Assembly: GCA_024304985.1 (NCBI GenBank)
Contig: JAMWZC010000001.1
Span: 186,001-250,000, forward strand
Origin: Paracoccaceae bacterium
Lineage (GTDB): Bacteria > Pseudomonadota > Alphaproteobacteria > Rhodobacterales > Rhodobacteraceae
DNA: 64,000 bases
Direction of reading: 5' to 3'
Positions 1 through 64,000 of this stretch are shown here, one piece after another (the stretch's first letter is position 1; each line of letters starts with the position of its first letter). The notes under the pieces were generated by a model. It had not been told where the DNA came from, ran no database searches, and saw only the letters and a list, made by a program, of their open reading frames with translations. The position numbers and the translations under genes are program-made.

Positions 1-20
1 TCCTTTTCAGGTTGGTGTCG

Positions 21-37
21 CGGGATCGTGGATCCCG
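21..37 (-). terminator. Hairpin after the yidB-like gene
   Basis: A 7-bp stem (CGGGATC/GATCCCG) with a 3-nt loop lies 16 nt beyond the stop of the yidB-like gene. There is no U-tract, so termination is only a possibility. Confidence 0.3.
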
Positions 38-52
38 ACGACAAAGCATGTC

Positions 53-544
53 TCAGGTCAGCCCGTGCATCTCGTCACCAGTCGGCAGCCGACCTTGCGG
101 GGTGAAGCGATTGACGACTTCGGGCAAAGCCACGTTCAGCCGCAGCAGCAGCTCCTCGCGTGACAGACCGGTCTTCCGGCCCAGATCGTCCAGAGTCTCA
201 TGCCCCAGAGCATCCTCCAGCTCCGCGACATTCATCGGCCGGTTAGCCTGCGTCGAGACCCAGCTTTCGGCCATCTCCCCGCGTCCGGCATCCCGGAATC
301 GGCCAACAAGATCACCAAGCCCGCGCGAAAGAACCGACTCCCCGCTGCTCCCATCAGGGCTGCCGCCCTGAAAAAGCCCGACGATCTCGGCCAGAAACCC
401 GTCCCGTTCAGGGGTGTTGGGTGCGGGGGACCCGGTGTTCTGACGGGCATCGTCCAGCATATCGCTGAGGCGACCCCGGTTCTGATAGCCTGCGACGGCC
501 ACAAGACCCAGCAGGGCCAGAAGGGAAGGCGTGGATTTCGACAT
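53..544 (-). CDS. YidB-family (DUF937) protein
   Basis: 163 aa. The N-terminus has a short hydrophobic stretch (residues about 6-20), followed by an acidic, Gly/Ser-rich linker. The C-terminal half carries the YidB-like helical module (NVAELEDALG, GLSREELLLRL, LPEVVNRFTPQGRLP). Proteins of this family are common in Proteobacteria and have no settled biochemical role. A good Shine-Dalgarno (CGGAGAG) lies 6 nt before the ATG. It sits 35 bp downstream of the small stress membrane gene on the same strand, so the two are probably co-transcribed from the EcfG-type promoter at 872-896. Family confident, function unknown. Confidence 0.8.
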   Translation of the reverse strand: MSKSTPSLLALLGLVAVAGYQNRGRLSDMLDDARQNTGSPAPNTPERDGFLAEIVGLFQGGSPDGSSGESVLSRGLGDLVGRFRDAGRGEMAESWVSTQANRPMNVAELEDALGHETLDDLGRKTGLSREELLLRLNVALPEVVNRFTPQGRLPTGDEMHGLT

Positions 545-579
545 TGTATCTCTCCGATATTGCGAGGGTTGAATTCAGC

Positions 580-831
580 TCAACCGCGCCGTTGCATGAA
601 GCCCCAGACCATCAGGACGATGATCGCGCCGACCGCAGCACCGATCAGCCCGGCCCCCTCTCCCGGCCCATACCACCCAAGGCCCTGCCCAAGGTAAGTG
701 GCCACGAAGGCGCCGATCACGCCAAGGATGGTCGTCAGGATGAAACCCGAGGGCTTGTTGTCCCCCGGCGTGATGAATTTTGCGATGACCCCGGCCAGAA
801 AGCCGATGATGATGGTCCAGATGATGCCCAT
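580..831 (-). CDS. GlsB/YeaQ/YmgE-type stress-response membrane protein
   Basis: 83 aa, almost entirely hydrophobic, with three predicted membrane segments (about residues 2-20, 30-49 and 58-78). The Gly-rich pattern GFLAGVIAKFITPG, the middle GVIGAFVATYLG and the GAAVGAIIVL helix are the hallmarks of the GlsB/YeaQ/YmgE (transglycosylase-associated) family of small inner-membrane proteins. These are typically induced by general stress. An AGGAAGG ribosome site precedes the ATG. It is the first gene of a two-gene unit with the yidB-like gene and diverges from katE. An EcfG-type promoter lies about 40 bp upstream. Confidence 0.85.
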   Translation of the reverse strand: MGIIWTIIIGFLAGVIAKFITPGDNKPSGFILTTILGVIGAFVATYLGQGLGWYGPGEGAGLIGAAVGAIIVLMVWGFMQRRG

Positions 832-871
832 GGCACGCTTGCCTTCCTGTTGTGGGAATGTTCAGCGACTC

Positions 872-896
872 AACCCTGACGCAGGCAAATCGTTCC
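872..896 (-). promoter_or_regulatory. EcfG-type (general stress) promoter for glsB-yidB
   Basis: Read on the minus strand: GGAAC (896-892), a 17-nt spacer, GTT (874-872). This matches the GGAAC-N16/17-GTT consensus of alphaproteobacterial EcfG sigma factors. The implied transcript start leaves a leader of about 35 nt before the ATG at 831. Confidence 0.6.
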
Positions 897-1018
897 CCTG
901 CACCGCCCGGCAGGGCGGCGTTTTATCCGCAAGCGGCCAAGAATGGCGCGGCTGGTGCCCCCGGCTGGGCGGTTTCCCGCTTCACGCCCCCCAGGCCGCC
1001 GACCCGACGAGACGTCTT

Positions 1019-1043
1019 GGAACGCCAGCAAGAGGCCGGTGTT
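1019..1043 (+). promoter_or_regulatory. EcfG-type (general stress) promoter for katE
   Basis: GGAAC (1019-1023), a 17-nt spacer, GTT (1041-1043), facing katE. The leader would be about 42 nt. It has the same spacing as the oppositely oriented promoter at 872-896 that serves the stress membrane gene. Confidence 0.6.
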
Positions 1044-1092
1044 GTCACATCATCGCCAGACAACAACCAATCTGCGCCAGAAGGATTTGCAC

Positions 1093-3186
1093 ATGACACC
1101 CCCGAAACAACAAGGCACCGACATCACGGCCCTGACCTCGGCCACCGGGGCGGGCGGCGAGATCCACCAGCACGCCGCCGAAGGGGACGAGCGTCTGACC
1201 ACCGCGCAAGGCGTCGTGATCGCGGACAACCAGAATTCCCTGCGCCTCGGCGCCCCCGGCCCGACCCTGCTGGAAGATTTCGCCCTGCGGGAGAAGATCT
1301 TTCACTTCGACCACGAGCGGATTCCCGAACGCGTCGTGCATGCCCGCGGCTATGGTGCCCATGGCACCTTCACCTGCTCGCGCGCCCTTGCCGATGTCAC
1401 ACAGGCGGCCCCTTTCGCCGCCGCTGGCAAAGAGACCGAGGTTTTCGTCCGCTTCTCGACCGTGGCCGGCAGCAAGGGCTCGCCCGATTTGGCGCGCGAC
1501 GTGCGCGGATTTGCCGTCAAGTTCTACACAGATGCCGGCAACTGGGATCTTGTGGGCAATAACATCCCGGTGTTCTTCATTCAGGACGCGATCAAGTTTC
1601 CCGATCTGGTCCATGCCGTCAAACCCGCCCCTGACCGCGACTTTCCGCAGGCGCAATCGGCGCATGACAATTTCTGGGACTTCATCTCGCTGACGCCCGA
1701 GGCGATGCACATGGTCATGTGGCAGATGTCCGATCGCACGATCCCGCGCTCCTTCACCACAATGGAAGGGTTCGGCGTGCATACCTTCCGCTTCGTGCAC
1801 GCCGACGGCGCCTCCACCTTCGTCAAGTTCCACTGGAAACCCAAGATGGGGCTGCAATCGGTGCTTTGGGACGAAGCTGTCAAAAGCAACGGCGCAGACC
1901 CGGACCGCCACAGGCGCGACCTGTGGGATGCCATCGACCGGGGCGACTTCCCGGAATGGGATCTGGGCGTGCAACTGTTCGATCAGCAATTTGCCGATGA
2001 CTTCGCCTTTGACGTACTGGACCCGACAAAGCTCATCCCCGAAGAGGACTGCCCCGTCCAGATCGTCGGCACCATGCGGCTTGACCGCGCCGTGGACAAC
2101 TTCTTTGCGGAAACCGAACAGGTCGCCTTCTGCACCGGCAATGTCATCCCCGGCATCGACTTCACCGATGACCCCTTGTTGCAGGGCCGGAATTTTTCCT
2201 ATCTCGACACGCAGCTGAAGCGTCTGGGCAGCCCCAACTTCACCAAGCTGCCGATCAACGCGCCCAAGGGCTGCCCGGTGTCCAATTTCCAGCAGGACGG
2301 CCATATGCAGACCGCCGCGCGCAAAGGTCGCGTCAATTACGAACCGAACGGTTGGGGTGAAGGCCCGCGCGCCCATCCGCTGGAAGGCTATGTCAGCTAC
2401 AAGGCCCCGGTCATCGGTCCCAAGATGCGCCTGCGGCCCGAAAGTTTCGCAGACCACTACAGTCAGGCGCGGCAATTCTACATCAGCCAGACACCGTCCG
2501 AACAGGACCACCTGCTGTCGGCCCTCGTCTTTGAACTGTCGAAATGCCACGAAGCCGACATCCGGGTCCGCATGGTCGCGCATCTGATGAACATCGACGA
2601 ATGGCTGGCGCAGGATGCGGCGGACCGCCTCGGCATCCGCACCATGCCCGAACCCGCCCCCGCCGCGCGCCCCACGATGATGGAATTGCAGGCTTCGGCG
2701 GCGCTCAGCATCCAGATGAACCCTCCCGGTGACTTCAAGGGCCGGAATCTGGGCGTCATGATCAGCGACGGCTTTGACGGTGGCTTGCTCAAGGCACTGG
2801 AAGAGGCCGTTACGGCCGCGGGTGGCCTGCTGCGCGTGATCGCGCCAAGGATCGGCGGGGCGATCTGCAGCAAGGACAATCTGCACCCCGTGACAGACCA
2901 GATCGGCGGCGCACCTTCCGTCCTCTTTGATGCCATCGCCGTCCTGCCGGGCGATGACAGCCTGACCGCCTCGCCCGCCGCCATCGCCTTCCTGCAGGAC
3001 GCCTATGTCCATTGCAAACACCTTGGCCTGTCCGACAGTGCTGCACCGCTTGTCGCGGCCTGCGGCCTGTCCGAGGCTCAGGATGACGGCTTCCACATGT
3101 TGTCCGATGACGCATCGACCAGCGATTTCCTGACCGGATGCAAAGGAGGACGCTTCTGGGAGCGGGAAGCCGCCTTCATCGCCTGA
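1093..3186 (+). CDS. katE: Large-subunit catalase (HPII type)
   Basis: 697 aa, the size of large-subunit clade 2 catalases. It disproportionates hydrogen peroxide to water and oxygen in the cytoplasm. Visible active-site elements are the distal His83 in RVVHARG, Asn156 in VGNNIP, and the haem-ligand Tyr370 in FSYLDTQ. A linker with Pro/Ala repeats follows at about residue 520. A C-terminal flavodoxin/DJ-1-like domain ([14 protein letters not shown] onward) is diagnostic of HPII rather than small catalases. The ATG at 1093 was chosen because AGAAGGA precedes it and the catalase-type N-terminus starts there. The frame stays open upstream to 943, but that extension looks non-coding. The EcfG-type promoter fits stationary-phase or stress control. 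Confidence 0.95.
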
Positions 3187-3198
3187 CAATGACGCGCT

Positions 3199-3222
3199 GG
3201 ACAGGGGCGATGGCCCCTGTCC
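3199..3222 (+). terminator. Hairpin after katE
   Basis: A perfect 10-bp stem (GGACAGGGGC/GCCCCTGTCC) with a 4-nt loop begins 13 nt after the katE stop. No U-run follows, so it may be a 3'-end stabiliser or a weak terminator. Confidence 0.5.
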
Positions 3223-3258
3223 GTAGCATTGGCCCTTGTGATCGGGGTTCAAACATCC

Positions 3259-3284
3259 ATATACCATCCATACAGATGGTCTAT
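3259..3284 (+). promoter_or_regulatory. Dyad operator over the copG-like promoter
   Basis: An imperfect 26-bp palindrome has the core ACCATC-N6-GATGGT (3263-3268 and 3275-3280) with ATA/TAT flanks. It overlaps a possible -10 (TATACC, 3260-3265) placed 18 nt after TTGTGA (3236-3241). It lies directly before the ribbon-helix-helix gene, so autoregulation is the natural reading. Confidence 0.5.
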
Positions 3285-3296
3285 GGAGGATCGCCC

Positions 3297-3713
3297 TTGA
3301 CCCAAACACCGCCCCCCGCGCCGAAAACACCCGACTCCGAAAAGATCACCATCAACCTCGGCTTCGTTGACCTTGGCCAGATCGAACTTCTGGTGCGCGA
3401 AGGGTTCTATTCCAACCGCAGCGACTTCATCCGCACGGCCATCCGCAACCAGATCGACCGCCACGCCGAAACGGTGCGCCAGATCGTCATCCGCCGCAGC
3501 GTGGATCTTGGTCTGCGCCATATCACGCGCGACGAACTTCTGGCGGCGCAAACCGCTCAGGAGATGCTGGACATCCGTATTCTGGGTCTGGCCGTGATTG
3601 CGCCGGATGTGACGGCGGATCTTGCCCGCGACACGATTTCATCCCTGTCCGTTCTGGGCACACTCCAGGCCAGCGAGGCGGTCAAGACCGCACTCGCTGA
3701 TCGCCTCATCTGA
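3297..3713 (+). CDS. CopG-family ribbon-helix-helix transcriptional regulator
   Basis: 138 aa from a TTG start at 3297, chosen because GGAGGA lies 6 nt upstream. The ATG at 3276 has no ribosome site and falls inside the dyad operator. The N-terminal 15 residues are Pro-rich and disordered. The ribbon-helix-helix fold follows: KITINLGFVDLGQIELLV (strand plus helix A) and YSNRSDFIRTAIRNQI (turn plus helix B). The remaining 80 residues are a helical C-terminal domain of unknown role. It is 22 bp upstream of the esterase gene, so the pair forms an operon and the regulator probably controls both genes. Confidence 0.8.
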   Translation: MTQTPPPAPKTPDSEKITINLGFVDLGQIELLVREGFYSNRSDFIRTAIRNQIDRHAETVRQIVIRRSVDLGLRHITRDELLAAQTAQEMLDIRILGLAVIAPDVTADLARDTISSLSVLGTLQASEAVKTALADRLI

Positions 3714-3735
3714 TCTTCAACTCTGAAAGAGACCC

Positions 3736-4896
3736 ATGAAACATTCATTCGCCCGCGGCATGTCCCGGGCCACCGATCTCACGCGTGCCGGCAAACTGGA
3801 CGAGGCGACCGCCCTGATCCAGAGTCTGCTCAAGGGCGCACCGGCCCCCGCTGCCGACACGGCAGGCACCGGCGATGACGCGATCGAAGGCAGCTTCACC
3901 CGCCTTGATGAACCTGTCGCCGCGCTGAAAGCCTCTCCGGTCGCAACCGCAACGCGCCGTGCACGCAAGCGGCTTGGCGCGACGCTGCGCGACATCGCGG
4001 CGGCGGGGATGCCGAACACACACTCCCGCACCCCAGCCGCGACGGATCTGCCCCAGAATGCCCAATTCCTGTCTCTGACCCACAGTTCCGCACAGGGCAG
4101 CCGCGACTATCGCCTCTATGTGCCGGCCATTTTGCCCGCGGGGCCGGTTCCGCTGATCGTGATGATGCACGGCTGCACCCAATCGCCCGAGGATTTCGCC
4201 AACGGCACCGGCATGAACCAGCTGGCCGAGGAATTCGGCGTCCTCATCGCCTGGCCGGCCCAGACCAACGGGGCCAACATGCAGAAATGCTGGAACTGGT
4301 TTCGCCCCGAGGATCAGGTGCGCGACCGGGGCGAACCCGGCGTGATCGCCGGAATCGTCACCGACATTCTGGCCAGCCATGAGGTCGATCCGGCCCGCAT
4401 CTATATCGCAGGCCTGTCCGCAGGCGGTGCCATCGCCGCCATCATGGGCGCGGCCTACCCCGAGGTATTCGCGGCCATCGGCGTTCACTCGGGCCTGCCT
4501 GTCGGCGCGGCACGCGACATGCCCTCTGCCTTCAGCGCGATGCGCAGCGGTGCCGAGGGGTCGGCCTTGGGCAAATCCATTCCCGCCATCGTGTTTCACG
4601 GCCTTGCAGACAGCACGGTCCATCCCAGCAATGGCGATGCGGTCATCGCCCAAAGCCTTGGCCCCCGACCCGGAACCAAGCGCGCCAGGCTTGACGGTGT
4701 CTCCGAAGGCGGGCGCAACTATCGCCTGACCCGCCATTCTCTGCCCAACGGCAACAGCAAGGCCGAGCACTGGGAAATCGACGGCGCGGGCCACGCATGG
4801 TCAGGCGGGCAGTCCAGCGGCAGCTATACGGATCCCAAGGGCCCCGACGCCTCGCGCGAGATGGTCCGCTTCTTCCTGCAGCACAAACAGGACTGA
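3736..4896 (+). CDS. PHB depolymerase-family alpha/beta-hydrolase esterase
   Basis: 386 aa. The catalytic domain starts near residue 110. It shows the oxyanion-hole motif MMHGCTQ, the nucleophile elbow GLSAGG (Ser228) and a late His in GAGHAWSGG, the pattern of the PHB depolymerase/LpqC-type esterases. The first 100 residues are polar and Ala-rich with no signal peptide, so the enzyme is predicted to be cytoplasmic. Likely substrates are short polyhydroxyalkanoates or other esters, and the true substrate cannot be read from sequence. It is the second gene of the CopG operon. GAAAGAG precedes the ATG. Confidence 0.8.
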   Translation: MKHSFARGMSRATDLTRAGKLDEATALIQSLLKGAPAPAADTAGTGDDAIEGSFTRLDEPVAALKASPVATATRRARKRLGATLRDIAAAGMPNTHSRTPAATDLPQNAQFLSLTHSSAQGSRDYRLYVPAILPAGPVPLIVMMHGCTQSPEDFANGTGMNQLAEEFGVLIAWPAQTNGANMQKCWNWFRPEDQVRDRGEPGVIAGIVTDILASHEVDPARIYIAGLSAGGAIAAIMGAAYPEVFAAIGVHSGLPVGAARDMPSAFSAMRSGAEGSALGKSIPAIVFHGLADSTVHPSNGDAVIAQSLGPRPGTKRARLDGVSEGGRNYRLTRHSLPNGNSKAEHWEIDGAGHAWSGGQSSGSYTDPKGPDASREMVRFFLQHKQD

Positions 4897-5151
4897 CCGC
4901 CGGATCAGCCCTCAGCCCCCGTCATGGCAGGCCCGTGACGGGGAACGGCGGACCATCGCCAACCAGCCGCTCTGACGGATACCCCCTTTTCGCAGGGCGC
5001 CTGACAGGCAAGTGGCAGTATCCCGCCGACAGACCCCGCCCCTGACCGCGCCGAGCAGGAACGAAGGACGCAGGTTGCCATTGTCTCACTGTGGGTCGCG
5101 CAACCGTCGCACCCACAGCCCAAGACCCCTCACACCAATCTGGAGACCAAC

Positions 5152-5640
5152 ATGAAACGCACGTTCATCATCCTGACACTCGCCACCCAACTGGCCGCGA
5201 TTCCGGCCTTCGCCCAGACGACAGCCGCGATAACCGGCGCGGGTTCGGGTGCCGGCACCTATGGCAGCGACTGGTCGGAAACCCTCCGTCCGGCCCTGTT
5301 CACCGATGAGGGCACCAAGGTCCGCGACGCGTCCGAGATCGCAAGCCAGTGGGCAACCCTGTCTGACGAAGACAAGGACATGATCCGCCGCGATTGCGAA
5401 ATGCACGCCAAGTCGTCCGACAGTGCAAGCACCACAACCGGGTCCACCACCGGGACCACGAGTGGCAGCGCAACCGGCAGCGGCGGCACCTCCACCGCGA
5501 CCACCGACAGCACGACCGGCAGCACGGCGACGACCACGGACAGCACGGCCACCGGCACGACGACCGATGGCGCAATGCCCGTCCTGGACGTGACAGCCGA
5601 ACAGATGGACGAGATCTGCGAAGCGACCAAAGACCTCTAA
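5152..5640 (+). CDS. Secreted Ser/Thr-rich low-complexity protein
   Basis: 162 aa, with a clear Sec signal peptide (residues 1-22, ending AFA-Q). A short folded-looking segment follows (SDWSETLRPALFTDEG, then an Asp/Glu-rich helix). Residues about 84-142 consist almost only of Ser, Thr, Gly and Ala. A short C-terminal piece (VLDVTAEQMDEICEATKDL) has one of only two mature-protein cysteines. The other is in RRDCEMH before the repeat, so a disulphide bridging the linker is possible. No recognised domain. It stands alone and ends in a strong hairpin terminator. Confidence 0.7.
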   Translation: MKRTFIILTLATQLAAIPAFAQTTAAITGAGSGAGTYGSDWSETLRPALFTDEGTKVRDASEIASQWATLSDEDKDMIRRDCEMHAKSSDSASTTTGSTTGTTSGSATGSGGTSTATTDSTTGSTATTTDSTATGTTTDGAMPVLDVTAEQMDEICEATKDL

Positions 5641-5651
5641 GGTCACAGGAC

Positions 5652-5669
5652 GGCGCGCTTCGGCGCGCC
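5652..5669 (+). terminator. UUCG-loop terminator hairpin
   Basis: A 7-bp stem GGCGCGC/GCGCGCC is closed by the stable tetraloop TTCG, 12 nt after the stop of the Ser/Thr-rich gene. The U-tract is weak. Confidence 0.6.
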
Positions 5670-5723
5670 TTCCAACCATCTGCACCCCAAGGGATGATCC
5701 GCACTTATCCCAGTGCGCAGGCG

Positions 5724-6593
5724 TCAGCCCAAATCATTGTGAACCGCCATCGCTCCCTGCGCCCCCTGCCCCATCGCCACGGCGATCTGGTCCAGCCCCT
5801 CGGTCAGATCACCGATGGCATATATCCCGTCAAGGCTGCATCTCTGCCTTGCGTCAGTCACGACATACCCGCCCGGTGTCAGCCGCAGTCCAAGCTGGCT
5901 GGCCAGATCCGTGCGCGGAGTCGTGCCCAATGCCACATAGAGCGTGTCGAAGCGATGGTGCTCATCGTTCTCCAGCGTGACGACCACCTCCGCCTCTTCC
6001 AGCGTGACACAGCGCATGGGCGCCTCCGGCGTGGGGATCTTGCCCTGCGCGACGACATGCACACCCGCTGGCGGGATCAACATGACTCTGCGGGAATAGG
6101 TGGCGATGAACCGCGCCTCGTCAGATCCGTGAACACCCTGCCCCAGGACCGCAATCCTTTGGTCACGTACCTCATAGGCATCGCAGACGGGACAATAGCG
6201 GATCAATCCCCCGGCCAGACCCCGATCCTGGTCCCGGCGCGACAGGGGCGGGCGATGGTTGAAAACCCCCATGGCCAGGATCACGCTGCGCGCGACAACG
6301 ATCTGCCGGTCCGTCGTGATCCGGAAAGCGCCCTCCCATGCCTCGATGCGGGCGACGAGCCCCGTCTCGATCCGGGCCCCATAGGCCAGCGCATGGGCGC
6401 GCATCGCATCAAGCAGATCCGGCCCCGGGATTCCGTCGGGAAAGGCAGGCTGGTTATGCGTTCGCGGAATCGTGCGCGCCCGCCCGTCCCCCGCGTCAAA
6501 CACCGTGACGCGCCGCAGGAACCGCGCCAGATACAGCGCCGCCGTCAGCCCGGCGGGGCCGCCGCCCACGATCACGCAATCCTGTAGCGTCAA
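5724..6593 (-). CDS. Thioredoxin-reductase-like NAD(P)/FAD-dependent oxidoreductase
   Basis: 289 aa from a TTG start. It has an N-terminal FAD fold ([10 protein letters not shown], residues 6-15), a middle NAD(P) domain ([10 protein letters not shown]), a redox-active pair C134-P-V-C137 at the place of the thioredoxin reductase CxxC, and the late FAD motif GIYAIGDL. The substrate may be a thioredoxin-like or peroxide-defence partner. The nucleotide-binding glycine loop ends in GVHGSDEA rather than the usual GNTAxE, so cofactor preference is open. The start is set by the upstream stop: TAG-G-TTG leaves one base between the genes, which implies translational coupling. A longer open frame runs into the upstream gene and was rejected. 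Confidence 0.8.
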
Positions 6594-6594
6594 C

Positions 6595-6954
6595 CTATCC
6601 GTCCTGCGCGGGCTTCTTGCGCTCGGACCCCTGTTCCTTGACGCCGACACCCTGCTTCTCCGGGTTCTTGCTGTCGAAGGCCTCAGGCGCATGTGCCGAA
6701 CCGGCATGTTCCCCTTGGGCATTCTCGCGGCGTCCCGGCTGATCCAGCTTGCTTGTGTCCCGCTTGGGGTCGTCCGAGGACGCAAGCACCCGATGCGGAT
6801 CCGTCAGATCCTGTCCCGGCTGCTTCTGCGACCGTCTGGCGGCTTCGTTGGGATCAACGCGGTGATGACCCGCCGGGTCGATCTGCTGCTGGCGCTGATC
6901 AATCACGTTGTTCTTCTTGCGCAACGCCTTGGTCGATTGTTTGTCTTCCGTCAT
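6595..6954 (-). CDS. Small hydrophilic protein, function unknown
   Basis: 119 aa, very rich in Lys, Gln, Asp, Glu, Arg and Pro, with no cysteine and no hydrophobic segment. It is likely disordered, like many stress-induced hydrophilins. GGAGAGAG lies just before the ATG. An EcfG-type promoter (6981-7005) is placed to give a leader of about 20 nt. It is the first gene of a coupled pair with the thioredoxin-reductase-like enzyme. I do not recognise a family. The name should stay hypothetical. Confidence 0.65.
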
Positions 6955-6980
6955 GTTCTCTCTCCACTTCTGTCTCCTTC

Positions 6981-7005
6981 AACCGGACAGATCGCGGATC
7001 GTTCC
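6981..7005 (-). promoter_or_regulatory. EcfG-type promoter for the hydrophilin-reductase operon
   Basis: On the minus strand: GGAAC (7005-7001), a 17-nt spacer, GTT (6983-6981). It is the third copy of this promoter type in the first 7 kb, again at the right distance from a start codon. Confidence 0.6.
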
Positions 7006-7434
7006 GTGGTTGGTCGGGACCAGTCGCGCCTGACCCGTTCGGCAAGCGGGCACATCCCCGGAACCGAAAGCCTCCCCCGCCGTGGATCGTCAGCGCGGCC
7101 CGGATCACACGGACTCAGGCACAGACGGTCATGACAAATCTACCGCGTAAGTAGTTTCCGACGGTATCGCCCCCAGCCCCCGGCTGGCTAAAGTGATCCG
7201 TGTAGCGAGTTGCAGGCAACCACATTTCGCCGGACTTTTGACCCCGCAGCTGGCAAAGCCCTCCTGCCCGATATTCGCGCCACATCGGACAGGGGGCTTT
7301 GTCAATTTCCGACAGGTGATCGGACAACCAAACCCCAAGGCGTTGCAGTCCATGGGGCTTTGACCCTCCGGAACGCCCCGGGTGAGCCTCCTGCGTGCCC
7401 ACCTGCTCAACACCTTTATGAAACGGAGTTTGCG
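7006..7434. other. Non-coding stretch between divergent units
   Basis: Apart from the minus-strand promoter at its left edge, I see no convincing gene here. Frames that are open have no ribosome site and no family-like sequence. The right end carries the CGGAG ribosome site (7424-7428) of the 50-aa gene. Confidence 0.5.
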
Positions 7435-7587
7435 ATGCCGGATTTCGAGCGCCTCTTCGAGAAACTCAACACCCTGCAAATCCGATCAGATCGCGATGCC
7501 GATCGGATCTTCAGTTGGTGGCTTATCGCAGGTCTTGCAGTCTCGGCCGCCTCCAGCGCCCTGGCGTTGAGCGCCTGGGGGCTGTGA
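7435..7587 (+). CDS. Small single-pass membrane protein
   Basis: 50 aa. An amphipathic N-terminal helix (MPDFERLFEKLNTLQ) is followed by one transmembrane segment (about residues 26-46, WWLIAGLAVSAASSALALSAW). The ATG at 7435 has CGGAG six bases upstream. The frame is open further upstream, but that part has no coding character. A hairpin follows the stop. It could be a peptide that docks on a membrane complex. No family recognised. Confidence 0.5.
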   Translation: MPDFERLFEKLNTLQIRSDRDADRIFSWWLIAGLAVSAASSALALSAWGL

Positions 7588-7590
7588 CAC

Positions 7591-7618
7591 AGCCATCACG
7601 CAGCTTCGCGTGGCTCTT
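7591..7618 (+). terminator. Terminator hairpin after the 50-aa gene
   Basis: Stem AGCCA/TGGCT continued by CGC/GCG with a 3-nt bulge and the loop AGCTTC, followed by CTTTCC. It lies between convergent genes and could act on both. Confidence 0.45.
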
Positions 7619-7653
7619 TCCACGCGGCGGTCACCGTGATTGCGTTCCCCCCG

Positions 7654-9123
7654 TCAAACCAGCCCGCGCGTGACGACCGCGATCAGCGCGGTCAGGCCCA
7701 GAAGCAGGCTGATGAATCCGAACGTGCGACGGCGGTCCTGCCGGGCCGCCAGAACCCCGCCATAGTCGAACCGTTCATAGACGACATTCCGCATCGGCAA
7801 CCCCAGATCCAGCAGCGTATCCGACACCGCCGTGACCATCGGGCCGGGACCACAGATCAGCGCCACGGCGCGGGACGGATCAAGCCCGTCCAGCACCCCA
7901 GCCAGCTTGGTCCGGTCCAGATAGCCGACCTCGCCGGGCCAGCCGTCCTCCGGGTCCTCGCTGACCAGCATCACCCGCAGATCAAGAACCGCCTTGGCTG
8001 CCTCCAGCTCTGCCAGACAGGCGAAGTTCGCGGGCGTTCCCACCGCATAGGCCACCCGCACCGGGCGCGGATCGCGCCGCGCCACCATATCGCGCAGCAA
8101 GCCCATCACCGGCGCAATCCCGACCCCGCCCGCGATCAGCAAAACGGCCGCGGCAGGATGCCGTTGCAAGGTAAAGGTGCCGTAAGGACCATCCACCCCG
8201 ATGGATGTGCCAAGGGGCAGGCTCCCCACGCTGCGTGTAAAGTCCCCCACCTCCTTGATGATCAGGCTCATACCCGCCCGCTGCGGGCTGTCTGCGATCG
8301 AAAACGGATGATCGAACAACGGAAACCGTCTCGCGCCGACGGTCATCCAGACGAACTGCCCCGCCCGATACGGCAAAGCGGCCGTCTCCGGCATCGGTTC
8401 CAGATCCAGTTCCCAGATCCGGTCCGCCAGTTTCGCGATCCCGCGCAGCCGCCATGGCTGCCGGTGCAACCGCATCCAGCGCCAGCCATAGAGCACGGCC
8501 ATCACCGCGACGGCAACAGCCCCCGCGCCCCACCAGAACAGATGCAGCGGCCCCAGCGCGCTCAACCGCCCGGCGGTTGTCGCGTGATGCAACCCGCCAC
8601 CCAAGGCCACCAGCGCCAGAATGACATGACTGCCGCGCCAGATCTCATAGCGGAACAGGTCGCGCGCCACCCCCGCCGCAACCAGCAGCACCAGCGCCAC
8701 CAGCGCCACCACACCGCTGCGATAGGCGGGCAGCAGGTGATAGGCCAGCAACCGCTGCGCCCCCCGGCCCGGATCGTCCAGAAAGGTAGGCAGCACATAG
8801 GCCACGGGATGGAGCATCAGCGCCAGCAACACCCACCATGCGGCAAACTTGTGGAAGGCCATGATGCGGTCAATGCCCATCCCGCCCGATACACGCCGGA
8901 ACCGCCCCGAGGTCACGAACTGCACGACCATCGCCACCAGCCCCGCCAGCCCCAGTCCGGCGCCAAAGGCCTCCCACCGGTCCAGCGGCACGGTATCGGA
9001 CAGCCCCGCCAACGCCACCGGCGACAGGCAGATCACCAGATAGACCAGCGCCATCGCGCGGGCGGACAAGCCGGGCCATGTGCCGGGTGACAATGGCGGT
9101 TCAGGATCGGCGGTGGAAGTCAT
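7654..9123 (-). CDS. Ferric-reductase/NOX-like membrane flavoprotein
   Basis: 489 aa. The N-terminal half has about six membrane helices with conserved His residues (FHKFAAW, LMLHPV, RGSHVIL, LHHATT) typical of a ferric-reductase-type dihaem domain. The C-terminal half is a ferredoxin-NADP reductase module: FAD motif HPFSIADS, nucleotide loop GGVGIAP and the late ICGPGPM motif. Electrons would pass from NAD(P)H through FAD and two haems across the membrane. Unusually, an extra hydrophobic helix (GFISLLLGLTALIAVV) follows the reductase module at the C-terminus. The ATG at 9123 is preceded by GGAG. It is divergent from a secreted multihaem cytochrome, a plausible electron acceptor or donor. Confidence 0.8.
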   Translation of the reverse strand: MTSTADPEPPLSPGTWPGLSARAMALVYLVICLSPVALAGLSDTVPLDRWEAFGAGLGLAGLVAMVVQFVTSGRFRRVSGGMGIDRIMAFHKFAAWWVLLALMLHPVAYVLPTFLDDPGRGAQRLLAYHLLPAYRSGVVALVALVLLVAAGVARDLFRYEIWRGSHVILALVALGGGLHHATTAGRLSALGPLHLFWWGAGAVAVAVMAVLYGWRWMRLHRQPWRLRGIAKLADRIWELDLEPMPETAALPYRAGQFVWMTVGARRFPLFDHPFSIADSPQRAGMSLIIKEVGDFTRSVGSLPLGTSIGVDGPYGTFTLQRHPAAAVLLIAGGVGIAPVMGLLRDMVARRDPRPVRVAYAVGTPANFACLAELEAAKAVLDLRVMLVSEDPEDGWPGEVGYLDRTKLAGVLDGLDPSRAVALICGPGPMVTAVSDTLLDLGLPMRNVVYERFDYGGVLAARQDRRRTFGFISLLLGLTALIAVVTRGLV

Positions 9124-9178
9124 GGGTCTGCGTCTCCGCTTGTGAACTGCAGAGTGACATCCTGCCCACATGCACGCT

Positions 9179-9192
9179 TTGACATACCTCAA
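9179..9192. promoter_or_regulatory. FNR/CRP-family box, one mismatch per half
   Basis: TTGAC-ATAC-CTCAA resembles the TTGAT-N4-ATCAA site of FnrL/Nnr-type oxygen or nitric-oxide regulators. It lies between the divergent flavoprotein (56 bp away) and cytochrome (69 bp away) genes. Each half deviates from consensus in one base, so this is only suggestive. Confidence 0.4.
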
Positions 9193-9260
9193 GGACGAAT
9201 CGATCAACCCAAGGCAGAGTTGCTCCGCGTGATCCCCCCGGATTGTCACAGGAGGCTTGC

Positions 9261-10376
9261 ATGACACGGCGCAACACCACCGGCCATCTTTTGATCCTCC
9301 TGCTTGCTCTGGGCCTCATGCTGGCCCCTGCCCCCACCATGGCGCAGCAAGGTCTGACCCAGTATGACAAGGACGCGCTTGCCCGCCTTGTGCAAGAGTG
9401 GCTTGACGCGCCTCATGCCAATCACACGTCGCTGTCCTTCACCTATTGGAACAAGGACGGGGCGGTGCCTGAACCCTGCGCCGCCTGTCATTCCCAGCCG
9501 GGCTTTCTGGACTATCTCGGCGCGGATGGCACGCAGGCGGGCGTCGTGGACCACCCCGCCGCCATCAACGCCCCCATCGGCTGCGCCGCCTGCCACACCG
9601 ACACCGCCCATGCGCTGGACAGCGTCACCTTCCCTTCGGGCGTCACGGTTGACGGGCTGGGCGCGGATGCGGTCTGCACGGTCTGCCATCAGGGCCGCCT
9701 GTCCGGCGCGGATGTCACCGCCGCCACGACCGGTCTGGACGAGGATACGCCCTCAACGGCCTTGGGCTCTCTCAACATCCATTACGGCATAGCGGCCGCC
9801 GTGACGGGGGGCGGCGATCTGGGCGGCGGCTATCACTATCCGGGCCGGTCCTATGCCGGACGCTTCGGCCATGTCCCCGGCGCCGACAGTTGCACGGCCT
9901 GCCACGACCCGCACAGCACCAAGGTCGAAACCGAGGGCTGTCTCAGCTGCCATCGCGGCGTCACGGATCTGCGCGACATCCGCACCCGGCACGCTGACTT
10001 CGACGGGGACGGCGTGATCTCGGGCGGTATCCATACCGAGATCACCGGCCTGCACAGCCAGCTCTATGCCGCGATCCAGACCTATGCCACGCAAACTATC
10101 GGCACGGCCATCGCCTATGCGCCGGGGCAGTTTCCGTATTTCTTCACCGACACGGACGGCGACGGTCAGATCAGCGCGGCAGAGGGCATCTTTCCCAATC
10201 GCTACCAGTCATGGACACCGCGCCTGCTCAAGGCCGCCTACAACTATCAGGTGGCGAAGAAGGACCCCGGCGGCTTCGTGCACAACCCGCGCTACCTGCT
10301 GCAATTGCTGCATGACAGTCTTGAGGATCTCTCAACCGCGAACGGGGCGGACCCAGGCAAGCTATCGCGCCCCTGA
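9261..10376 (+). CDS. Secreted five-haem cytochrome c with EF-hand-like loops
   Basis: 371 aa from the ATG at 9261 (GGAGG 6 nt upstream). Signal peptide about residues 1-28. There are five CxxCH haem sites: C73, C108, C139, C211 and C227. After them come two calcium-type loops, DFDGDGVIS (from 246) and DTDGDGQISAAE (from 297), and a C-terminal helical region rich in Tyr and Leu. The protein should be periplasmic. I do not recognise a named subfamily. The cytochrome c3/c554-like multihaem group is the best description. The divergent neighbour is a membrane flavoprotein, suggesting a shared electron-transfer route. Confidence 0.8.
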   Translation: MTRRNTTGHLLILLLALGLMLAPAPTMAQQGLTQYDKDALARLVQEWLDAPHANHTSLSFTYWNKDGAVPEPCAACHSQPGFLDYLGADGTQAGVVDHPAAINAPIGCAACHTDTAHALDSVTFPSGVTVDGLGADAVCTVCHQGRLSGADVTAATTGLDEDTPSTALGSLNIHYGIAAAVTGGGDLGGGYHYPGRSYAGRFGHVPGADSCTACHDPHSTKVETEGCLSCHRGVTDLRDIRTRHADFDGDGVISGGIHTEITGLHSQLYAAIQTYATQTIGTAIAYAPGQFPYFFTDTDGDGQISAAEGIFPNRYQSWTPRLLKAAYNYQVAKKDPGGFVHNPRYLLQLLHDSLEDLSTANGADPGKLSRP

Positions 10377-10377
10377 G

Positions 10378-10412
10378 GGTCACGGCCCAACCGCAGGGTT
10401 GCGGGCCTGACC
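10378..10412. terminator. Compound hairpin between convergent genes
   Basis: Nested pairing GGTCA/TGACC, GGCCC/GGGCC and AACC/GGTT around a GCAG loop fills most of the gap between the cytochrome and SH3 genes. It could terminate both. Confidence 0.5.
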
Positions 10413-10421
10413 TCTTCCCGC

Positions 10422-10724
10422 TCACAACTTCCGCAGATAGGCCCAGGACACATAGCCCTTGAGGCCGCGCGCCCGCTCCAGCGAGACACGACACCAGCGC
10501 GTCCCTCCGGTCTGCTGACAATCGCGGACACGCAGAACGGTTCCGTTCGGTAACCCCACGATCACACTGTAACCGATCCCCGGCCCCCCGCGCATCTTCA
10601 GCATGTCGTCGCCCTCGACGCCATAGACCTCGTAACGCCCCATGGACCCCGCCGCCGCGGGCTGGACACCCGCCCCGATACCAAAGGCCACAAGGGCCAG
10701 AATGATAAGAATGGATCTCGGCAT
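10422..10724 (-). CDS. Secreted bacterial SH3-domain protein
   Basis: 100 aa. Signal peptide about residues 1-25 (LALVAFGIGAGVQPAAAG). The remainder is one SH3b-like domain: YEVYGVEGDDMLKMRGGPG, GTVLRVRDC, RWCRVS and GYVSWAYL. Two cysteines (in RDCQQ and RWCRV) can form a disulphide. SH3b domains often bind cell-wall peptides, but no ligand can be assigned. It is monocistronic and convergent with the cytochrome gene. Confidence 0.75.
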   Translation of the reverse strand: MPRSILIILALVAFGIGAGVQPAAAGSMGRYEVYGVEGDDMLKMRGGPGIGYSVIVGLPNGTVLRVRDCQQTGGTRWCRVSLERARGLKGYVSWAYLRKL

Positions 10725-10837
10725 GGTTCACTCCCGCTGGCGGCTTTGGCGTCTTGGTAATCGCTGTCGATGCCAAACGGAACCTGCGATGATCCTTCTG
10801 CCCGAAAAGATCGGACAAACCTCTCGCAGGCCGCGCC

Positions 10838-13441
10838 TTATCCCTTCAACCCCAGCCTGATCTGCTTCTCGATCTCGAGGATGGCAAAGAAGGCGACCCC
10901 GATGCCGACGATCAGAAGCCCGTCCGCCAGCGACACCGCCGCGGTGCCAAGGATCATCTGGAACGGCGGCAGGTAGGTGACGGCGAACTGTGCCGCCGTA
11001 ATCGCGATCACAACGGTCCAGACCACCTTGGTCCCCCGCACGGCCGCCCATGTCAGCGATGTGCTGTGGATGTTGCGGATGAAGAACAGGTTGAAGATCT
11101 CCAGCACGACCAGCATGTTCATCGCCATGGTCTGCGCCAGCGGCAGCGGATAGCCCCGGTCCAGCGCATAGGTGAAGATGCCGAAGACCGCCGCAAGAAA
11201 TAACAGTGCCACCATGATCACATACCAGACCAGCTCGCCCGACAGGATCGGCGCATCGCGCGGGCGCGGCGGACGCGCCATCGTGCCGGCCTCGGTCGGC
11301 TCGAAGGCCAGCGCAAGGCCCAGCGTGATACCCGTGATCAGGTTGATCCACAGGATCTGCACCGCCGTGACCGGCAGCGACAGCCCCAGCAGCAACGCCA
11401 GAACCACCACCATCGCCTCGCCCGCATTGGTGGGCAGCGTCCAGCTGATCACCTTCTTGAGGTTGTCATAAACCGTCCGCCCCTCGCGCACAGCAGCGGC
11501 GATCGAGGCGAAATTGTCATCCGCCAGCACCAGATCGCCCGCTTCCTTGGCGGCCTCTGATCCCTTCAACCCCATCGCAATGCCCGCATCCGCACGCTTG
11601 AGGGCGGGGGCATCATTCACCCCGTCCCCCGTCATCGCGACCGACAGGCCATTGGCCTGCAATGCGGTGACAAGCCTCAGTTTGTGTTCGGGACTGGTGC
11701 GGGCAAAGACATCCGTTCCCATCACCTCCAGCGCCAGTTGCGCATCGTCCAGCGTGTCAAGGTCGGCCCCGGTCAGCACCCGGTCCGGTCTGGCCAGCCC
11801 GATCTGCGCGGCAATGGCCGTGGCGGTTCCGGCATGATCGCCGGTGATCATCTTGACGCGGATTCCGGCGGCCCGGCATTCGGCCACGGCGGCGATGGCT
11901 TCGGGCCGGGGCGGGTCGATCAGACCGACAAGCCCCAGAAAGGACAGACCGCCCTCAAGTGCTGCCGCGTCGATCCGCTCATCGGATGTCACCCGCTCCG
12001 CCAAGGCCAGCACCCGCAACCCGCGCATCGCCATCGCCTCGGCGCGGTTGTGCCAATGCAACAGATCAATGCCCTGACACATCATCAGCACCCGCTCGGG
12101 CGCACCCTTCACGTGGATCATGCGGCCTGAGGGTCCGTCCGTCAGCACGGCCATGAAACGGTGGCGGCTGTCAAAAGGGATCGCATCCAGCCGTTGACCC
12201 GCAGGCGTAACTCCGACCTTGCCCGCAAAGGCCAGCAGCGCCCCTTCCATGGGATCGCCTTCCACGGACCAGACCCCGTCCCGCTGCCGCAGCGCCGCGT
12301 CATTGCACAGCAGCGCCGCGCGGGCCAGCGCCGCAATCTCGCCCGCAGGCGTGACCGCGCCTTCGGGGGCATAGCCTTCGCCGGAAATCTCGAAGGCACC
12401 ATCCGGGGTTTCGGCCGCGGCCACGACCATCTCGTTCCGGGTCAGTGTGCCGGTCTTGTCGGTGCAGATCACCGAGACCGAGCCGATCGCCTCGATCGCC
12501 GGCAGGCGGCGCACGATCGCATTGCGCCGCGCCATGGCCTGCACGCCGATGGCCAGTGTGATGGTCATCACCGCAGGCAGACCTTCGGGAATGGCCGCCA
12601 CCGCGACGCCGACCACGGCCATGAACATCTCGGAAAAATCGTGATGCCCGACGAAATAGCCATAGGCCAGCAACAGGCCCGAAATCAGCAGGATCAGAAA
12701 GGACAGCCAGCGCGCGAAATGATCCATCTGCGCCACCAGCGGTGTCGTCAGCTGCGTGACCCCCTCCAGCAGACCACCGATGCGCCCGATCTCGGTCGTC
12801 TGCCCGGTCGCCACAACCAGACCGCGCGCGGTGCCCTGCGTGATCAACGTGCCCGACCACAGCATCGACCGCCGATCCCCCAGCGGCGCCTCAACTGCCA
12901 CCGGACCCGCCGCCTTCTCGACCGGCACGGATTCCCCGGTCAGGATCGCCTCCTGCGCCGCAAGACCGCGCGCCTCCAGCACCCGCAGATCCGCAGGCAC
13001 CTTGTCGCCCGCCTCCAGCAGAACCACGTCACCGGGCACCAGATCGGCACCGTCCAGCGTGACCCGCACCCCATCGCGCAAGACGGCGGCGCGTGGGGCC
13101 AGCATGCCGCGGATCGCGGCCATGGCGGCCTCGGCCTTGCCCTCCTGCAGGTAGCCGATCACGGCATTGGCCAGCACCACCGCCAGGATCACGCCCGTGT
13201 CGACCCAATGCTGCAAAGCCCCCGTCACAACGGCGGCGCCCATCAGCACATAAATCAGCACATTGTGGAACTGCGCCAGAAACCGCATCAGCGGCCCATG
13301 CGCGTGAACCTCGGGCAAACGGTTCGGCCCATGCGCGGCCAGTCGCCGCGCCGCCTCCGCCGCGCTCAACCCCGCCGGGTCCGAGTCCAGCGCCGACAGA
13401 CAGGCATCGGCAGACTGGCTGTGCGGATCGGTCAGCAGCAT
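10838..13441 (-). CDS. P2-type cation-transporting ATPase
   Basis: 867 aa. The N-terminal actuator-associated cytosolic region is followed by the helices around residues 55-95 and by LTGES (167-171). PEGLPA lies in the fourth membrane helix. The phosphorylation site is CTDKTGTLT (Asp328), and the hinge motif is TGDGVNDAP. Six C-terminal membrane helices complete the class-2 (Ca2+/Na+/K+ or H+) architecture. There is no N-terminal heavy-metal domain and no CPC motif, so it is not a P1B metal pump. The exact ion cannot be read. A perfect FNR box lies 100 bp upstream, suggesting expression under low oxygen. AAAGGAG precedes the ATG. Confidence 0.85.
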   Translation of the reverse strand: MLLTDPHSQSADACLSALDSDPAGLSAAEAARRLAAHGPNRLPEVHAHGPLMRFLAQFHNVLIYVLMGAAVVTGALQHWVDTGVILAVVLANAVIGYLQEGKAEAAMAAIRGMLAPRAAVLRDGVRVTLDGADLVPGDVVLLEAGDKVPADLRVLEARGLAAQEAILTGESVPVEKAAGPVAVEAPLGDRRSMLWSGTLITQGTARGLVVATGQTTEIGRIGGLLEGVTQLTTPLVAQMDHFARWLSFLILLISGLLLAYGYFVGHHDFSEMFMAVVGVAVAAIPEGLPAVMTITLAIGVQAMARRNAIVRRLPAIEAIGSVSVICTDKTGTLTRNEMVVAAAETPDGAFEISGEGYAPEGAVTPAGEIAALARAALLCNDAALRQRDGVWSVEGDPMEGALLAFAGKVGVTPAGQRLDAIPFDSRHRFMAVLTDGPSGRMIHVKGAPERVLMMCQGIDLLHWHNRAEAMAMRGLRVLALAERVTSDERIDAAALEGGLSFLGLVGLIDPPRPEAIAAVAECRAAGIRVKMITGDHAGTATAIAAQIGLARPDRVLTGADLDTLDDAQLALEVMGTDVFARTSPEHKLRLVTALQANGLSVAMTGDGVNDAPALKRADAGIAMGLKGSEAAKEAGDLVLADDNFASIAAAVREGRTVYDNLKKVISWTLPTNAGEAMVVVLALLLGLSLPVTAVQILWINLITGITLGLALAFEPTEAGTMARPPRPRDAPILSGELVWYVIMVALLFLAAVFGIFTYALDRGYPLPLAQTMAMNMLVVLEIFNLFFIRNIHSTSLTWAAVRGTKVVWTVVIAITAAQFAVTYLPPFQMILGTAAVSLADGLLIVGIGVAFFAILEIEKQIRLGLKG

Positions 13442-13540
13442 CGGACTCCTTTCAGCGGGCCTTTTCCGGCCTCACCGCCATGCGCCACAAGTCGCATCGG
13501 CAACCGTGAGGATACCTGCCCCGCGCCGCGCAACCGCGCG

Positions 13541-13554
13541 TTGATGTGAATCAA
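13541..13554. promoter_or_regulatory. Perfect FNR-type box upstream of the P-type ATPase
   Basis: TTGAT-GTGA-ATCAA is an exact match to the TTGAT-N4-ATCAA consensus of FNR/FnrL-family regulators. The only gene it can serve is the cation ATPase starting at 13441, because the gene on the other side (acr3) ends here. Confidence 0.7.
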
Positions 13555-13642
13555 ACCGGGCGCGAAAGACCCCCTGCCATCGCAGCGACGCGGCGTATCG
13601 CCGTGGCATGGCGCAAATCGCGGCACGCGGGCTCGGGCTGGA

Positions 13643-14671
13643 TCACGCCGCCTCTGACGGAAACCGGCCACGCGTGCGATTGGCAAACCAGACCAGCGAC
13701 AGCATCACCGGCACCTCGACCAGCACACCTACCACAGTGACCAGCGCGGCCCCCGAGTTCAGCCCGAACAGACCGATGGCCACGGCCACCGCCAGTTCAA
13801 AGAAGTTGGACGTGCCGATCAACGCACAAGGGGCGGCCACGTTATGCGGCACGCGCCAGTGCCAGGCCCAGGCATAGGCGATGGCAAAGATCCCATAGGA
13901 CTGGATCAGGATCGGAGTCGCCAGCAGCAGGATCAGGAACGGCCGGTCCAGAATGACATTCCCCTGAAACCCGAACAACAGCACGACCGTCAGCAGCAAA
14001 CCCAGCACCGAGGCGGGCTTGATCCGCGCCGTGAACCCCGCGACGGCCGCCTCACCCCCCTGCCGCATCAGCCGCGCCCGCGTGATCGCCCCCGCCGTCA
14101 GGGGCAGCACCACATAGAGCACGACCGACAGCACCAGCGTTTCCCACGGCACCGACAGTTCGGTCACACCCAGCAGCAGCGCCACAATGGGCGCAAAGGC
14201 AAAGACCATGATCACATCGTTGAGCGAAACCTGCACCAGCGTGTAGTTCGGATCCCCCTTGGTCAGTTGCGACCAGACAAAGACCATCGCCGTGCAGGGG
14301 GCCGCCCCCAACAGGATCAACCCCGCGATATACTGACCGGCATCCGCAGGGTCGATCAGGTCCGCAAAAACGTGATTGAAGAACAGCACACCCAGCGCCG
14401 CCATGGTGAAGGGCTTGATCAGCCAGTTCACGACCACGGTGATGATCAACCCCTTCGGACGCTCGCCCACCCGCCCAAGCGCGGTGAAATCAACCGCAAC
14501 CATCATCGGATAGACCATCGCCCAGATCAGCACCGCCACCACAAGATTGACCGAGGCATATTCAACTGCGGCCAAAGCCGCAAAAACCCCTGGCAACAAG
14601 GTGGCCAGCACGATTCCCGCGATGATGCACAGGAAAACCCAAAGCGTCAGAAAGCGTTCAAAAAGGGACAT
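13643..14671 (-). CDS. acr3: Acr3-family arsenite efflux permease
   Basis: 342 aa with ten predicted membrane helices. The family-defining Cys126 in [10 protein letters not shown] of helix 4 is present, as are [10 protein letters not shown] and the late [14 protein letters not shown] motif with its acidic residue. It exports As(III), and some members export antimonite, using the proton gradient. No arsR, arsC or arsH is adjacent, unusual for this family. The ATG at 14671 gives a typical N-terminus ([14 protein letters not shown]), and a longer frame upstream is not supported. A perfect 18-bp dyad lies 41 bp before the start. Confidence 0.9.
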
Positions 14672-14711
14672 GATCAATCGCCCTGCTCGGCAAGACACAG
14701 CACTACGCGCC

Positions 14712-14729
14712 TTGCGTGACCTCACGCAA
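14712..14729. promoter_or_regulatory. 18-bp dyad upstream of acr3
   Basis: TTGCGTGA-CC-TCACGCAA: 8-nt arms with a 2-nt centre, perfect, 41 bp upstream of the acr3 start. The loop is too small for an RNA hairpin, so a protein-binding operator is more likely. The cognate regulator is not in the window. Confidence 0.45.
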
Positions 14730-14896
14730 CCTTAGACCGCCCCGCAGCAGGCAGGTCAACCGGTCTCGCTGATCCGCACGGGAAGCAGGGCTTTGCACGC
14801 CAGCCGAGGAGCGACGCACAGTCAATGCATCGCGACTCTGCCACCGCCGGTGTGACGGCGCCACCACCCTGCGGGCCGCGCCGCCAGCACTCCGTC

Positions 14897-16309
14897 TCAG
14901 GCGGCGTTGCGCGCGGGTGTGCCGCCCTCGCCCAGATCCCAGAACAGCCCCGCCATCAGGCGCAGCGCATCACGGCACACGGGTTTGAGCACATGTTCAT
15001 TCGGCGCATGCTGCGAGCAGCCGCGATAGGAATGCGGCACCCAGACCGTGGGCAGACCCAGAATGTCGGTGAAACTGTCATTGGGCAGAGATCCCGCAAG
15101 ATTGGGCAGGATATGGGGCGCGCGCCCGGCGCTGCGTGTCAGGCTGTCGGCCACGAAGGCCACCCAAGGGTGATCCGGGTCCAGCCGTGTCGCGCGGAAG
15201 AACCCGCGATCATGCGGTTCGATCTGCACCGCCTCGAACCCATGCGCGTCCAGATAGCGGCGCAGCGCGGGCAGGATATCCTCGGGATCGGTCCCCACGA
15301 CATAGCGCAACTGGCAGGTGGCTCGCGCATGGGCCGAAATCGCATTCACCGGGGCCTCGGGCACACCGCTTTTCATCGCAAGGATCGCAAAGCTGTTCCA
15401 GCCATAGGCCCGCTCGGCCGGAGTCAGGCTTTCCTCGCCCCAATCGGTGTCGATGGTCGGCCCGTCCTCGGCATGGATCGGCAGCCCGTCCAGAGCCTTG
15501 CGCACCGCCGGGGTCAGGCTGTCGGGGCGCCATTCAGGGATGCGGATCTGGCCGCGCGCGTCAGTGATCGTGGCCAAGGCCTGTGTCAGGATCATCGCGG
15601 GGTCCGCCAGCAATCCGCCCCAGTTGCCCGAATGATGCGCCCCCTCGCGCAGATCGACGATCAGATCAAAGGTCACCCCCCCGCGCGATCCCATGAACAT
15701 CGTCGGCACATCCGGTTGCAGACGCGGCCCGTCCGAGGCGATCAGCACATCAGCGGTCAACCTGTCCTTCTGCGCGGCAAAGAACTCGGGCAGACCCGGC
15801 GATCCCGTCTCTTCGCTCATCTCGATCACGATGCGCACGTTGAAGCCAAGCCTGCCACGCGTGGCCAGAACCGCCTCTAGTGCGGCGATATTGATCAGAT
15901 GCTGGCACTTGTTGTCCGCCGTGCCGCGCCCATACAGACGATCCCTCTCCTCGACCAGCGTGAACGGATGCAGCCCCTCGCGCCATTGGTCGGTCTGGGC
16001 ACGGATCACATCGCCGTGGCCATAGGTCAGGATCGTGGGCAGATCGTCCCCTTCATGCCGCTCGCCGATCAGCAGCGGGCCGCCGCGCGGGTCGGGATTG
16101 GCAAAGATCGTGCAGGCAAATCCCAACGCGACCAGACGGGGCTCCATCGCCTCGGTCAGATAGCGCATCAGTTCCACGGCCTGGTTCGGGTTCTGGCTTT
16201 CCGTCTGAAAGCCGACAAGACCGGCCAGATCCGACTGGAAGCTGCCCCCGTCGAAGTAAGAGGAGATGGTCTCGATCGCGGTGTCACGGGTCATGCTGTC
16301 AGCTTTCAT
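14897..16309 (-). CDS. M20-family metallopeptidase
   Basis: 470 aa. Metal-binding motifs of M20 peptidases are visible: TYGHGDV (first His/Asp), GRGTADNK (bridging Asp), EMSEETGS (Glu-Glu) and a late His in [16 protein letters not shown]. The dimerisation domain lies between, about residues 200-330. It probably hydrolyses di- or oligopeptides in the cytoplasm. The ATG at 16309 overlaps the end of the gamma-glutamyltransferase gene by 11 bases. An in-frame ATG at 16294 is an alternative. It is the last gene of a seven-gene peptide uptake and hydrolysis unit. Confidence 0.85.
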
Positions 16310-17879
16310 GGGTCATATCTTCGGAAATGGCGTCGCCCCAGGGCGACATGATCTCGGTGCAGCCGGAGTTCAGCGTTCCGCGCCGCATCACACCCGCCGG
16401 GCAGGCAAAGGCATAGGGAAAGATCGTCCGTCTGGTCGTCGTCACCTTATGCGTCTGGCGCAACCTGTCCAGCACTTCGCGCGGCAGCGCGTCATCGGCG
16501 ATCAGCTGATCCCCGGACACATCAATGCGCGGCTGGTGGAAACTGTCTACCAGATCCATGCCGAAATCGGTCACGCAAGACGAGAGCTGCGCCACAGCCC
16601 CCATGATCTTGCGCCCGCCGGATGCCCCAAAAGCGAAACGCCGCTCACCCTGTTCGCCGATCACCGGGCAGACATTCATCAGACAACGCTTGCCGGGTCC
16701 CAGCGAATTGGGACGCCCCTGCACCGGATCGAACCACATGATCCCGTTGTTCATCAGAAATCCGGTGCTGGGCGACACGACGCGCGATCCAAAGATCGAC
16801 AGCAGCGTCTGTGTCTGCGCCACCATATTGCCCTGCCGGTCCACGACCGAGAAATGGGTGGTGCAGCCCGGCGCCTCAGGGCTTTCACCAGTATCGCCCA
16901 TTGATTCCAGCCGCGCCGCATAGGCCGACTGCAACGCCCCTGCCATCACGGCATAGCTGTCAGCGCCCGGCCTGTCTCCCATCCGCGCCTCGACCAGATG
17001 GGCAAAGGTATCGCGGAAGGTCGGCCCTGCCGTCAGCCCCGGCACCACATGAAACCGCGCATCGCGATAGGCAAAGCTCAGCGGATCATGGAAGCGCGCC
17101 TGATAGCCGCGCAGATCATCAACTGTCAGGCAGCCGCCCTTGGCCTGCACATCCGCCGCCATCGCCGCGCCCAGATCACCGTCATAAAGCGCACGCGCCC
17201 CATGCCGCGCGATCTGGTCCAGACTGTCGGCCATGCGGGACTGGTCCAGCCGCTTGTCCGCAAGCGCCGTCCAGCCGCTGATCGTGGGCCATTGCCCATC
17301 CTCAAGGAACAGCGCCGCCGCATCCGCATCCTTGGCCAGTTCGCGTGTGCAGGACGCGATGACCAGCGCCGCGAACCAATCCACCAGCAACCCTTGCCGC
17401 GCATGGTCGATCGCCGGGGACACAAGCTCTGCCCAAGGCATCCGGCCATAACGCGCATGGGCTTGACCCAACCCGTCCACGACCCCCGGCACCGCAATGG
17501 CCGTGGCACCCTGCACGTTGCGGTCACCCTCCACATGCTCCCATGGAAACAGATCACCCGCCGCGCCGCGCCCGCTCAAGGGATAGTCGGCCGGATCAAG
17601 CGCCGCAGGCGCGCGCATCCCGTGGTTCAGCGCCACCGCCTGCCCTTGCTCGGCGCGCCACAGCATCATGGCCCCGCCCCCGGCAGGCCCGCTCATCCAA
17701 GGCTCCAGCACGCCGATCACGAAAGATGTGGCGACAGCCGCATCCACGGCATCGCCGCCCGCCGCCAGAACCTCGGCCCCCGCCAAGGCGGCCAGCCTGT
17801 GCTGCGCGGCGACAACGCCATGTTCGGTTTCGATGACCGTCTTGCGGGTCACCATGCTGCGTGACAGGTTCAACGACAT
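16299..17879 (-). CDS. ggt: Gamma-glutamyltransferase family protein
   Basis: 526 aa. The Ntn-hydrolase nucleophile lies in the autocleavage motif [10 protein letters not shown], with Thr340 expected to become the N-terminus of the small subunit. Other family marks are [17 protein letters not shown] and [11 protein letters not shown]. Unlike the classic periplasmic enzyme there is no signal peptide, so it should act in the cytoplasm on imported gamma-glutamyl compounds. The ATG at 17879 follows the upstream stop by 4 bases, and its AGGA ribosome site lies inside the end of the ABC ATPase gene. The frame open to 18059 overlaps that gene and was rejected. Confidence 0.85.
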
Positions 17880-17883
17880 CTGA

Positions 17884-18879
17884 TCATTCCTGTGCATACA
17901 TGGCGGTTTGCGGATCATGCAGGTGACAGGCCACATGACCATCGGGCGTATCGATGGACCGGGGAAATGTCCTGCGGCACAGATCCGTGGCGCGCGGACA
18001 GCGCGGGTGGAAGTGGCACCCCGGCGGGGGCGCGATCGGATTGGGATAGGCCATGCCAAGCTGCGTATCGGGCACGCCCAGACCCGGCTCGGGCGTCAGC
18101 ACCGATTTCAGCAGGGCCTGCGTATAGGGATGACGCGGCGCATCGAACAGACCCGCCACGCTGTTCTCCTCGACGATCCGGCCCAGATACATCACAGCCA
18201 CCCTTGTCGCCAGATGCTCGACCACGGCAAGGTTGTGGCTGATGAACAGATAGGTCAGACCAAACTCGCGCCGCAGATCGCCCAGCAGGTTCAGGATCTG
18301 GCTCTGCACCGACACATCCAAAGCCGAGGTTGGCTCGTCGCAGATCACCACCTCGGGCTTCATGATCAGCGCGCGGGCAATCGCGACCCGCTGGCGCTGA
18401 CCGCCGGACATCTGGCTGGGAAAGGTGTTCATCACCCGCGCGGGCAGTCCCACCACATCCAGAATCTCGCGCACCTGCTTGGTCCGGCTCGCCTCATCCC
18501 CGATCCCATGCACCCGCAAGGGCAGCGAGATGATGTCGTAAATGCTCTTGCGCGGGTTGAGCGAGGAATAGGGGTCCTGAAAGATCGGCTGAATCCGCCG
18601 CGCCAGCGCCAGCCGTCCCTGCGCCGAGATATCCTCGCCATCGACCAGCACCTGCCCCGCCGTCGGGGCCTCCAGTCCCAGCAGGATCTTGGCCAGCGTG
18701 GACTTGCCGCAACCGGATTCCCCCACCAGTCCCAGAACCTCGCCCCGGCCCAGTTGCAACGACACGTCATTGACGGCTGTCAGCGGCTTGACGCCACCGA
18801 ACAGGCCCTGCTTGACGCGATAGGTCTTGGTGACGCCCGACAGTTCCAGAACCGGGCTTTGGGTCACGGTATCTTTCAT
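17884..18879 (-). CDS. Peptide ABC transporter ATPase (DppF-type)
   Basis: 331 aa. Walker A GESGCGKST, signature MSGGQRQRVAIARAL, Walker B VVICDEPTSALD and the switch His in FISHNLAVV are all intact. The C-terminal extension with CHFHPRCPRA and a second Cys is the oligopeptide-transporter ATPase tail (possible iron-sulphur or structural cysteines). It energises import of the peptide bound by the substrate-binding protein of this operon. It overlaps the preceding ATPase gene by 4 bases. Confidence 0.9.
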   Translation of the reverse strand: MKDTVTQSPVLELSGVTKTYRVKQGLFGGVKPLTAVNDVSLQLGRGEVLGLVGESGCGKSTLAKILLGLEAPTAGQVLVDGEDISAQGRLALARRIQPIFQDPYSSLNPRKSIYDIISLPLRVHGIGDEASRTKQVREILDVVGLPARVMNTFPSQMSGGQRQRVAIARALIMKPEVVICDEPTSALDVSVQSQILNLLGDLRREFGLTYLFISHNLAVVEHLATRVAVMYLGRIVEENSVAGLFDAPRHPYTQALLKSVLTPEPGLGVPDTQLGMAYPNPIAPPPGCHFHPRCPRATDLCRRTFPRSIDTPDGHVACHLHDPQTAMYAQE

Positions 18880-19874
18880 GCCGTCAGCTCCTTCTCGTCA
18901 TGGCGCTTTCCATCGGGGAAAATGCAGCGGAACGCATGATCTCCGTCCACGCGTTTCGGTATGGGGCCGCGACACTCCATCGTCGCATGCGGACAGCGCG
19001 TGCGGAACACGCAGCCCTCCACCGCGCCCACCAGAGACGGCACGATGCCCGGAATGGTGCCCAACTGGCTGCCCCGCGCGGTCTTGCCGGGCAAGGGAAT
19101 GCAGCGCAACAAGCCCCGCGTATAGGGATGCGTGGGCGCGTTGAAGATCTCGCCCACCGGGCCGGTCTCGACCAGCTCGCCCGCATACATGACCGCCACC
19201 TTGTCCGCGACCCGCGCCACGACACCCAGATCGTGGGTGATCAGGATCATCGCCATGTTCATCTCGCGCCCCAGATCATGCAGCAACCGCAGGATCTGCG
19301 CCTGAATGGTCACATCCAGCGCCGTCGTCGGCTCATCCGCGATGATCAGTTCCGGCTCGCACATCAGCGCCATCGCGATCATCACCCGCTGCCGCAACCC
19401 GCCCGACAACTGATGCGGATATTGCGACAGCCGGCTTTCCGCCGCCGTGATCCCCACCTTTTCCAGCAGTTCAACCGCCCGCGCCCGCGCCGCGGCCCGC
19501 GTCACATTGCGGTGCAACAGCAACGCCTCGGACAGTTGATCCCCGATCGTATAGGCCGGGTTCAGCGAGGTCATCGGCTCCTGAAAGATCATCGCCATCC
19601 GCGCCCCGCGCAGCGACCGCATCTTGCGGCTGTCCGCCGTGGTCAGTTCCGTCCCGTCAAATGTCATGCGATCCGCGCTGCGCTTGATGCCCTTGCCCAG
19701 CAGCCCCATCAGCGCCAGCGAGGTCAGGGATTTCCCCGATCCGCTTTCGCCCACGATGCACAGAGTCTCGCCCCGGTTCAGGTCGAAATCGATGCCGCGC
19801 ACCGCATGCAGCGTGCCGCTGCCCGTGGGGATGTCCAGCGTCAGGTTGCGGACACTCAGAAGAGGTTCAGACAT
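18876..19874 (-). CDS. Peptide ABC transporter ATPase (DppD-type)
   Basis: 332 aa. Walker A GESGSGKSL, signature LSGGLRQRVMIAMAL, Walker B LIIADEPTTALD and switch His in LITHDLGVV are intact. The C-terminal tail CVFRTRCPHA matches the Dpp/Opp ATPases. The first base after Walker A Lys is Ser-Leu rather than Ser-Thr, which occurs in this subfamily. It pairs with the next gene as a heterodimeric motor and lies 3 bp downstream of a permease gene. Confidence 0.9.
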   Translation of the reverse strand: MSEPLLSVRNLTLDIPTGSGTLHAVRGIDFDLNRGETLCIVGESGSGKSLTSLALMGLLGKGIKRSADRMTFDGTELTTADSRKMRSLRGARMAMIFQEPMTSLNPAYTIGDQLSEALLLHRNVTRAAARARAVELLEKVGITAAESRLSQYPHQLSGGLRQRVMIAMALMCEPELIIADEPTTALDVTIQAQILRLLHDLGREMNMAMILITHDLGVVARVADKVAVMYAGELVETGPVGEIFNAPTHPYTRGLLRCIPLPGKTARGSQLGTIPGIVPSLVGAVEGCVFRTRCPHATMECRGPIPKRVDGDHAFRCIFPDGKRHDEKELTA

Positions 19875-19877
19875 CGG

Positions 19878-20780
19878 TCAGCTCCGGTTCTCAGGGGCGG
19901 TGACATCGCGCAGACCGTCACCCATCAGGTTGATCGCCAGCACCAGCACGAACAGCACCGCGCCGGGGATCAGCACCAGCCATGGCTCGAACAGCATCAT
20001 GTTCTTGCCCTCGGACACCATCAGACCCCAGCTTGGCGTCGGCGGCTGCACCCCCAGACCAAGGAAGGACAGCGCCGCCTCCAGCAGGATCGCATGGGCC
20101 ATTTCCAGCGTGACCACCACGATCAGGTTGTTGGCGATGTTCGGCATGATCTCGGACAAAAGGATGCGCGGGGTCGAGGCGCCAATGACCTGCGCCGCCG
20201 CCACATATTCGCGCCGCCGCACCTGCATGGTGGACGCCCGCATGACGACCGCGAAACGGTCCCACAGCAGCAGGCCCAGAACCACGATCACCACCTCCAG
20301 CGATCCGCCAAGGATCGCGACCACGGCCAGCGCCACCAGCACCACGGGCATGGCCAGCCGCACATTGATCAGGAATGTCACGACAGTATCGACCTTGCCG
20401 CCGAAATAGCCCGCAGCCACGCCCATCGCCGTGCCGATCACACCGGAAATCAACGCCGCCACCGCCCCGATCAGCAGCGACACCCGCGCGCCATAGATCA
20501 GCCGCGACAGATAATCCCGCCCCAGATGGTCAGTGCCCAATGGATGGTCCCACGAGCCCCCCATGAAGACAGGCGGCTCCATCCGCGTCATCAGGCTTTG
20601 GGCATAGGGATCATGCGGGGCCAGCCACGGCGCGAAGATCGCAACCAGCGTCAGCAGCAGCAGAACCACCAGACCGATCAGCAGGCCCTGATGCCCAAAG
20701 ACGCGCTTGCGCAGCATCTGCCCCGGCGTGGGGCCCGTGATCTCGTCCAGCAGACGGTCATGTGATGTCACATCAGCCAT
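19878..20780 (-). CDS. Peptide ABC transporter permease (DppC-type)
   Basis: 300 aa. An N-terminal cytoplasmic segment is followed by a first membrane helix (about 28-50) and the periplasmic DPYAQSL region common to DppC proteins (HPLGTDHLGRDYLSR). Five more helices follow, and the EAA loop is represented by EYVAAAQVIGASTPRILL. It forms the inner-membrane channel with the neighbouring permease. One base separates it from that gene. Confidence 0.9.
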   Translation of the reverse strand: MADVTSHDRLLDEITGPTPGQMLRKRVFGHQGLLIGLVVLLLLTLVAIFAPWLAPHDPYAQSLMTRMEPPVFMGGSWDHPLGTDHLGRDYLSRLIYGARVSLLIGAVAALISGVIGTAMGVAAGYFGGKVDTVVTFLINVRLAMPVVLVALAVVAILGGSLEVVIVVLGLLLWDRFAVVMRASTMQVRRREYVAAAQVIGASTPRILLSEIMPNIANNLIVVVTLEMAHAILLEAALSFLGLGVQPPTPSWGLMVSEGKNMMLFEPWLVLIPGAVLFVLVLAINLMGDGLRDVTAPENRS

Positions 20781-20781
20781 G

Positions 20782-21711
20782 TCAGCTGCTCCTCATGCGG
20801 GGATCAAGCCAGGCGTTCAGCACATCGGCCAGAAAGGTGAACACGATGTAGAACATCGAAAAGATCAGGATCAGCGCCTGCACGGTCGGCAGGTCGTTGC
20901 GCGCGATGCTCTCCCAGGCCAGATACCCTGCCCCGTGCAGCGCAAAGATCGACTCCACCACGATGGACCCGCCCAGCATGAAGCCCATCTGCACTGCGGC
21001 CAGACTGACCACCGGGATGATCGCATTGCGCAGCGCGTGGCGGAACAGAACGCGCGTCTCGTTCGCGCCCTTGGCCCGCGCCGTGCGGATGTAGTCGGAG
21101 GACAGCACATCCAGCATCCCCGCCCGCGTCAGGCGCATGATGGCGGGCATCGCGTAATAGCCAAGCACGATGGTCGGCATCACGAAATGCCGCCATGTCC
21201 CGGTGCCCGATGGTGGCAACCAGCCCAGCTGGATGGCAAAGACCACGATCAGGATCAGACCGAACCAGAAGCTTGGCATCGCCTGCCCCGCGACCGAAAT
21301 GAAAAGTGCGGCACGGTCAATCAGCGAATTGGGCCGGATCGCCGCCACCACACCCAGGGGCACGGCCGTCAGCAGCGCGAAACTGATCCCGCAGACACCC
21401 AGCAGCATCGTCACGCCCAGCCTGTCCGCAATCAGCGACGCCACCGGCAGCTTGAAGTAGTAGCTTTCGCCGAAATCGCCCCGCAGGGCGGACCAAAGCC
21501 ATTCGCCATATTGCACCAGCATGGGCCGGTCGAAGCCATAAAGCCTGCGCAGCGCCTCGATATCCTCGCCACTCGCGGTTTCCCCCGCAAGCGCCGCCGC
21601 CGGATCACCCGACAGGAACAGCAGGCTGAAGCTGATAAAAGACACGGTGAAGGCGACAAGGACAGCCAGCCCAAGCCGTTTGAGTATGAAGTGAAGCACG
21701 GGATCAATCAC
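20782..21711 (-). CDS. Peptide ABC transporter permease (DppB-type)
   Basis: 309 aa with six membrane helices. The N-terminal FILKRLGLAVLVAFTVSF helix is typical of DppB, as are the Asp-rich GDPA loop and the EAA-like segment DYIRTARAKGANETRVLF. It is the channel partner of the DppC-type protein. The gene begins 102 bp after the substrate-binding-protein gene. The gap contains a stable stem-loop that may adjust permease dosage. Confidence 0.9.
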   Translation of the reverse strand: MIDPVLHFILKRLGLAVLVAFTVSFISFSLLFLSGDPAAALAGETASGEDIEALRRLYGFDRPMLVQYGEWLWSALRGDFGESYYFKLPVASLIADRLGVTMLLGVCGISFALLTAVPLGVVAAIRPNSLIDRAALFISVAGQAMPSFWFGLILIVVFAIQLGWLPPSGTGTWRHFVMPTIVLGYYAMPAIMRLTRAGMLDVLSSDYIRTARAKGANETRVLFRHALRNAIIPVVSLAAVQMGFMLGGSIVVESIFALHGAGYLAWESIARNDLPTVQALILIFSMFYIVFTFLADVLNAWLDPRMRSS

Positions 21712-21781
21712 CTTGGATTTGCGCAGCAGACCCTTGGCCGCTGCGTATGATCTTGGCCCAACGGTCCGGGCCAGTCAGAAT

Positions 21782-21805
21782 GCGGGGGCGCACAGGCACC
21801 CCCGC
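21782..21805 (-). other. Intercistronic stem-loop between binding protein and permease genes
   Basis: GCGGGGG/CCCCCGC with a 10-nt loop begins 9 nt after the binding-protein stop codon. No U-run follows. Such hairpins usually protect the upstream message or attenuate read-through, giving an excess of binding protein over permease. Confidence 0.5.
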
Positions 21806-21813
21806 AACAGGTC

Positions 21814-23331
21814 TCAGTTCCAGGTCATCGTGGTGAAGCGCAGCACCTCATCCGCCGTCGGCGTATAGGCCACCTCGTTGGTATAGACATAGTTGGTGTT
21901 GTACGAGAACATCGGCGCCCAATACGCTTCTTCCGTGATACGCTCGATCGCCTTGGCATAGTTCTCCTTGCGCACCTCGGGATCGGTCGAGCTGTCCGCG
22001 ATGTCCAGATACCCAAGCGTTTCGTCGTCACGTGCATCATCCAGCGATCCGTGCTTGAAGAACTGGCTGACCATGGCCGAGGCGTCATTGACCGAGTAGC
22101 TGCCCCATGTCTGGAACGAGATCGGGGTCTCGCCCTTCATGTTCAGCTCGCGCAGGGCCGAATACTGCAACATCTTGAAGTTGGTCTGGATACCGACCGC
22201 ATTCAGATAGCTCGAGATCGCCTCGGCATATTCACGGTCGCGATAGGCATAGAAATCGGTGGTGAACCCGTCCGGATAACCGGCCTCGGCCAGCAGGGCC
22301 TTGGCCTTTTCGGGATCATAGTCATAGGACACCGCCGCATCCACATCACAGCCGAACTGGCTGGGGAAACAGGGGGTCGAGATGACCTGCGACTTGCCCT
22401 TGAGCAGCGCCTCAACCAGTTCCTCGCGGTTGATCGCATGGTTGACCGCCTGACGAACACGGACATCCGTGAACGGTCCCTCGCCCGACCGCCCGGCGGC
22501 ATCCATCGCCAGATAGCCCACGCGCATCGTGGATTCGTTGGCTACCGTGAACTGCCCCATCTGCTCCAGTTTCTCGGACTGGTCCGAAGGCACCTGCCAG
22601 ATCATGTCAAGCGTGCCGCTGAACAGCTCCGCGATCTGGGTGTTCACGTCGGGAATGGTGCGGATATCCACCTTGCCGATGGTCGGCTGACCCTTGGGGC
22701 TGTCGTGATAGCCCTCATATTTCTCAAGCACGAAATGCTGACCGGGGGTGACATCCACGACCTTGTAGGGTCCCGTGCCCACCGGCTTCAGCCCCATCCC
22801 CTCGGGACCGGCCTCGGCATAATAGTCGCTGGGATAGATCGATACCGGACCGGACAGGAATTCGATGGCCGCGGGGAACTTCTCCTTCAGCATGATGCGG
22901 ACGGTATAATCGTCCACCTTCTCGGCGGATTTCATCCAGTTCACGTTGCGCTGCGTTTTCACGCCATTCGCCTCGTCCGCGACATAGTTGACGGTAAAGA
23001 CCACGTCATCGGCGGTGAAATCGGACCCGTCATGGAATTTGACGCCTTCGCGCAGCTTGAACTCGATGGTCGTGTCGTCGATCCACTCCCAGGCGGTGGC
23101 CAGATTGCCCTTGTATTCATTGGTGACCGGATCGCGATAGATCAGCCCGTCCCAGACGGCACGCTGAAGGACAACGCCCTCGCGGGACGAGTTGAAGTAG
23201 CTGTCAACATTCTCCAACTCCTTGGTAAAGGCCAGACGCAGCGTGTCATTCGCCTTGTCCGCCCATGCAGCGCCCGTCGCGGCTGCCAGAGCGATGCCTG
23301 CGACCGACATTTTCAAGACCGTTAGTTTCAT
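21814..23331 (-). CDS. Peptide ABC transporter substrate-binding protein (SBP_bac_5)
   Basis: 505 aa from the ATG at 23331 (GGGAG upstream). Signal peptide about residues 1-24 (AATGAAWA-DK). The mature protein has the family-5 start (DTLRLAFTKELENVDSYF), GLIYRDP and the VKFHDGSDFTADDVVFT motif typical of Dpp/Opp/nickel binding proteins. It captures a small peptide, perhaps a gamma-glutamyl peptide given the operon content, in the periplasm. It is the first gene of the operon, and the IclR-side palindromes lie just upstream. Confidence 0.9.
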   Translation of the reverse strand: MKLTVLKMSVAGIALAAATGAAWADKANDTLRLAFTKELENVDSYFNSSREGVVLQRAVWDGLIYRDPVTNEYKGNLATAWEWIDDTTIEFKLREGVKFHDGSDFTADDVVFTVNYVADEANGVKTQRNVNWMKSAEKVDDYTVRIMLKEKFPAAIEFLSGPVSIYPSDYYAEAGPEGMGLKPVGTGPYKVVDVTPGQHFVLEKYEGYHDSPKGQPTIGKVDIRTIPDVNTQIAELFSGTLDMIWQVPSDQSEKLEQMGQFTVANESTMRVGYLAMDAAGRSGEGPFTDVRVRQAVNHAINREELVEALLKGKSQVISTPCFPSQFGCDVDAAVSYDYDPEKAKALLAEAGYPDGFTTDFYAYRDREYAEAISSYLNAVGIQTNFKMLQYSALRELNMKGETPISFQTWGSYSVNDASAMVSQFFKHGSLDDARDDETLGYLDIADSSTDPEVRKENYAKAIERITEEAYWAPMFSYNTNYVYTNEVAYTPTADEVLRFTTMTWN

Positions 23332-23387
23332 TGCCAGCTCCCTGATGTCGCGGAGTGCGATCCGCTTTCCATTTGACGTCAAGCAAG

Positions 23388-23406
23388 TATCATAATATGA
23401 TATCAT
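23388..23406. promoter_or_regulatory. Overlapping palindromes between the ABC operon and iclR
   Basis: TATCATA-A-TATGATA (23388-23402) is a perfect 7-nt inverted repeat. It overlaps a perfect 10-bp palindrome ATGATATCAT (23397-23406). The AT-rich block lies 57 bp before the binding-protein start and 88 bp before the IclR start, the place expected for the IclR operator. Confidence 0.6.
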
Positions 23407-23493
23407 GAATTGCTATTTAGTTAGTAAATTCCGATTAACGCCGGGGCGTCAAGGCCCCGGGTAACGGTTTTGTGACGCGGCGGGGGCAAGCGA

Positions 23494-24276
23494 TTGGAAA
23501 AGAAACAAAATACACTTTTCGTCGGGTCACTGGCCAAGGGGCTGCGGCTCCTGCGGGCCTTCGATGAAACCCATACCGAACTGTCTCTGACCGATCTGGC
23601 GCTGCGCACGAATCTGGACAAAAGCGCCGTCCAGAGGCTGGCCAACACCCTCCATGTCGAGGGAATGCTGGACAAGGACCCGGTCACGCGCCGCTTCCGC
23701 CCCTCGCATGCCTGGCTGGAACTGGCCTATGCCTATTACTGGTCCGATCAACTGGTCGGACAGGCCATCCCCAAACTGATCGACCTGTCGCAGGATCTGG
23801 GCGAAACGGTCAATCTGGCCGAACTTTCCGGCGACCACATCATCTATGTCAGCCGCCTGCCCTGCAAACGCACCTATTTCGCCGCGACCGTGATCGGCCG
23901 CCGCCTTCCCGCGCTCTCGACCTCCGGCGGACGCGCGATGATCGCCACCTTTCCGCCAGAAGAGCGCGAGGCCGCCATCCGCACCTGGCCGCTCAAGGCG
24001 TTCACCTCACAGACGACCCTCGACCGCGACTCGATCCGCGACAGCATCAACATCGCTGTCGAAAAGGGATATGCGATCTCCTCCGGGCAGATGATCCTGT
24101 CCGAAATCGGCGTGGCCTGCCCGATCACGGGACCCAGCGGTCGCGCCTTCGCCGCCGTGCAATGCTCGGTCTCGGCCCATACCTGGACCCATGCCCGCGT
24201 CGAGGCGGAAATCCTGCCAAGGCTGCAAGACACCGCCAACGCCATCTCGCCCTCCTCGCAGGCCCATCGTCGCTGA
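23494..24276 (+). CDS. IclR-family transcriptional regulator
   Basis: 260 aa from a TTG start, the first plausible start in frame. The N-terminal winged helix-turn-helix (SLAKGLRLLRAF, LSLTDLALRTNLDKSAVQRLANTL) is followed by the ligand-binding domain. That domain shows the IclR marks GRRLPALSTSGGRAMIA, GYAISSGQM and ACPITGPSG. It is divergent from the peptide transporter/ggt/M20 operon and is the obvious local regulator, with an effector that is probably a peptide or an amino-acid product. A GC-rich hairpin follows about 95 bp downstream. Confidence 0.85.
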   Translation: MEKKQNTLFVGSLAKGLRLLRAFDETHTELSLTDLALRTNLDKSAVQRLANTLHVEGMLDKDPVTRRFRPSHAWLELAYAYYWSDQLVGQAIPKLIDLSQDLGETVNLAELSGDHIIYVSRLPCKRTYFAATVIGRRLPALSTSGGRAMIATFPPEEREAAIRTWPLKAFTSQTTLDRDSIRDSINIAVEKGYAISSGQMILSEIGVACPITGPSGRAFAAVQCSVSAHTWTHARVEAEILPRLQDTANAISPSSQAHRR

Positions 24277-24371
24277 TCAAAGCAGCCCGCATCTCGGGCG
24301 GAACACAGCCGCATCACGGAAAACTTGTTTGTGCAGGCCCGCGTTTCCGGCAATCCTGCCCTGTGAAGCGC

Positions 24372-24400
24372 GGCCGCCCGGCCGTGCCGCCGGGCGGGCC
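24372..24400 (+). terminator. GC-rich hairpin after iclR
   Basis: GCCCGG/CCGGGC extended by GGCC/GGCC with a single bulged G and an 8-nt loop. It lies between iclR and the next gene on the same strand. No U-run. Confidence 0.4.
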
Positions 24401-24433
24401 AGTGCCGCGCGCCCCCGCAGGATGAGGTGTGAT

Positions 24434-25738
24434 GTGAGTGAACGAACGCGCAAGTTGACAGCCAGCGAGGCCAAGGGCCTGCGCACCGCCAAAGAACTGG
24501 AAGGGCATCTGGCCTGGCTCGACACCTTCACCCCCGCTGCGCTGGGCGTTCTGGCCGTCGCCTCGGGCATCTATACCTATCTCGGCGTGTCCTCTCTGCT
24601 TGAAGACACGGGGGCCATGTCCTTCTTTGCGGCGGTCGCCTATTCCATCGCCGTCTCGGTCGGCATCTTCGTATTCTGGAGCTACATGCTGCGCCTGCTG
24701 CCCGCGATGCGCAGCGCCACGGGTTTCATCGGGCTCACGATCTCGACCTTCGTCGGCTCGCTGGCCATCATCGCGATGTCCAGTTGGCTGAACGCCGCCG
24801 CCCTCGCAGGCTCCGCCGCCGTCGAACAGCATCTGGAAAACACCGTGCGCGACTATCAGGCCGCACTGGAGCAATCCCACGAGATCGCCCTGTCCGGTCA
24901 GGCGCTGGCCCGCGAGGTGCAGCGCGCCCGCGAGGCGTTCGAGGCGCTGGCCGATCAGGAACGTTCGGGCGCCTTGTCCGGCACTGGTGGCGAAGGCGCG
25001 GTATTCCGGGTGCTGACCCAGAAAACCGAAGAACTGCGCAATCTGGAAGGCCAGATCGCCGAACAGCAACCCCTGATCTCGACCGCCTTTGCCGATGGCA
25101 ATGCCATTCTGGGCCGCATGCGCGCGCTGACCGTGGCACCCGGCCCGGTCGAACAGCGCTCGGTCGCCTTTTCCGAGGAAAGCGTGCGTCTGGCCGGCGT
25201 CATCGCCAGTCTGAACCAGTATTCCGTTGCCCCCCTCGTCGCCCGCGCCGCCGAGGATCTGCCCGCCTCGGTGGTGCTGCCCGAACTCGACGGGCGCAGC
25301 GCCGCCATCCGCGAGGCACAGTCCTCAACCATCGGCTCGGTCCTGAACGCGCTGGATCAACGCAGCCTGACCCTGCGCCGCGCCGCCGACGAGGTGCTGG
25401 CCATCGACCCGCCGCAAGAGACCGCCTATAACCCGATCTCCAGCGCCGATGCCGTGATACGCTATGCGGGCAATTTCGTGCCCTCCTGGGCCGGGGCGAT
25501 CGCCATCGACCTGCTTCCGGGCATTCTGGTTTTCGTGCTGGCCATCACGCAGGCCGCGATCCGCAACGGGCGCGACGGGCTCAGCATCGAGGAAACCCTG
25601 ACGCTCGCCGATCTCAAGGCCGCGATCAACGCGATGAAGGATGTCGAAGCCTCGATGGGCGCCGCCGATGCCGAGATCCTGCGCCGCGCCATGCCGCAAG
25701 ACCCGGACAGCGACGCCAGACTGAAAGCGGCAGAGTAA
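24434..25738 (+). CDS. Membrane protein with long coiled-coil region, function unknown
   Basis: 434 aa from a GTG at 24434. GAGG lies 6 nt upstream, whereas the ATG at 24422 has its purine run directly abutting. Three membrane helices lie at about residues 33-55, 61-88 and 94-122. A heptad-rich helical region follows (about 125-220), then a further helical domain. A fourth helix lies at about 365-388, with an acidic C-terminal tail. The large middle part is probably periplasmic. No family recognised. The next gene starts 4 bp after its stop, so the two products likely act together. Confidence 0.65.
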   Translation: MSERTRKLTASEAKGLRTAKELEGHLAWLDTFTPAALGVLAVASGIYTYLGVSSLLEDTGAMSFFAAVAYSIAVSVGIFVFWSYMLRLLPAMRSATGFIGLTISTFVGSLAIIAMSSWLNAAALAGSAAVEQHLENTVRDYQAALEQSHEIALSGQALAREVQRAREAFEALADQERSGALSGTGGEGAVFRVLTQKTEELRNLEGQIAEQQPLISTAFADGNAILGRMRALTVAPGPVEQRSVAFSEESVRLAGVIASLNQYSVAPLVARAAEDLPASVVLPELDGRSAAIREAQSSTIGSVLNALDQRSLTLRRAADEVLAIDPPQETAYNPISSADAVIRYAGNFVPSWAGAIAIDLLPGILVFVLAITQAAIRNGRDGLSIEETLTLADLKAAINAMKDVEASMGAADAEILRRAMPQDPDSDARLKAAE

Positions 25739-25742
25739 CCCC

Positions 25743-26531
25743 GTGCTGGACCGGCTCGCCACAACCCGCATGACCATCGGCAAGGGTCTGAGATGGGCGC
25801 TCATCGCGCAGGCCGTTCTGGCCGCCTGTCTGGTCGTCGCGGATATCGACGCGCGCTGGTGGCCGCGCCTTGCGGATCAGCGCGACCTGCCCACAGGCCC
25901 CGCCTCACCCGGCGATCAGGTCCGCCATTACGATCCCGCCCGGCTGCAACCCGGTTTCACCGACCGCACAAACATGCCCGATATCGACATGCCCGACGAC
26001 ATGCCCACGCGGCTGGAATTCAGCATGATCCCGACGGACGCCGCCGACCAGACGCTGCTGATCCTCGGCATGATCAATGCGGGCGACGCGGATCGCTTCG
26101 CCGCGCATCTGGCCAGTCTCGAGACACCGCCCGCGACCATCGCGTTGAACAGCCCGGGCGGGATGGTCAGCGAAGCCCTCGCCATCGGCCGTCACCTGCG
26201 CCGGACAGAAGCGGATACCGTGATGCTGCCCGGCATGGTGTGCCTGTCCTCCTGCCCCTACATCTTCGCCGCCGGCGAAACGCGACGCGCCTCACGCGAT
26301 GCGGCCTTGGGCATGCATCAGCATTTCTACGACGCGCCGGGCTACATGCCCGCCTTTCTGGCGGTGGAAAGGGTCCAGCTGGGTCAGGGCCAGACCCTCG
26401 ACTACCTCATCGAAATGGGCATAGATCCGGGCCTGATGCGCTATTCCCTGAACACACCGCCCACGGATATCTACCTGTTGGTGGAACAGGAATTGCTCGA
26501 CACCCGTCTTGCGACCGAAATGATCGACTGA
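25743..26531 (+). CDS. ClpP/SppA-fold envelope protein (COG3904-like)
   Basis: 262 aa from a GTG start 4 bp after the previous stop. One N-terminal membrane anchor (about residues 16-34). The C-terminal domain shows the ClpP/crotonase pattern: LNSPGG (residues 135-140) as oxyanion region, then CLSSC with Ser169 in the place of the serine nucleophile of secreted ClpP-like proteins, then GMHQHF with His192/His194. A periplasmic, membrane-tethered peptidase or pseudoprotease is the best reading. It is coupled to the coiled-coil membrane protein upstream. An ATG at 25770 is a possible alternative start that would still keep the anchor. Confidence 0.65.
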   Translation: MLDRLATTRMTIGKGLRWALIAQAVLAACLVVADIDARWWPRLADQRDLPTGPASPGDQVRHYDPARLQPGFTDRTNMPDIDMPDDMPTRLEFSMIPTDAADQTLLILGMINAGDADRFAAHLASLETPPATIALNSPGGMVSEALAIGRHLRRTEADTVMLPGMVCLSSCPYIFAAGETRRASRDAALGMHQHFYDAPGYMPAFLAVERVQLGQGQTLDYLIEMGIDPGLMRYSLNTPPTDIYLLVEQELLDTRLATEMID

Positions 26532-26561
26532 CAGGCAAAGCATCATGGACCGGGCTGGAAT

Positions 26562-26637
26562 TGGAGCGGCGAACCGGGTTCGAACCGGCGACCTTCGGAC
26601 TGGAAAACCGACGCTCTTCCACCTGAGCTATCGCCGC
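26562..26637 (-). tRNA. tRNA-Gly (anticodon TCC)
   Basis: 76 nt including an encoded CCA. Acceptor stem GCGGCGA/TCGCCGC, D arm GCTC/GAGC, anticodon arm TCGGT/TCCGA with loop TTTCCAG (anticodon TCC), and T arm with TTCGAAC. The discriminator base is T, as expected for bacterial glycine tRNAs. The last pair of the anticodon stem (31-39) is a T-T mismatch. Confidence 0.9.
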
Positions 26638-26857
26638 CCATGGTGCTCCCGGCAGGACGCGCCTGCCACAAACCGGGGTCAAATCCGGATGCTCGATCCA
26701 ATCAAGCGACGGGAGCGGGTGTCAGCCCCGTCCTCGTCCGCGATGTGAAAGCGTCATGGCCATCGTGGCACCCTGCATTGGATCACGCGCCCAATATACG
26801 TTGTCACCGCATGCCCTGCAACAGGGTCCGCCGCGAACCCTGCCCCAAGGCCGCGCC

Positions 26858-28432
26858 TCAGTTCACCGTCACCCAGCGCAGCATGAAGAAATTGTCCGGG
26901 CGCTGCACAAGGTCGATCCCGTCGCGCGCCGCCCATGCCAGCGGCTCGGTGTAAAGCGGCACATAGGCCACCTCCTCCTGCAGGATCGCTGCCACCTCGT
27001 CCAGCATGGCCTGCCGCTTGGCCGCGTCCAACTCCTGCTGGATCAGCGGCAACAGCTCATCCACGCGCGCGTTGGAATAGCCGCCGAAATTCCATGTGCC
27101 CCGCGTGCCATCGGGCGTGGCCGCCAGAAAACGGATCGGATGTTCGGCATCAAAAGTGCCCGGCGACCAGCCCAGGAGGAACATGTCGTAATTCCCCTCG
27201 CGCAGCTCGGTCCAGTAGTTGCGCACCGGCATCGTCTCCAGCCGCGCATCCAGACCGGCCCGCTGCAACATGCCGGTGATCGCCTGACAGACCGCCTCAT
27301 CGTTCAGATAGCGGTCATTCGTGCACCGCAGCCCAAACGAAAAACCCTCCCCATACCCGGCCTCCGCCATCAGGGCCTTGGCCGCCGCCTCGTCAAAGGC
27401 AGGCCGCGCCGCGTTTGCCTCGGAATAGCCCGACAATCCTGCCGGTTGCAGCTGGCTGGCGGGTTCCGCCATGCCGGACATGAGAACCGTGTTGATCGCG
27501 TCCACGTCGATCGCCTGCGCCACGGCGCGACGCACGCGCACGTCCTGAAACGGGTTCACCCCGGTCGTTTCCTCGGAATAGGTCAGGCTGTCCTTGCTGT
27601 GCCCAAACCCCAGCATGATGACCCGCGCCTCGATCCCCTCATAGGTCTGGATACCGTCCGTCTCACGCAGCCGCGCCACATCGCGGATCGGGATCGGCGA
27701 CAGCATATCCACCTCGCCCGACAACAGCGCCGCCAGACCCGTCGCCGCATTCTCGATCGGATTGAACACCGCCTCGGTGATGTTGTGCTCCGCCTCGTCC
27801 CACCAGTCCGGATTCGGGACCAGCCGGATCTCGACCCCCGGATCACGCGCCGTCAGGATGAACGGGCCGGTCCCGTTCGTGTTGCGGGTGGTGAATTTCT
27901 CCTCGTCCCGCGCGGGCACTTCGGCCCCGTTCGCCTCTGTCCAGCCACGATCAAGGATCATCCAGTTGGCGATACTGTCGGGAAACAGCGGATTGGGGGC
28001 CGCGGTGATGAAATCGACGGTGAAATCATCCACCACCCGCACCTCGGTCACCGGGCTGAACCAGGATCGCACATCGGACTGCTCGGATTTGGCGCGTTCA
28101 TAGGAGAACAGCACGTCATCGGCCGTGAAATCCTCGCCACCATGGAATGACACCCCCTCGCGCAGCGTGAACCGCCACCCCGCCTCGGCCCCGTCCAAAG
28201 GCTCCCATGCTGTCGCCAGAGACGGCACGATCGTCATGTCCTTGTCACGGCGCACCAGCCCTTCATAGACATTGTTCAGAAAGGACGTGACCGGCGCCAC
28301 ATTGGCCGCATGCGGATCCATGGTCTGCGGATCGGTGGTGCTGGCCCAGCGGAACGTCTCGGCCTGCGCGGTGGCGGCAAATCCGATGGCGCAAAGCGCG
28401 GTCGCGGTCAGAAGTCTCGAGCGTGGAGTCAT
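26858..28432 (-). CDS. Orphan peptide-type ABC substrate-binding protein (SBP_bac_5)
   Basis: 524 aa from the ATG at 28432 (GGAAAGG upstream). Signal peptide about residues 1-24 (IGFAATAQA-ET). Family-5 features are visible: TDPQTMDPHAANV, GLVRRDKDM, REGVSFHGGEDFTADDVLFS and a late VRRAVAQAID. It binds peptides or similar solutes in the periplasm. No permease or ATPase genes are next to it, so it must use a transporter encoded elsewhere or act as a sensor. The divergent TetR gene and its palindrome suggest local repression. Confidence 0.85.
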   Translation of the reverse strand: MTPRSRLLTATALCAIGFAATAQAETFRWASTTDPQTMDPHAANVAPVTSFLNNVYEGLVRRDKDMTIVPSLATAWEPLDGAEAGWRFTLREGVSFHGGEDFTADDVLFSYERAKSEQSDVRSWFSPVTEVRVVDDFTVDFITAAPNPLFPDSIANWMILDRGWTEANGAEVPARDEEKFTTRNTNGTGPFILTARDPGVEIRLVPNPDWWDEAEHNITEAVFNPIENAATGLAALLSGEVDMLSPIPIRDVARLRETDGIQTYEGIEARVIMLGFGHSKDSLTYSEETTGVNPFQDVRVRRAVAQAIDVDAINTVLMSGMAEPASQLQPAGLSGYSEANAARPAFDEAAAKALMAEAGYGEGFSFGLRCTNDRYLNDEAVCQAITGMLQRAGLDARLETMPVRNYWTELREGNYDMFLLGWSPGTFDAEHPIRFLAATPDGTRGTWNFGGYSNARVDELLPLIQQELDAAKRQAMLDEVAAILQEEVAYVPLYTEPLAWAARDGIDLVQRPDNFFMLRWVTVN

Positions 28433-28476
28433 CTTGGGGGCCTTTCCTTCAGGAGCCGGTGATCCGGGCTGATTTG

Positions 28477-28492
28477 CAGAATGATCATTCTG
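28477..28492. promoter_or_regulatory. 16-bp palindromic operator (TetR type)
   Basis: CAGAATGATCATTCTG is a perfect palindrome with the typical size and AT-rich centre of TetR-family operators. It is 45 bp upstream of the binding-protein start and on the promoter side of the tetR gene. Confidence 0.65.
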
Positions 28493-28635
28493 AAAATCAT
28501 GCGAAGAAAACCGGCCCGACACAAGCCTGAATGTCCGCAAGCCTCCGGGGCGCAAGGCAGGCAAGACATTTCATCATTTGAATGGATCGCCCCCAACAGA
28601 TAGACAGGGCCGCAGGTCCTCATCACGGTGACATC

Positions 28636-29280
28636 ATGACCAGACCCGCGCCGGACAGCCCATCCCATTCCAGACCACGCGGTCGCCCCCGTATGGTGGC
28701 ACCGCAGCAGGCCCTTGATGCGGCGGTGCAGGTGTTCTGGTCCGAAGGCTATGACGGCGCCTCGATCACCCGCCTCAGCCGCCGGATGCGCCTGCCCAAG
28801 GCCAGCCTCTATCAAGCCTATGGCGACAAGGAGGGGCTGTTTCTGGCCAGCATCGCCCGCTATGCCGAAACGCGCCTCGCCCCGCTCGCACAGACGCTCG
28901 GGCCACATGGCAGCCTCGCCGCCGATCTGCGCGCCTTCTTCGACGCGGCCACCAGACTGGCCACAGCGGACCCCGCCACGCCGGGCTGTCTCATCTCCTG
29001 CGTGCTGGCTGATGCCGCGGGCACCAACCCGCGCCTGCGCGTGGAACTGGCCGCCCGCTTCACGGCCCTCGAAACCCGCCTCCATCAAAGGCTTGTGGCC
29101 GGACAGGACGAACTGACCAGCCCCACAGATCCCGCGACACTGGCAGTGCTGCTGGCCTCCGTCGCGCGGGGCCTGATGCTGCGCGCGCGGGCCGGCGCGG
29201 ATCACGCCACCCTGCAAGCCGTGGGGCGGGCTGCCGTCGATCTGCTCTGCCCACCGGACAAGCCGACAACAGCACGGTGA
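28636..29280 (+). CDS. TetR/AcrR-family transcriptional regulator
   Basis: 214 aa from the ATG at 28636. An upstream in-frame ATG at 28582 has no ribosome site. A basic, disordered N-terminus with GRPR is followed by the helix-turn-helix (ALDAAVQVFWSEGYDGASIT, MRLPKASLYQAYGDKEGLF). The rest is an all-helical ligand domain with two cysteines in GCLISCVLAD, a pattern seen in regulators of this group. Divergent from the orphan binding protein. The intergenic palindrome is the likely operator. Confidence 0.85.
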   Translation: MTRPAPDSPSHSRPRGRPRMVAPQQALDAAVQVFWSEGYDGASITRLSRRMRLPKASLYQAYGDKEGLFLASIARYAETRLAPLAQTLGPHGSLAADLRAFFDAATRLATADPATPGCLISCVLADAAGTNPRLRVELAARFTALETRLHQRLVAGQDELTSPTDPATLAVLLASVARGLMLRARAGADHATLQAVGRAAVDLLCPPDKPTTAR

Positions 29281-29502
29281 TCCCCTCGCCCGACACGCGG
29301 CCACATGGCACACGCACATCGTTCCCTTGACCTGACAGCATAGACCACCCCCGTTGACGCCTCGGACAACGGCGCATACCATCGCACCACCCCAAAGACG
29401 GAGAGTGATGCGCAGAGGTCCCGACTGATCCCGCAGGACGCGGCATGACCCGGCCCCGACAGGTGGCCGACCTTTTCGCATGATCACATCTTCGGAGGTC
29501 TC

Positions 29503-29955
29503 ATGACAGACCACAGCATCATCATCCGTCCCTTCGACAAGGTCACAGACACAGACACTCTTGTCGAAATCTGGCTGCGCGCCTCGTTGAAGGCGCATGC
29601 CTTCCTTGGGCCGCAGCGCCTGCGCGCCCAACAACACCTGATCCGCGCGACCTACCTGCCCATGGCCCGAACATCGGTCGCCTGCCTTGGCACCGTGCCA
29701 ATCGGGTTCATCAGTTTGCTGGATGAACACATCGGCGGGCTTTTCGTGGCCCCCGACATGCACAGGCACGGCATCGGGCGACGGCTCATCGCGCAGGCCA
29801 AGCAGCAGCACAAAAGGCTGTCTCTGGATGTCTATTCCGCCAACACGCAGGCCATGCGCTTCTACCGCGCACTCGGCTTTCAGGAATCCGCGCGCCATCC
29901 CCACGACGCGCAGGGCCTGCCATTCGAGACAGCCACGCTGCACTGGCAGGCCTGA
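29503..29955 (+). CDS. GNAT-family N-acetyltransferase
   Basis: 150 aa. The acetyl-CoA binding stretch FVAPDMHRHGIGRRLI (V-x3-RxxG-x-G/A type) and the following KQQHKRLSLDVYSANTQAMRFY are the standard GNAT motifs A and B. The acceptor substrate cannot be deduced. A GGAGG sequence precedes the ATG. It ends 33 bp before the convergent Asp-box protein gene. Confidence 0.85.
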   Translation: MTDHSIIIRPFDKVTDTDTLVEIWLRASLKAHAFLGPQRLRAQQHLIRATYLPMARTSVACLGTVPIGFISLLDEHIGGLFVAPDMHRHGIGRRLIAQAKQQHKRLSLDVYSANTQAMRFYRALGFQESARHPHDAQGLPFETATLHWQA

Positions 29956-29988
29956 CCTGTCCCGCCCGTCATCTGTCCGCCCGGCCCG

Positions 29989-31164
29989 TCAGCCGGCCAC
30001 CGCGCCCCGGCGGTCCAGCACCTCGACGGCCAGAATGGTGGGCAGGTGGCGGGCGATCTCGGCCCATGTGTCGCCCTCATCCGTGCTGGCAAAGACCGAC
30101 CCGCTGTTGGTGCCGAAATACAGCCCCGCCGGATCGCGCTGATCCCCGGCCATGGCCTGCCGCAGCACCGTGAAGAAGCAGGACTCCTGCGGCAGCCCTG
30201 TCCGCAGATCCGCCCATGTCCGTCCGCCATCGCGCGACCGCCACACGGCCGCCGCCGCATCGGGCGGATAGCGCCCCGCCATGTCGCCGTTCAGCGGCAG
30301 CGTCCAGATCGTGTCCGGATCGCGCGGATGCACCCGGATCGGAAAGCCGAAGGTCGAGGGCAGCCCCGCCGTGATATCGTCCCAGCTCCGCCCCCCGTCC
30401 GCCGAGCGCCAGACACCGTGATGGTTCTGCTGATAAAGCACATCCTCGCCCCCCGGCGCGCGCATCATGTTGTGCACGCAATGTCCGGTCTCGCCCCCCT
30501 GTGGCGCGGCAGGATGGTCGTGATGGTGATGCGCCCCGGCATTGGACAGCCGGTTGCGCCGCTCCCAATTCTGCCCGCCATCCTCGCTGGCAAAGACCCC
30601 TGCCGCCGAAATCCCCACCCAGATCTTCTGGGGCGCCGCAGGATCGGTCACAATCGTATGCAGCACCAGCCCCGCCCCGCCGGGGGTCCAGCTCTCGGCC
30701 GAAGGGTGATCGGTCAGACCCTCCACCCTCTGCCAGCTTGCCCCGTGATCGCGGCTTTCCAGCAAGGCTGCCGGTTTCATCCCCGCATAGAGCCTGCCAT
30801 GCGCATGGCACAGCGACCAGACCTGTTCAAAGCTGTCCCCGAATGGCACGGGCGCATCGTTCCAGCCGATCATCGCAGCGAAATCGGGATCCTGCGCGGC
30901 CCAATCGTCCATCTGGCCCTTGCTCAGCCTGACCAGCGCCCAGCTTTGCCCGCCATCCGCCGACCGCCAGATGCCGGCCCCCTGAAACGCGCCGCCGCCC
31001 CCGGCCCAGAGCATGCCGCTTTCCGCATCGCCCACCACATGATTGATCGGCCATCCATCGCAACAAGGCCCGGTCACCCGCCAGCCGCTGCGATCACCAT
31101 CGTCCCGGATCAGAAACGCCCCCTTCGTTGTCCCCACAAGGATCACGATGCCATCCGACGCCAT
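29989..31164 (-). CDS. Asp-box (BNR/sialidase-like) beta-propeller protein
   Basis: 391 aa from the ATG at 31164 (GGAGG upstream). There are six Asp-box turns: RSADGGQSW, ESRDHGASW, ASEDGGQNW, RSADGGRSW, RSRDGGRTW and ASTDEGDTW, spaced as in a beta-propeller. The conserved catalytic residues of true sialidases are not evident. A loop holds HHHHDH (residues 212-217) followed by further His and Cys residues, suggesting metal binding. No signal peptide, so probably cytoplasmic. Function unknown, and an enzyme name would be unsafe. Confidence 0.75.
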   Translation of the reverse strand: MASDGIVILVGTTKGAFLIRDDGDRSGWRVTGPCCDGWPINHVVGDAESGMLWAGGGGAFQGAGIWRSADGGQSWALVRLSKGQMDDWAAQDPDFAAMIGWNDAPVPFGDSFEQVWSLCHAHGRLYAGMKPAALLESRDHGASWQRVEGLTDHPSAESWTPGGAGLVLHTIVTDPAAPQKIWVGISAAGVFASEDGGQNWERRNRLSNAGAHHHHDHPAAPQGGETGHCVHNMMRAPGGEDVLYQQNHHGVWRSADGGRSWDDITAGLPSTFGFPIRVHPRDPDTIWTLPLNGDMAGRYPPDAAAAVWRSRDGGRTWADLRTGLPQESCFFTVLRQAMAGDQRDPAGLYFGTNSGSVFASTDEGDTWAEIARHLPTILAVEVLDRRGAVAG

Positions 31165-31269
31165 AAGCCGCCCCTCCGCACAAGGATGGGGCAAAGACTA
31201 TCACGGAATCCGGCCCGCACATAGCAGCCAGACCGGATGTGGCGGCCCGCCGCCTTGGGGCATCCTCCG

Positions 31270-31572
31270 CTATCTCACCTGGATCGACTCCAGATACAGG
31301 ATCAGCGCCGTCACCTGCTCGGCTTCCAGCACGAATTCGGGCATCTCATGGCTGACCATGATGCCTTCGGCAAGGGCTTCTTCCAGATATTCAATCGGAT
31401 AAAGCCGCCCCAGAAAGCGAAACGGAATGGCCCGGGGATTGGGGCTGGCATCGTCCTGCGTGACGGCATGACAGCGGGCGCAGTTCTCCTTGACCAGTGC
31501 CTCGCCCGTCGCGACCGGATCGGCCACCGCAGGCAGAGGCAGCAGCAACAGCGCAGCAAGGTATGGGCGCAT
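31270..31572 (-). CDS. Small periplasmic class I cytochrome c
   Basis: 100 aa. Signal peptide about residues 1-17 (LLLLPLPAVA). Haem site CARCH (residues 31-35), and a Met ligand candidate in HEMPEF near residue 78. The ATG at 31572 has GGGAG upstream. It is a generic electron carrier, and no oxidase or dehydrogenase is adjacent. A promoter with TTGACG and TTATGG 18 nt apart precedes it. Confidence 0.85.
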   Translation of the reverse strand: MRPYLAALLLLPLPAVADPVATGEALVKENCARCHAVTQDDASPNPRAIPFRFLGRLYPIEYLEEALAEGIMVSHEMPEFVLEAEQVTALILYLESIQVR

Positions 31573-31598
31573 GACGGATCTCCCTTGAGTGATCCTCT

Positions 31599-31628
31599 CC
31601 ATAACGCAGTCCGCAGCGTCCACGTCAA
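31599..31628 (-). promoter_or_regulatory. Housekeeping-type promoter for the small cytochrome
   Basis: On the minus strand TTGACG (31628-31623), an 18-nt spacer, TTATGG (31604-31599). The 5' leader would be about 20 nt. Confidence 0.4.
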
Positions 31629-31645
31629 AAAAAATCGCGCCCCCT

Positions 31646-31672
31646 GCATCCAAAGCCGCATCCCACCGAGTC
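31646..31672 (+). promoter_or_regulatory. SigK-like promoter candidate for the DUF4394 gene
   Basis: GCATCC (31646-31651) and CCGAGTC (31666-31672) resemble the CCATCC / CCGAATC elements of SigK-type ECF sigma factors. They lie about 55 bp before the DUF4394 start. The spacer is 14 nt, slightly short. A second GCATCC sits at 31658. Confidence 0.4.
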
Positions 31673-31728
31673 CTAGGGGTATGGAGGCTGCGGATAGGCC
31701 GCAGTCGACGCTTCGAAGGACTGAACAC

Positions 31729-32529
31729 ATGATCAAGACACTTCCCGCTTTGACCGTTGCCGCGCTGATGACCACCACCGCCGCTTTTGCTGATGACCAC
31801 GGCGGCCTGATGGCGATCGGCCTGTCCGGAGACAAGACCCTGCACCAGATCGACGCCGCCACCGCCACGGTCAAAGCCTCGATGGAGGTCGAGGGCGTGA
31901 CCAGACTGCTGGGCATCGACCTGCGCCCGGCCACCGGCCAGTTGATCGGCGTCACCGATACTTTCGACATCGTCGAGATCGACCCGATGACCGGCGCCGC
32001 CACCAAGATCTCCACCATGAACACCCCGCTGCCCGTCATGGGCGACGCGCCGGTGATCGTGGACTTCAACCCGATGGCCGACCGCCTGCGCTTCATGTCG
32101 GGCACCACGAACCACCGCGTCAACGTGGACACCGGCGAAGTCATCGTGGACGGATCACTGGCCTATGAGTCCGCCGACATGCATGCGGGCGAAGAGCCGG
32201 CCATCGCCGCCGCCGCCTATATCAACTCCTTCGGCAAGCCCGACTCCACCGCGATGTTCAACATCGACAGCACCATCGTGGCGCTGATCCAGCAGACCTC
32301 GCCCAATGACGGCGTGCTGGCGGCCATCGGCAAGCTGGGGATCGACGGTTCCGACAGCTATGCCTTCGACGTCGCCACCGATGCGGATGGCAACAACACC
32401 GCATGGCTGGCAACTGCGGACAAGCTGCACACCGTCTCGCTGGAAGACGGCACCGTGCAGGAAAGCTGGGACCTGATGGAAACGGGTGGCGCGATGCTGC
32501 GCGACATCACCTTCATGACCGCAAAGTAA
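31729..32529 (+). CDS. Secreted DUF4394 beta-propeller-like protein
   Basis: 266 aa from the ATG at 31729 (GAAGGA upstream). Signal peptide about residues 1-21 (TTTAAFA-DD). The mature part matches the DUF4394 pattern: LMAIGLSGDKTLHQID, LLGIDLRPATGQLIGV, then VDFNPMADRLRFMSG and NHRVNVDTGEV. The predicted fold is an all-beta, propeller-like periplasmic domain. It precedes a SigK-like sigma factor and its membrane-bound anti-sigma factor, so it may be a target of that sigma factor. Confidence 0.8.
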   Translation: MIKTLPALTVAALMTTTAAFADDHGGLMAIGLSGDKTLHQIDAATATVKASMEVEGVTRLLGIDLRPATGQLIGVTDTFDIVEIDPMTGAATKISTMNTPLPVMGDAPVIVDFNPMADRLRFMSGTTNHRVNVDTGEVIVDGSLAYESADMHAGEEPAIAAAAYINSFGKPDSTAMFNIDSTIVALIQQTSPNDGVLAAIGKLGIDGSDSYAFDVATDADGNNTAWLATADKLHTVSLEDGTVQESWDLMETGGAMLRDITFMTAK

Positions 32530-32646
32530 CCGCCCCACCAAGACAGGCTGGTGCGGCGCAGTCCGCGCCAGCCTTCCCCGCCGCTCCGCCCCATGCGCGA
32601 CACCGCCCATCGCGATCCGTTCTGCAACCCCGCGCAAGGTTGCGGT

Positions 32647-32675
32647 TTGACACCAAAGCCCAAGGCCACTAGCTC
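32647..32675 (+). promoter_or_regulatory. Possible sigma70-type promoter of the sigma-factor operon
   Basis: TTGACA (32647-32652), 17-nt spacer, TAGCTC (32670-32675). The -35 is perfect, the -10 poor. Confidence 0.35.
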
Positions 32676-32690
32676 TGACGGGACTGCGGT

Positions 32691-32704
32691 GGCATCCGGA
32701 TGCC
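32691..32704. promoter_or_regulatory. 14-bp palindrome upstream of the ECF sigma gene
   Basis: GGCATCCGGATGCC is a perfect palindrome 23 bp before the start of the sigma gene. Each arm contains the GCATCC hexamer also found upstream of the DUF4394 gene. Confidence 0.4.
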
Positions 32705-32727
32705 GCGAAACAAGAGCGGACCATGTT

Positions 32728-33258
32728 GTGACGGATCATGCCACCTGGATCAAGGCCTGTGCGGCAGGTGACAAATCGGCGCTGCAAGCGCTGATGACCG
32801 CCGAAGGCGGGCGCATGTTCGGCGTCGCGCAGCGGATGTTGCGGCGGATCGACCTTGCCGAGGATGCGGTGCAGGATGCCTTCGTCCTGATCTGGAAGCG
32901 GTCCCATCAATTCGATCCCAGCCGCGGCAGTGCCAGAGGATGGGTCTATACAATTCTCCGCAACCGCTGTCTGACGATGCTGCGCAACGAGGACAGGGTG
33001 CAACCGATCGGGCCCGAGGCCATGGAATCCGCCATCAACGACCAGGACCTCGACACCGCCTTCGACAGGCTGGACCAGACCGACGACCTGCGCCGCTGTC
33101 TGGAACGGCTTGACCTGCAAACGCGGCGTGCGATCCTGTCATCCTATGTGCTGGGTCACAGCCATGGTGAAATCGCAGGCCGCATGGCCGCCCCTCTGGG
33201 CTCGGTCAAATCATGGGTCCGGCGCGGCCTGACCAAGCTGAGGGAGTGTTTGTCATGA
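32728..33258 (+). CDS. ECF sigma factor, SigK-like
   Basis: 176 aa from a GTG at 32728 (AGCGGA upstream). Region 2 is seen as MFGVAQRMLRRIDLAEDAVQDAFVLIWK with the RGWVYTILRNRC segment. Region 4 is seen as LQTRRAILSSYVLGHSHGEIAGRM and GSVKSWVRRGL. It directs RNA polymerase to a small stress regulon. The stop codon overlaps the start of the anti-sigma gene by 4 bases (ATGA), the standard arrangement for co-translated sigma/anti-sigma pairs. Confidence 0.85.
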   Translation: MTDHATWIKACAAGDKSALQALMTAEGGRMFGVAQRMLRRIDLAEDAVQDAFVLIWKRSHQFDPSRGSARGWVYTILRNRCLTMLRNEDRVQPIGPEAMESAINDQDLDTAFDRLDQTDDLRRCLERLDLQTRRAILSSYVLGHSHGEIAGRMAAPLGSVKSWVRRGLTKLRECLS

Positions 33259-33983
33259 CCGACCGTTCCCTCGATCTGTTGATCGACGAAGTCGCCCTTG
33301 GCCTTGCCGACGACGCCGATATCGCGCGGCTGGACCGGATGGCGCAGGCCGATCCCGCCATCGCCGCCCGTCTGGATCAGGCCCGCCAGCGCCTGCTTGC
33401 GCTGGATGATACGGCCGATGCCCTGCCCCTGCCCGAGGGCTTCTGGACACGCCTCGAAGCACGGCTGGACGCGGAGGAGGCGACCACCCCCCCCGCAGCG
33501 CCACAGCCCGCTCAACAGAACGTGGTGGAGGTGTCATCCATCCGCAACGCCATGCACCGCTGGCGTGCGACCGCCGTCGCGGGCATGGCCGCCGCGCTGA
33601 TGCTGGGCGTCATGCTGGCATGGGTCTCGCTGTCCCGGCCCGAACCCGCCGTGATCGCCGTCCTGCTCAACGACGCGGGCGAGGCCATCGCTCTGGTCGA
33701 AGGGCTGCCCGACAACACGACCCGGATCACCCTGCTGGAGCGGCAGAACGTGGCCGCTGATCAGGTCATGCAGGTCTGGACCAAGCCCGAAGAGGATGGC
33801 CCCCCCGTCTCGCTGGGCCTGCTGTCCACCGGTCGCTCCAGCACGCTCACCATCGACGGCCTGCCCACACCGCGCCCGCAACAGCTCTATGAAATCACCT
33901 TCGAGCCCGCCGGCGGATCGCCCACGCAACTGCCCACCGGGCCGATCCTCGGAAAAGGTCTGGCCAAGGAACCCGTGACCTGA
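33255..33983 (+). CDS. RskA-like membrane anti-sigma factor
   Basis: 242 aa. The N-terminal cytosolic domain (about 1-75) is helical, and FWTRLEARLD is typical of sigma-binding ASDs. A single membrane helix lies at about 108-130 (AGMAAALMLGVMLAWVSL). The C-terminal domain is periplasmic and matches the RskA pattern (QVMQVWTKPEEDGPPVSLGLL, followed by LYEITFEPAGGSP). It would hold the sigma factor at the membrane until an envelope signal triggers release. Translationally coupled to the sigma gene. Confidence 0.85.
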   Translation: MTDRSLDLLIDEVALGLADDADIARLDRMAQADPAIAARLDQARQRLLALDDTADALPLPEGFWTRLEARLDAEEATTPPAAPQPAQQNVVEVSSIRNAMHRWRATAVAGMAAALMLGVMLAWVSLSRPEPAVIAVLLNDAGEAIALVEGLPDNTTRITLLERQNVAADQVMQVWTKPEEDGPPVSLGLLSTGRSSTLTIDGLPTPRPQQLYEITFEPAGGSPTQLPTGPILGKGLAKEPVT

Positions 33984-34118
33984 CCCCGGCCCGGTCTTTC
34001 CGGCACCGCCCCTGTCCCCGCCAGAACGCCGCGCCGCGCGTTTTCCGATGTCCTGCGCCGCGTTCTGCTGTCACAAGGGGCAGCGCAGCCACCGCTGCCA
34101 GTGCAGGACCGGACCGGG

Positions 34119-34793
34119 ATGACAGAACCGCAGGATCAGACAGGATGGGCCACCGGGCTGGCGCGCAGCCTTCTGCGGCTGGCCGTCGTGGCGTTGCTGG
34201 CCTATGCCATCCACCTGCTCATCGGCTGGGCGCAGATCGCGACCAAGGGGCTGGATGACGCAGCGGGGATGCGCCTTGCCCTGCTTCTGGCACTGCTCGC
34301 GGTCTATGCCCTGCTGATCGCCGTTCCGTTCGTGCCGGGTGTCGAAATCGGCCTGATGCTCATGGCGATCGAGGGCGGCTGGATCGCGCCTTTCGTCTAT
34401 CTCGCGACACTCGCGGGTCTGATGCTGGCCTATCTGCTGGGCCGCCACCTGTCCATCCGCCGCCTGCGCGCAGCCCTGGCCGACCTGCGTCTGCACCGCG
34501 CCTGTGCCCTGATCGACCGGATGGACGGCCTCGACCAGACGCAACGGCTGGCCCTGCTGCAAAGCCGCCTGCCCGCGGCGATACGCGGCCCCGCCATCCG
34601 CCATCGCCATCTGGCTCTGGCCCTTCTGGTCAACCTGCCCGGCAATGCGCTGGTCGGGGGCGGCGGCGGCATCCTGATGCTCTCGGGGCTGAGCGGCCTC
34701 TTCTCCCTGCCATCCGTCCTGCTGACACTGGCGCTGGCCGTCGCGCCTGTGCCGCTGATCGTCTGGGCCTTCGACCTCGGCTGGCCGCTCTGA
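34119..34793 (+). CDS. VTT/DedA-like integral membrane protein
   Basis: 224 aa with about five membrane helices. Motifs reminiscent of the VTT (SNARE-associated, TVP38-like) fold are VPGVEIGLMLM, the GLMLAYLLGRHL helix and the re-entrant Gly-rich LPGNALVGGGGGIL. Such proteins move lipids or lipid-linked carriers, but assignment here is tentative. The ATG at 34119 has AGGA upstream; a GTG at 34101 would add six residues. It ends 3 bp before the convergent histidine kinase gene. Confidence 0.6.
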   Translation: MTEPQDQTGWATGLARSLLRLAVVALLAYAIHLLIGWAQIATKGLDDAAGMRLALLLALLAVYALLIAVPFVPGVEIGLMLMAIEGGWIAPFVYLATLAGLMLAYLLGRHLSIRRLRAALADLRLHRACALIDRMDGLDQTQRLALLQSRLPAAIRGPAIRHRHLALALLVNLPGNALVGGGGGILMLSGLSGLFSLPSVLLTLALAVAPVPLIVWAFDLGWPL

Positions 34794-34796
34794 CCG

Positions 34797-36137
34797 TCAG
34801 GCCAGCGGCAGAACCAATGTCGCCGACAGGCCCGGCCCGGCCTCTTCCAACTCCAGCACCCCGCCCGCCGCTTCCGCAATCTCGGCGGCGATGGCCAGCC
34901 CCAGCCCGGTGCCCGGCCCCGTCTCATCCGCCCGCACACCGCGCGCCATCATCGCCGCGCGCCGATCCGCAGGCAGACCCGGCCCGTCATCGCGCACCGT
35001 CATGCGCGCCTGCGCCCCCATGACGACGGCCCCCACCTCGACCCGTCCCGCCGCATGGCGTGCCGCATTCTCAGCCAGCGCGCCCAGGGCCTCGGACAGA
35101 TCCGCCGCGTCGATCGCCAGCAGCAGATCGTCCGGCACATCGACCTGCCACGCCAGACGCTGCCCGCCGGGGGTGCGTTGCAACACCGCCACCACCGAAC
35201 GCGCCACCGCCGCCGCCCCGGCACGGGCATTGCGGCTGTGCAAGGCAATCCGCGTGCGCGCCAATTCCCGGTCCACATGGGCACGCATGGTGGCCACGAC
35301 GACCTCGATCCCCTCGGCCGCCTGCGCCTGATCGCCCGTGCGCAACCGCGCCGCCTCACCCATCAGCGCCTGCAACGGGGTCTTGAGCCCATGCGCCAGA
35401 TCCCCTGCCCGCCCCCGTGCACGCTCCACATCCGCCTCGCGCGCGGTCAGAAGCGCATCCAGCTCCGCCGCCAAAGGCTGCACCTCCTGCGGCCAGTCCC
35501 CGCCCATCCGCCGCCGCCGCCCGTCGCGCAAGGCCGAGACCTCGGCCCCGACCCGCCGCAGCGGCTTGAGGCCCAGCGTCACCTGCGCCCATTGCGCCGC
35601 GATCAGCACCATCCCCAGCACTGCCAGATAGGGAAACATGTCCCGCAGAAACGCCCGCCGCGCCGCGCTTAATTCGGCCGTGTCCAGCGCCACGGCTGCC
35701 CGCGCCCGGCCCCCGCCCAGCGATGCCGGCAGGGTCACATGCTGTTCCAGCACCAGAACCTCCGCCCCCTCCGGCCCGATCAACAGATGGTTGTGCCGTG
35801 TCGCATCCGCCCCATCCTCCACCGGCAGGGCCAGTTCCACATCCCACAGCGAGCGTGACCGCAGCACCCTTCCATCCGCCGCAATCTGCCAGTAAAGCCC
35901 GCTATAGGGTTGCTCAAAGCGCGGATCGGCCGGGGGAAGAACCTGCGCCAGCGCGCCATCGACCCGCGTCAGCCCCGCCAGAACCCGGTCCAGTTGCACC
36001 GACAGATCCGCCAGCGCGCGGCGCTCCACATGGGTGCCGAACAGATGGGCCAGTCCCAGCGCCGCCAGACCCAGCGCCAGCACCACGGCCACCGCTCCGG
36101 CCACCATCAGACGCCAGCGCAGCGACAGCGCGGTCAC
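34797..36137 (-). CDS. Sensor histidine kinase (PhoQ/QseC-like)
   Basis: 446 aa from a GTG that overlaps the regulator's stop (GTGA). Membrane helix 1 about residues 11-31, a periplasmic sensor domain of about 135 residues, helix 2 about 168-190 and a HAMP-like linker. The phospho-acceptor H249 is in DLAHGLKTPLQ. The ATPase domain shows ALAENAARHA (N box), DDGPGLP (G1) and GTGLGLAIA (G2). It phosphorylates the response regulator of the same operon. Linkage to PepSY genes suggests that envelope stress, metal or pH is sensed. Confidence 0.9.
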   Translation of the reverse strand: MTALSLRWRLMVAGAVAVVLALGLAALGLAHLFGTHVERRALADLSVQLDRVLAGLTRVDGALAQVLPPADPRFEQPYSGLYWQIAADGRVLRSRSLWDVELALPVEDGADATRHNHLLIGPEGAEVLVLEQHVTLPASLGGGRARAAVALDTAELSAARRAFLRDMFPYLAVLGMVLIAAQWAQVTLGLKPLRRVGAEVSALRDGRRRRMGGDWPQEVQPLAAELDALLTAREADVERARGRAGDLAHGLKTPLQALMGEAARLRTGDQAQAAEGIEVVVATMRAHVDRELARTRIALHSRNARAGAAAVARSVVAVLQRTPGGQRLAWQVDVPDDLLLAIDAADLSEALGALAENAARHAAGRVEVGAVVMGAQARMTVRDDGPGLPADRRAAMMARGVRADETGPGTGLGLAIAAEIAEAAGGVLELEEAGPGLSATLVLPLA

Positions 36138-36799
36138 GGTGTCAGCCCCTCCAGCGCATAGCCGAAACCGCGACGGGTCTCGATCACCCCGGCCCCCAGC
36201 TTGCGCCTGAGCCGCGCAATCACCGCCTCCAGCGCATTGACCTCGCGCGCGTCATCGTCACCGTAAAGATGCTCCAGCAACTCGGTCGGCGCGATCACCC
36301 GGTCGCGGTGCAGCACCAGATAGGCCAGCAGCCGATATTCCTGCGCCGTCACCGCCACCGGCACCCCGCGCAGCGCCACGGTCATTCGGTTGGTGTCCAG
36401 CGTCAGGGGACCCGCCTCCTGCAAGGCGCCCCCCCGCCCGGCGGACCGGCGCACCAGCGCGCGGGCCCGCGCCACCAGTTCCTCCATCCGGAACGGTTTG
36501 GGCAGGTAATCATCGGCCCCGGCCTCGATCCCCTCGACCCGCTCCTGCCATGACCCGCGCGCCGTCAGGATCAGGACGGGCGTCTCGCATCCCGCCGCGC
36601 GCCAGCGTTTCAGCACGGACAAGCCGTCCATCCCCGGAAGGCCCAGATCCAGCACGATCAGGTCATAAGCTTCCGTATCGCCCAGAAACCACGCCTCCTG
36701 CCCGTCCGCGCAGGTCTCGGTCCGGAACCCCGCCGCATCCAGCGCGGCGGCCAGATCAGCGGCGATCCGCGGATCATCCTCGACAGCCAGCGCCCGCAT
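36134..36799 (-). CDS. OmpR-family response regulator
   Basis: 221 aa. Receiver domain with the acidic pocket D8-D9, phosphorylated D51 in LIVLDLGLPG, and Lys in YLPKPF. The winged-helix DNA-binding domain follows (LTAQEYRLLAYLVLH, LLEHLYGD, EAVIARLRRKL, FGYAL). The ATG overlaps the stop of the PepSY gene by one base (TGATG), so the three genes are translated as a coupled set. The direct and inverted CTGACAG repeats upstream of the operon are the likely binding sites. Confidence 0.9.
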   Translation of the reverse strand: MRALAVEDDPRIAADLAAALDAAGFRTETCADGQEAWFLGDTEAYDLIVLDLGLPGMDGLSVLKRWRAAGCETPVLILTARGSWQERVEGIEAGADDYLPKPFRMEELVARARALVRRSAGRGGALQEAGPLTLDTNRMTVALRGVPVAVTAQEYRLLAYLVLHRDRVIAPTELLEHLYGDDDAREVNALEAVIARLRRKLGAGVIETRRGFGYALEGLTP

Positions 36800-37119
36800 C
36801 AATCATCCTCATCGTCGAAATCGCGCTCGATGATCCGGCCCGAGGCCGCGTCGATCTCCAGCTCCAGCAAACGGCCATCCCGCGTCAGCAGGTCCAGCTC
36901 ATAGACCCAGCGGCCATCGTCGCGGTCCAGATCGACCTCGATCACCCGCCCGTCACTGTCGGCCCTGGCAATGTCCAGAATCCGTGACAGCGGCAGGATC
37001 TCGCCCCGCTCCAGCGCCTTGCGCGCGCGGTCATGATCCTCCCGGTCCGCCAGCACGGGGGCTGCGGTCAGCGCCAGCACGGGCACCAGAAACAGGATCA
37101 GAGGGGTCAGGCGTCTCAT
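36799..37119 (-). CDS. Periplasmic PepSY-domain protein
   Basis: 106 aa. Signal peptide about residues 1-24 (LTAAPVLA-DR). One PepSY domain: RARKALERGEILPLSRIL then GRVIEVDLDRDDGRWVYELDLL and RLLELEIDAASGRII. It ends in an acidic tail (DFDDEDD) that could bind cations. PepSY domains inhibit proteases or help sensing. As first gene of the operon it may feed the kinase with an envelope signal. Confidence 0.85.
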   Translation of the reverse strand: MRRLTPLILFLVPVLALTAAPVLADREDHDRARKALERGEILPLSRILDIARADSDGRVIEVDLDRDDGRWVYELDLLTRDGRLLELEIDAASGRIIERDFDDEDD

Positions 37120-37144
37120 GGTTCCATTCTCTATCCAATGCGAC

Positions 37145-37184
37145 CTGACAGCAAGCTGACAGCACCCGTCAGGCCCATGTCAGG
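37145..37184. promoter_or_regulatory. Four ordered repeats between divergent PepSY genes
   Basis: CTGACAG at 37145 and 37156 (11 bp apart) are followed by GTCAGG at 37168 and 37179 (also 11 bp apart, opposite orientation). One-turn spacing is typical of paired OmpR-family regulator half-sites. The block lies between two divergent genes, so one site cluster could control both. Confidence 0.55.
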
Positions 37185-37254
37185 CGACTCGGCGGATAAG
37201 GGCCCCATCCACCGCGGCGCTCTTGCCGCATCCCACCCAGACAGGAGACTGACC

Positions 37255-37554
37255 ATGACACGTATTCTTCCCCTTGCCGCTGCCCTGGCCCTGAGCGCGG
37301 GCCTTGTCACCGCCACGGCCCATGCCTCTGACAGCACCAGCCGCGCCTTCGGCACCATGCCGCCCCGCGCCGAATGGATGAAGGTCTCGGACCTTGTCCT
37401 CAAGTTCGAAGCCCAAGGCTACACCATCCACGAACTGGATACCGATGATGGTATCTACGAGATCGAAATGACCGATGCCAACGGCCTGCGGGTCGAGGCC
37501 TACCTGCACCCCGTCACCGGCGAGCCGCTCCAGCGTCAGCGCGACGACGACTGA
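37255..37554 (+). CDS. Periplasmic PepSY-domain protein, second copy
   Basis: 99 aa from the ATG at 37255 (CAGGAG upstream). Signal peptide about residues 1-23 (ATAHA-SD). A PepSY domain follows: MKVSDLVLKFEAQGY, IHELDTDDGIYEIEM and LRVEAYLHPVTGEPL. It diverges from the PepSY/regulator/kinase operon across the repeat block and is probably a member of the same regulon. It differs from the first PepSY protein in sequence, so it is not a recent duplicate. Confidence 0.85.
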   Translation: MTRILPLAAALALSAGLVTATAHASDSTSRAFGTMPPRAEWMKVSDLVLKFEAQGYTIHELDTDDGIYEIEMTDANGLRVEAYLHPVTGEPLQRQRDDD

Positions 37555-37565
37555 CCGACATGCAG

Positions 37566-37595
37566 GGTGACGCGGTCCAGCAGGGCCGCGTCACC
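37566..37595. terminator. Bidirectional terminator overlapping the lysR stop
   Basis: A 10-bp stem GGTGACGCGG/CCGCGTCACC with a 10-nt loop sits between the convergent PepSY and LysR genes. Its right arm contains the LysR stop codon. Confidence 0.55.
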
Positions 37596-38481
37596 CGGCC
37601 CGGCTGGCCGTGTCCAGCCAGTCGATCAGCGCCCGCAGCGCAGGCCCGACCGGGCGCATCTGCGGCCAGACCAGAAAATAGGTCCCTTCGACGGCCGTAT
37701 ACTCCGGCACCAAAGGCACCAGACGCCCGCGCGCGAATTCCGCCTGAGCCACACATTTCGGCAGCAAGGCCGCCCCGAACCCCAGCGCCGCCGCCTCGGC
37801 CAGCGGCGCGAACTGGTCGAACACCATCCCGCGCAGCGGTTGCGCCGCACAGCCCTGCCGCTCGAACCAGTCCTCCCAGCCCCCCGGACGGCTTTCCAGA
37901 TGCAGCAGCGGCAACGCCCGGATCGCCGCGGCTGCCATGAACCCGCCAGCGCACATCGCAGGGGCCGCCGCAGGAATCACCCGCTCCTGCGCCAGTTCCA
38001 GATAATCCACCCCCGGCCAGTCCCGCGCCCCGAAATGAATCGCCGCGTCAAAGCCCTCATGGTTGAAGTCAAAGGCCGCCACCCGTGTGCCCATATTCAC
38101 GATCAGCCCCGGATGCGCCTCGGCAAAGCCCTTCAGGCGCGGCGTCAGCCAATGCATCCCGAACGCCGGCAACACCGCCAGATTGAGGCTGCTGCGCGCC
38201 CCGCCCGCCCGGATGCGCAACCCGGCCCGCGCCAGAGTCTGCAACGTCTCGCGCACCGCCCGCGCATAGTCGATCCCCGCAGGCGTCAGGGCCAACCCCT
38301 TGCCCTCGCGGATGAACAGGGTCACGCCCAACTGCTCCTCCAGCACCTTCAACTGCCGACTGACCGCGGAATGGGTCAGCGACAGGTCCTCGGCCGCCGC
38401 CGTGGCCGTGCCCAACCGCTCCACCGCCTCCAGCGCCAGCAACGAGGGGATCGAGGGCAAAAACCGTCTTGGCGCGATCAT
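37591..38481 (-). CDS. LysR-family transcriptional regulator (GcvA-like)
   Basis: 296 aa from the ATG at 38481 (GGAG upstream). N-terminal helix-turn-helix with SLLALEAVERLGTATAAAEDL and LTHSAVSRQLKVLEEQLG. The C-terminal effector domain shows PAFGMHWLTPRLKGFAEAHP and GVDYLELAQERVIP, the GcvA-like pattern. It is divergent from the ALDH7 dehydrogenase gene by 110 bp and is its probable activator, with a lysine-derived or related metabolite as a reasonable effector guess. Confidence 0.85.
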   Translation of the reverse strand: MIAPRRFLPSIPSLLALEAVERLGTATAAAEDLSLTHSAVSRQLKVLEEQLGVTLFIREGKGLALTPAGIDYARAVRETLQTLARAGLRIRAGGARSSLNLAVLPAFGMHWLTPRLKGFAEAHPGLIVNMGTRVAAFDFNHEGFDAAIHFGARDWPGVDYLELAQERVIPAAAPAMCAGGFMAAAAIRALPLLHLESRPGGWEDWFERQGCAAQPLRGMVFDQFAPLAEAAALGFGAALLPKCVAQAEFARGRLVPLVPEYTAVEGTYFLVWPQMRPVGPALRALIDWLDTASRAG

Positions 38482-38591
38482 GTGCGTAAATCTCCAACCT
38501 GTTGACCAAATCATCACTTATCCTTGCGCTAGCAGAGCGATAGACTTGTGCAAACCGAAAACCACACGCGGCCCGCCGCCCGGAGAAGACC

Positions 38592-40094
38592 ATGACACAC
38601 ACCGCCACGCTCACCGCCGCCGGGCTGTCCCCCGCCGCGCTCACCGGGGGCGACCTCATCGTCCGCTCGCCCATCGACGGGGCGACGCTGGCTGAACTGC
38701 CCCAAACCACCGCCGCCGACATGCCCGCCGTCATCGCCCGCGCGCAATCGGCCTTCGCCGCATGGCGCAATGTCCCGCCCCCCCGGCGCGGCGAACTCAT
38801 CCGCCTCTGGGGCGAGGAGTTGCGCGCCGCCAAGGCCGAACTCGGCGCGCTGGTCACATTGGAAGTGGGCAAGATCACCTCCGAGGGGCTGGGCGAGGTG
38901 CAGGAGATGATCGACATCTGCGATTTCGCCGTCGGCCTCTCGCGCCAGCTTTACGGCCTGACCATCGCCTCCGAACGTCCCGGCCACCGCATGGCCGAGA
39001 CATGGCACCCCATCGGTCCCGTGGGCATCATCAGCGCCTTCAACTTCCCCGTCGCGGTCTATAGCTGGAACGCGGCGCTGGCCCTTGTCTGCGGGAATCC
39101 GGTGATCTGGAAACCCTCCGAGAAATCCCCCCTCACCGCCATGGCCACGCAACGCATCATGGAACGCGCGCTGGCCCGCTTCGGCGATGATGCGCCGGAG
39201 GGCCTGTGCCAACTGGTCATCGGCGGTGCCGATCTGGGCGCAGCCCTCGCCGCCGCGCCACAGGTGCCGGTCCTTTCCGCCACAGGCTCCACCCGCATGG
39301 GCGGCATCGTCGGCCCGCAAGTTCTGTCCCGCTGGGGCCGCCCCATTCTCGAGCTGGGCGGCAACAACGCGATGATCGTGGCCCCCTCCGCCGATCTCGA
39401 CATGGCCGTGCGCGCCATCGTCTTTGGCGCGGTCGGCACAGCGGGGCAACGCTGCACCTCGCTGCGCCGCCTGATCGTGCACCATTCCATCCATGCCGAT
39501 CTGGTGGACCGTCTGAAACGCGCCTATGCGACCCTGCCCATCGGCGACCCGCGCAAACCCGGCACGCTGATCGGCCCGCTGATCGACACGCCCGCCCGCG
39601 ACCGGATGCTGGCGCAACTGGACAAGGCAAGGGCCGAGGGCGGCACCGTCATCGGCGGCGATGCCGTGACCAAGGACGTGCCCGCCGACGGGGCCTATGT
39701 CAGCCCGGCTCTGGTGATCATGCCCGCCCAGACCGACACCGTGCGCACCGAAACCTTCGCGCCCATCCTTTACGTGATGGACTATGACGATCTCGATCAG
39801 GCGATTGCGATGCAGAACGATGTGCCGCAGGGCCTCTCCTCCTGCATCTTCACACTGGACCTGCGCGAGGCGGAAACCTTCCTCTCCGCCGCAGGCTCGG
39901 ATTGCGGCATCGCCAATGTGAATATCGGACCCTCCGGCGCGGAAATCGGCGGGGCCTTCGGCGGTGAAAAGGAAACCGGCGGCGGGCGCGAATCCGGCTC
40001 GGACGCATGGAAAGGCTACATGCGCCGCCAGACCAGCACGGTGAACTACTCCCGCCATCTGCCACTGGCGCAGGGCGTGCGCTTCGATCTCTGA
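38592..40094 (+). CDS. ALDH7-family (antiquitin-like) aldehyde dehydrogenase
   Basis: 500 aa. Catalytic Cys288 in GTAGQRCTS and general base Glu254 in LELGGNN; cofactor contacts in AFNFPVAVYSWN and WKPSEKSP. The GGNNAMIV and AGQRCTSLRR versions of the motifs are those of ALDH7 (alpha-aminoadipic semialdehyde dehydrogenase), which oxidises piperideine-6-carboxylate/aminoadipate semialdehyde with NAD in lysine catabolism. CGGAGAAG precedes the ATG. The LysR neighbour fits catabolic control. Confidence 0.85.
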   Translation: MTHTATLTAAGLSPAALTGGDLIVRSPIDGATLAELPQTTAADMPAVIARAQSAFAAWRNVPPPRRGELIRLWGEELRAAKAELGALVTLEVGKITSEGLGEVQEMIDICDFAVGLSRQLYGLTIASERPGHRMAETWHPIGPVGIISAFNFPVAVYSWNAALALVCGNPVIWKPSEKSPLTAMATQRIMERALARFGDDAPEGLCQLVIGGADLGAALAAAPQVPVLSATGSTRMGGIVGPQVLSRWGRPILELGGNNAMIVAPSADLDMAVRAIVFGAVGTAGQRCTSLRRLIVHHSIHADLVDRLKRAYATLPIGDPRKPGTLIGPLIDTPARDRMLAQLDKARAEGGTVIGGDAVTKDVPADGAYVSPALVIMPAQTDTVRTETFAPILYVMDYDDLDQAIAMQNDVPQGLSSCIFTLDLREAETFLSAAGSDCGIANVNIGPSGAEIGGAFGGEKETGGGRESGSDAWKGYMRRQTSTVNYSRHLPLAQGVRFDL

Positions 40095-40134
40095 CAGGGC
40101 TTGCCCCCGGTGGGGTGCCTGCTAGGCTGATCTG

Positions 40135-40440
40135 ATGGAACAACCGCAGACACCCCTTGATGCCACCGACCGCGTGGCCATCGGCCCCGATGGCTTCATC
40201 GTCCCCGCCGAAGTGCTGGGGGCCGCTTTCACCCTGCCCGCCGCCGATGTGCCCGTCCTGATGCGCGCAGGCACCATCACCAGCCGTCTGGAACAGGGGC
40301 AGGATGACGATGCGGGCACCTTCCGCCTCACCTTCTACCACGGCGCGCAGGCCCTGCGCCTGATCATCGACGCCGAAGGGCGCATCCTCAAACGCACCCG
40401 CTTTCCCGTGACGCGCAGGACTCCCCCCGCCCCGGCCTGA
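40135..40440 (+). CDS. Small protein, DUF6522-like
   Basis: 101 aa with no membrane segment. An N-terminal pattern IGPDGFIVPAEVLGAAF is followed by PVLMRAGTITSRLEQGQDDDAGTFRLTFYHGAQALRLI. It looks like the small beta-rich protein family DUF6522, often encoded near redox genes in Rhodobacteraceae. The family call is from memory of the pattern. It starts 40 bp after the dehydrogenase stop and may be co-transcribed. Confidence 0.55.
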   Translation: MEQPQTPLDATDRVAIGPDGFIVPAEVLGAAFTLPAADVPVLMRAGTITSRLEQGQDDDAGTFRLTFYHGAQALRLIIDAEGRILKRTRFPVTRRTPPAPA

Positions 40441-40528
40441 ACCGATGTCATCCGGCACCGCTTGCAGAACGCGCCCCGCATCGCTATCCGCAACCCATCC
40501 CATCCACGGCACCGCGAAAGGACAGCCC

Positions 40529-40873
40529 ATGATCGAACGTATCGGAACCGGCCCGCGCATGAGCGCGATCGTCAAGCACAACGGCACCATCTATCTGGCC
40601 GGTCAGGTCGGCGAAGGGGCTACCGTCGCCGAACAGACCGCCGACTGCCTGCGGCAAGTGGACGAATTGCTGGCACAAGCCGGCAGCGACAAGACCCATA
40701 TCCTGCAAACCATCATCTGGCTGTCCGATATGGCCGATTTCGCCGAGATGAACGCTGTCTGGGACGGCTGGGTCGCGCCGGGCCACACCCCCGCCCGCGC
40801 CACCGGCGAGGCGAAACTGGCCGCCCCCAAATACCGGGTCGAGATCATCGTGACTGCGGCGGAAAAGGCATAA
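40529..40873 (+). CDS. RidA/YjgF-family protein
   Basis: 114 aa from the ATG at 40529 (GAAAGGA upstream). Family marks are IYLAGQVGEGATVAEQTADCLRQVD, the DKTHILQTIIWLSDM segment and PARATGEAKL with the late VEI. The strand-helix order fits the trimeric RidA fold. Canonical RidA hydrolyses reactive enamine/imine intermediates, but this copy has KYRVEI where the archetype has a different loop, so its subgroup is uncertain. A strong terminator follows. Confidence 0.85.
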   Translation: MIERIGTGPRMSAIVKHNGTIYLAGQVGEGATVAEQTADCLRQVDELLAQAGSDKTHILQTIIWLSDMADFAEMNAVWDGWVAPGHTPARATGEAKLAAPKYRVEIIVTAAEKA

Positions 40874-40890
40874 TCCCGCCGATAACACAA

Positions 40891-40924
40891 CGGCCCGCAC
40901 CGCTTTTGCTTGCGGCGCGGGCCG
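40891..40924 (+). terminator. Terminator hairpin after ridA-like gene
   Basis: CGGCCCGC/GCGGGCCG continued by CCGC/GCGG with one mismatch and a T-rich 8-nt loop, beginning 17 nt after the stop. Confidence 0.6.
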
Positions 40925-41011
40925 ACGCTTCCTAGGTGACAGACAGGGACATTCCCCATCACCCCCGAGAACCGCGCAAAGCGGCCGGGATCACCGCAGG
41001 AGCAGACCACC

Positions 41012-41137
41012 ATGGCCCAGGCAGCCAAACCGCAGACCCAATCCCCCAAACCGACCCCGACCCCCGCGACGCCCGTGACCGCCCAACAGGCAACACCGCG
41101 CCCCGGATCGGTCTATACCGACTTCGCCAGCATCTGA
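41012..41137 (+). CDS. 41-residue Pro/Thr-rich small protein
   Basis: 41 aa, with Pro, Gln, Thr and Ala making up over half of it, ending in PGSVYTDFASI. The ATG has CAGGAG nine bases upstream, and the gene is flanked by a terminator and another gene, all of which favour a real product. It is too short for family assignment. It could instead be a leader or an unused frame. Confidence 0.4.
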   Translation: MAQAAKPQTQSPKPTPTPATPVTAQQATPRPGSVYTDFASI

Positions 41138-41197
41138 CAGCGATGACCCTGCGCGCGCAGGCGTGACAGGCGCGGTCCGCACTGGCACAGTCGCGGC

Positions 41198-41542
41198 ATG
41201 AGCACGCCTGTCACCACGATTCCGAATATCGGCCCCGCCTTCGCCCGCGATCTGGCGCGCGCTGGCATCAACTCGGCCGAGGACTTGCGCGCCCTTGGCC
41301 CCGACACCGCCTATGGCCGGATAATCGCCGCCGGGGTGCGCCCGCATTTCATCGGATATTACGTGCTGGTCATGGCCCTTCAGGGCCGCCCGTGGAACGA
41401 CTGCAAAGGCGCGGAAAAAGCCGCCCTGCGGGTGCGGTTCGATGCGCTCAAATCCACCCATGACGACGCGGACCTGCGCCATCTGGAAGCCGTGCTCGAC
41501 GCCATCGGCGTGGTCACACCGGAACGGCTGGCGCGGCGCTGA
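41198..41542 (+). CDS. TfoX C-terminal-domain protein
   Basis: 114 aa. The N-terminal 80 residues match the TfoX/Sxy C-terminal helix-hairpin domain: TIPNIGPAFARDLARAGINSAEDLRALG and YYVLVMALQGRPWNDC. The catalytic or regulatory N-terminal TfoX domain is missing, as in many free-standing alphaproteobacterial versions. No ribosome site is obvious. Role unknown. It shares a strong terminator with the convergent ndk. Confidence 0.75.
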   Translation: MSTPVTTIPNIGPAFARDLARAGINSAEDLRALGPDTAYGRIIAAGVRPHFIGYYVLVMALQGRPWNDCKGAEKAALRVRFDALKSTHDDADLRHLEAVLDAIGVVTPERLARR

Positions 41543-41543
41543 C

Positions 41544-41575
41544 AAAAAAAGGGGCGCATCGCTGCGCCCCTTTCT
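41544..41575. terminator. Bidirectional Rho-independent terminator
   Basis: GGGGCGCA/TGCGCCCC stem with a TCGC loop, seven A on the left and TTTCT on the right. It can stop transcription from both the TfoX-like gene and ndk. Confidence 0.85.
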
Positions 41576-41596
41576 CAACCGTCACAAGCTGAAAGA

Positions 41597-42019
41597 TCAG
41601 CCCACCAGTTCCAGACCCGAGAAGAAATACGCGATCTCTTCCGCCGCCGTTTCCGGCGCGTCCGACCCGTGGACCGAGTTCTCGCCGATCGACAGCGCGA
41701 ATTCCTTGCGGATCGTGCCCTCAGCCGCCTCGGCGGGGTTCGTCGCGCCCATCACTTCGCGGTTCTTCAGAACGGCGTTCTCGCCTTCCAGAACCTGCAC
41801 GACGATCGGCTCGGACGCCATGAACTCGCACAGTTCGTCATAGAAGGGACGCTCCTTGTGCACCGCATAGAACACCCCGGCCTGCGCCTTGGTCAGGTGG
41901 ATCCGCTTCTGCGCCACGATCCGCAGGCCAGCGGCCTCGAATTTGGCGTTGATGGCGCCGGTCAGGTTGCGCTTGGTGGCGTCGGGTTTGATGATCGAAA
42001 AGGTGCGCTGAATGGCCAT
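41597..42019 (-). CDS. ndk: Nucleoside diphosphate kinase
   Basis: 140 aa, full length for the family. It transfers phosphate from ATP to nucleoside diphosphates through a phospho-histidine. The active-site His lies in [21 protein letters not shown] (NxxHGSD motif), and [10 protein letters not shown] with the ATP-binding Lys is at the N-terminus. The ATG at 42019 has AGAAAGAG upstream. Its leader and first 15 codons are duplicated in inverted orientation at 42141-42229. Confidence 0.95.
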
Positions 42020-42062
42020 GTCGTTGCTCTTTCTGTCTGCAAGGATGCCGGGCCCCATGCCC
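41974..42062 (-). repeat. 89-bp inverted repeat, ndk-side arm
   Basis: A perfect 89-base match, reverse complemented, to 42141-42229. It contains the ndk leader, ribosome site, start codon and first 15 codons. The two arms are separated by 78 bp. Confidence 0.95.
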
Positions 42063-42140
42063 CGCACCCGATGAAATCGCCGCGCTCCTATCATGGCCCC
42101 CCACGCTTGAAAAGGCGTGATTGACCCCGCCCGCGGCTTC

Positions 42141-42229
42141 GGGCATGGGGCCCGGCATCCTTGCAGACAGAAAGAGCAACGACATGGCCATTCAGCGCAC
42201 CTTTTCGATCATCAAACCCGACGCCACCA
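42141..42229 (+). repeat. 89-bp inverted repeat, ABC-F-side arm
   Basis: An identical copy of the ndk leader and 5' coding region, placed so that its start codon opens the ABC-F frame. Homology ends after the Thr15 codon at GCCACCA, where the ABC-F sequence continues in frame. Confidence 0.95.
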
Positions 42230-44013
42230 TCCCGACAGGCCATAAAGTCGGCCTGATCGGCCGCAATGGCGCGGGCAAGACGACGCTGTTCAAACTCATC
42301 CGGGGCGAATTGCCGCTGGAGGGGGGCACCATCACCCTGCCCGCCCGCGCCCGCATCGGTGGCGTCGCACAGGAGGTGCCCGGCAACGAGGTCTCGCTGC
42401 TGGACACCGTCCTTGCCGCGGATACCGAACGCGCCGCCCTGCTGGCCGAGGCGGAGACCGCCACCGATCCCGCCCGCATCTCCGAGGTGCAGACCCGCCT
42501 CGCCGATATCGACGCCTGGTCGGCCGAGGCGCGCGCCTCCTCCATCCTGCGCGGTCTGGGCTTCGACGCGTCCGAACAGCTCATGCCCTGCTCCGCCTTC
42601 TCGGGCGGCTGGCGGATGCGCGTGGCCCTCGCCGCCGTCCTCTTCGCACAGCCCGACTACCTGCTGCTGGATGAGCCGACCAACTATCTCGACCTTGAAG
42701 GCGCGCTCTGGCTTGAGAACTACCTGATGAAATACCCCCACACGGTGCTCATCATCTCTCACGACCGCGAGCTTCTGAACCGCGCTGTCGGCTCCATCCT
42801 GCATCTGGAAGACCGCAAACTCACCTATTACTCCGGCAATTACGATCAATTCGCCCGCCAGCGCGCCGCCCAAAGGGCCATCCTGACCGCCGCCGCCAAG
42901 AAACAGGACGCCCGCCGCGCCCATCTGCAAAGCTTCGTCGACCGCTTCAAGGCCAAGGCCAGCAAGGCCAAACAGGCCCAGTCCCGCGTCAAGATGCTGG
43001 AGAAGATGGAAACAATCCGCGCGCCCGAAGATGCCGCCCGCACGGTCTTTTCCTTCCCCGAACCCGAGGAGTTTTCGCCTCCCATCATCTCGATCGAGAA
43101 TGGCAGCACCGGCTATGGCGACACCGTCGTGCTGCGCAACCTCAACCTGCGCATCGATCAGGATGACCGCATCGCCCTGCTGGGCAAGAACGGTCAGGGC
43201 AAATCGACTTTGTCGAAACTCCTCTCGGGCCGCCTTGCCGCCATGGGCGGCAAGACCACGCAATCCACCAAGCTGCGCATCGGTTTTTTCGCGCAACATC
43301 AGGTGGATGAGCTGCGGGTCGAGGAAACACCCCTCCAGCACCTGCTGCGCGAACGCCCGGCGGAAGGTCAGGCCAAGCTGCGCGCCCGTCTCGCAGGTTT
43401 CGGCCTTGGCGCAGCACAAGCCGAAACCGAAGTGGGCCGCCTCTCGGGCGGGCAGAAAGCCCGCCTCTCGCTGCTCTTGGCGACCCTGCCCGCGCCGCAT
43501 CTGCTGATCCTCGACGAACCGACCAACCACCTCGACATCGAAAGCCGCGAGGCGCTGGTCGAGGCCCTCACCGCCTATTCCGGCGCCGTCATTCTTGTCA
43601 GCCATGACATGCACCTGTTGTCGATGGTGGCGGATCGCTTGTGGCTGGTGCAGGACGGCACCGTGCGCCCCTATGAGGAAGACCTTGAAACCTATCGGAA
43701 GATGCTGCTGCAATCCGATACGCCCGCAAAGTCCAAGGACAGGGACAAACCGCGCGAGGCCGCCCCCAAACCCAGCCGCGACCAGATCATGGCCCTGCGC
43801 GCCGAGGTCCGCAAATGCGAAGAGCGCGTGAACAAGCTCAACGAGATGGGCGACAAACTGGCCAAGAAACTGGCCGACCCCACCCTCTATGACGAGCGCA
43901 AGGACGAACTGGTCGTCTGGCAGAAGAAATACGCCGAACTCCGCGAAGCCCTCGACCGCGCCGAGGCCATGTGGATGACCGCGCTGGAGAAACTGGAGAA
44001 GGCCGAGGCGTAA
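42184..44013 (+). CDS. ABC-F ATPase with an Ndk-derived N-terminus
   Basis: 609 aa. Two ABC domains: Walker [10 protein letters not shown] (26-34) with [10 protein letters not shown] and [11 protein letters not shown], a linker rich in Lys/Arg, then [20 protein letters not shown] and [11 protein letters not shown], and a C-terminal coiled coil (about 555-609). This is the ABC-F (Uup/EttA) layout, soluble and ribosome-associated. Residues 1-15 are exactly those of Ndk, and ABC-F-type sequence starts at [11 protein letters not shown]. The family's usual first strands, about 20 residues including the adenine-stacking aromatic, are therefore missing, and ATP site 1 may be impaired. Translation would start from the duplicated ndk ribosome site. 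Confidence 0.85.
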
Positions 44014-44030
44014 GCCGGGCCTTCCTTTTT
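43998..44030 (+). terminator. Rho-independent terminator overlapping the ABC-F stop
   Basis: GAAGGCC/GGCCTTC with an inner GGC/GCC stem around GTAA, followed by C-TTTTT. The hairpin includes the stop codon. Confidence 0.75.
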
Positions 44031-44080
44031 CACGCCTTTGAAACTAACCGTGCCGTCGCAGACCCGCGGGGTGGCGATCC

Positions 44081-44137
44081 GACCTCAGTTCGGGGCACTT
44101 TATCCCTGCCACATCTTTGAGCCTCAGTTCAGGCCAC
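44081..44137. repeat. Direct repeat pair, possible IS-end remnant
   Basis: Two related 18-mers (44081-44098 and 44120-44137) share CCTCAGTTC, then GG and CAC, and agree at 14 of 18 positions. Repeated short motifs near an element tip are typical of IS21-family ends, but no transposase gene is present. It lies just left of the AT-rich gene. The rest of the 44031-44292 gap holds a run of nine G (44210-44218) and no gene I can support. Confidence 0.35.
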
Positions 44138-44292
44138 AACGGTCACAAAATCGCCGCCCCAGGGGGCGGGTCGGCGATCGCGCGGCGGCCTGCGGCCTTG
44201 ATTCCGCGCGGGGGGGGGACGACTTGTATTCCATTTCGATTGGCACCTAACTACTTTCACCACACCTTGTTTACGAATCTGTTGAGGGACAT

Positions 44293-45006
44293 GTGCGAGT
44301 ATTAGTGGATAATTCAGTTCTCCATCACTCAGTTGAACATCAAAGTGCTTGGTTGGACATTGGTGTAGAACGCTGGGGTGGAAACAACGGGATCAATATA
44401 AATACAGGACGGCTAGCCAGTAGAAATATCCCAATCATGATCAAGGATACAAAAGGCGGCCAGCAGAGCAAATATATTGCGGCACTCGCACTTGCTCACA
44501 TAAAGGGTGAATGGGAGGCTCACACCACTGACGCACTTGACCTAGAACGCCTAGAGCAGCCAAGCAATAAATTTTTAGGCATAGGCTATGCTTCATTTTC
44601 TTGGTTTGGAAAGATCAAGCGTGTTTCTAATAGTACTTTATCTGGATTTTCTTGCATTTTTCCAAGTGAACTAACACCAAATGAAAGATTCAGGGAGTTT
44701 CTATCATCTCAAGCCGATTCCGAATACTTGGAAATTAGGAACCATCTCTTTGAAGTAAACAGATCTGACAAGTCAAACCAAGATGCATGGCATCTTTTCT
44801 GTGTTGGACTATTGAAACTCGATTATCTTTTAACTTGTGATACAGCACTCCTAGGTCAAATTAAGAGTATCCGGAATCAACAGTTTCGAAAAAGACTTCT
44901 CAAGACAGTTCTACTTCCTAAAAACTTATGTGAACTTATGGGCCTAGAAGGTGCCACAGAATCTGACTTTAGCTATTTGTTGAACTTTTTAGGCGGATGG
45001 CGTTGA
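44293..45006 (+). CDS. PIN-domain-like protein on an AT-rich insert
   Basis: 237 aa from a GTG (GAGGGA just upstream; frame closed by a stop at 44248). Acidic residues at the positions of a PIN nuclease are seen: Asp6 in LVDNSVL, Glu73/Glu75, Asp164 in DAWHLFC and Asp183 in LTCDTALL. PIN domains cleave RNA, often as toxins. No antitoxin-like gene is next to it. Codon use is strikingly AT-rich compared with every neighbour, a sign of recent transfer. The middle part (about 85-150) is unlike standard VapC and may be an inserted domain. Confidence 0.6.
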   Translation: MRVLVDNSVLHHSVEHQSAWLDIGVERWGGNNGININTGRLASRNIPIMIKDTKGGQQSKYIAALALAHIKGEWEAHTTDALDLERLEQPSNKFLGIGYASFSWFGKIKRVSNSTLSGFSCIFPSELTPNERFREFLSSQADSEYLEIRNHLFEVNRSDKSNQDAWHLFCVGLLKLDYLLTCDTALLGQIKSIRNQQFRKRLLKTVLLPKNLCELMGLEGATESDFSYLLNFLGGWR

Positions 45007-45083
45007 CAGAGGTTTTGCCGCCAATTCCGTTAAAATTTCCCTAACGCCGCCGCGTAACCTATTGAAATCCCTCAATCCAAAAA

Positions 45084-45102
45084 ATGTCCCACGGTGGGAC
45101 AT
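45084..45102. repeat. 19-bp palindrome before the MarC-type gene
   Basis: ATGTCCCAC-G-GTGGGACAT, perfect 9-nt arms with a single central base, preceded by an A-run and followed by six C. It lies 52 bp before the MarC-type start and 78 bp after the AT-rich gene. Function unknown. Confidence 0.45.
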
Positions 45103-45153
45103 CCCCCCAAAGCCCCCCTTGCCGCCTTGCGTCCCCACCCGCTAGGGTGCGGC

Positions 45154-45768
45154 ATGGATACGACCTTTCTCATCAGTGCCTTCGTCACCCTCTTCGTGAT
45201 CATCGACCCCATCGGTCTGGTGCCCCTTTTCGTGGCCCTGACCCAAGGCATGACCGCCCGCGAGCGCCGCGCCATCGGGCTGCGCGCCGTCCTCGTGGCG
45301 GCGCTGCTCCTGCTGCTCTTTGCAGCGGCGGGCGAGGCTGTGCTGGGCTTCGTCGGCATCTCCATGCCCGCCTTCCGGATCGCAGGCGGCATCCTTCTGT
45401 TCCTGACCGCCCTCGACATGCTCTTCGAGCGGCGTGCCAAGCGGCGGCAGGACCAGACCGAGGAGGACCGCCCCGACCCGTCCGTCTTCCCTCTTGCCAT
45501 CCCCCTGATCGCGGGGCCCGGCGCCATCGCCACGATGATCCTGCTGGCCGGACAGCAACCCGGCCTTGCGGGTCTGGCCACCGTCACAGGCGTCATGTTG
45601 GCGGTGCTGGTGATCGTGATGGTCCTGTTCCTTAGCGCCTCCCTTTTCGAGCGCGCCCTGGGTCGCGTCGGCATCAACGTGGTGACCCGCCTGCTGGGCA
45701 TGCTGCTGGCGGCCCTTTCGGTGCAATTCGTGCTGGACGGCCTGCGCGACTTCGGGTTTGCGGGCTGA
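45154..45768 (+). CDS. MarC-family (UPF0056) integral membrane protein
   Basis: 204 aa with six membrane helices. Family features are VIIDPIGLVPLFVALT in the first pair of helices, RAVLVAALLLLLFA, and the second-half repeat PLAIPLIAGPGAIATMIL. The ATG at 45154 gives the normal N-terminus. Despite the historical name, the family is not shown to confer drug resistance. A transport role for small molecules is assumed. Confidence 0.85.
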   Translation: MDTTFLISAFVTLFVIIDPIGLVPLFVALTQGMTARERRAIGLRAVLVAALLLLLFAAAGEAVLGFVGISMPAFRIAGGILLFLTALDMLFERRAKRRQDQTEEDRPDPSVFPLAIPLIAGPGAIATMILLAGQQPGLAGLATVTGVMLAVLVIVMVLFLSASLFERALGRVGINVVTRLLGMLLAALSVQFVLDGLRDFGFAG

Positions 45769-45819
45769 TTGCAGCGGGCCTCTAGACGCCTATATCTAAT
45801 GCAACAAAGGGGGCGCGGC

Positions 45820-46401
45820 ATGGACGGCACTGATCTGGGCAGGTTGACCTATCTGATTCTTCTGGGGTCCGTGATCGTGTTCTGGTTCTTCGTCCAGAAC
45901 CGCCAATCGCTGGGCAAGACATTGCAGCAGGTCCTGATCTGGGGCCTTCTGTTCCTGGGTGTGATCGCCGCGTTCGGCCTGTGGTCCGATATCCGACAGA
46001 CCGTGCGTCCGACCCAGTCCGTGATCAGCGCGGATGGACGGATCGAGCTGCCGCGCGCACCGGACGGGCATTATTACCTGACGGCCGAGGTGAACGGCGC
46101 GCCGATCCGGTTTCTGGTCGATACCGGGGCCACGGATATCTTTCTGAGCCGGGAGGACGCCATGGCGGCGGGCCTTGATCCCGCCAATCTGCCCTTCATC
46201 GGCACTGCCATGACCGCGAATGGAGAAGTCCGCACCGCCCCGGTCCGGCTGGACAGTATCCGCCTGGGCAGTCATGAGGATCGGGGCCTGCGCGCCTTTG
46301 TGAACGAAGGCGAGATGCGGGAAAGCCTGCTTGGCATGACCTATCTGCAACGCTTCTCATCGGTCGAGATCCGCCAGGGCGCGCTTATTCTGACGCGGTG
46401 A
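45820..46401 (+). CDS. Membrane-anchored retropepsin-like aspartic protease
   Basis: 193 aa from the ATG at 45820 (AAAGGGGG upstream). Two N-terminal membrane helices (about 9-26 and 36-53) are followed by a single retropepsin-like domain: FLVDTGATDIFLS holds the catalytic Asp-Thr-Gly, and LLGMTYLQRF is the late LLG motif. This is the TIGR02281-type clan AA protease found in alphaproteobacteria, working as a homodimer in the periplasm. Substrate unknown. It starts 51 bp after the MarC-type gene. Confidence 0.85.
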   Translation: MDGTDLGRLTYLILLGSVIVFWFFVQNRQSLGKTLQQVLIWGLLFLGVIAAFGLWSDIRQTVRPTQSVISADGRIELPRAPDGHYYLTAEVNGAPIRFLVDTGATDIFLSREDAMAAGLDPANLPFIGTAMTANGEVRTAPVRLDSIRLGSHEDRGLRAFVNEGEMRESLLGMTYLQRFSSVEIRQGALILTR

Positions 46402-46447
46402 CGCGCGCCTTTTCACAGTTCGGCAAAAACCCATGGCCAACGCGGCT

Positions 46448-46912
46448 TCAGGCGCTGCGTTCGGCCTTCATTTCCCATCGGCCCGATTCCTCGGACCAGT
46501 ATTGCGCCGCGCAGCCTGCATCGGTCAGGGCCTTCCACTGAGCGCGCGCGATCTGCACGGCGGTAGGGTCGTTGCCGTCGAAGATAACGCAGACACGCTC
46601 CAGCCGTTGCACCTCATCGGCGCCGACCTCCGCCCCGTCCACGGTCATCAGGCAGGCGGGGTCATTCGCAGCCTCAGCGCCCGTCGTCAGGAGTACGGGC
46701 TGGGCCGCATCATGCGCGCCCCCCGCAAGACCGTGGGGCAGAAAGCCGTCAGACGCGCCCATCCAGAGCTGCCGGTCCAGCCAATCCATCCGGGCGGGAT
46801 CGCGGCCGCGCACGGCCACACGCCAGCCCGCCTGCATGGCCCGGCCCAGAAGTTGCGGCAGGGTCACCTCAAGCGGGTTGCGGGTCAGGTGATAGAAATT
46901 GGCGGCCCCCAT
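46448..46912 (-). CDS. holC: DNA polymerase III subunit chi
   Basis: 154 aa from the ATG at 46912 (GAGGGA upstream). Chi-family marks are ANFYHLTRNPLEVTLPQLLGRAMQAGWR at the N-terminus, DWLDRQLW and FLPHGLAG, and VCVIFDGND. Chi links the clamp loader to SSB at the replication fork. It is directly downstream of pepA (13 bp), the common order in alphaproteobacteria. Confidence 0.9.
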   Translation of the reverse strand: MGAANFYHLTRNPLEVTLPQLLGRAMQAGWRVAVRGRDPARMDWLDRQLWMGASDGFLPHGLAGGAHDAAQPVLLTTGAEAANDPACLMTVDGAEVGADEVQRLERVCVIFDGNDPTAVQIARAQWKALTDAGCAAQYWSEESGRWEMKAERSA

Positions 46913-46925
46913 CTGCGTGGTTCCC

Positions 46926-48410
46926 TCAGCCCTCAAACCGGTCGGCCACCAGACGGTTCAACGCCATGACGCCCCAACCGCTGGCCCCCTTGGGGGCGTA
47001 GGGGGTGTCTTCCTTGACGCTGGCCACACCGGCGATGTCCAGATGGACCCATGGCGTTTCATCCTTGATGAATCGTTGCAGGAACTGGGCCGCCGTGATC
47101 GCGCCCGCATCGCGGCCACCCACGTTCTTCATGTCCGCGATGGCGGATTTCAGTTTGGCATCATAGGCCGCGCCCAAAGGCATGCGCCAGGCTCCTTCGC
47201 CCTCGGCCTCGGCAGCTTTGAGCACGGCATTGCACAGGGCATCGTCGTTCGAGAAGACGCCCGCTTTCTCATGCCCCAGACCGATGATGATCGCGCCGGT
47301 CAGTGTCGCCAGATCAACGATCCCGGCGGGCTTGAAGCGGTCCTGCGCATACCAGAGCACATCGGCCAGAACGAGGCGGCCTTCGGCATCGGTGTTGATC
47401 ACCTCGATCGTGTCGCCCTTCATCGAGCGGACCACGTCACCGGGGCGGGTGGACCGGCCCGAGATCATGTTCTCGACCAGACCGACGAGGCCCACGACAT
47501 TGGCCTTTGCGCCGCGCCGGGCCAGCGTGTGCATGACGCCAGCCACCACGCCCGCGCCGCCCATGTCCATGGTCATGTCTTCCATGCCGCCTGCGGGTTT
47601 CAGGCTGTAACCGCCGGTATCAAAGACCACGCCCTTGCCGACCAGCGCCAGCGGGGCAGCATCCTTGGCCCCGCCATTCCATTGCATCACAACGACTTTG
47701 GACGGGCTTTCGCTGCCGTGACCGACCGAGAGCAGACTGCCCATGCCGAGTTTTTCCAGATCGGACTCTTCCAGCACCTCGACTGTGACGCCCAGATCGC
47801 GCAGGGCCAGCAGCTGATCCGCGAATGTGGTCGTCGTCAGGATGTTTGCCGGCGCGCTGATCAGGTCACGGGTCAGAAAGACACCCTCGATCGTGGCGCG
47901 CAGCGGCACCAGAGCGGCTTCGACCTCGTCAGGTTTGCTGACCATCAGGGTCACGTCGCCAGCGGCGGTCTCGTCCTTGCCGTTATCCTTTGGCGACTTC
48001 ATCGCGTCATAGCTGTAGGCGCGCAGGGCCAGACCCAGACCCAGTTCGGCCGCATGGCGCTGTCCACCGGCCATGACGGTGACCGCCGCCTTGCCCTTGA
48101 GCTTGGCCAGCGCGACACCGGCCTTGCGCGCCTGCACCGCATCGGTGCGGCGCGGCAGACGGACCACGTCCACCGCCTCGGCCTCCATCCCGGCGGGAAA
48201 GGCCAGTGTCATCGCCTCGGCCGGTTTCAGCTTGGCGAAACGGTCCGACGCCAGCAGTCGCGCCAGCGCCCCGCGCGTCAACCGGTTCACGCGCCGCGCG
48301 GCCACGTCCAGCGTATCGGGGCTGTCCACCAGAAGCGCGATGCGGCCCTGCAGCGTGGACAGCGCCTCGATATCGGTGGATGCGGCGTGGATACGGACGG
48401 GATCGGTCAT
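46926..48410 (-). CDS. pepA: Leucyl aminopeptidase (M17)
   Basis: 494 aa. The M17 signature NTDAEGRLVLAD is complete, and the metal and catalytic Lys/Arg residues lie in LVGKGVVFDTGGYSLKP. The N-terminal macro-like domain precedes it. It is a hexameric cytoplasmic exopeptidase that removes N-terminal Leu and similar residues. Two ATGs are adjacent. The second (48410) is preferred because AGGAG is 6 nt away rather than 3. It diverges from lptF and is followed by holC. Confidence 0.95.
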   Translation of the reverse strand: MTDPVRIHAASTDIEALSTLQGRIALLVDSPDTLDVAARRVNRLTRGALARLLASDRFAKLKPAEAMTLAFPAGMEAEAVDVVRLPRRTDAVQARKAGVALAKLKGKAAVTVMAGGQRHAAELGLGLALRAYSYDAMKSPKDNGKDETAAGDVTLMVSKPDEVEAALVPLRATIEGVFLTRDLISAPANILTTTTFADQLLALRDLGVTVEVLEESDLEKLGMGSLLSVGHGSESPSKVVVMQWNGGAKDAAPLALVGKGVVFDTGGYSLKPAGGMEDMTMDMGGAGVVAGVMHTLARRGAKANVVGLVGLVENMISGRSTRPGDVVRSMKGDTIEVINTDAEGRLVLADVLWYAQDRFKPAGIVDLATLTGAIIIGLGHEKAGVFSNDDALCNAVLKAAEAEGEGAWRMPLGAAYDAKLKSAIADMKNVGGRDAGAITAAQFLQRFIKDETPWVHLDIAGVASVKEDTPYAPKGASGWGVMALNRLVADRFEG

Positions 48411-48555
48411 CATATTCTCCTGATATGGGCTGTGACGCGGCGGATCGGAGCGACACCCTAGCGGTGGGTCGCCACCTTGACCAGATAGCAGTTTTACCCC
48501 CCCGCCACATCGGATAACCTTGTCACTGTCATGATGTGACACCCGGGGGAATGGA

Positions 48556-49695
48556 GTGGCGAGATTCGACAGATATCTGCTGTCGCAGATGATGGTCCTG
48601 TTCGGCTTTTTCGCGCTGATCCTGGTTTCGATCTACTGGATCAATCAGGCTGTGCGGCTGTTCGACAGGCTGGTCGGTGACGGCCAGTCCGCCATGGTGT
48701 TTGTCGAATTCTCGTTGCTGACCCTGCCCAATGTGATCCGTCTGGTTCTTCCGGTCGCGGCTTTTGCCGGGGCGGTCTATGTCACCAACAGGCTGAGCAG
48801 TGAAAGCGAGCTGGTGGTGATGCAGGCGACGGGATTCAGCCCGTGGCGGCTGGCACAACCCGTCGCGGTCTATGGGGGGCTGGTGGCCGTGATGATGTCT
48901 GTGCTGACCCATGTGCTGGTGCCCGCCTCACTGGAAGAGATGAAGCAGCGCGAGGCGGAGTTGTCACAGAACGTCACCTCGAAGCTGCTGACCGAGGGCA
49001 CGTTTCTACATCCTTCGGCAGGGATCACCTTCTATATCCGCGAGATCACACCCGAAGGCGCGCTGCGGGATGTCTATCTGTCGGATCGCAGCCGCCCCGA
49101 GCGGGCGATGACCTATACCGCGACCGAGGCCTATCTGGTCAATGACGACAAGGGCACGCGGCTGGTGATGGTGGATGGTTTGTCGCAAAGCTATTTCCTG
49201 GACGGTCAGCGTCTGTTCACTACGCATTTTGCGGATTTTACATATGATATCAGCGGCTTGTTGGCCACGCCCGGCGCGCATAGCCGCGAGGTGCGACATG
49301 TGGGGACATGGGAACTGCTGCGTGCGCGGGATGTCATCATCGCTGAGACGGGTGCGACGCCGGGTCTGATCGCGGATGAGTTGCACGGGCGCTTCAACCA
49401 GCCGCTGATGGCGCTGGCGGCGGCGCTGATCGGGTTTTCCGCGCTCCTGGTGGGCGGGTTCTCGCGTTTTGGCGTGTGGAAACAGATCGTCGGTGCGCTG
49501 GTTCTGCTGGTGTTGGTGAAACTGGTCGAAGGCCTTGTGACGGACCCGGTGCGGGCCAATGCCGCGCTGTGGCCACTGGTCTATGCGCCGACCGCTGCGG
49601 GGCTTGCGATGGCGGGCGCCCTGCTTGGCTGGGCCGCGCGTCCGCGCAGGCGGTCATGGCGCAGGGCACAGCCCGCAAGGGAGATTGCGACGTGA
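48556..49695 (+). CDS. lptF: LPS export ABC transporter permease LptF
   Basis: 379 aa from a GTG. Membrane helices at about residues 13-32, 55-77 and 98-120, then a periplasmic jellyroll domain (about 130-260) and three C-terminal helices. The RFDRYLLSQMMVLFGFFALIL start and the SSESELVVMQATGFSP coupling segment are typical of LptF. With LptG and LptB it extracts lipopolysaccharide from the inner membrane. It overlaps lptG by 4 bases. Confidence 0.9.
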   Translation: MARFDRYLLSQMMVLFGFFALILVSIYWINQAVRLFDRLVGDGQSAMVFVEFSLLTLPNVIRLVLPVAAFAGAVYVTNRLSSESELVVMQATGFSPWRLAQPVAVYGGLVAVMMSVLTHVLVPASLEEMKQREAELSQNVTSKLLTEGTFLHPSAGITFYIREITPEGALRDVYLSDRSRPERAMTYTATEAYLVNDDKGTRLVMVDGLSQSYFLDGQRLFTTHFADFTYDISGLLATPGAHSREVRHVGTWELLRARDVIIAETGATPGLIADELHGRFNQPLMALAAALIGFSALLVGGFSRFGVWKQIVGALVLLVLVKLVEGLVTDPVRANAALWPLVYAPTAAGLAMAGALLGWAARPRRRSWRRAQPAREIAT

Positions 49696-50789
49696 TCCTG
49701 CACCGCTATTTCGCGCGACGGTTTCTGGTGACCTTTCTGGGCATCCTGACGGTGTTTTTCCTGTTGCTGGCGCTGATCGACCTTGTCGAACAGCTGCGGC
49801 GGTTCTCGGCGGACGGGATCGGGTTCCGGCGGATTGCGCAGTTGACGCTGCTGAACATGCCCAAGGCCATCAGCGATATCCTTCCGCTGGTGATGATCCT
49901 GTCGACGATCACGCTTTTTCTGGGGCTGGCGCGCAGTAGCGAACTGGTGGTGACGCGCGCCTCGGGGCGGTCGGCGCTGGTGGCCCTGATCGCGCCGGTC
50001 ATCGTGGCCTTTGCCATTGGCGCGCTGGCGGTGGCGATGCTGAATCCGATCGTGGCCGCCACGTCAAAACGCTATGCCAGCCTGTTCGAGAACTACCGCT
50101 TTGGCGTCACCGATGTTCTGTCGATCTCACGCGAGGGATTGTGGCTGCGGCAGGGCGATACATCAGGGCAGACGGTGATCCATGCGGAACGGGCCAATCC
50201 GGACGGTACCGTGTTCTATGACGTGACATTCCTCAGCTATGCGCCCGAAGGCGGTCCATTGCGCCGGATCGAGGCCCGCGAAGCGGTGCTGGCACCCGGC
50301 GCCTGGGAGGCGAAAGACGTCAAGGTCTGGCCGCTGGGACTGGACATGAACCCCGAAGCCATGGCCGAGACCCTCGACAGCCTGACGATCCCATCGGATC
50401 TGACACAGGAACGCATCCGCGACAGTTTTGGGCAGCCGGAGGCGATCTCGATCTGGGACCTGCCCGATTATGTGGCGCGGCTTGAGGAAGCCGGGTTTTC
50501 GGCGCGGCGGCATCTGGTGTGGTTCCAGATGGAAATGGCACGCCCGCTGTTTCTGACCGCAATGGTGCTGCTGGGGGCCGCCTTCACGATGCGCCATGTG
50601 CGCGCGGGTGGCACGGGTGTCGCGGTCCTGACGGCGGTGATGCTGGGATTTGCGCTGTTCTATATCCGGAACTTCGCGCAGATTCTGGGCGAGAACGGCC
50701 AGATCCCGATCCTGCTGGCGGCCTGGGCGCCGCCTGTGGCCTCGGTCCTGCTGGCCTTGGGCATTCTGCTGAACATGGAGGAGGCGTGA
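49692..50789 (+). CDS. lptG: LPS export ABC transporter permease LptG
   Basis: 365 aa from a GTG overlapping the lptF stop (GTGA). Same architecture as LptF: RYFARRFLVTFLGILTVFFLLLALIDLVEQ in helix 1, the coupling segment ARSSELVVTRASGRS, a periplasmic beta domain and three final helices. Its AAFTMRHVRAGGTG loop is characteristic of LptG. Partner of LptF. Its stop overlaps the lptD start (TGATG). Confidence 0.9.
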   Translation: MILHRYFARRFLVTFLGILTVFFLLLALIDLVEQLRRFSADGIGFRRIAQLTLLNMPKAISDILPLVMILSTITLFLGLARSSELVVTRASGRSALVALIAPVIVAFAIGALAVAMLNPIVAATSKRYASLFENYRFGVTDVLSISREGLWLRQGDTSGQTVIHAERANPDGTVFYDVTFLSYAPEGGPLRRIEAREAVLAPGAWEAKDVKVWPLGLDMNPEAMAETLDSLTIPSDLTQERIRDSFGQPEAISIWDLPDYVARLEEAGFSARRHLVWFQMEMARPLFLTAMVLLGAAFTMRHVRAGGTGVAVLTAVMLGFALFYIRNFAQILGENGQIPILLAAWAPPVASVLLALGILLNMEEA

Positions 50790-52981
50790 TGCGGCGCGCG
50801 CCCCTGACACGGCGTCACCATCTGGCGCTGGGGTTTGCCGCCGTGCTTGGGCTGGGCCTTGCCCTGCCCCCGGCCGTGCCCCGCGCGCAGGAGAGCACCG
50901 CCGTGCCGGTGGCGGGTGCGCCGGCGCTGCTGGTGGCCGACAGCCTGCGGCTGGAGGGGCGTGACAGGCTGATCGCCGAGGGCAATGTCGAGGCGCTGTC
51001 GGGGCAGACCCGCCTCAAGGCGGCGCGGGTGATCTATGACCGCGAGACGGACCGGCTGACACTGGAAGGGCCGATCACCATCATCGAGGGCGAAAGGATC
51101 GTCGTGCTGGCCGATAGCGGCGATCTGGATGCCAGCCTTGAAAACGGCCTGTTGCGCGGGGCGCGGATGGTGCTGGACCAGCAGGTGCAGCTTGCGGCCA
51201 ACCGGATCGACCGGATCGGGGGGCGATACACGCAGCTTTACAAGACCGCAGCCACCTCGTGCCGGGTCTGCGACGATGGTTCGCCACCGCTCTGGCAGAT
51301 CCGGGCCAAGCGTGTGGTGCATGACCAGCAGGAAAAGCAGCTCTACTTCGACAATGCACAGATACGGGTGCTGGATGTGCCGATATTCTGGGTGCCGCGC
51401 CTGCGCCTGCCCGATCCGACACTGGACCGTGCCACCGGGTTCCTGATCCCGTCGCTGAAGCAGACATCCCGTCTGGGTCTTGGGGTCAAGATGCCCTATT
51501 TCGTGACCCTTGGGGATCACCGCGACCTGACCATCACACCTTATCTTTCGCCCGAAACCCGGACACTGGAGCTGCGCTATCGGCAGGCGTTCCGCACCGG
51601 GGATATCACCCTGAACGGTGCGATTTCCGACGACTCGCTGGGGCCGGACAGCCGCCGGGCCTATCTGTTCGGGACGGGGCAGTTCTCGTTGCCGCGCGAT
51701 TTCCGGTTGACCTTCGACATCGAGATGACCAGCGATGACGCTTATCTGCTGGACTACGACTATTCCGAGAAGGACCGTCTGGACAGCGCCATCGCCGTCA
51801 CCCGGACGCGGCGGGACGAATTCATTCAGGCCAGTCTGACCGGCTATCAGACCCTTCGCGCCAGTGAAAGCAATGCGACCCTGCCCACGATTATCGGCGA
51901 TCTGACCTATGAGCGGCGTTTCGTGCCGGGTCTGCTGGGGGGCGAGTTGCGCATGGGGTTGCAGGCCAACTCGCGCTATCGTTCATCCGACGATCCGACA
52001 GACGGGATCGGCCGCGACGTGTCGCGGGTGTCGGCTGATCTGTTCTGGCACCGCAACTGGGGACTGGCTTACGGGGTGCAGGCCGAGGTCAAGGGAGGCG
52101 TCTCGGTAGACGGGTTCCGCATCCTGCAGGATGACAGTTTCGGCGGAGATCTGGCCGAGGTCGTGCCCCAGACCGCGCTGACCCTGCGCTGGCCCCTGAT
52201 CAAGAGCACTGCCAGCGGGGCCACCCATCTGCTGGAGCCGGTCGCCATGCTGGGCTGGACCGGTGGCAGCCGCCGGGACCTGCCCAATGACGAAAGCACG
52301 CGGGTCGAGTTCGACGAGGGCAACCTTCTGACCCTGTCGCGCTTTCCGGCCCCGGACCGGCGCGAACGCGGTGTCGTCGCGGCCTATGGCCTCAACTGGA
52401 TGCGGCAGGGTTCCGGCGGTTTGCAGACCAACCTGACCCTTGGTCAGGTCTGGCGCGCGGATCCGGATTTCGACTTCAGCAACAGCTCCGGCCTATCCGG
52501 TCAAAGCTCCGACCTGCTGGTGGCGGGGCAGATCAAGACTGCCGACGGGGTGTCGGTTTCGGCCCGCACGCTTTATGACGGCGGATTGTCGCTGTCCAAG
52601 GCCGAGGCGCGGCTGTTGTGGCAACAGCAGGATTTCGCCTTGGGCGCCGCCTATGTCTGGTTGGGCACGGATCTGGACGAGGACCGGCTGTCGACGCAGT
52701 CAGAATGGTCTGTGGATGGCACCTACCGCATTTCGCGACACTGGACGGGATCGGCCAACGTGCGGTATGACGTGGCTCGCGACAAGACCGCCGAGGCGGG
52801 CGTGGGACTGCGGTATCGGAACGAATGTATCGAGCTGAACCTTTCCCTCTCGCGCCGCTTCACCGCATCGGCTATCGTCGAGCCATCCACGGATTTCGGC
52901 TTTACGGTCGCCATCAGGGGATTTGGCGTCGGGGATACCGACAGAAGTTATACACGGACCTGCAGGAACGCGCCGACATGA
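50789..52981 (+). CDS. lptD: LPS-assembly outer-membrane protein LptD
   Basis: 730 aa. Signal peptide about residues 1-35. An N-terminal OstA/LptA-like domain (ADSLRLEGRDRLIAEGNVEAL, RVIYDRETDRLTLEGPI) is followed by the C-terminal 26-strand barrel. A CRVC motif in TSCRVCDDGSPPLWQIRA marks the junction, as in other alphaproteobacterial LptD proteins, and another Cys lies near the C-terminus. It inserts LPS into the outer leaflet with LptE. It sits in the lptF-lptG-lptD-surA order usual for the group. Confidence 0.9.
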   Translation: MRRAPLTRRHHLALGFAAVLGLGLALPPAVPRAQESTAVPVAGAPALLVADSLRLEGRDRLIAEGNVEALSGQTRLKAARVIYDRETDRLTLEGPITIIEGERIVVLADSGDLDASLENGLLRGARMVLDQQVQLAANRIDRIGGRYTQLYKTAATSCRVCDDGSPPLWQIRAKRVVHDQQEKQLYFDNAQIRVLDVPIFWVPRLRLPDPTLDRATGFLIPSLKQTSRLGLGVKMPYFVTLGDHRDLTITPYLSPETRTLELRYRQAFRTGDITLNGAISDDSLGPDSRRAYLFGTGQFSLPRDFRLTFDIEMTSDDAYLLDYDYSEKDRLDSAIAVTRTRRDEFIQASLTGYQTLRASESNATLPTIIGDLTYERRFVPGLLGGELRMGLQANSRYRSSDDPTDGIGRDVSRVSADLFWHRNWGLAYGVQAEVKGGVSVDGFRILQDDSFGGDLAEVVPQTALTLRWPLIKSTASGATHLLEPVAMLGWTGGSRRDLPNDESTRVEFDEGNLLTLSRFPAPDRRERGVVAAYGLNWMRQGSGGLQTNLTLGQVWRADPDFDFSNSSGLSGQSSDLLVAGQIKTADGVSVSARTLYDGGLSLSKAEARLLWQQQDFALGAAYVWLGTDLDEDRLSTQSEWSVDGTYRISRHWTGSANVRYDVARDKTAEAGVGLRYRNECIELNLSLSRRFTASAIVEPSTDFGFTVAIRGFGVGDTDRSYTRTCRNAPT

Positions 52982-54213
52982 TACAGAAGACCCGCCCTGT
53001 CCTTTTCGCCCTTCTCGCGCTGTTGGGCGTGCTGGCCCAGCCACTGTCCACGCAGGCGCAGGGGTTGTTTGCGCCGGTGGCCACGGTCGATGATCAGGTG
53101 GTCACCCGCTACGAGGTCGAGCAGCGCATCGCCTTGCTGCGCGTGTTGCGGGCGCAGGGCAACCTTGAGGAACTGGCCCGCCAGCAGTTGATCGAGGATC
53201 GCGTCAAGATGGCGGCGGCCGGCAACGCCGGGATCGAGATCACCGACGAAGCGATCATCGAGGGGATGACCGAATTCGCCTCTCGCGCCGACCTGTCGCG
53301 TGAAGAGTTCCTGCGCGCACTGGGCGGGGCCGGTGTGGCCGAGCAGACCTTCCGCGATTTCATCATCGCGGCCCTTGGCTGGCGTGATCTGGTGCGCGCC
53401 CGTTTCGTGCCGCGTGTCCGCATCACCGATGCGGATGTCGACAAGGCGCTGAGCGTGCTGACAGGTGGCAGCACGGTGCGCGTTCTTCTGTCCGAGATCA
53501 TTCTGGCCGCCCCGCCGCAGCAGGCCGCGGCAGCGCAGGAATTGGCCGAGGATCTGAGTCAGATCACCTCGATCGACCAATTCTCGGCCGAGGCGCGCCG
53601 CGTGTCGGCAACGCAGACCCGCGAAAATGGTGGACGGCTGGACTGGATGCCGATCACCAACCTGCCGGAACAGCTTCGCCCGGTGATCCTTGGGCTGTCG
53701 GTCGGCGAGGTCACGCAACCGATCCCGCTTGACGGGGCCATCGCCCTGTTCCAGTTGCGCGGCATTCAGGAAACCGGCGCAAGCACGCCCGAATTCTCGG
53801 CCATCGACTATGCCGCCTATTACCTGGCCGGTGGCCGGACGGAGGCCAATCTGGCCGAAGCTGCGCGCATCCGGGCGTCGGTGGACACCTGCGACGATCT
53901 TTACGGTCTGGCCAAAGGGCAACCGCCCGAACTGCTGGAGCGCAACGCTGCTGCCCCGGCCGATCTGCCGCGCGATATCGCGTTGGAACTGGCCAAGCTG
54001 GACCGGGGCGAGATCTCGGCCAACCTGACCCGGCCCGCTGCGGACGGGTCCGAAGCGCTGATGGTGCTGATGCTGTGCGGACGCACCGCTGCGGGGGCCG
54101 AGAATGCCTCGCGCGAGCAGATCACCGCGCAGTTGCGGAACCAGCGGCTTGAGGCCTATGCGCGCGGCTATCTTGCGCAGCTTGTCTCTGATGCGCGCAT
54201 CGTCGAGCAATGA
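52978..54213 (+). CDS. surA: SurA-like periplasmic peptidyl-prolyl isomerase/chaperone
   Basis: 411 aa from the ATG at 52978 (overlapping the lptD stop, ATGA). Signal peptide about residues 1-28. The SurA N-terminal core (ATVDDQVVTRYEVEQRIALL, EELARQQLIEDRVKMAAA) is followed by a parvulin-like segment (RENGGRLDWMPITNLPEQLRPV). It escorts outer-membrane proteins, including LptD, through the periplasm. The second parvulin domain is reduced compared with the enterobacterial protein, as usual for alphaproteobacteria. Confidence 0.85.
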   Translation: MIQKTRPVLFALLALLGVLAQPLSTQAQGLFAPVATVDDQVVTRYEVEQRIALLRVLRAQGNLEELARQQLIEDRVKMAAAGNAGIEITDEAIIEGMTEFASRADLSREEFLRALGGAGVAEQTFRDFIIAALGWRDLVRARFVPRVRITDADVDKALSVLTGGSTVRVLLSEIILAAPPQQAAAAQELAEDLSQITSIDQFSAEARRVSATQTRENGGRLDWMPITNLPEQLRPVILGLSVGEVTQPIPLDGAIALFQLRGIQETGASTPEFSAIDYAAYYLAGGRTEANLAEAARIRASVDTCDDLYGLAKGQPPELLERNAAAPADLPRDIALELAKLDRGEISANLTRPAADGSEALMVLMLCGRTAAGAENASREQITAQLRNQRLEAYARGYLAQLVSDARIVEQ

Positions 54214-55184
54214 GCGCACCCATCGCGCTGAGTTGCGGTGAGCCGTCAGGGGTCGGACCGGAAATCGCGGCCAAGGCTTGGGCCGCGTTGCGTGACAGCT
54301 TGCCCTTTGTCTATATCGGGGATCCGCGCCACCTGCCTGCGGGCACCGCTGTCGCTGTGATCGAGGATATGGCGCAGGCGCGGGCCGTCAGTGCCACGGC
54401 TTTGCCGGTGCTGCATCTGCCCTTTGCCGCATTGGCGCGGCCCGGGAAGCCTGATCCCGCCAATGCCCAGGGTGTGATCGCCTCCATCGCCCGCGCGGTG
54501 AATCTGGTGCAAACGGGGGCGGCTCGGGCGCTGTGCACCGCGCCGATCCACAAGAAGGCGCTGAAGGATGGTGCGGATTTCGCCTATCCGGGGCATACCG
54601 AATATCTGGCGGCTCTGGCCGGGGTTGACCGGGTGGTGATGATGCTGGCCTGCGAGGCGCTGCGCGTGGTGCCCGTCACGATCCATATCCCGCTGGCCGA
54701 AGTGCCCGAGGCCCTGACGGCGGCCTTGCTGACCGATACGATCCTGATCACCCATGCCGCCTTGCGCCGCGATTTCGGGCTGACCGCGCCACGCCTTGCC
54801 GTGGCTGGGCTGAATCCGCATGCCGGAGAAGGCGGCGCGATGGGACAGGAAGAGATCGAAATGATCATCCCCGTGCTGGAGGCGTTGCGCGCCGAGGGTC
54901 TGGATATCGCGGGGCCTCTGTCCGCTGACACGATGTTCCACCCGGCGGCGCGAGCCCGCTATGACGCGGCGATCTGCATGTATCACGATCAGGCGCTGAT
55001 CCCGATCAAGACGCTGGATTTCGCAGGCGGGGTGAATGTCACGCTGGGCCTGCCGTTCATCCGCACCTCGCCGGATCATGGCACGGCCTTCGATATCGCA
55101 GGACAGGGGATTGCCGATCCCTCATCGCTGATCGCCGCGCTGAAGATGGCGGATGTCATGGCCGGGGCACGTGGTCTGTCATGA
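54210..55184 (+). CDS. pdxA: 4-hydroxythreonine-4-phosphate dehydrogenase
   Basis: 324 aa. Family motifs [36 protein letters not shown] and [24 protein letters not shown] contain the metal-binding His residues. It oxidises 4-phosphohydroxy-L-threonine with NAD in pyridoxal-phosphate synthesis. The ATG overlaps the surA stop (ATGA). Its neighbours surA and rsmA are the standard partners. Confidence 0.95.
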
Positions 55185-55206
55185 GTATTTGTGGAACGGT
55201 GAAGCC

Positions 55207-56052
55207 ATGAGCGGGATCGACAATCTTCCGCCGTTGCGGCAGGTGATCGAAACCCATGAGATCGCCGCGAAAAAGGCCTTGGGGCAGAATTTCCTGCTGG
55301 ATCTGAACCTGACCGCCAAGATCGCGCGGGCGGCGGGTGACCTGACGGGCTGCGATGTGCTGGAGGTGGGCCCGGGCCCCGGCGGGCTGACCCGTGGTCT
55401 GCTGGCGGAGGGCGCGCGGCATGTGCTGGCCATCGAGAAGGACCCGCGCTGCATTCCCGCGCTGGAGGAGATAGCCGCCGCCTATCCGGGCCGCCTGAGC
55501 GTGGTGCTGGGCGACGCGCTGGAGGTCGATCCGCTGGCGCATCTGACGCCGCCGATCCGGGTGGCCGCGAACCTACCCTATAACGTGGGCACGGAATTGC
55601 TGATCCGCTGGCTGACACCGCCCACATGGCCGCCCTTCTGGGACAGCCTGACCCTGATGTTCCAGCGCGAGGTGGCCGAGCGGATCGTGGCGCAGCCCGG
55701 TGGCAAGGCTTACGGGCGTCTGGCTTTGCTGGCACAATGGCGCTGCACCGCGCGGATCGTGATGAACCTGCCTCCCGAGGCGTTCACACCGCCGCCCAAG
55801 GTTTCCAGCGCCGTGGTGCATCTGACCGCCCTGCCCGCACCGCGCTATCCCGCCGATGCGCGTGTTCTGGAACAGGTGATCGCCACGGCCTTCAACCAAA
55901 GGCGCAAGATGATGCGCGCGGCCTGCAAGGGTCTGGTGCCGGATTTGGAGGATCATCTGATCGCCGCCGGGATCAAGCCCACCGAACGGGCCGAAACCGT
56001 GGGTCTGGAGCAGTTCTGCGCGTTGGCCCGGTCGGTCAAGGCCGCGCGCTGA
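55207..56052 (+). CDS. rsmA: 16S rRNA (adenine1518/1519-N6) dimethyltransferase
   Basis: 281 aa from the ATG at 55207 (GGTGAAG upstream). [11 protein letters not shown], the SAM-binding [16 protein letters not shown] and the catalytic NLPYNVG (motif IV) are present. It dimethylates two adenines in helix 45 during 30S maturation. It is the last gene of the lpt/surA/pdxA operon and is followed by a terminator. Also known as KsgA. Confidence 0.95.
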
Positions 56053-56074
56053 TCCTGCGACAGGAAACGCAAAA

Positions 56075-56101
56075 GGCGCGCCCTTTGCGGGGCGCGCCTT
56101 T
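56075..56101. terminator. Rho-independent terminator after rsmA
   Basis: GGCGCGCCC/GGGCGCGCC with a 6-nt loop, AAAA on the left and TTT on the right. It serves rsmA and probably the convergent DUF4167 gene. Confidence 0.75.
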
Positions 56102-56135
56102 GCTGTTTCGCCATCCCGGTCCGGGGACCGTTGCC

Positions 56136-56963
56136 TTATTCGGCGGCTTCCGGTGTTCCGGGCGTGTCATCCGTGCCCAGACTGGCCTCACGCGGTTTGC
56201 GCGGCGCGCGGGTGCGGGGCTTCGGCTTGGGCTTCTCGCTCGCCTCGGCCTGCTCGCGGGGTGCGGCCTCACGGGGTTCGGCGTCGCGGGGTTCTGACGG
56301 GGTGCGCGGTTGAGACTTGGCACGCGGCTCCGATTTGGGGCGCGGCGCGGGCTTGGCGGGCACGTCCTCGGACCGGCTTTCCGGTGTTTCGACCAGACCG
56401 CTGTCGCCGCCAAGGTCCAAGACGTCTGGCTGCGGGGTGTCGCGGCGCTGATCCGATCCGCGCTCACTCGCGTCATGATCCTGACGGGCTGGGCGTTCGC
56501 GATTCTGGTCGCGGTTGCCCTGCTCACGGTTGTCGCGATTGCCGCCGTCACGGTTGCCGTTGTCACGGGTCTGCTCGCGCGGTTGGTCGCGGCCCTGATC
56601 CCGGTTCTGATCGCGCTGCCCCTGCTGGCCTTGCTGACCCTGGCCCTGATCGCGTTCGGATTGACGGTCGCGGTTCTCGCGTTCCTGCTGTTCGCGCCGC
56701 TGGTCGATCTCGCGCTGGGCTTCGGCCAGAAGGCGCAGATAATGTTCGGCGTGCTGCTGGAAATTCTCCATCGCCACGCGGTCATTGCTCAACTGGGCGT
56801 CGCGGGCCAGTTGATTGTATTTGTCGATGATCTGCTGCGGCGTGCCGCGCACCTTGCCTTCGGGACCAGAGCTGTCGAACACACGGTTGATGATGTTCCC
56901 GACACTGCGGTTAGGGGCATTGTTGCGGCCCGACTTGCGCGACCTGGATTTGGATGATCTCAT
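56136..56963 (-). CDS. DUF4167 protein with long disordered charged region
   Basis: 275 aa from the ATG at 56963. Residues about 1-75 are the DUF4167 domain (SVGNIINRVFDSSGPEGKVR, QQIIDKYNQLARDA, AENFQQHAEHYLRLL-like helix). Residues 80-190 are dominated by Arg, Asp, Gln, Asn and Gly in short degenerate repeats (RDQGRDQ-type), and the tail is Pro/Lys/Glu-rich. This architecture is restricted to alphaproteobacteria and suggests RNA binding or phase separation. It is placed next to prmC-prfA, as in relatives. Exact function unknown. Confidence 0.8.
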   Translation of the reverse strand: MRSSKSRSRKSGRNNAPNRSVGNIINRVFDSSGPEGKVRGTPQQIIDKYNQLARDAQLSNDRVAMENFQQHAEHYLRLLAEAQREIDQRREQQERENRDRQSERDQGQGQQGQQGQRDQNRDQGRDQPREQTRDNGNRDGGNRDNREQGNRDQNRERPARQDHDASERGSDQRRDTPQPDVLDLGGDSGLVETPESRSEDVPAKPAPRPKSEPRAKSQPRTPSEPRDAEPREAAPREQAEASEKPKPKPRTRAPRKPREASLGTDDTPGTPEAAE

Positions 56964-57160
56964 CTGTAGCAGTCCAGCCTTCGTCTTCTGGCTTCGTGCG
57001 ACCCGTTTCACGCCTCTTGCGCTCTGACTTAATTCCGGATCCACGACATTTTTGGCTTGGCGTCGCGCGTGACCGCAAAGATGCGTCAAGCAGCGCGACA
57101 TGACCTGAGTAAACATGACAGAGCGTCCAAGACAAGAGGAAAGCGGAAAGTTCTGCCGAA

Positions 57161-58033
57161 TTATCCGTAATTTCGTGTCATTTCAGCCAGATCGGCAAAG
57201 TCCCGCGCGCAGATGACGCGGTCGCGCCCTTCCAGATCCCGGATCAGGCGCAGATCGCGCCAGCCGGCGGCGCGAAAGATCGCTGTCACATCCGCGCCCT
57301 GTTGCCAGCCGATCTCGAGGATGACCCGGCCGTCTTTGGCCAGAAATGCGGGGGCTTGCGCCGCTATGACGCGGTAAGGCTCCAGCCCGTCTCCTCCGGG
57401 GCTGAGGGCGATGGCCGGATCGTGCAGGTGCACTTCGGGTGAGAGATATGGCAGTTCGTCCGCCGCGATATAGGGGGGATTCGACAGGATCAGGTCGAAT
57501 GACCCTGTCACAGCTGCAAACCAGTCAGACAGGATCAGCTCCAGCCGGTCGGCCACACCGATCGATTGCGCGTTGGCGCCTGCGACTGCCAGGGCCGGGG
57601 CGCTGAGATCGGTGGCCGTGCCGATGGCCTCAGCCCATTCGGCCAGCAAGGTCACGGCGATGGCGCCGCTGCCGGTGCCCAGATCCAGCAAGCGGGCTGG
57701 CGCGGGGCCATCAAGGGCAGCAGCGATCAGCGTTTCGGTGTCGGGGCGCGGGTCCAGCACATCGGGGGTCACGGTGAAGGTCCGGCCCCAGAACTGCCGC
57801 TGTCCGATGATCCGCGTCACGGGTTCACGGGCGATGCGGCGCGCCAGCGCTTGCTTCAGCGCGCCCTCGGCCTCGGACGGGAGCGGATCGGGACCCATCA
57901 GGATCAGCCGGCCCCGCGTCACACCCAGCACATGCGCCAGAAGATGGCGCGCATCGCTGCCCGCATCCGGGATACCGGCGGCAGACAAGGCTTGCATGGC
58001 CGCGCGCAGGGATTGATCGACGGTGCGGCTCAT
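57161..58033 (-). CDS. prmC: Release-factor glutamine methyltransferase
   Basis: 290 aa. [16 protein letters not shown] is the SAM site and [13 protein letters not shown] the catalytic NPPY motif. The N-terminal helical domain precedes them. It methylates the Gln of the GGQ loop of RF1/RF2. The start overlaps the prfA stop by 4 bases, so enzyme and substrate are co-translated. Confidence 0.95.
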
Positions 58034-59079
58034 CCCTCCATCTCGGCCAGAAGGCCCGCCTGATGCTCGGCGATCAGGGCGTCGATGACCTCGTCCAGAT
58101 CGCCTTGCATGATCTGGTCCAGCCGGTAGAGGGTCAGGTTGATCCGGTGGTCGGTCATGCGCCCCTGCGGGAAATTGTAGGTGCGGATCCGTTCGCTGCG
58201 ATCGCCCGAGCCGACCTGACTTTTGCGGTCGGCGGCGCGGGCATTGGCGGCCTTCTGCCGCTCCATGTCGAACAGTCGGGCACGCAGCACGCCCATCGCG
58301 ATCTCGCGGTTGCGGTGTTGGGATTTTTCAGAGCTGGTGACGACGATGCCGCTGGGAATATGCGTGATCCGCACAGCCGAATCTGTGGTGTTCACATGCT
58401 GGCCGCCTGCACCCGAGGACCGCATCGTGTCGATGCGGATATCGTTCGGGTCGACGGTGATATCCACCTCCTCGGCCTCGGGGAGGACGGCGACGGTCGC
58501 GGCAGAGGTATGGATGCGCCCACCGCTTTCGGTGGTGGGGACACGCTGGACACGGTGGACGCCGCTTTCGAACTTGAGTCGGGCAAAGACCCCCTCGCCG
58601 GCAATGCGGGCCACGACTTCGCGGATGCCGCCAAGTTCAGTCTCTTGCAGCTCGATGATCTGAAAGGTCCATCCCCGCGCTTCCGCGTAACGTTGATACA
58701 TGCGCAACAGATCGCCGGCAAAGAGCGCCGCCTCGTCGCCACCTGTGCCGGGGCGGATTTCGATCATCGCGGGGCGGGAGTCGGCCGCATCATGCGGGAG
58801 CAACGACAGTTGCAGCGCGCGCTCCACTTCGGGCAGACGCGCTCGCAGTTGCGGCAGTTCCTCCTCGGCAAGGCTGCGCATTTCGGGATCCGACAACAGC
58901 GCCTCGACCTCGGCCAGATCGCGGCGCAGGGCCCGCCAGAGGTCGATCTGAGCCACGACGGGGCGCAATTCGGCATATTCCCGCCCCAGGGCAGCGATAT
59001 CACCGCCACCTTGCGCCATTTTGGCCTCCAGAAACTGGAAACGCTGTGTGATCTGGTCAAGTTTGTCTGCGGAAATCAT
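58030..59079 (-). CDS. prfA: Peptide chain release factor 1
   Basis: 349 aa from the ATG at 59079 (a longer frame upstream is not supported). The GGQ catalytic loop is GAGGQHVN (Gln227) and the stop-codon recognition tripeptide is PTT (181-183), within the PxT type of RF1. It terminates translation at UAA and UAG. It overlaps prmC by 4 bases. Confidence 0.95.
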
Positions 59080-59122
59080 CCCGCTTCTCTTGCCGAAAGG
59101 CCCGGTCTGGTCAAGAGCGGGG

Positions 59123-59533
59123 TCATGTCTTCTCTGCTGCGAGTGCGGCAACCCATCCTTCGACCCGCGCGCGGTTCACGCCCATGTCGGACGAGCCAAA
59201 CCGCAGACGCCCGTGGATGACGATCGCCCCTGGCCGGGCCTCGACCGTGGTGAAATCGGGAAACCCCCAGAGGCGTGAGCGGGTGATATAGGTCACCATG
59301 CCGCTTTCGGGACTGCCCGCCAGAAGGGTCGTGCGCGGGGTGGCGCGGATGATGCGGTCCAGCCGGGCCATGTCGCCGGGAGAAGCCGGGACCGTGCGGA
59401 TCGCGGCCCCCGCGAAATCGCGATTGCCCGCATCGCCGATGCTCACATGCCAGCGGGCCGGGTCCGACGGCGCAAGTCTGACCCAGAGGCCGAATCCCAG
59501 CACGGCCAGCAGGACCAGAGACAAAAGTTTCAT
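59123..59533 (-). CDS. DUF1499 small lipoprotein-like protein
   Basis: 136 aa. A hydrophobic N-terminus (about residues 2-20) is followed by the DUF1499 pattern: [43 protein letters not shown] and [15 protein letters not shown]. No lipobox cysteine is present, so it is probably a membrane-anchored or secreted protein. Function unknown. It starts 22 bp after the agmatinase-type gene and may be co-transcribed. Confidence 0.75.
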
Positions 59534-59555
59534 CGCCTCACCCTTTCATCGTTCC

Positions 59556-60536
59556 TCAAATACTCACGTCATGCCCTTGACGCCGGGTCCAGCCCCAGAG
59601 GGCAATCAACTCCATCGCCACATGCGCCCCCGCGATGGCCGTGGCTCCGGTGGTGTCATAGGGGGGCGAAACTTCGACCACATCGCCGCCCACAAGATTG
59701 ATCCCCGCCAGATCGCGCAGGATCGCCGCAGCTTGCCAGCTGTGCAGACCACCCCAGACCGGCGTGCCGGTGCCGGGGGCAAAGGCGGGGTCCAGCGCGT
59801 CGATGTCGAAGGTCAGGTAGACGGGGTTGTCGCCCACCACCTCGCGCACTTGCTTGGCCACGGCGGCGGGGCCGTCCTGATGCACGCGGCGGGCGTCGAT
59901 ATAGGGCATCCCCAGATAGTCGTCGCATTCGGTGCGGATGCCGATCTGGATCGACCGGGTGGGATCCACCACGCCCGATTTCACCGCCTTGTACATGAAG
60001 GTGCCGTGGTCGATCCGGCTCATGTCGTCATCGGCCCAAAGGTCGGAATGGGCATCGAACTGGATCACGGACAGAGGCCCGTATTTCTCGGCATAGGCTT
60101 GCAGGATGGGCAAAGTGCAATAGTGATCGCCGCCCAGCGTCACCGTCGCCGGCCCTGCGGTCAGAATGGTGCGCAGATGCTGTCGCAAGGCTTCGGGGAA
60201 ATCGCTGACGCGGGCATAGTCGAAGGCAAGATCGCCGTAATCCACGATGCTGAACCGTTCCAACGGGTCATAGCCCCAGCCATAGGGCGGGTCATAGGGT
60301 TGCAGGCAGCTTGCCTCGCGGATGGCGCGGGGGCCGAAGCGTGTGCCGGGGCGATGGGTCACGGCCTGATCGAAAGGCACGCCGGTCACCACCAGATCAA
60401 CACCGGTCAGGTCCTTTGTATAGCGGCGACGCAGAAAAGACGTGGCCCCGCCAAAGGCGTTCTCAAAGCTCAATCCGCGCAAGCTTTTGCGTGTAAAGGC
60501 TTGATCAACCTGTGTCTTTGCGTCTTCCAGCGCCAT
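59556..60536 (-). CDS. speB: Agmatinase-type ureohydrolase
   Basis: 326 aa. The dimanganese site is complete: His138 in GGDHYC, Asp161/His163/Asp165 in FDAHSDLW, and Asp244/Asp246 in FDIDALDP. The motif DPAFAPGTGTPVWGG after it favours agmatinase over arginase, but guanidinobutyrase or guanidinopropionase cannot be excluded. It would yield putrescine and urea. It is upstream of the DUF1499 gene on the same strand. Confidence 0.85.
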   Translation of the reverse strand: MALEDAKTQVDQAFTRKSLRGLSFENAFGGATSFLRRRYTKDLTGVDLVVTGVPFDQAVTHRPGTRFGPRAIREASCLQPYDPPYGWGYDPLERFSIVDYGDLAFDYARVSDFPEALRQHLRTILTAGPATVTLGGDHYCTLPILQAYAEKYGPLSVIQFDAHSDLWADDDMSRIDHGTFMYKAVKSGVVDPTRSIQIGIRTECDDYLGMPYIDARRVHQDGPAAVAKQVREVVGDNPVYLTFDIDALDPAFAPGTGTPVWGGLHSWQAAAILRDLAGINLVGGDVVEVSPPYDTTGATAIAGAHVAMELIALWGWTRRQGHDVSI

Positions 60537-60590
60537 TGCATACTCCGTTGAAATGATCTTGCGGCAAGGCCCCGGAGGGCGGCTGCCCGG

Positions 60591-61757
60591 TCAGCCCTTG
60601 AGTGGGGCCGCGCGTTCCACAAGCCGTGCGAAGAAGGATGCGCCTACGGGCGCTACCGCATCGTTGAAGTCATAGCCTGCCTGATGGAGGCCCGCACCTT
60701 CGCCCTGACCGAGGAACAGATAGGCACCGGGCCGCGCTTGCAGCATGTAGGCGAAATCCTCGGCCCCCATCTCGCGGCCGGCCTCGGCCACGACATTCGC
60801 GGCCCCGACGACATCGGCCGCGACCTCGGCGGCAAAGGCGGCGCGGGCGGGATCGTTGACAGTGGCGGGATACCAGACCTCGTAATCCAGTTCCGCCTCG
60901 ACGCCGTAGCTGGCCGCCTGCCCCGCCACGATGGCTTTCATCCGGTCCATGACCATCGCCTGCACAGCCGTGTCGAAGGTGCGCACAGTGCCCCCGACAT
61001 AGGCGGTTTCAGGCACGATGTTCTCGGCGCTGCCGGTATGGATCTGGGTGACCGAGATCACCAGATCATCCAGTGCGTAATGGTTGCGGCTGCTGATCGT
61101 CTGGATCGCCTGCACGATGCCCACGGCTGCCACCACCGGGTCACGGGTCGCGTGCGGCATCGCACCATGCCCGCCCAAGCCCTTGATATGGATATGGAAC
61201 GTATCCACAGCCGCCATGATCGGCCCCGGTGTGGTATAGAAACTGCCTTCCGCGAAACCGGGGGCGTTGTGGATGGCATAGACTTCGGTGATGCCGAAGC
61301 GGTCCATCACGCCCTCCTCGACCATGACACCGCCGCCGCCGCCATTCTCTTCGGCGGGCTGAAAGATCAGCGCGACCTTGCCGGCGAAATTTCGCGTCTC
61401 GGCCAGATAGCGCGCCGCACCCAGCAGCATCGTGGTATGCCCGTCATGGCCGCAGGCATGCATCACGCCCGGCACTGTCGAGGCGTATTCCGCGCCCGTT
61501 TCCTCAGCAATCGGGAGGGCATCCATATCGGCGCGCAATCCGATGACCGGCCCCGGCCCTTGCCCTTCGATGATGGCGACAACGCCGGTCTTCGCGATGC
61601 CTTCGTGAATGTCGGTAATCCCGAACTCCTTCAGTCTTTCAACAACATAGGCGGCAGTCTTGACGCAATCGAAGCCCAGTTCCGGGTGTTGGTGGAGATG
61701 GCGCCGCCAGCCGGTCATGTCTTCGGCATATCCGGCTATCCGGTTGATCACGGCCAT
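60591..61757 (-). CDS. M20D amidohydrolase (hippurate/peptide deacylase type)
   Basis: 388 aa from the ATG at 61757 (AAGGAG upstream; the frame open further right is antisense to mazG). Motifs: RRHLHQHPELGFD, LRADMDALPI, MHACGHDGHTTMLLG and IFQPAEENGGGG, with the metal ligands of family M20D. Such enzymes hydrolyse N-acyl or N-carbamoyl amino acids and related amides. The precise substrate is unknown. It diverges from mazG by 63 bp. Confidence 0.85.
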   Translation of the reverse strand: MAVINRIAGYAEDMTGWRRHLHQHPELGFDCVKTAAYVVERLKEFGITDIHEGIAKTGVVAIIEGQGPGPVIGLRADMDALPIAEETGAEYASTVPGVMHACGHDGHTTMLLGAARYLAETRNFAGKVALIFQPAEENGGGGGVMVEEGVMDRFGITEVYAIHNAPGFAEGSFYTTPGPIMAAVDTFHIHIKGLGGHGAMPHATRDPVVAAVGIVQAIQTISSRNHYALDDLVISVTQIHTGSAENIVPETAYVGGTVRTFDTAVQAMVMDRMKAIVAGQAASYGVEAELDYEVWYPATVNDPARAAFAAEVAADVVGAANVVAEAGREMGAEDFAYMLQARPGAYLFLGQGEGAGLHQAGYDFNDAVAPVGASFFARLVERAAPLKG

Positions 61758-61820
61758 CTCTGGACTCCTTGGGCTGTTGCGGTCACCCTGCCACCAAACC
61801 CGAAAACCGGAGCCGCCGCA

Positions 61821-62645
61821 ATGACCGATGACGCCCTGATCCATGACCCTGACGGCGGCTTGCCGCGTCTTTTGCGGATCATGCAGCGGTTGCGCGATCC
61901 GGTGACGGGCTGTCCATGGGATATCGAGCAGGATTTCGCGACCATCGCACCCTACACGATCGAGGAGGCTTATGAGGTGGCCGATGCCATCGAACGGCAG
62001 GACTGGCCGGAACTCGAGGGCGAGTTGGGCGACCTGCTGTTGCAGGTGGTCTATCATTCGCAGATGGCGGATGAGGCGGGACTGTTCAGCTTTGACAGCG
62101 TCACGCGACGGGTCTCGGACAAGATGGTGGCCCGGCATCCGCATGTGTTCGGGGATGAAAGTCGCGACAAATCCGCAGAGCAACAGACCGCCGACTGGGA
62201 GAAAATCAAAGCCTCGGAACGCGCAGGCAAGGCGCAGGTCGGGGTTCTGGACGGGGTGGCGGTGGGATTGCCCGCGTTGTTGCGTGCGGTGAAGTTGCAA
62301 AAGCGCGCGGCGCGGGTGGGATTCGACTGGCCGGATGTCGGCCAGGTGCTGGACAAGATCACCGAGGAAGCCCGCGAATTGACCGAGGCGCGCGCCACGC
62401 TGTCGCAGGATGAGATCACCGAGGAATTCGGTGATCTGCTGTTCGTGATGGCCAATCTGGCGCGGCATCTTGAGATTGATCCCGAAGCCGCCCTGCGTGC
62501 CGCCAATGCCAAGTTCATCCGCCGTTTTCAACATATAGAACAGCAACTTGCAAAGCGCGGCTCATCCCCGGCGCAATCCGATCTGACAGAGATGGACGCG
62601 CTGTGGAACGAGGCCAAGGCGCGGGACAAGATGGCCAAGAGTTAG
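61821..62645 (+). CDS. mazG: Nucleoside triphosphate pyrophosphohydrolase
   Basis: 274 aa, the tandem-domain form. Domain 1 shows RLRDPVTGCPWDIEQ and TIEEAYEVADAIE, plus ELGDLLLQVVYH. Domain 2 repeats the pattern as EEARELTEA and EEFGDLLFVMANLARH. It hydrolyses NTPs to NMP and pyrophosphate, and in enterobacteria restrains toxic nucleotide pools. The ATG at 61821 has GGAG upstream. Confidence 0.9.
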   Translation: MTDDALIHDPDGGLPRLLRIMQRLRDPVTGCPWDIEQDFATIAPYTIEEAYEVADAIERQDWPELEGELGDLLLQVVYHSQMADEAGLFSFDSVTRRVSDKMVARHPHVFGDESRDKSAEQQTADWEKIKASERAGKAQVGVLDGVAVGLPALLRAVKLQKRAARVGFDWPDVGQVLDKITEEARELTEARATLSQDEITEEFGDLLFVMANLARHLEIDPEAALRAANAKFIRRFQHIEQQLAKRGSSPAQSDLTEMDALWNEAKARDKMAKS

Positions 62646-62687
62646 GTGCCCCGCACCCGGCTTTTGTCCGACAATTTCATTCAGGTA

Positions 62688-62716
62688 TTGACCCGACAAA
62701 AAAACTCGGGTTTAGA
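62688..62716 (+). promoter_or_regulatory. Sigma70-type promoter of the iron-binding protein gene
   Basis: TTGACC (62688-62693), 17-nt spacer with an A-run, TTTAGA (62711-62716), 36 bp before the start codon. An iron-responsive box may overlap it, but I could not match one confidently. Confidence 0.5.
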
Positions 62717-62751
62717 GGGGCTATCGCAACACCCGTTTTGACGAGGACACC

Positions 62752-63765
62752 ATGACCCGACACCTGACCACCGCCCTGCTGAGCGCCACCGCGATCTCGC
62801 TGGCCCTGCCCGTTCTGGCCGAGGAGGTGAATGTCTATTCCTATCGCCAGCCCGAGTTGATCAAGCCGCTGACCGATGCGTTCACCGCCGAGACCGGAAT
62901 CGATGTGAACGTGGCCTTTCTGGACAAGGGGATGGTCGAACGTCTGACCGCTGAAGGCGATCGCTCGCCCGCCGATCTGGTGCTGACTGTCGATATCTCG
63001 CGTCTGGCCGAGGTGGTCGAGGCCGGTCTGACCCAGCCGGTCGACAGCGAGGTTCTGCGCGCCAATGTGCCCGACATCTATCACGATCCCGAAGGACATT
63101 GGTGGGGTCTGACCACCCGCGCCCGCATCATCTATGCCTCGAAAGAGCGTGTGGCCGAGGGCGAAGTGACCACCTACGAGGATCTGACCGATCCCAAATG
63201 GAAGGGCCGCATCTGCACCCGTTCCGGCACCAACTCCTATACGCTGGGCCTGACATCGGCGGTGATCCATCACCATGGCGAGGAAGCCGCGAAAGAGTGG
63301 CTGGAAGGTCTGAAGGCCAATCTGGCGCGCAAGCCCGAAGGCAATGACCGCGCGCAGGTCCGTGCGATCTGGGCCGGTGAATGCGATATCAGCCTTGGCA
63401 ACACATATTACATGGCGCAGATGCTGGCCGATCCCGAGCAGCAGGAATGGGCCAATTCCGTCAACATCGTCTTTCCGACCTTCGAGAATGGCGGCACCCA
63501 TGTGAATATCTCGGGGGTGGCGATGACCAAGGCGGCCCCGAACCGCGAGAATGCGTTGAAGATGATGGAATTCCTGACCTCGCCCACCGCGCAGCAGATC
63601 TATGCCGAGGCGAATGCCGAGTATCCGATCGCACCGGGAACCGAACCCGACGAACTGGTGAAAAGCTGGGGCACATTCACGGCGGATGACATCAATCTGA
63701 TGGATCTGGCCAAGCTGCGCGGCGCCGCGCTGCGCCTGACCGAAACCGTCGATTTCGACGGCTGA
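62752..63765 (+). CDS. Fe(3+) ABC transporter substrate-binding protein
   Basis: 337 aa. Signal peptide about residues 1-22 (LALPVLA-EE). The mature protein begins with VNVYSYRQPELIKPLTDAF and contains TRARIIYAS and the tyrosine pair in GNTYYMAQML used for ferric-ion binding in FbpA/FutA proteins. It delivers iron to an ABC permease that is not in the window. GAGGA precedes the ATG, and a strong terminator follows, so this is a monocistronic unit. Confidence 0.9.
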   Translation: MTRHLTTALLSATAISLALPVLAEEVNVYSYRQPELIKPLTDAFTAETGIDVNVAFLDKGMVERLTAEGDRSPADLVLTVDISRLAEVVEAGLTQPVDSEVLRANVPDIYHDPEGHWWGLTTRARIIYASKERVAEGEVTTYEDLTDPKWKGRICTRSGTNSYTLGLTSAVIHHHGEEAAKEWLEGLKANLARKPEGNDRAQVRAIWAGECDISLGNTYYMAQMLADPEQQEWANSVNIVFPTFENGGTHVNISGVAMTKAAPNRENALKMMEFLTSPTAQQIYAEANAEYPIAPGTEPDELVKSWGTFTADDINLMDLAKLRGAALRLTETVDFDG

Positions 63766-63792
63766 ACCTGTCGTCACCCGCGTACAGGGATG

Positions 63793-63822
63793 GGGCGGCC
63801 GCTGGGCCGCCCTTTTCGTTTT
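63793..63822 (+). terminator. Strong Rho-independent terminator
   Basis: GGGCGGCC/GGCCGCCC with a GCTG loop followed by TTTTCGTTTT, 28 nt after the iron-binding protein stop. Confidence 0.85.
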
Positions 63823-63846
63823 AATCTGTCAGATTGCCGGGATGCG

Positions 63847-64000
63847 CTACTGGATCTCGACCGCGACCTGCATGTCGGAAAAGGCGATATAGCGGTAGGT
63901 CAGCCGCTTCTTGGCGCAAACCTCTTGCCAGGCGCGGTGTTCGCCGAACCGCCAGTTCGGATAGCCGTAATATTCGTCAAACACGACGATGCTGCCCTTG
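63847..64000 (-). CDS. C-terminal end of a SAM-dependent methyltransferase (partial)
   Basis: The last 51 codons of a gene running in from the right edge. The sequence SIVVFDEYYGYPNW, then GEHRAWQEVCAKK and YRYIAFSDMQVAVEI resembles the end of TylF/CmcI-like class I methyltransferases, where DE and the late VAV strand close the fold. Too little is present for a firm call. Confidence 0.55.
   Translation of the reverse strand, partial: KGSIVVFDEYYGYPNWRFGEHRAWQEVCAKKRLTYRYIAFSDMQVAVEIQ

What the first reader, a model, noticed from the sequence alone, without database searches (positions are those of the whole stretch)
41974..44013. ABC-F gene restarted with the duplicated leader and first codons of ndk
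A perfect 89-bp inverted repeat carries the ndk ribosome site, start and 15 codons to the front of an ABC-F gene. Homology stops at GCCACCA and the ABC-F frame continues intact. The fusion removes the usual first strands of ATP site 1. Perfect identity means it is very recent, under gene conversion, or an assembly chimera. If real, a ribosome-associated ATPase has been placed under the translation signals of a nucleotide-pool enzyme.
Basis: partly seen in the sequence, partly recalled or inferred. Interest (0 to 1): 0.75.

Follow-up and report, generated by a model that had tools for sequence, protein, structure and literature searches.

The report
Fold-back mutation swaps a gene's start
In this bacterial assembly the beginning of a ribosome-associated ATPase gene has been overwritten by a mirror-image copy of the start of the neighbouring gene, most likely a long fold-back copying error, though two similar scars elsewhere in the same assembly mean a sequencing artefact must still be ruled out.

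Summary
A perfect 89-bp inverted repeat (41974-42062 / 42141-42229, 78-bp spacer) puts the ndk leader, start and 15 codons in frame in front of a YheS-like ABC-F gene. Three genus relatives keep the collinear ancestral layout. There, 67 nt including the abcF start and its first 21 codons stand where this genome has 71 nt copied from ndk. Both junctions lie in short sequence that donor and recipient already shared (10 and 8 nt against the closest relative). [quoted passage not shown] None of the 6 other genus genomes has the fusion. The model of the fusion lacks strands 1-2 of ATPase domain 1, so a weakened protein is likelier than a gain. Unexpectedly, the same assembly holds two more long fold-back repeats (in ligA and at the malate synthase G start) in 2.05 of 3.76 Mb, against none in 0.93 Mb of controls, a difference that is not significant. 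Either the lineage had a burst of long template switches, or library or assembly made them. Raw reads decide. I favour a real event, about 0.58.

The parts
41597..42019 (-). ndk, nucleoside diphosphate kinase, 140 aa, intact; donor of the copied segment
   Evidence: PF00334 E 1.6e-53; frame
41974..42062 (.). left arm of the perfect 89-nt inverted repeat: ndk leader, start and first 15 codons (original copy)
42063..42140 (.). 78-nt spacer, collinear with relatives G005, G003 and G002
   Evidence: alignment
42141..42229 (.). right arm: inverted copy of the ndk 5' end, replacing the native abcF start
42141..42150 (.). entry microhomology GGGCATGGGG, shared by the abcF leader of G005 and the reverse complement of the ndk leader
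   Evidence: 10 nt with G005, 9 with G003 and G002
42151..42221 (+). about 71 nt newly templated from ndk
   Evidence: length by subtraction
42222..42229 (.). exit microhomology CGCCACCA, coding Ala-Thr in the same phase in both genes
   Evidence: 8 nt with G005 and G003, 7 with G002
42184..44013 (+). fused YheS-like ABC-F gene, 609 aa from the copied ndk ATG; residues 1-15 are Ndk residues

Best explanation
A single fold-back template-switch mutation in the genome of this strain. During synthesis of the + strand rightwards across the ndk/abcF intergenic region, the nascent 3' end at GGGCATGGGG paired with its own CCCCATGCCC (ndk leader) 78 nt back. It copied about 71 nt of the ndk 5' end from itself, then returned to the true template at CGCCACCA inside abcF. 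This replaced the native abcF start and first 21 codons with the ndk ribosome site, start and codons; the Ala-Thr codons overlapped in phase, so the frame survived. Shown: the replacement, the microhomologies, the polarity (ndk is the donor) and absence from 6 of 6 other genus genomes. Inferred: that it happened in vivo by this route, that the molecule exists in the living strain, and that the protein is made from the ndk signals with a damaged ATP site 1.
For: Collinear ancestral layout in G005, G003 and G002; microhomology at both junctions, runs of at least 8 and 10 nt having probability about 0.0004 and 0.0002 at random registers; fusion absent from the 6 other genus genomes and no match near its score in 393 other family genomes; no further copy of the segment in the genome; contig-end overlaps of 55 bases, so the graph could not make 7-10-nt joins; none of 26 contig ends folds back on itself by 20 nt or more; SbcC not recognised and SbcD only sub-threshold in this genome, so long hairpins may be tolerated. 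Same footprint as published template-switch mutations.
Against: Two further long fold-backs in 2.05 Mb of the same assembly, with no short or decayed ones between; a natural spectrum dominated by short events (median 12 nt in apes) would not look like that. All three are nearly length-neutral (+4, +10, -3 bp). Two of them damage genes (ligA frameshift, loss of the glcB start). No raw reads, no second assembly of the species and no expression data were available.
Confidence: 0.58

Rival explanations
1. In vitro fold-back artefact: hairpin self-priming during library or whole-genome amplification made chimeric molecules, which the assembler took up at three or more places.
For: Three perfect or nearly perfect long fold-backs, two of them gene-damaging, in one assembly and none in 0.93 Mb of controls (about 1.4 expected at equal rates, so not significant). 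Contig C3 begins AAGAGACAG, which I recall as the tail of the Nextera mosaic end, so the library was probably PCR-amplified. Amplification chimeras are mostly inverted and use short complementarity (passages of PMC1855051).
Against: Those chimeras have one inverted join with a deletion, not an exit and a return at nearly conserved length. Artefact molecules would have to outnumber true ones at each site in a 13-contig, 98.3% complete assembly. No contig end folds back on itself.
Confidence: 0.33
2. In vivo, but by break repair: foldback priming at a broken end followed by end joining through the 8-nt microhomology, rather than a switch at a replication fork.
For: Leaves the same inverted repeat and short terminal homology; a foldback-priming model exists for yeast (listing of PMC10622511, abstract only).
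Against: Would not predict near conservation of length in all three scars.
Confidence: 0.05
3. Gene conversion or a mobile element moved the ndk 5' end.
For: Perfect identity of the arms.
Against: No further full copy of the segment in the genome; nearly length-neutral replacement with microhomology at both ends; no long pre-existing homology between the two sites in relatives.
Confidence: 0.03

Closest known systems
Quasipalindrome-associated template-switch mutation in Escherichia coli (PMC7202029, abstract and introduction seen)
   Same: A nascent strand pairs with itself at an imperfect inverted repeat, copies itself and returns, making the repeat perfect
   Different: Here a 10-nt stem with a 78-nt loop grew to 89 nt and replaced a gene start; the paper works with engineered lacZ reporters
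Template switching in Saccharomyces cerevisiae coding genes (PMC8604942, abstract and passages seen)
   Same: Template switching between inverted-repeat arms changes protein sequence
   Different: Arms of 7-16 bp, spacers up to 70 bp and at most five neighbouring residues changed there; here about 71 nt and a start-codon swap
Short-range template switches in great apes, four-point model (PMC7954356, passages seen)
   Same: Same footprint of four switch points; copied length within their range (median 12, maximum 128)
   Different: Eukaryotes; no gene-start swap in the passages seen
rad27-delta yeast, defective in Okazaki fragment processing (PMC5677150, passages seen)
   Same: Several fold-back events, including palindrome extension, in one genome
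   Different: Causal genotype known there; here the ligA lesion is only a candidate and may be a consequence or an artefact
Multiple displacement amplification chimeras (PMC1855051, passages seen)
   Same: Inverted joins at short complementarity
   Different: One join with a deletion, not exit and return
E. coli YheS and other ABC-F proteins
   Same: Closest by sequence among solved structures (9vvi, 9nlh) and by NCBIfam model PRK10636
   Different: Below that model's cut-off (560.9 against 917 bits); the fusion lacks the first strands of NBD1

Membership tests
Short-range template-switch mutation | a reverse-complement copy of neighbouring sequence replaces or inserts in a locus whose ancestral state is known | tested here: met
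   G005, G003 and G002 keep the ancestral layout
Short-range template-switch mutation | switch points at pre-existing short complementarity | tested here: met
   10 and 8 nt with G005, 9 and 8 with G003, 9 and 7 with G002 (relative's abcF side against the window's ndk)
Short-range template-switch mutation | absent from sister lineages | tested here: met
   6 of 6 other genus genomes without it
Short-range template-switch mutation | arose in vivo during replication | not testable with these tools
   no raw reads, no strain
ABC-F ATPase, YheS-like | two ABC domains joined by the ABC-F linker | tested here: met
   two PF00005 stretches and PF12848
ABC-F ATPase, YheS-like | score above the curated cut-off of the YheS-type model PRK10636 | tested here: not met
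   560.9 against 917 bits for the fusion; the normal relative was not scored against it
ABC-F ATPase, YheS-like | complete first nucleotide-binding domain including strands 1-2 | tested here: not met
   no strand before residue 21 in the model of the fusion; strands 2-11 and 14-24 in the relative
Amplification chimera (artefact) | one inverted join with an intervening deletion | tested here: not met
   exit and return, nearly length-neutral
Amplification chimera (artefact) | junction supported by a minority of reads | not testable with these tools
   raw reads not available

The most novel reading that the evidence does not exclude
The strain carries a recent burst of long (about 70-110 nt) fold-back template switches in vivo, three in 2 Mb. 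Such near-palindromes survive because the lineage lacks a canonical SbcCD hairpin nuclease. The burst may be promoted by its own damaged replication-repair locus: one scar puts the BRCT domain of the only recognised NAD-dependent ligase out of frame and joins ligA in one frame to recG. Such bursts would be a route to instant swaps of start signals between neighbouring genes.
Probability: 0.2. Interest if true: 0.7.

Novelty: new member of a known kind. Interest (0 to 1): 0.42.

Why it matters
If real, it is an unusually legible natural case in which one replication error replaced the start signals and N-terminus of one gene with those of its divergent neighbour, so template switching could swap gene starts as well as alter a few bases. 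The three scars together would make this strain a test of whether loss of SbcCD or a ligase defect permits long fold-backs in bacteria. If an artefact, it defines a class of false gene fusions (long, perfect, nearly length-neutral inverted repeats) that a simple scan of draft genomes can find.

Tried and rejected
Sigma-70 promoter and terminator scan of 41950-42350: nothing found, so whether ndk transcription signals moved with the copy stays open. Independent fusions in the family: 394 genomes drawn by the tool, this one included; best E 2.1e-28 here and 1.4e-19 for the next; the list of matches was cut, so start positions were seen only for listed rows, all of the others starting at residue 6 or later. 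Selection: 0 nonsynonymous and 20 synonymous changes unique to this genome in the core, but they may predate the event and four of the six relatives also show 0 nonsynonymous. Strand bias: GC skew along contig C1 was too irregular to assign a fork direction. ExoVII: xseA found in 5 of 7 genus genomes including this one. Literature: searches for template-switch gene fusions and for fold-back misassembly listed no matching case in bacteria; this is no proof of absence, since only the listings were seen.

Rejected or disfavoured: an assembler join (k of 55 against overlaps of 7-10 nt), though a join inherited from a smaller k-mer or gap-closing stage is not wholly excluded; gene conversion; mobile element.

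Full report
Observation. The window contains one long inverted repeat: 41974-42062 and 42141-42229, 89 nt, 100% complementary, 78 nt apart. The left arm is the leader and first 15 codons of ndk (- strand, 41597-42019; PF00334). The right arm puts the same leader, start and codons in front of an ABC-F gene (42184-44013, 609 aa). That gene has two ABC_tran stretches and the ABC-F linker domain. Its best NCBIfam model is PRK10636, below that model's cut-off, and its normal relative is closest to YheS among solved structures.

Ancestral state. In the six other genomes of the genus the match to the fused protein starts at residue 13, and all six show the conventional start; none has the fusion. In G005, G003 and G002 the ndk/abcF intergenic region is collinear with the window. 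In G001, G006 and G004 the intergenic region is some 450 bp longer, and only the gene ends align. The relatives' abcF begins MLRITDLTFNIEGRPLFEAASATIPTG (with two substitutions in G001); the window has [19 protein letters not shown]. Of 109 relative loci read (several represent one genome twice), 108 show the conventional N-terminus; L023 could not be read there. In 98 of 109 ndk was found in the fetched flank and was divergent from abcF; in 11 it was not found. In 394 family genomes, this one included and only one other from this genus, no other match to the fused 49 residues comes near: 2.1e-28 here against 1.4e-19 for the next.

Footprint. From GGGCATGGG to GCCACCA there are 78 nt in G005, G003 and G002 and 82 nt here. 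The abcF side of G005 and the ndk copy already shared 10 nt at the entry point and 8 nt at the exit point; the values are 9 and 8 for G003, 9 and 7 for G002 (relative's abcF against the window's ndk). For random registers in the same 400-nt regions, runs of at least 8 or at least 10 nt have probability 0.0004 and 0.0002. So about 67 nt were replaced by 71 newly templated nt. The exit microhomology codes Ala-Thr in the same phase in both genes, so the frame was kept, a chance of one in three (inference).

How it most likely arose. The geometry is that of a fold-back template switch: the nascent strand pairs with itself 78 nt back, copies itself, and returns. Mechanism and terms follow PMC7202029 (abstract and introduction), PMC8794818 (abstract, start of the introduction and discussion) and PMC7954356 (passages), which reports copied lengths with a median of 12 and a maximum of 128. 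Identity of the arms does not require a very recent event: with 71 informative nt the 95% upper limit on divergence is about 4% (inference), while the ABC-F core differs 9.2% from G005.

Consequence for the protein. The model of a normal relative (L035) has strands at 2-11 and 14-24, with mean pLDDT 92, 84 and 91 for its first three blocks of ten. The model of the fusion has no strand before residue 21 and mean pLDDT 38 and 68 for its first two blocks. Low confidence is partly expected there, because no aligned relative shares those residues. The models give no sign that the Ndk residues rebuild the missing edge of nucleotide-binding domain 1, so a weakened ABC-F is the likeliest outcome (inference). 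The core shows 0 nonsynonymous and 20 synonymous changes unique to this genome; the relatives treated alike give 5/7, 0/28, 0/7, 0/26, 0/14 and 3/12. Decay has not begun or the event is young; the test cannot show selection after the fusion.

Is it real? Six pairs of contig ends share 54-55 identical bases, five of them exactly 55, the mark of a de Bruijn assembler at k of 55. Such a graph cannot make joins on 7-10 nt, so reads should contain both junctions, unless an earlier gap-closing stage made them. In the terminal 500 bases of all 26 contig ends there is no self-complementary stretch of 20 nt or more. Against this, a scan of 2,048,691 bases of this genome (200-bp overlaps counted twice; genome 3,760,603) found three inverted repeats scoring 26 or more with spacers up to 300 bp, and all three are long: this one, one in ligA, one at the start of malate synthase G. 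Controls of 927,861 bases (G009, G006 and 80 relative loci) gave three weak ones and none of 35 or more. At equal rates about 1.4 would be expected in the controls, so their zero is not significant. An exact scan of part of the same data also listed a 25-nt repeat here and five of 20-26 nt in these controls, with none of 30 or more in the controls.

The other two. ligA: 84-bp perfect arms, 11-bp spacer, G000:C1:47873-48051. Against G003 the region is replaced at a net gain of 10 bp. The BRCT domain then lies in another frame (PF00533 in a 124-aa ORF), and ligA reads on into recG in one 1418-aa frame. One NAD-dependent ligase adenylation domain was found in the genome; ATP-dependent ligases were not sought. 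BRCT loss lowers but need not abolish ligase activity, depending on the enzyme (passages of PMC5052709 and PMC10386641). glcB: 111-bp arms with one mismatch near the loop, 7-bp spacer, G000:C9:158029-158257. The native start region of malate synthase G (identified) is replaced at a net change of -3 bp against G005 and G003, -4 against G001.

Weighing. All three are nearly length-neutral and of similar size, with no shorter or decayed ones between. A natural spectrum dominated by short events would not give that, which argues for a special cause: a burst in vivo, or a fold-back artefact in vitro. The inverted chimeras described for amplified DNA have one join (passages of PMC1855051), not an exit and a return. 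SbcC was not matched in this genome, and SbcD only as a partial, sub-threshold match; the other genus members look the same apart from one weak SbcC match in G006. Long hairpins may therefore be tolerated here. The SbcC control is of limited use: only 1 of 14 control genomes passes its cut-off. A parallel exists in yeast: rad27-delta strains, defective in Okazaki fragment processing, show palindrome-extending template switches (passages of PMC5677150). I give 0.58 to a real fold-back template switch, 0.33 to an in vitro artefact, and small weights to the rest.

Noticed in passing
L155:8273-8451 (G000:C1:47873-48051): A second long fold-back repeat (84-bp perfect arms, 11-bp spacer) inside ligA; the BRCT domain falls out of frame and ligA runs on into recG in one 1418-aa frame.
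   Followed up: yes
L280:19429-19657 (G000:C9:158029-158257): A third long fold-back repeat (111-bp arms, one mismatch, 7-bp spacer) replacing the start region of malate synthase G.
   Followed up: yes
G000:C3:1-9 (L129): The contig begins AAGAGACAG, which I recall as the tail of the Nextera transposon end, a hint of a tagmented Illumina library.
   Followed up: partly
L009, L010, L011 (G001, G006, G004): The ndk/abcF intergenic region is about 450 bp longer in these three genus members than in G005, G003 and G002; its content was not examined.
   Followed up: no
window 44293-45006 (+): A 237-aa ORF right after abcF without any Pfam or NCBIfam match at E 0.001.
   Followed up: no
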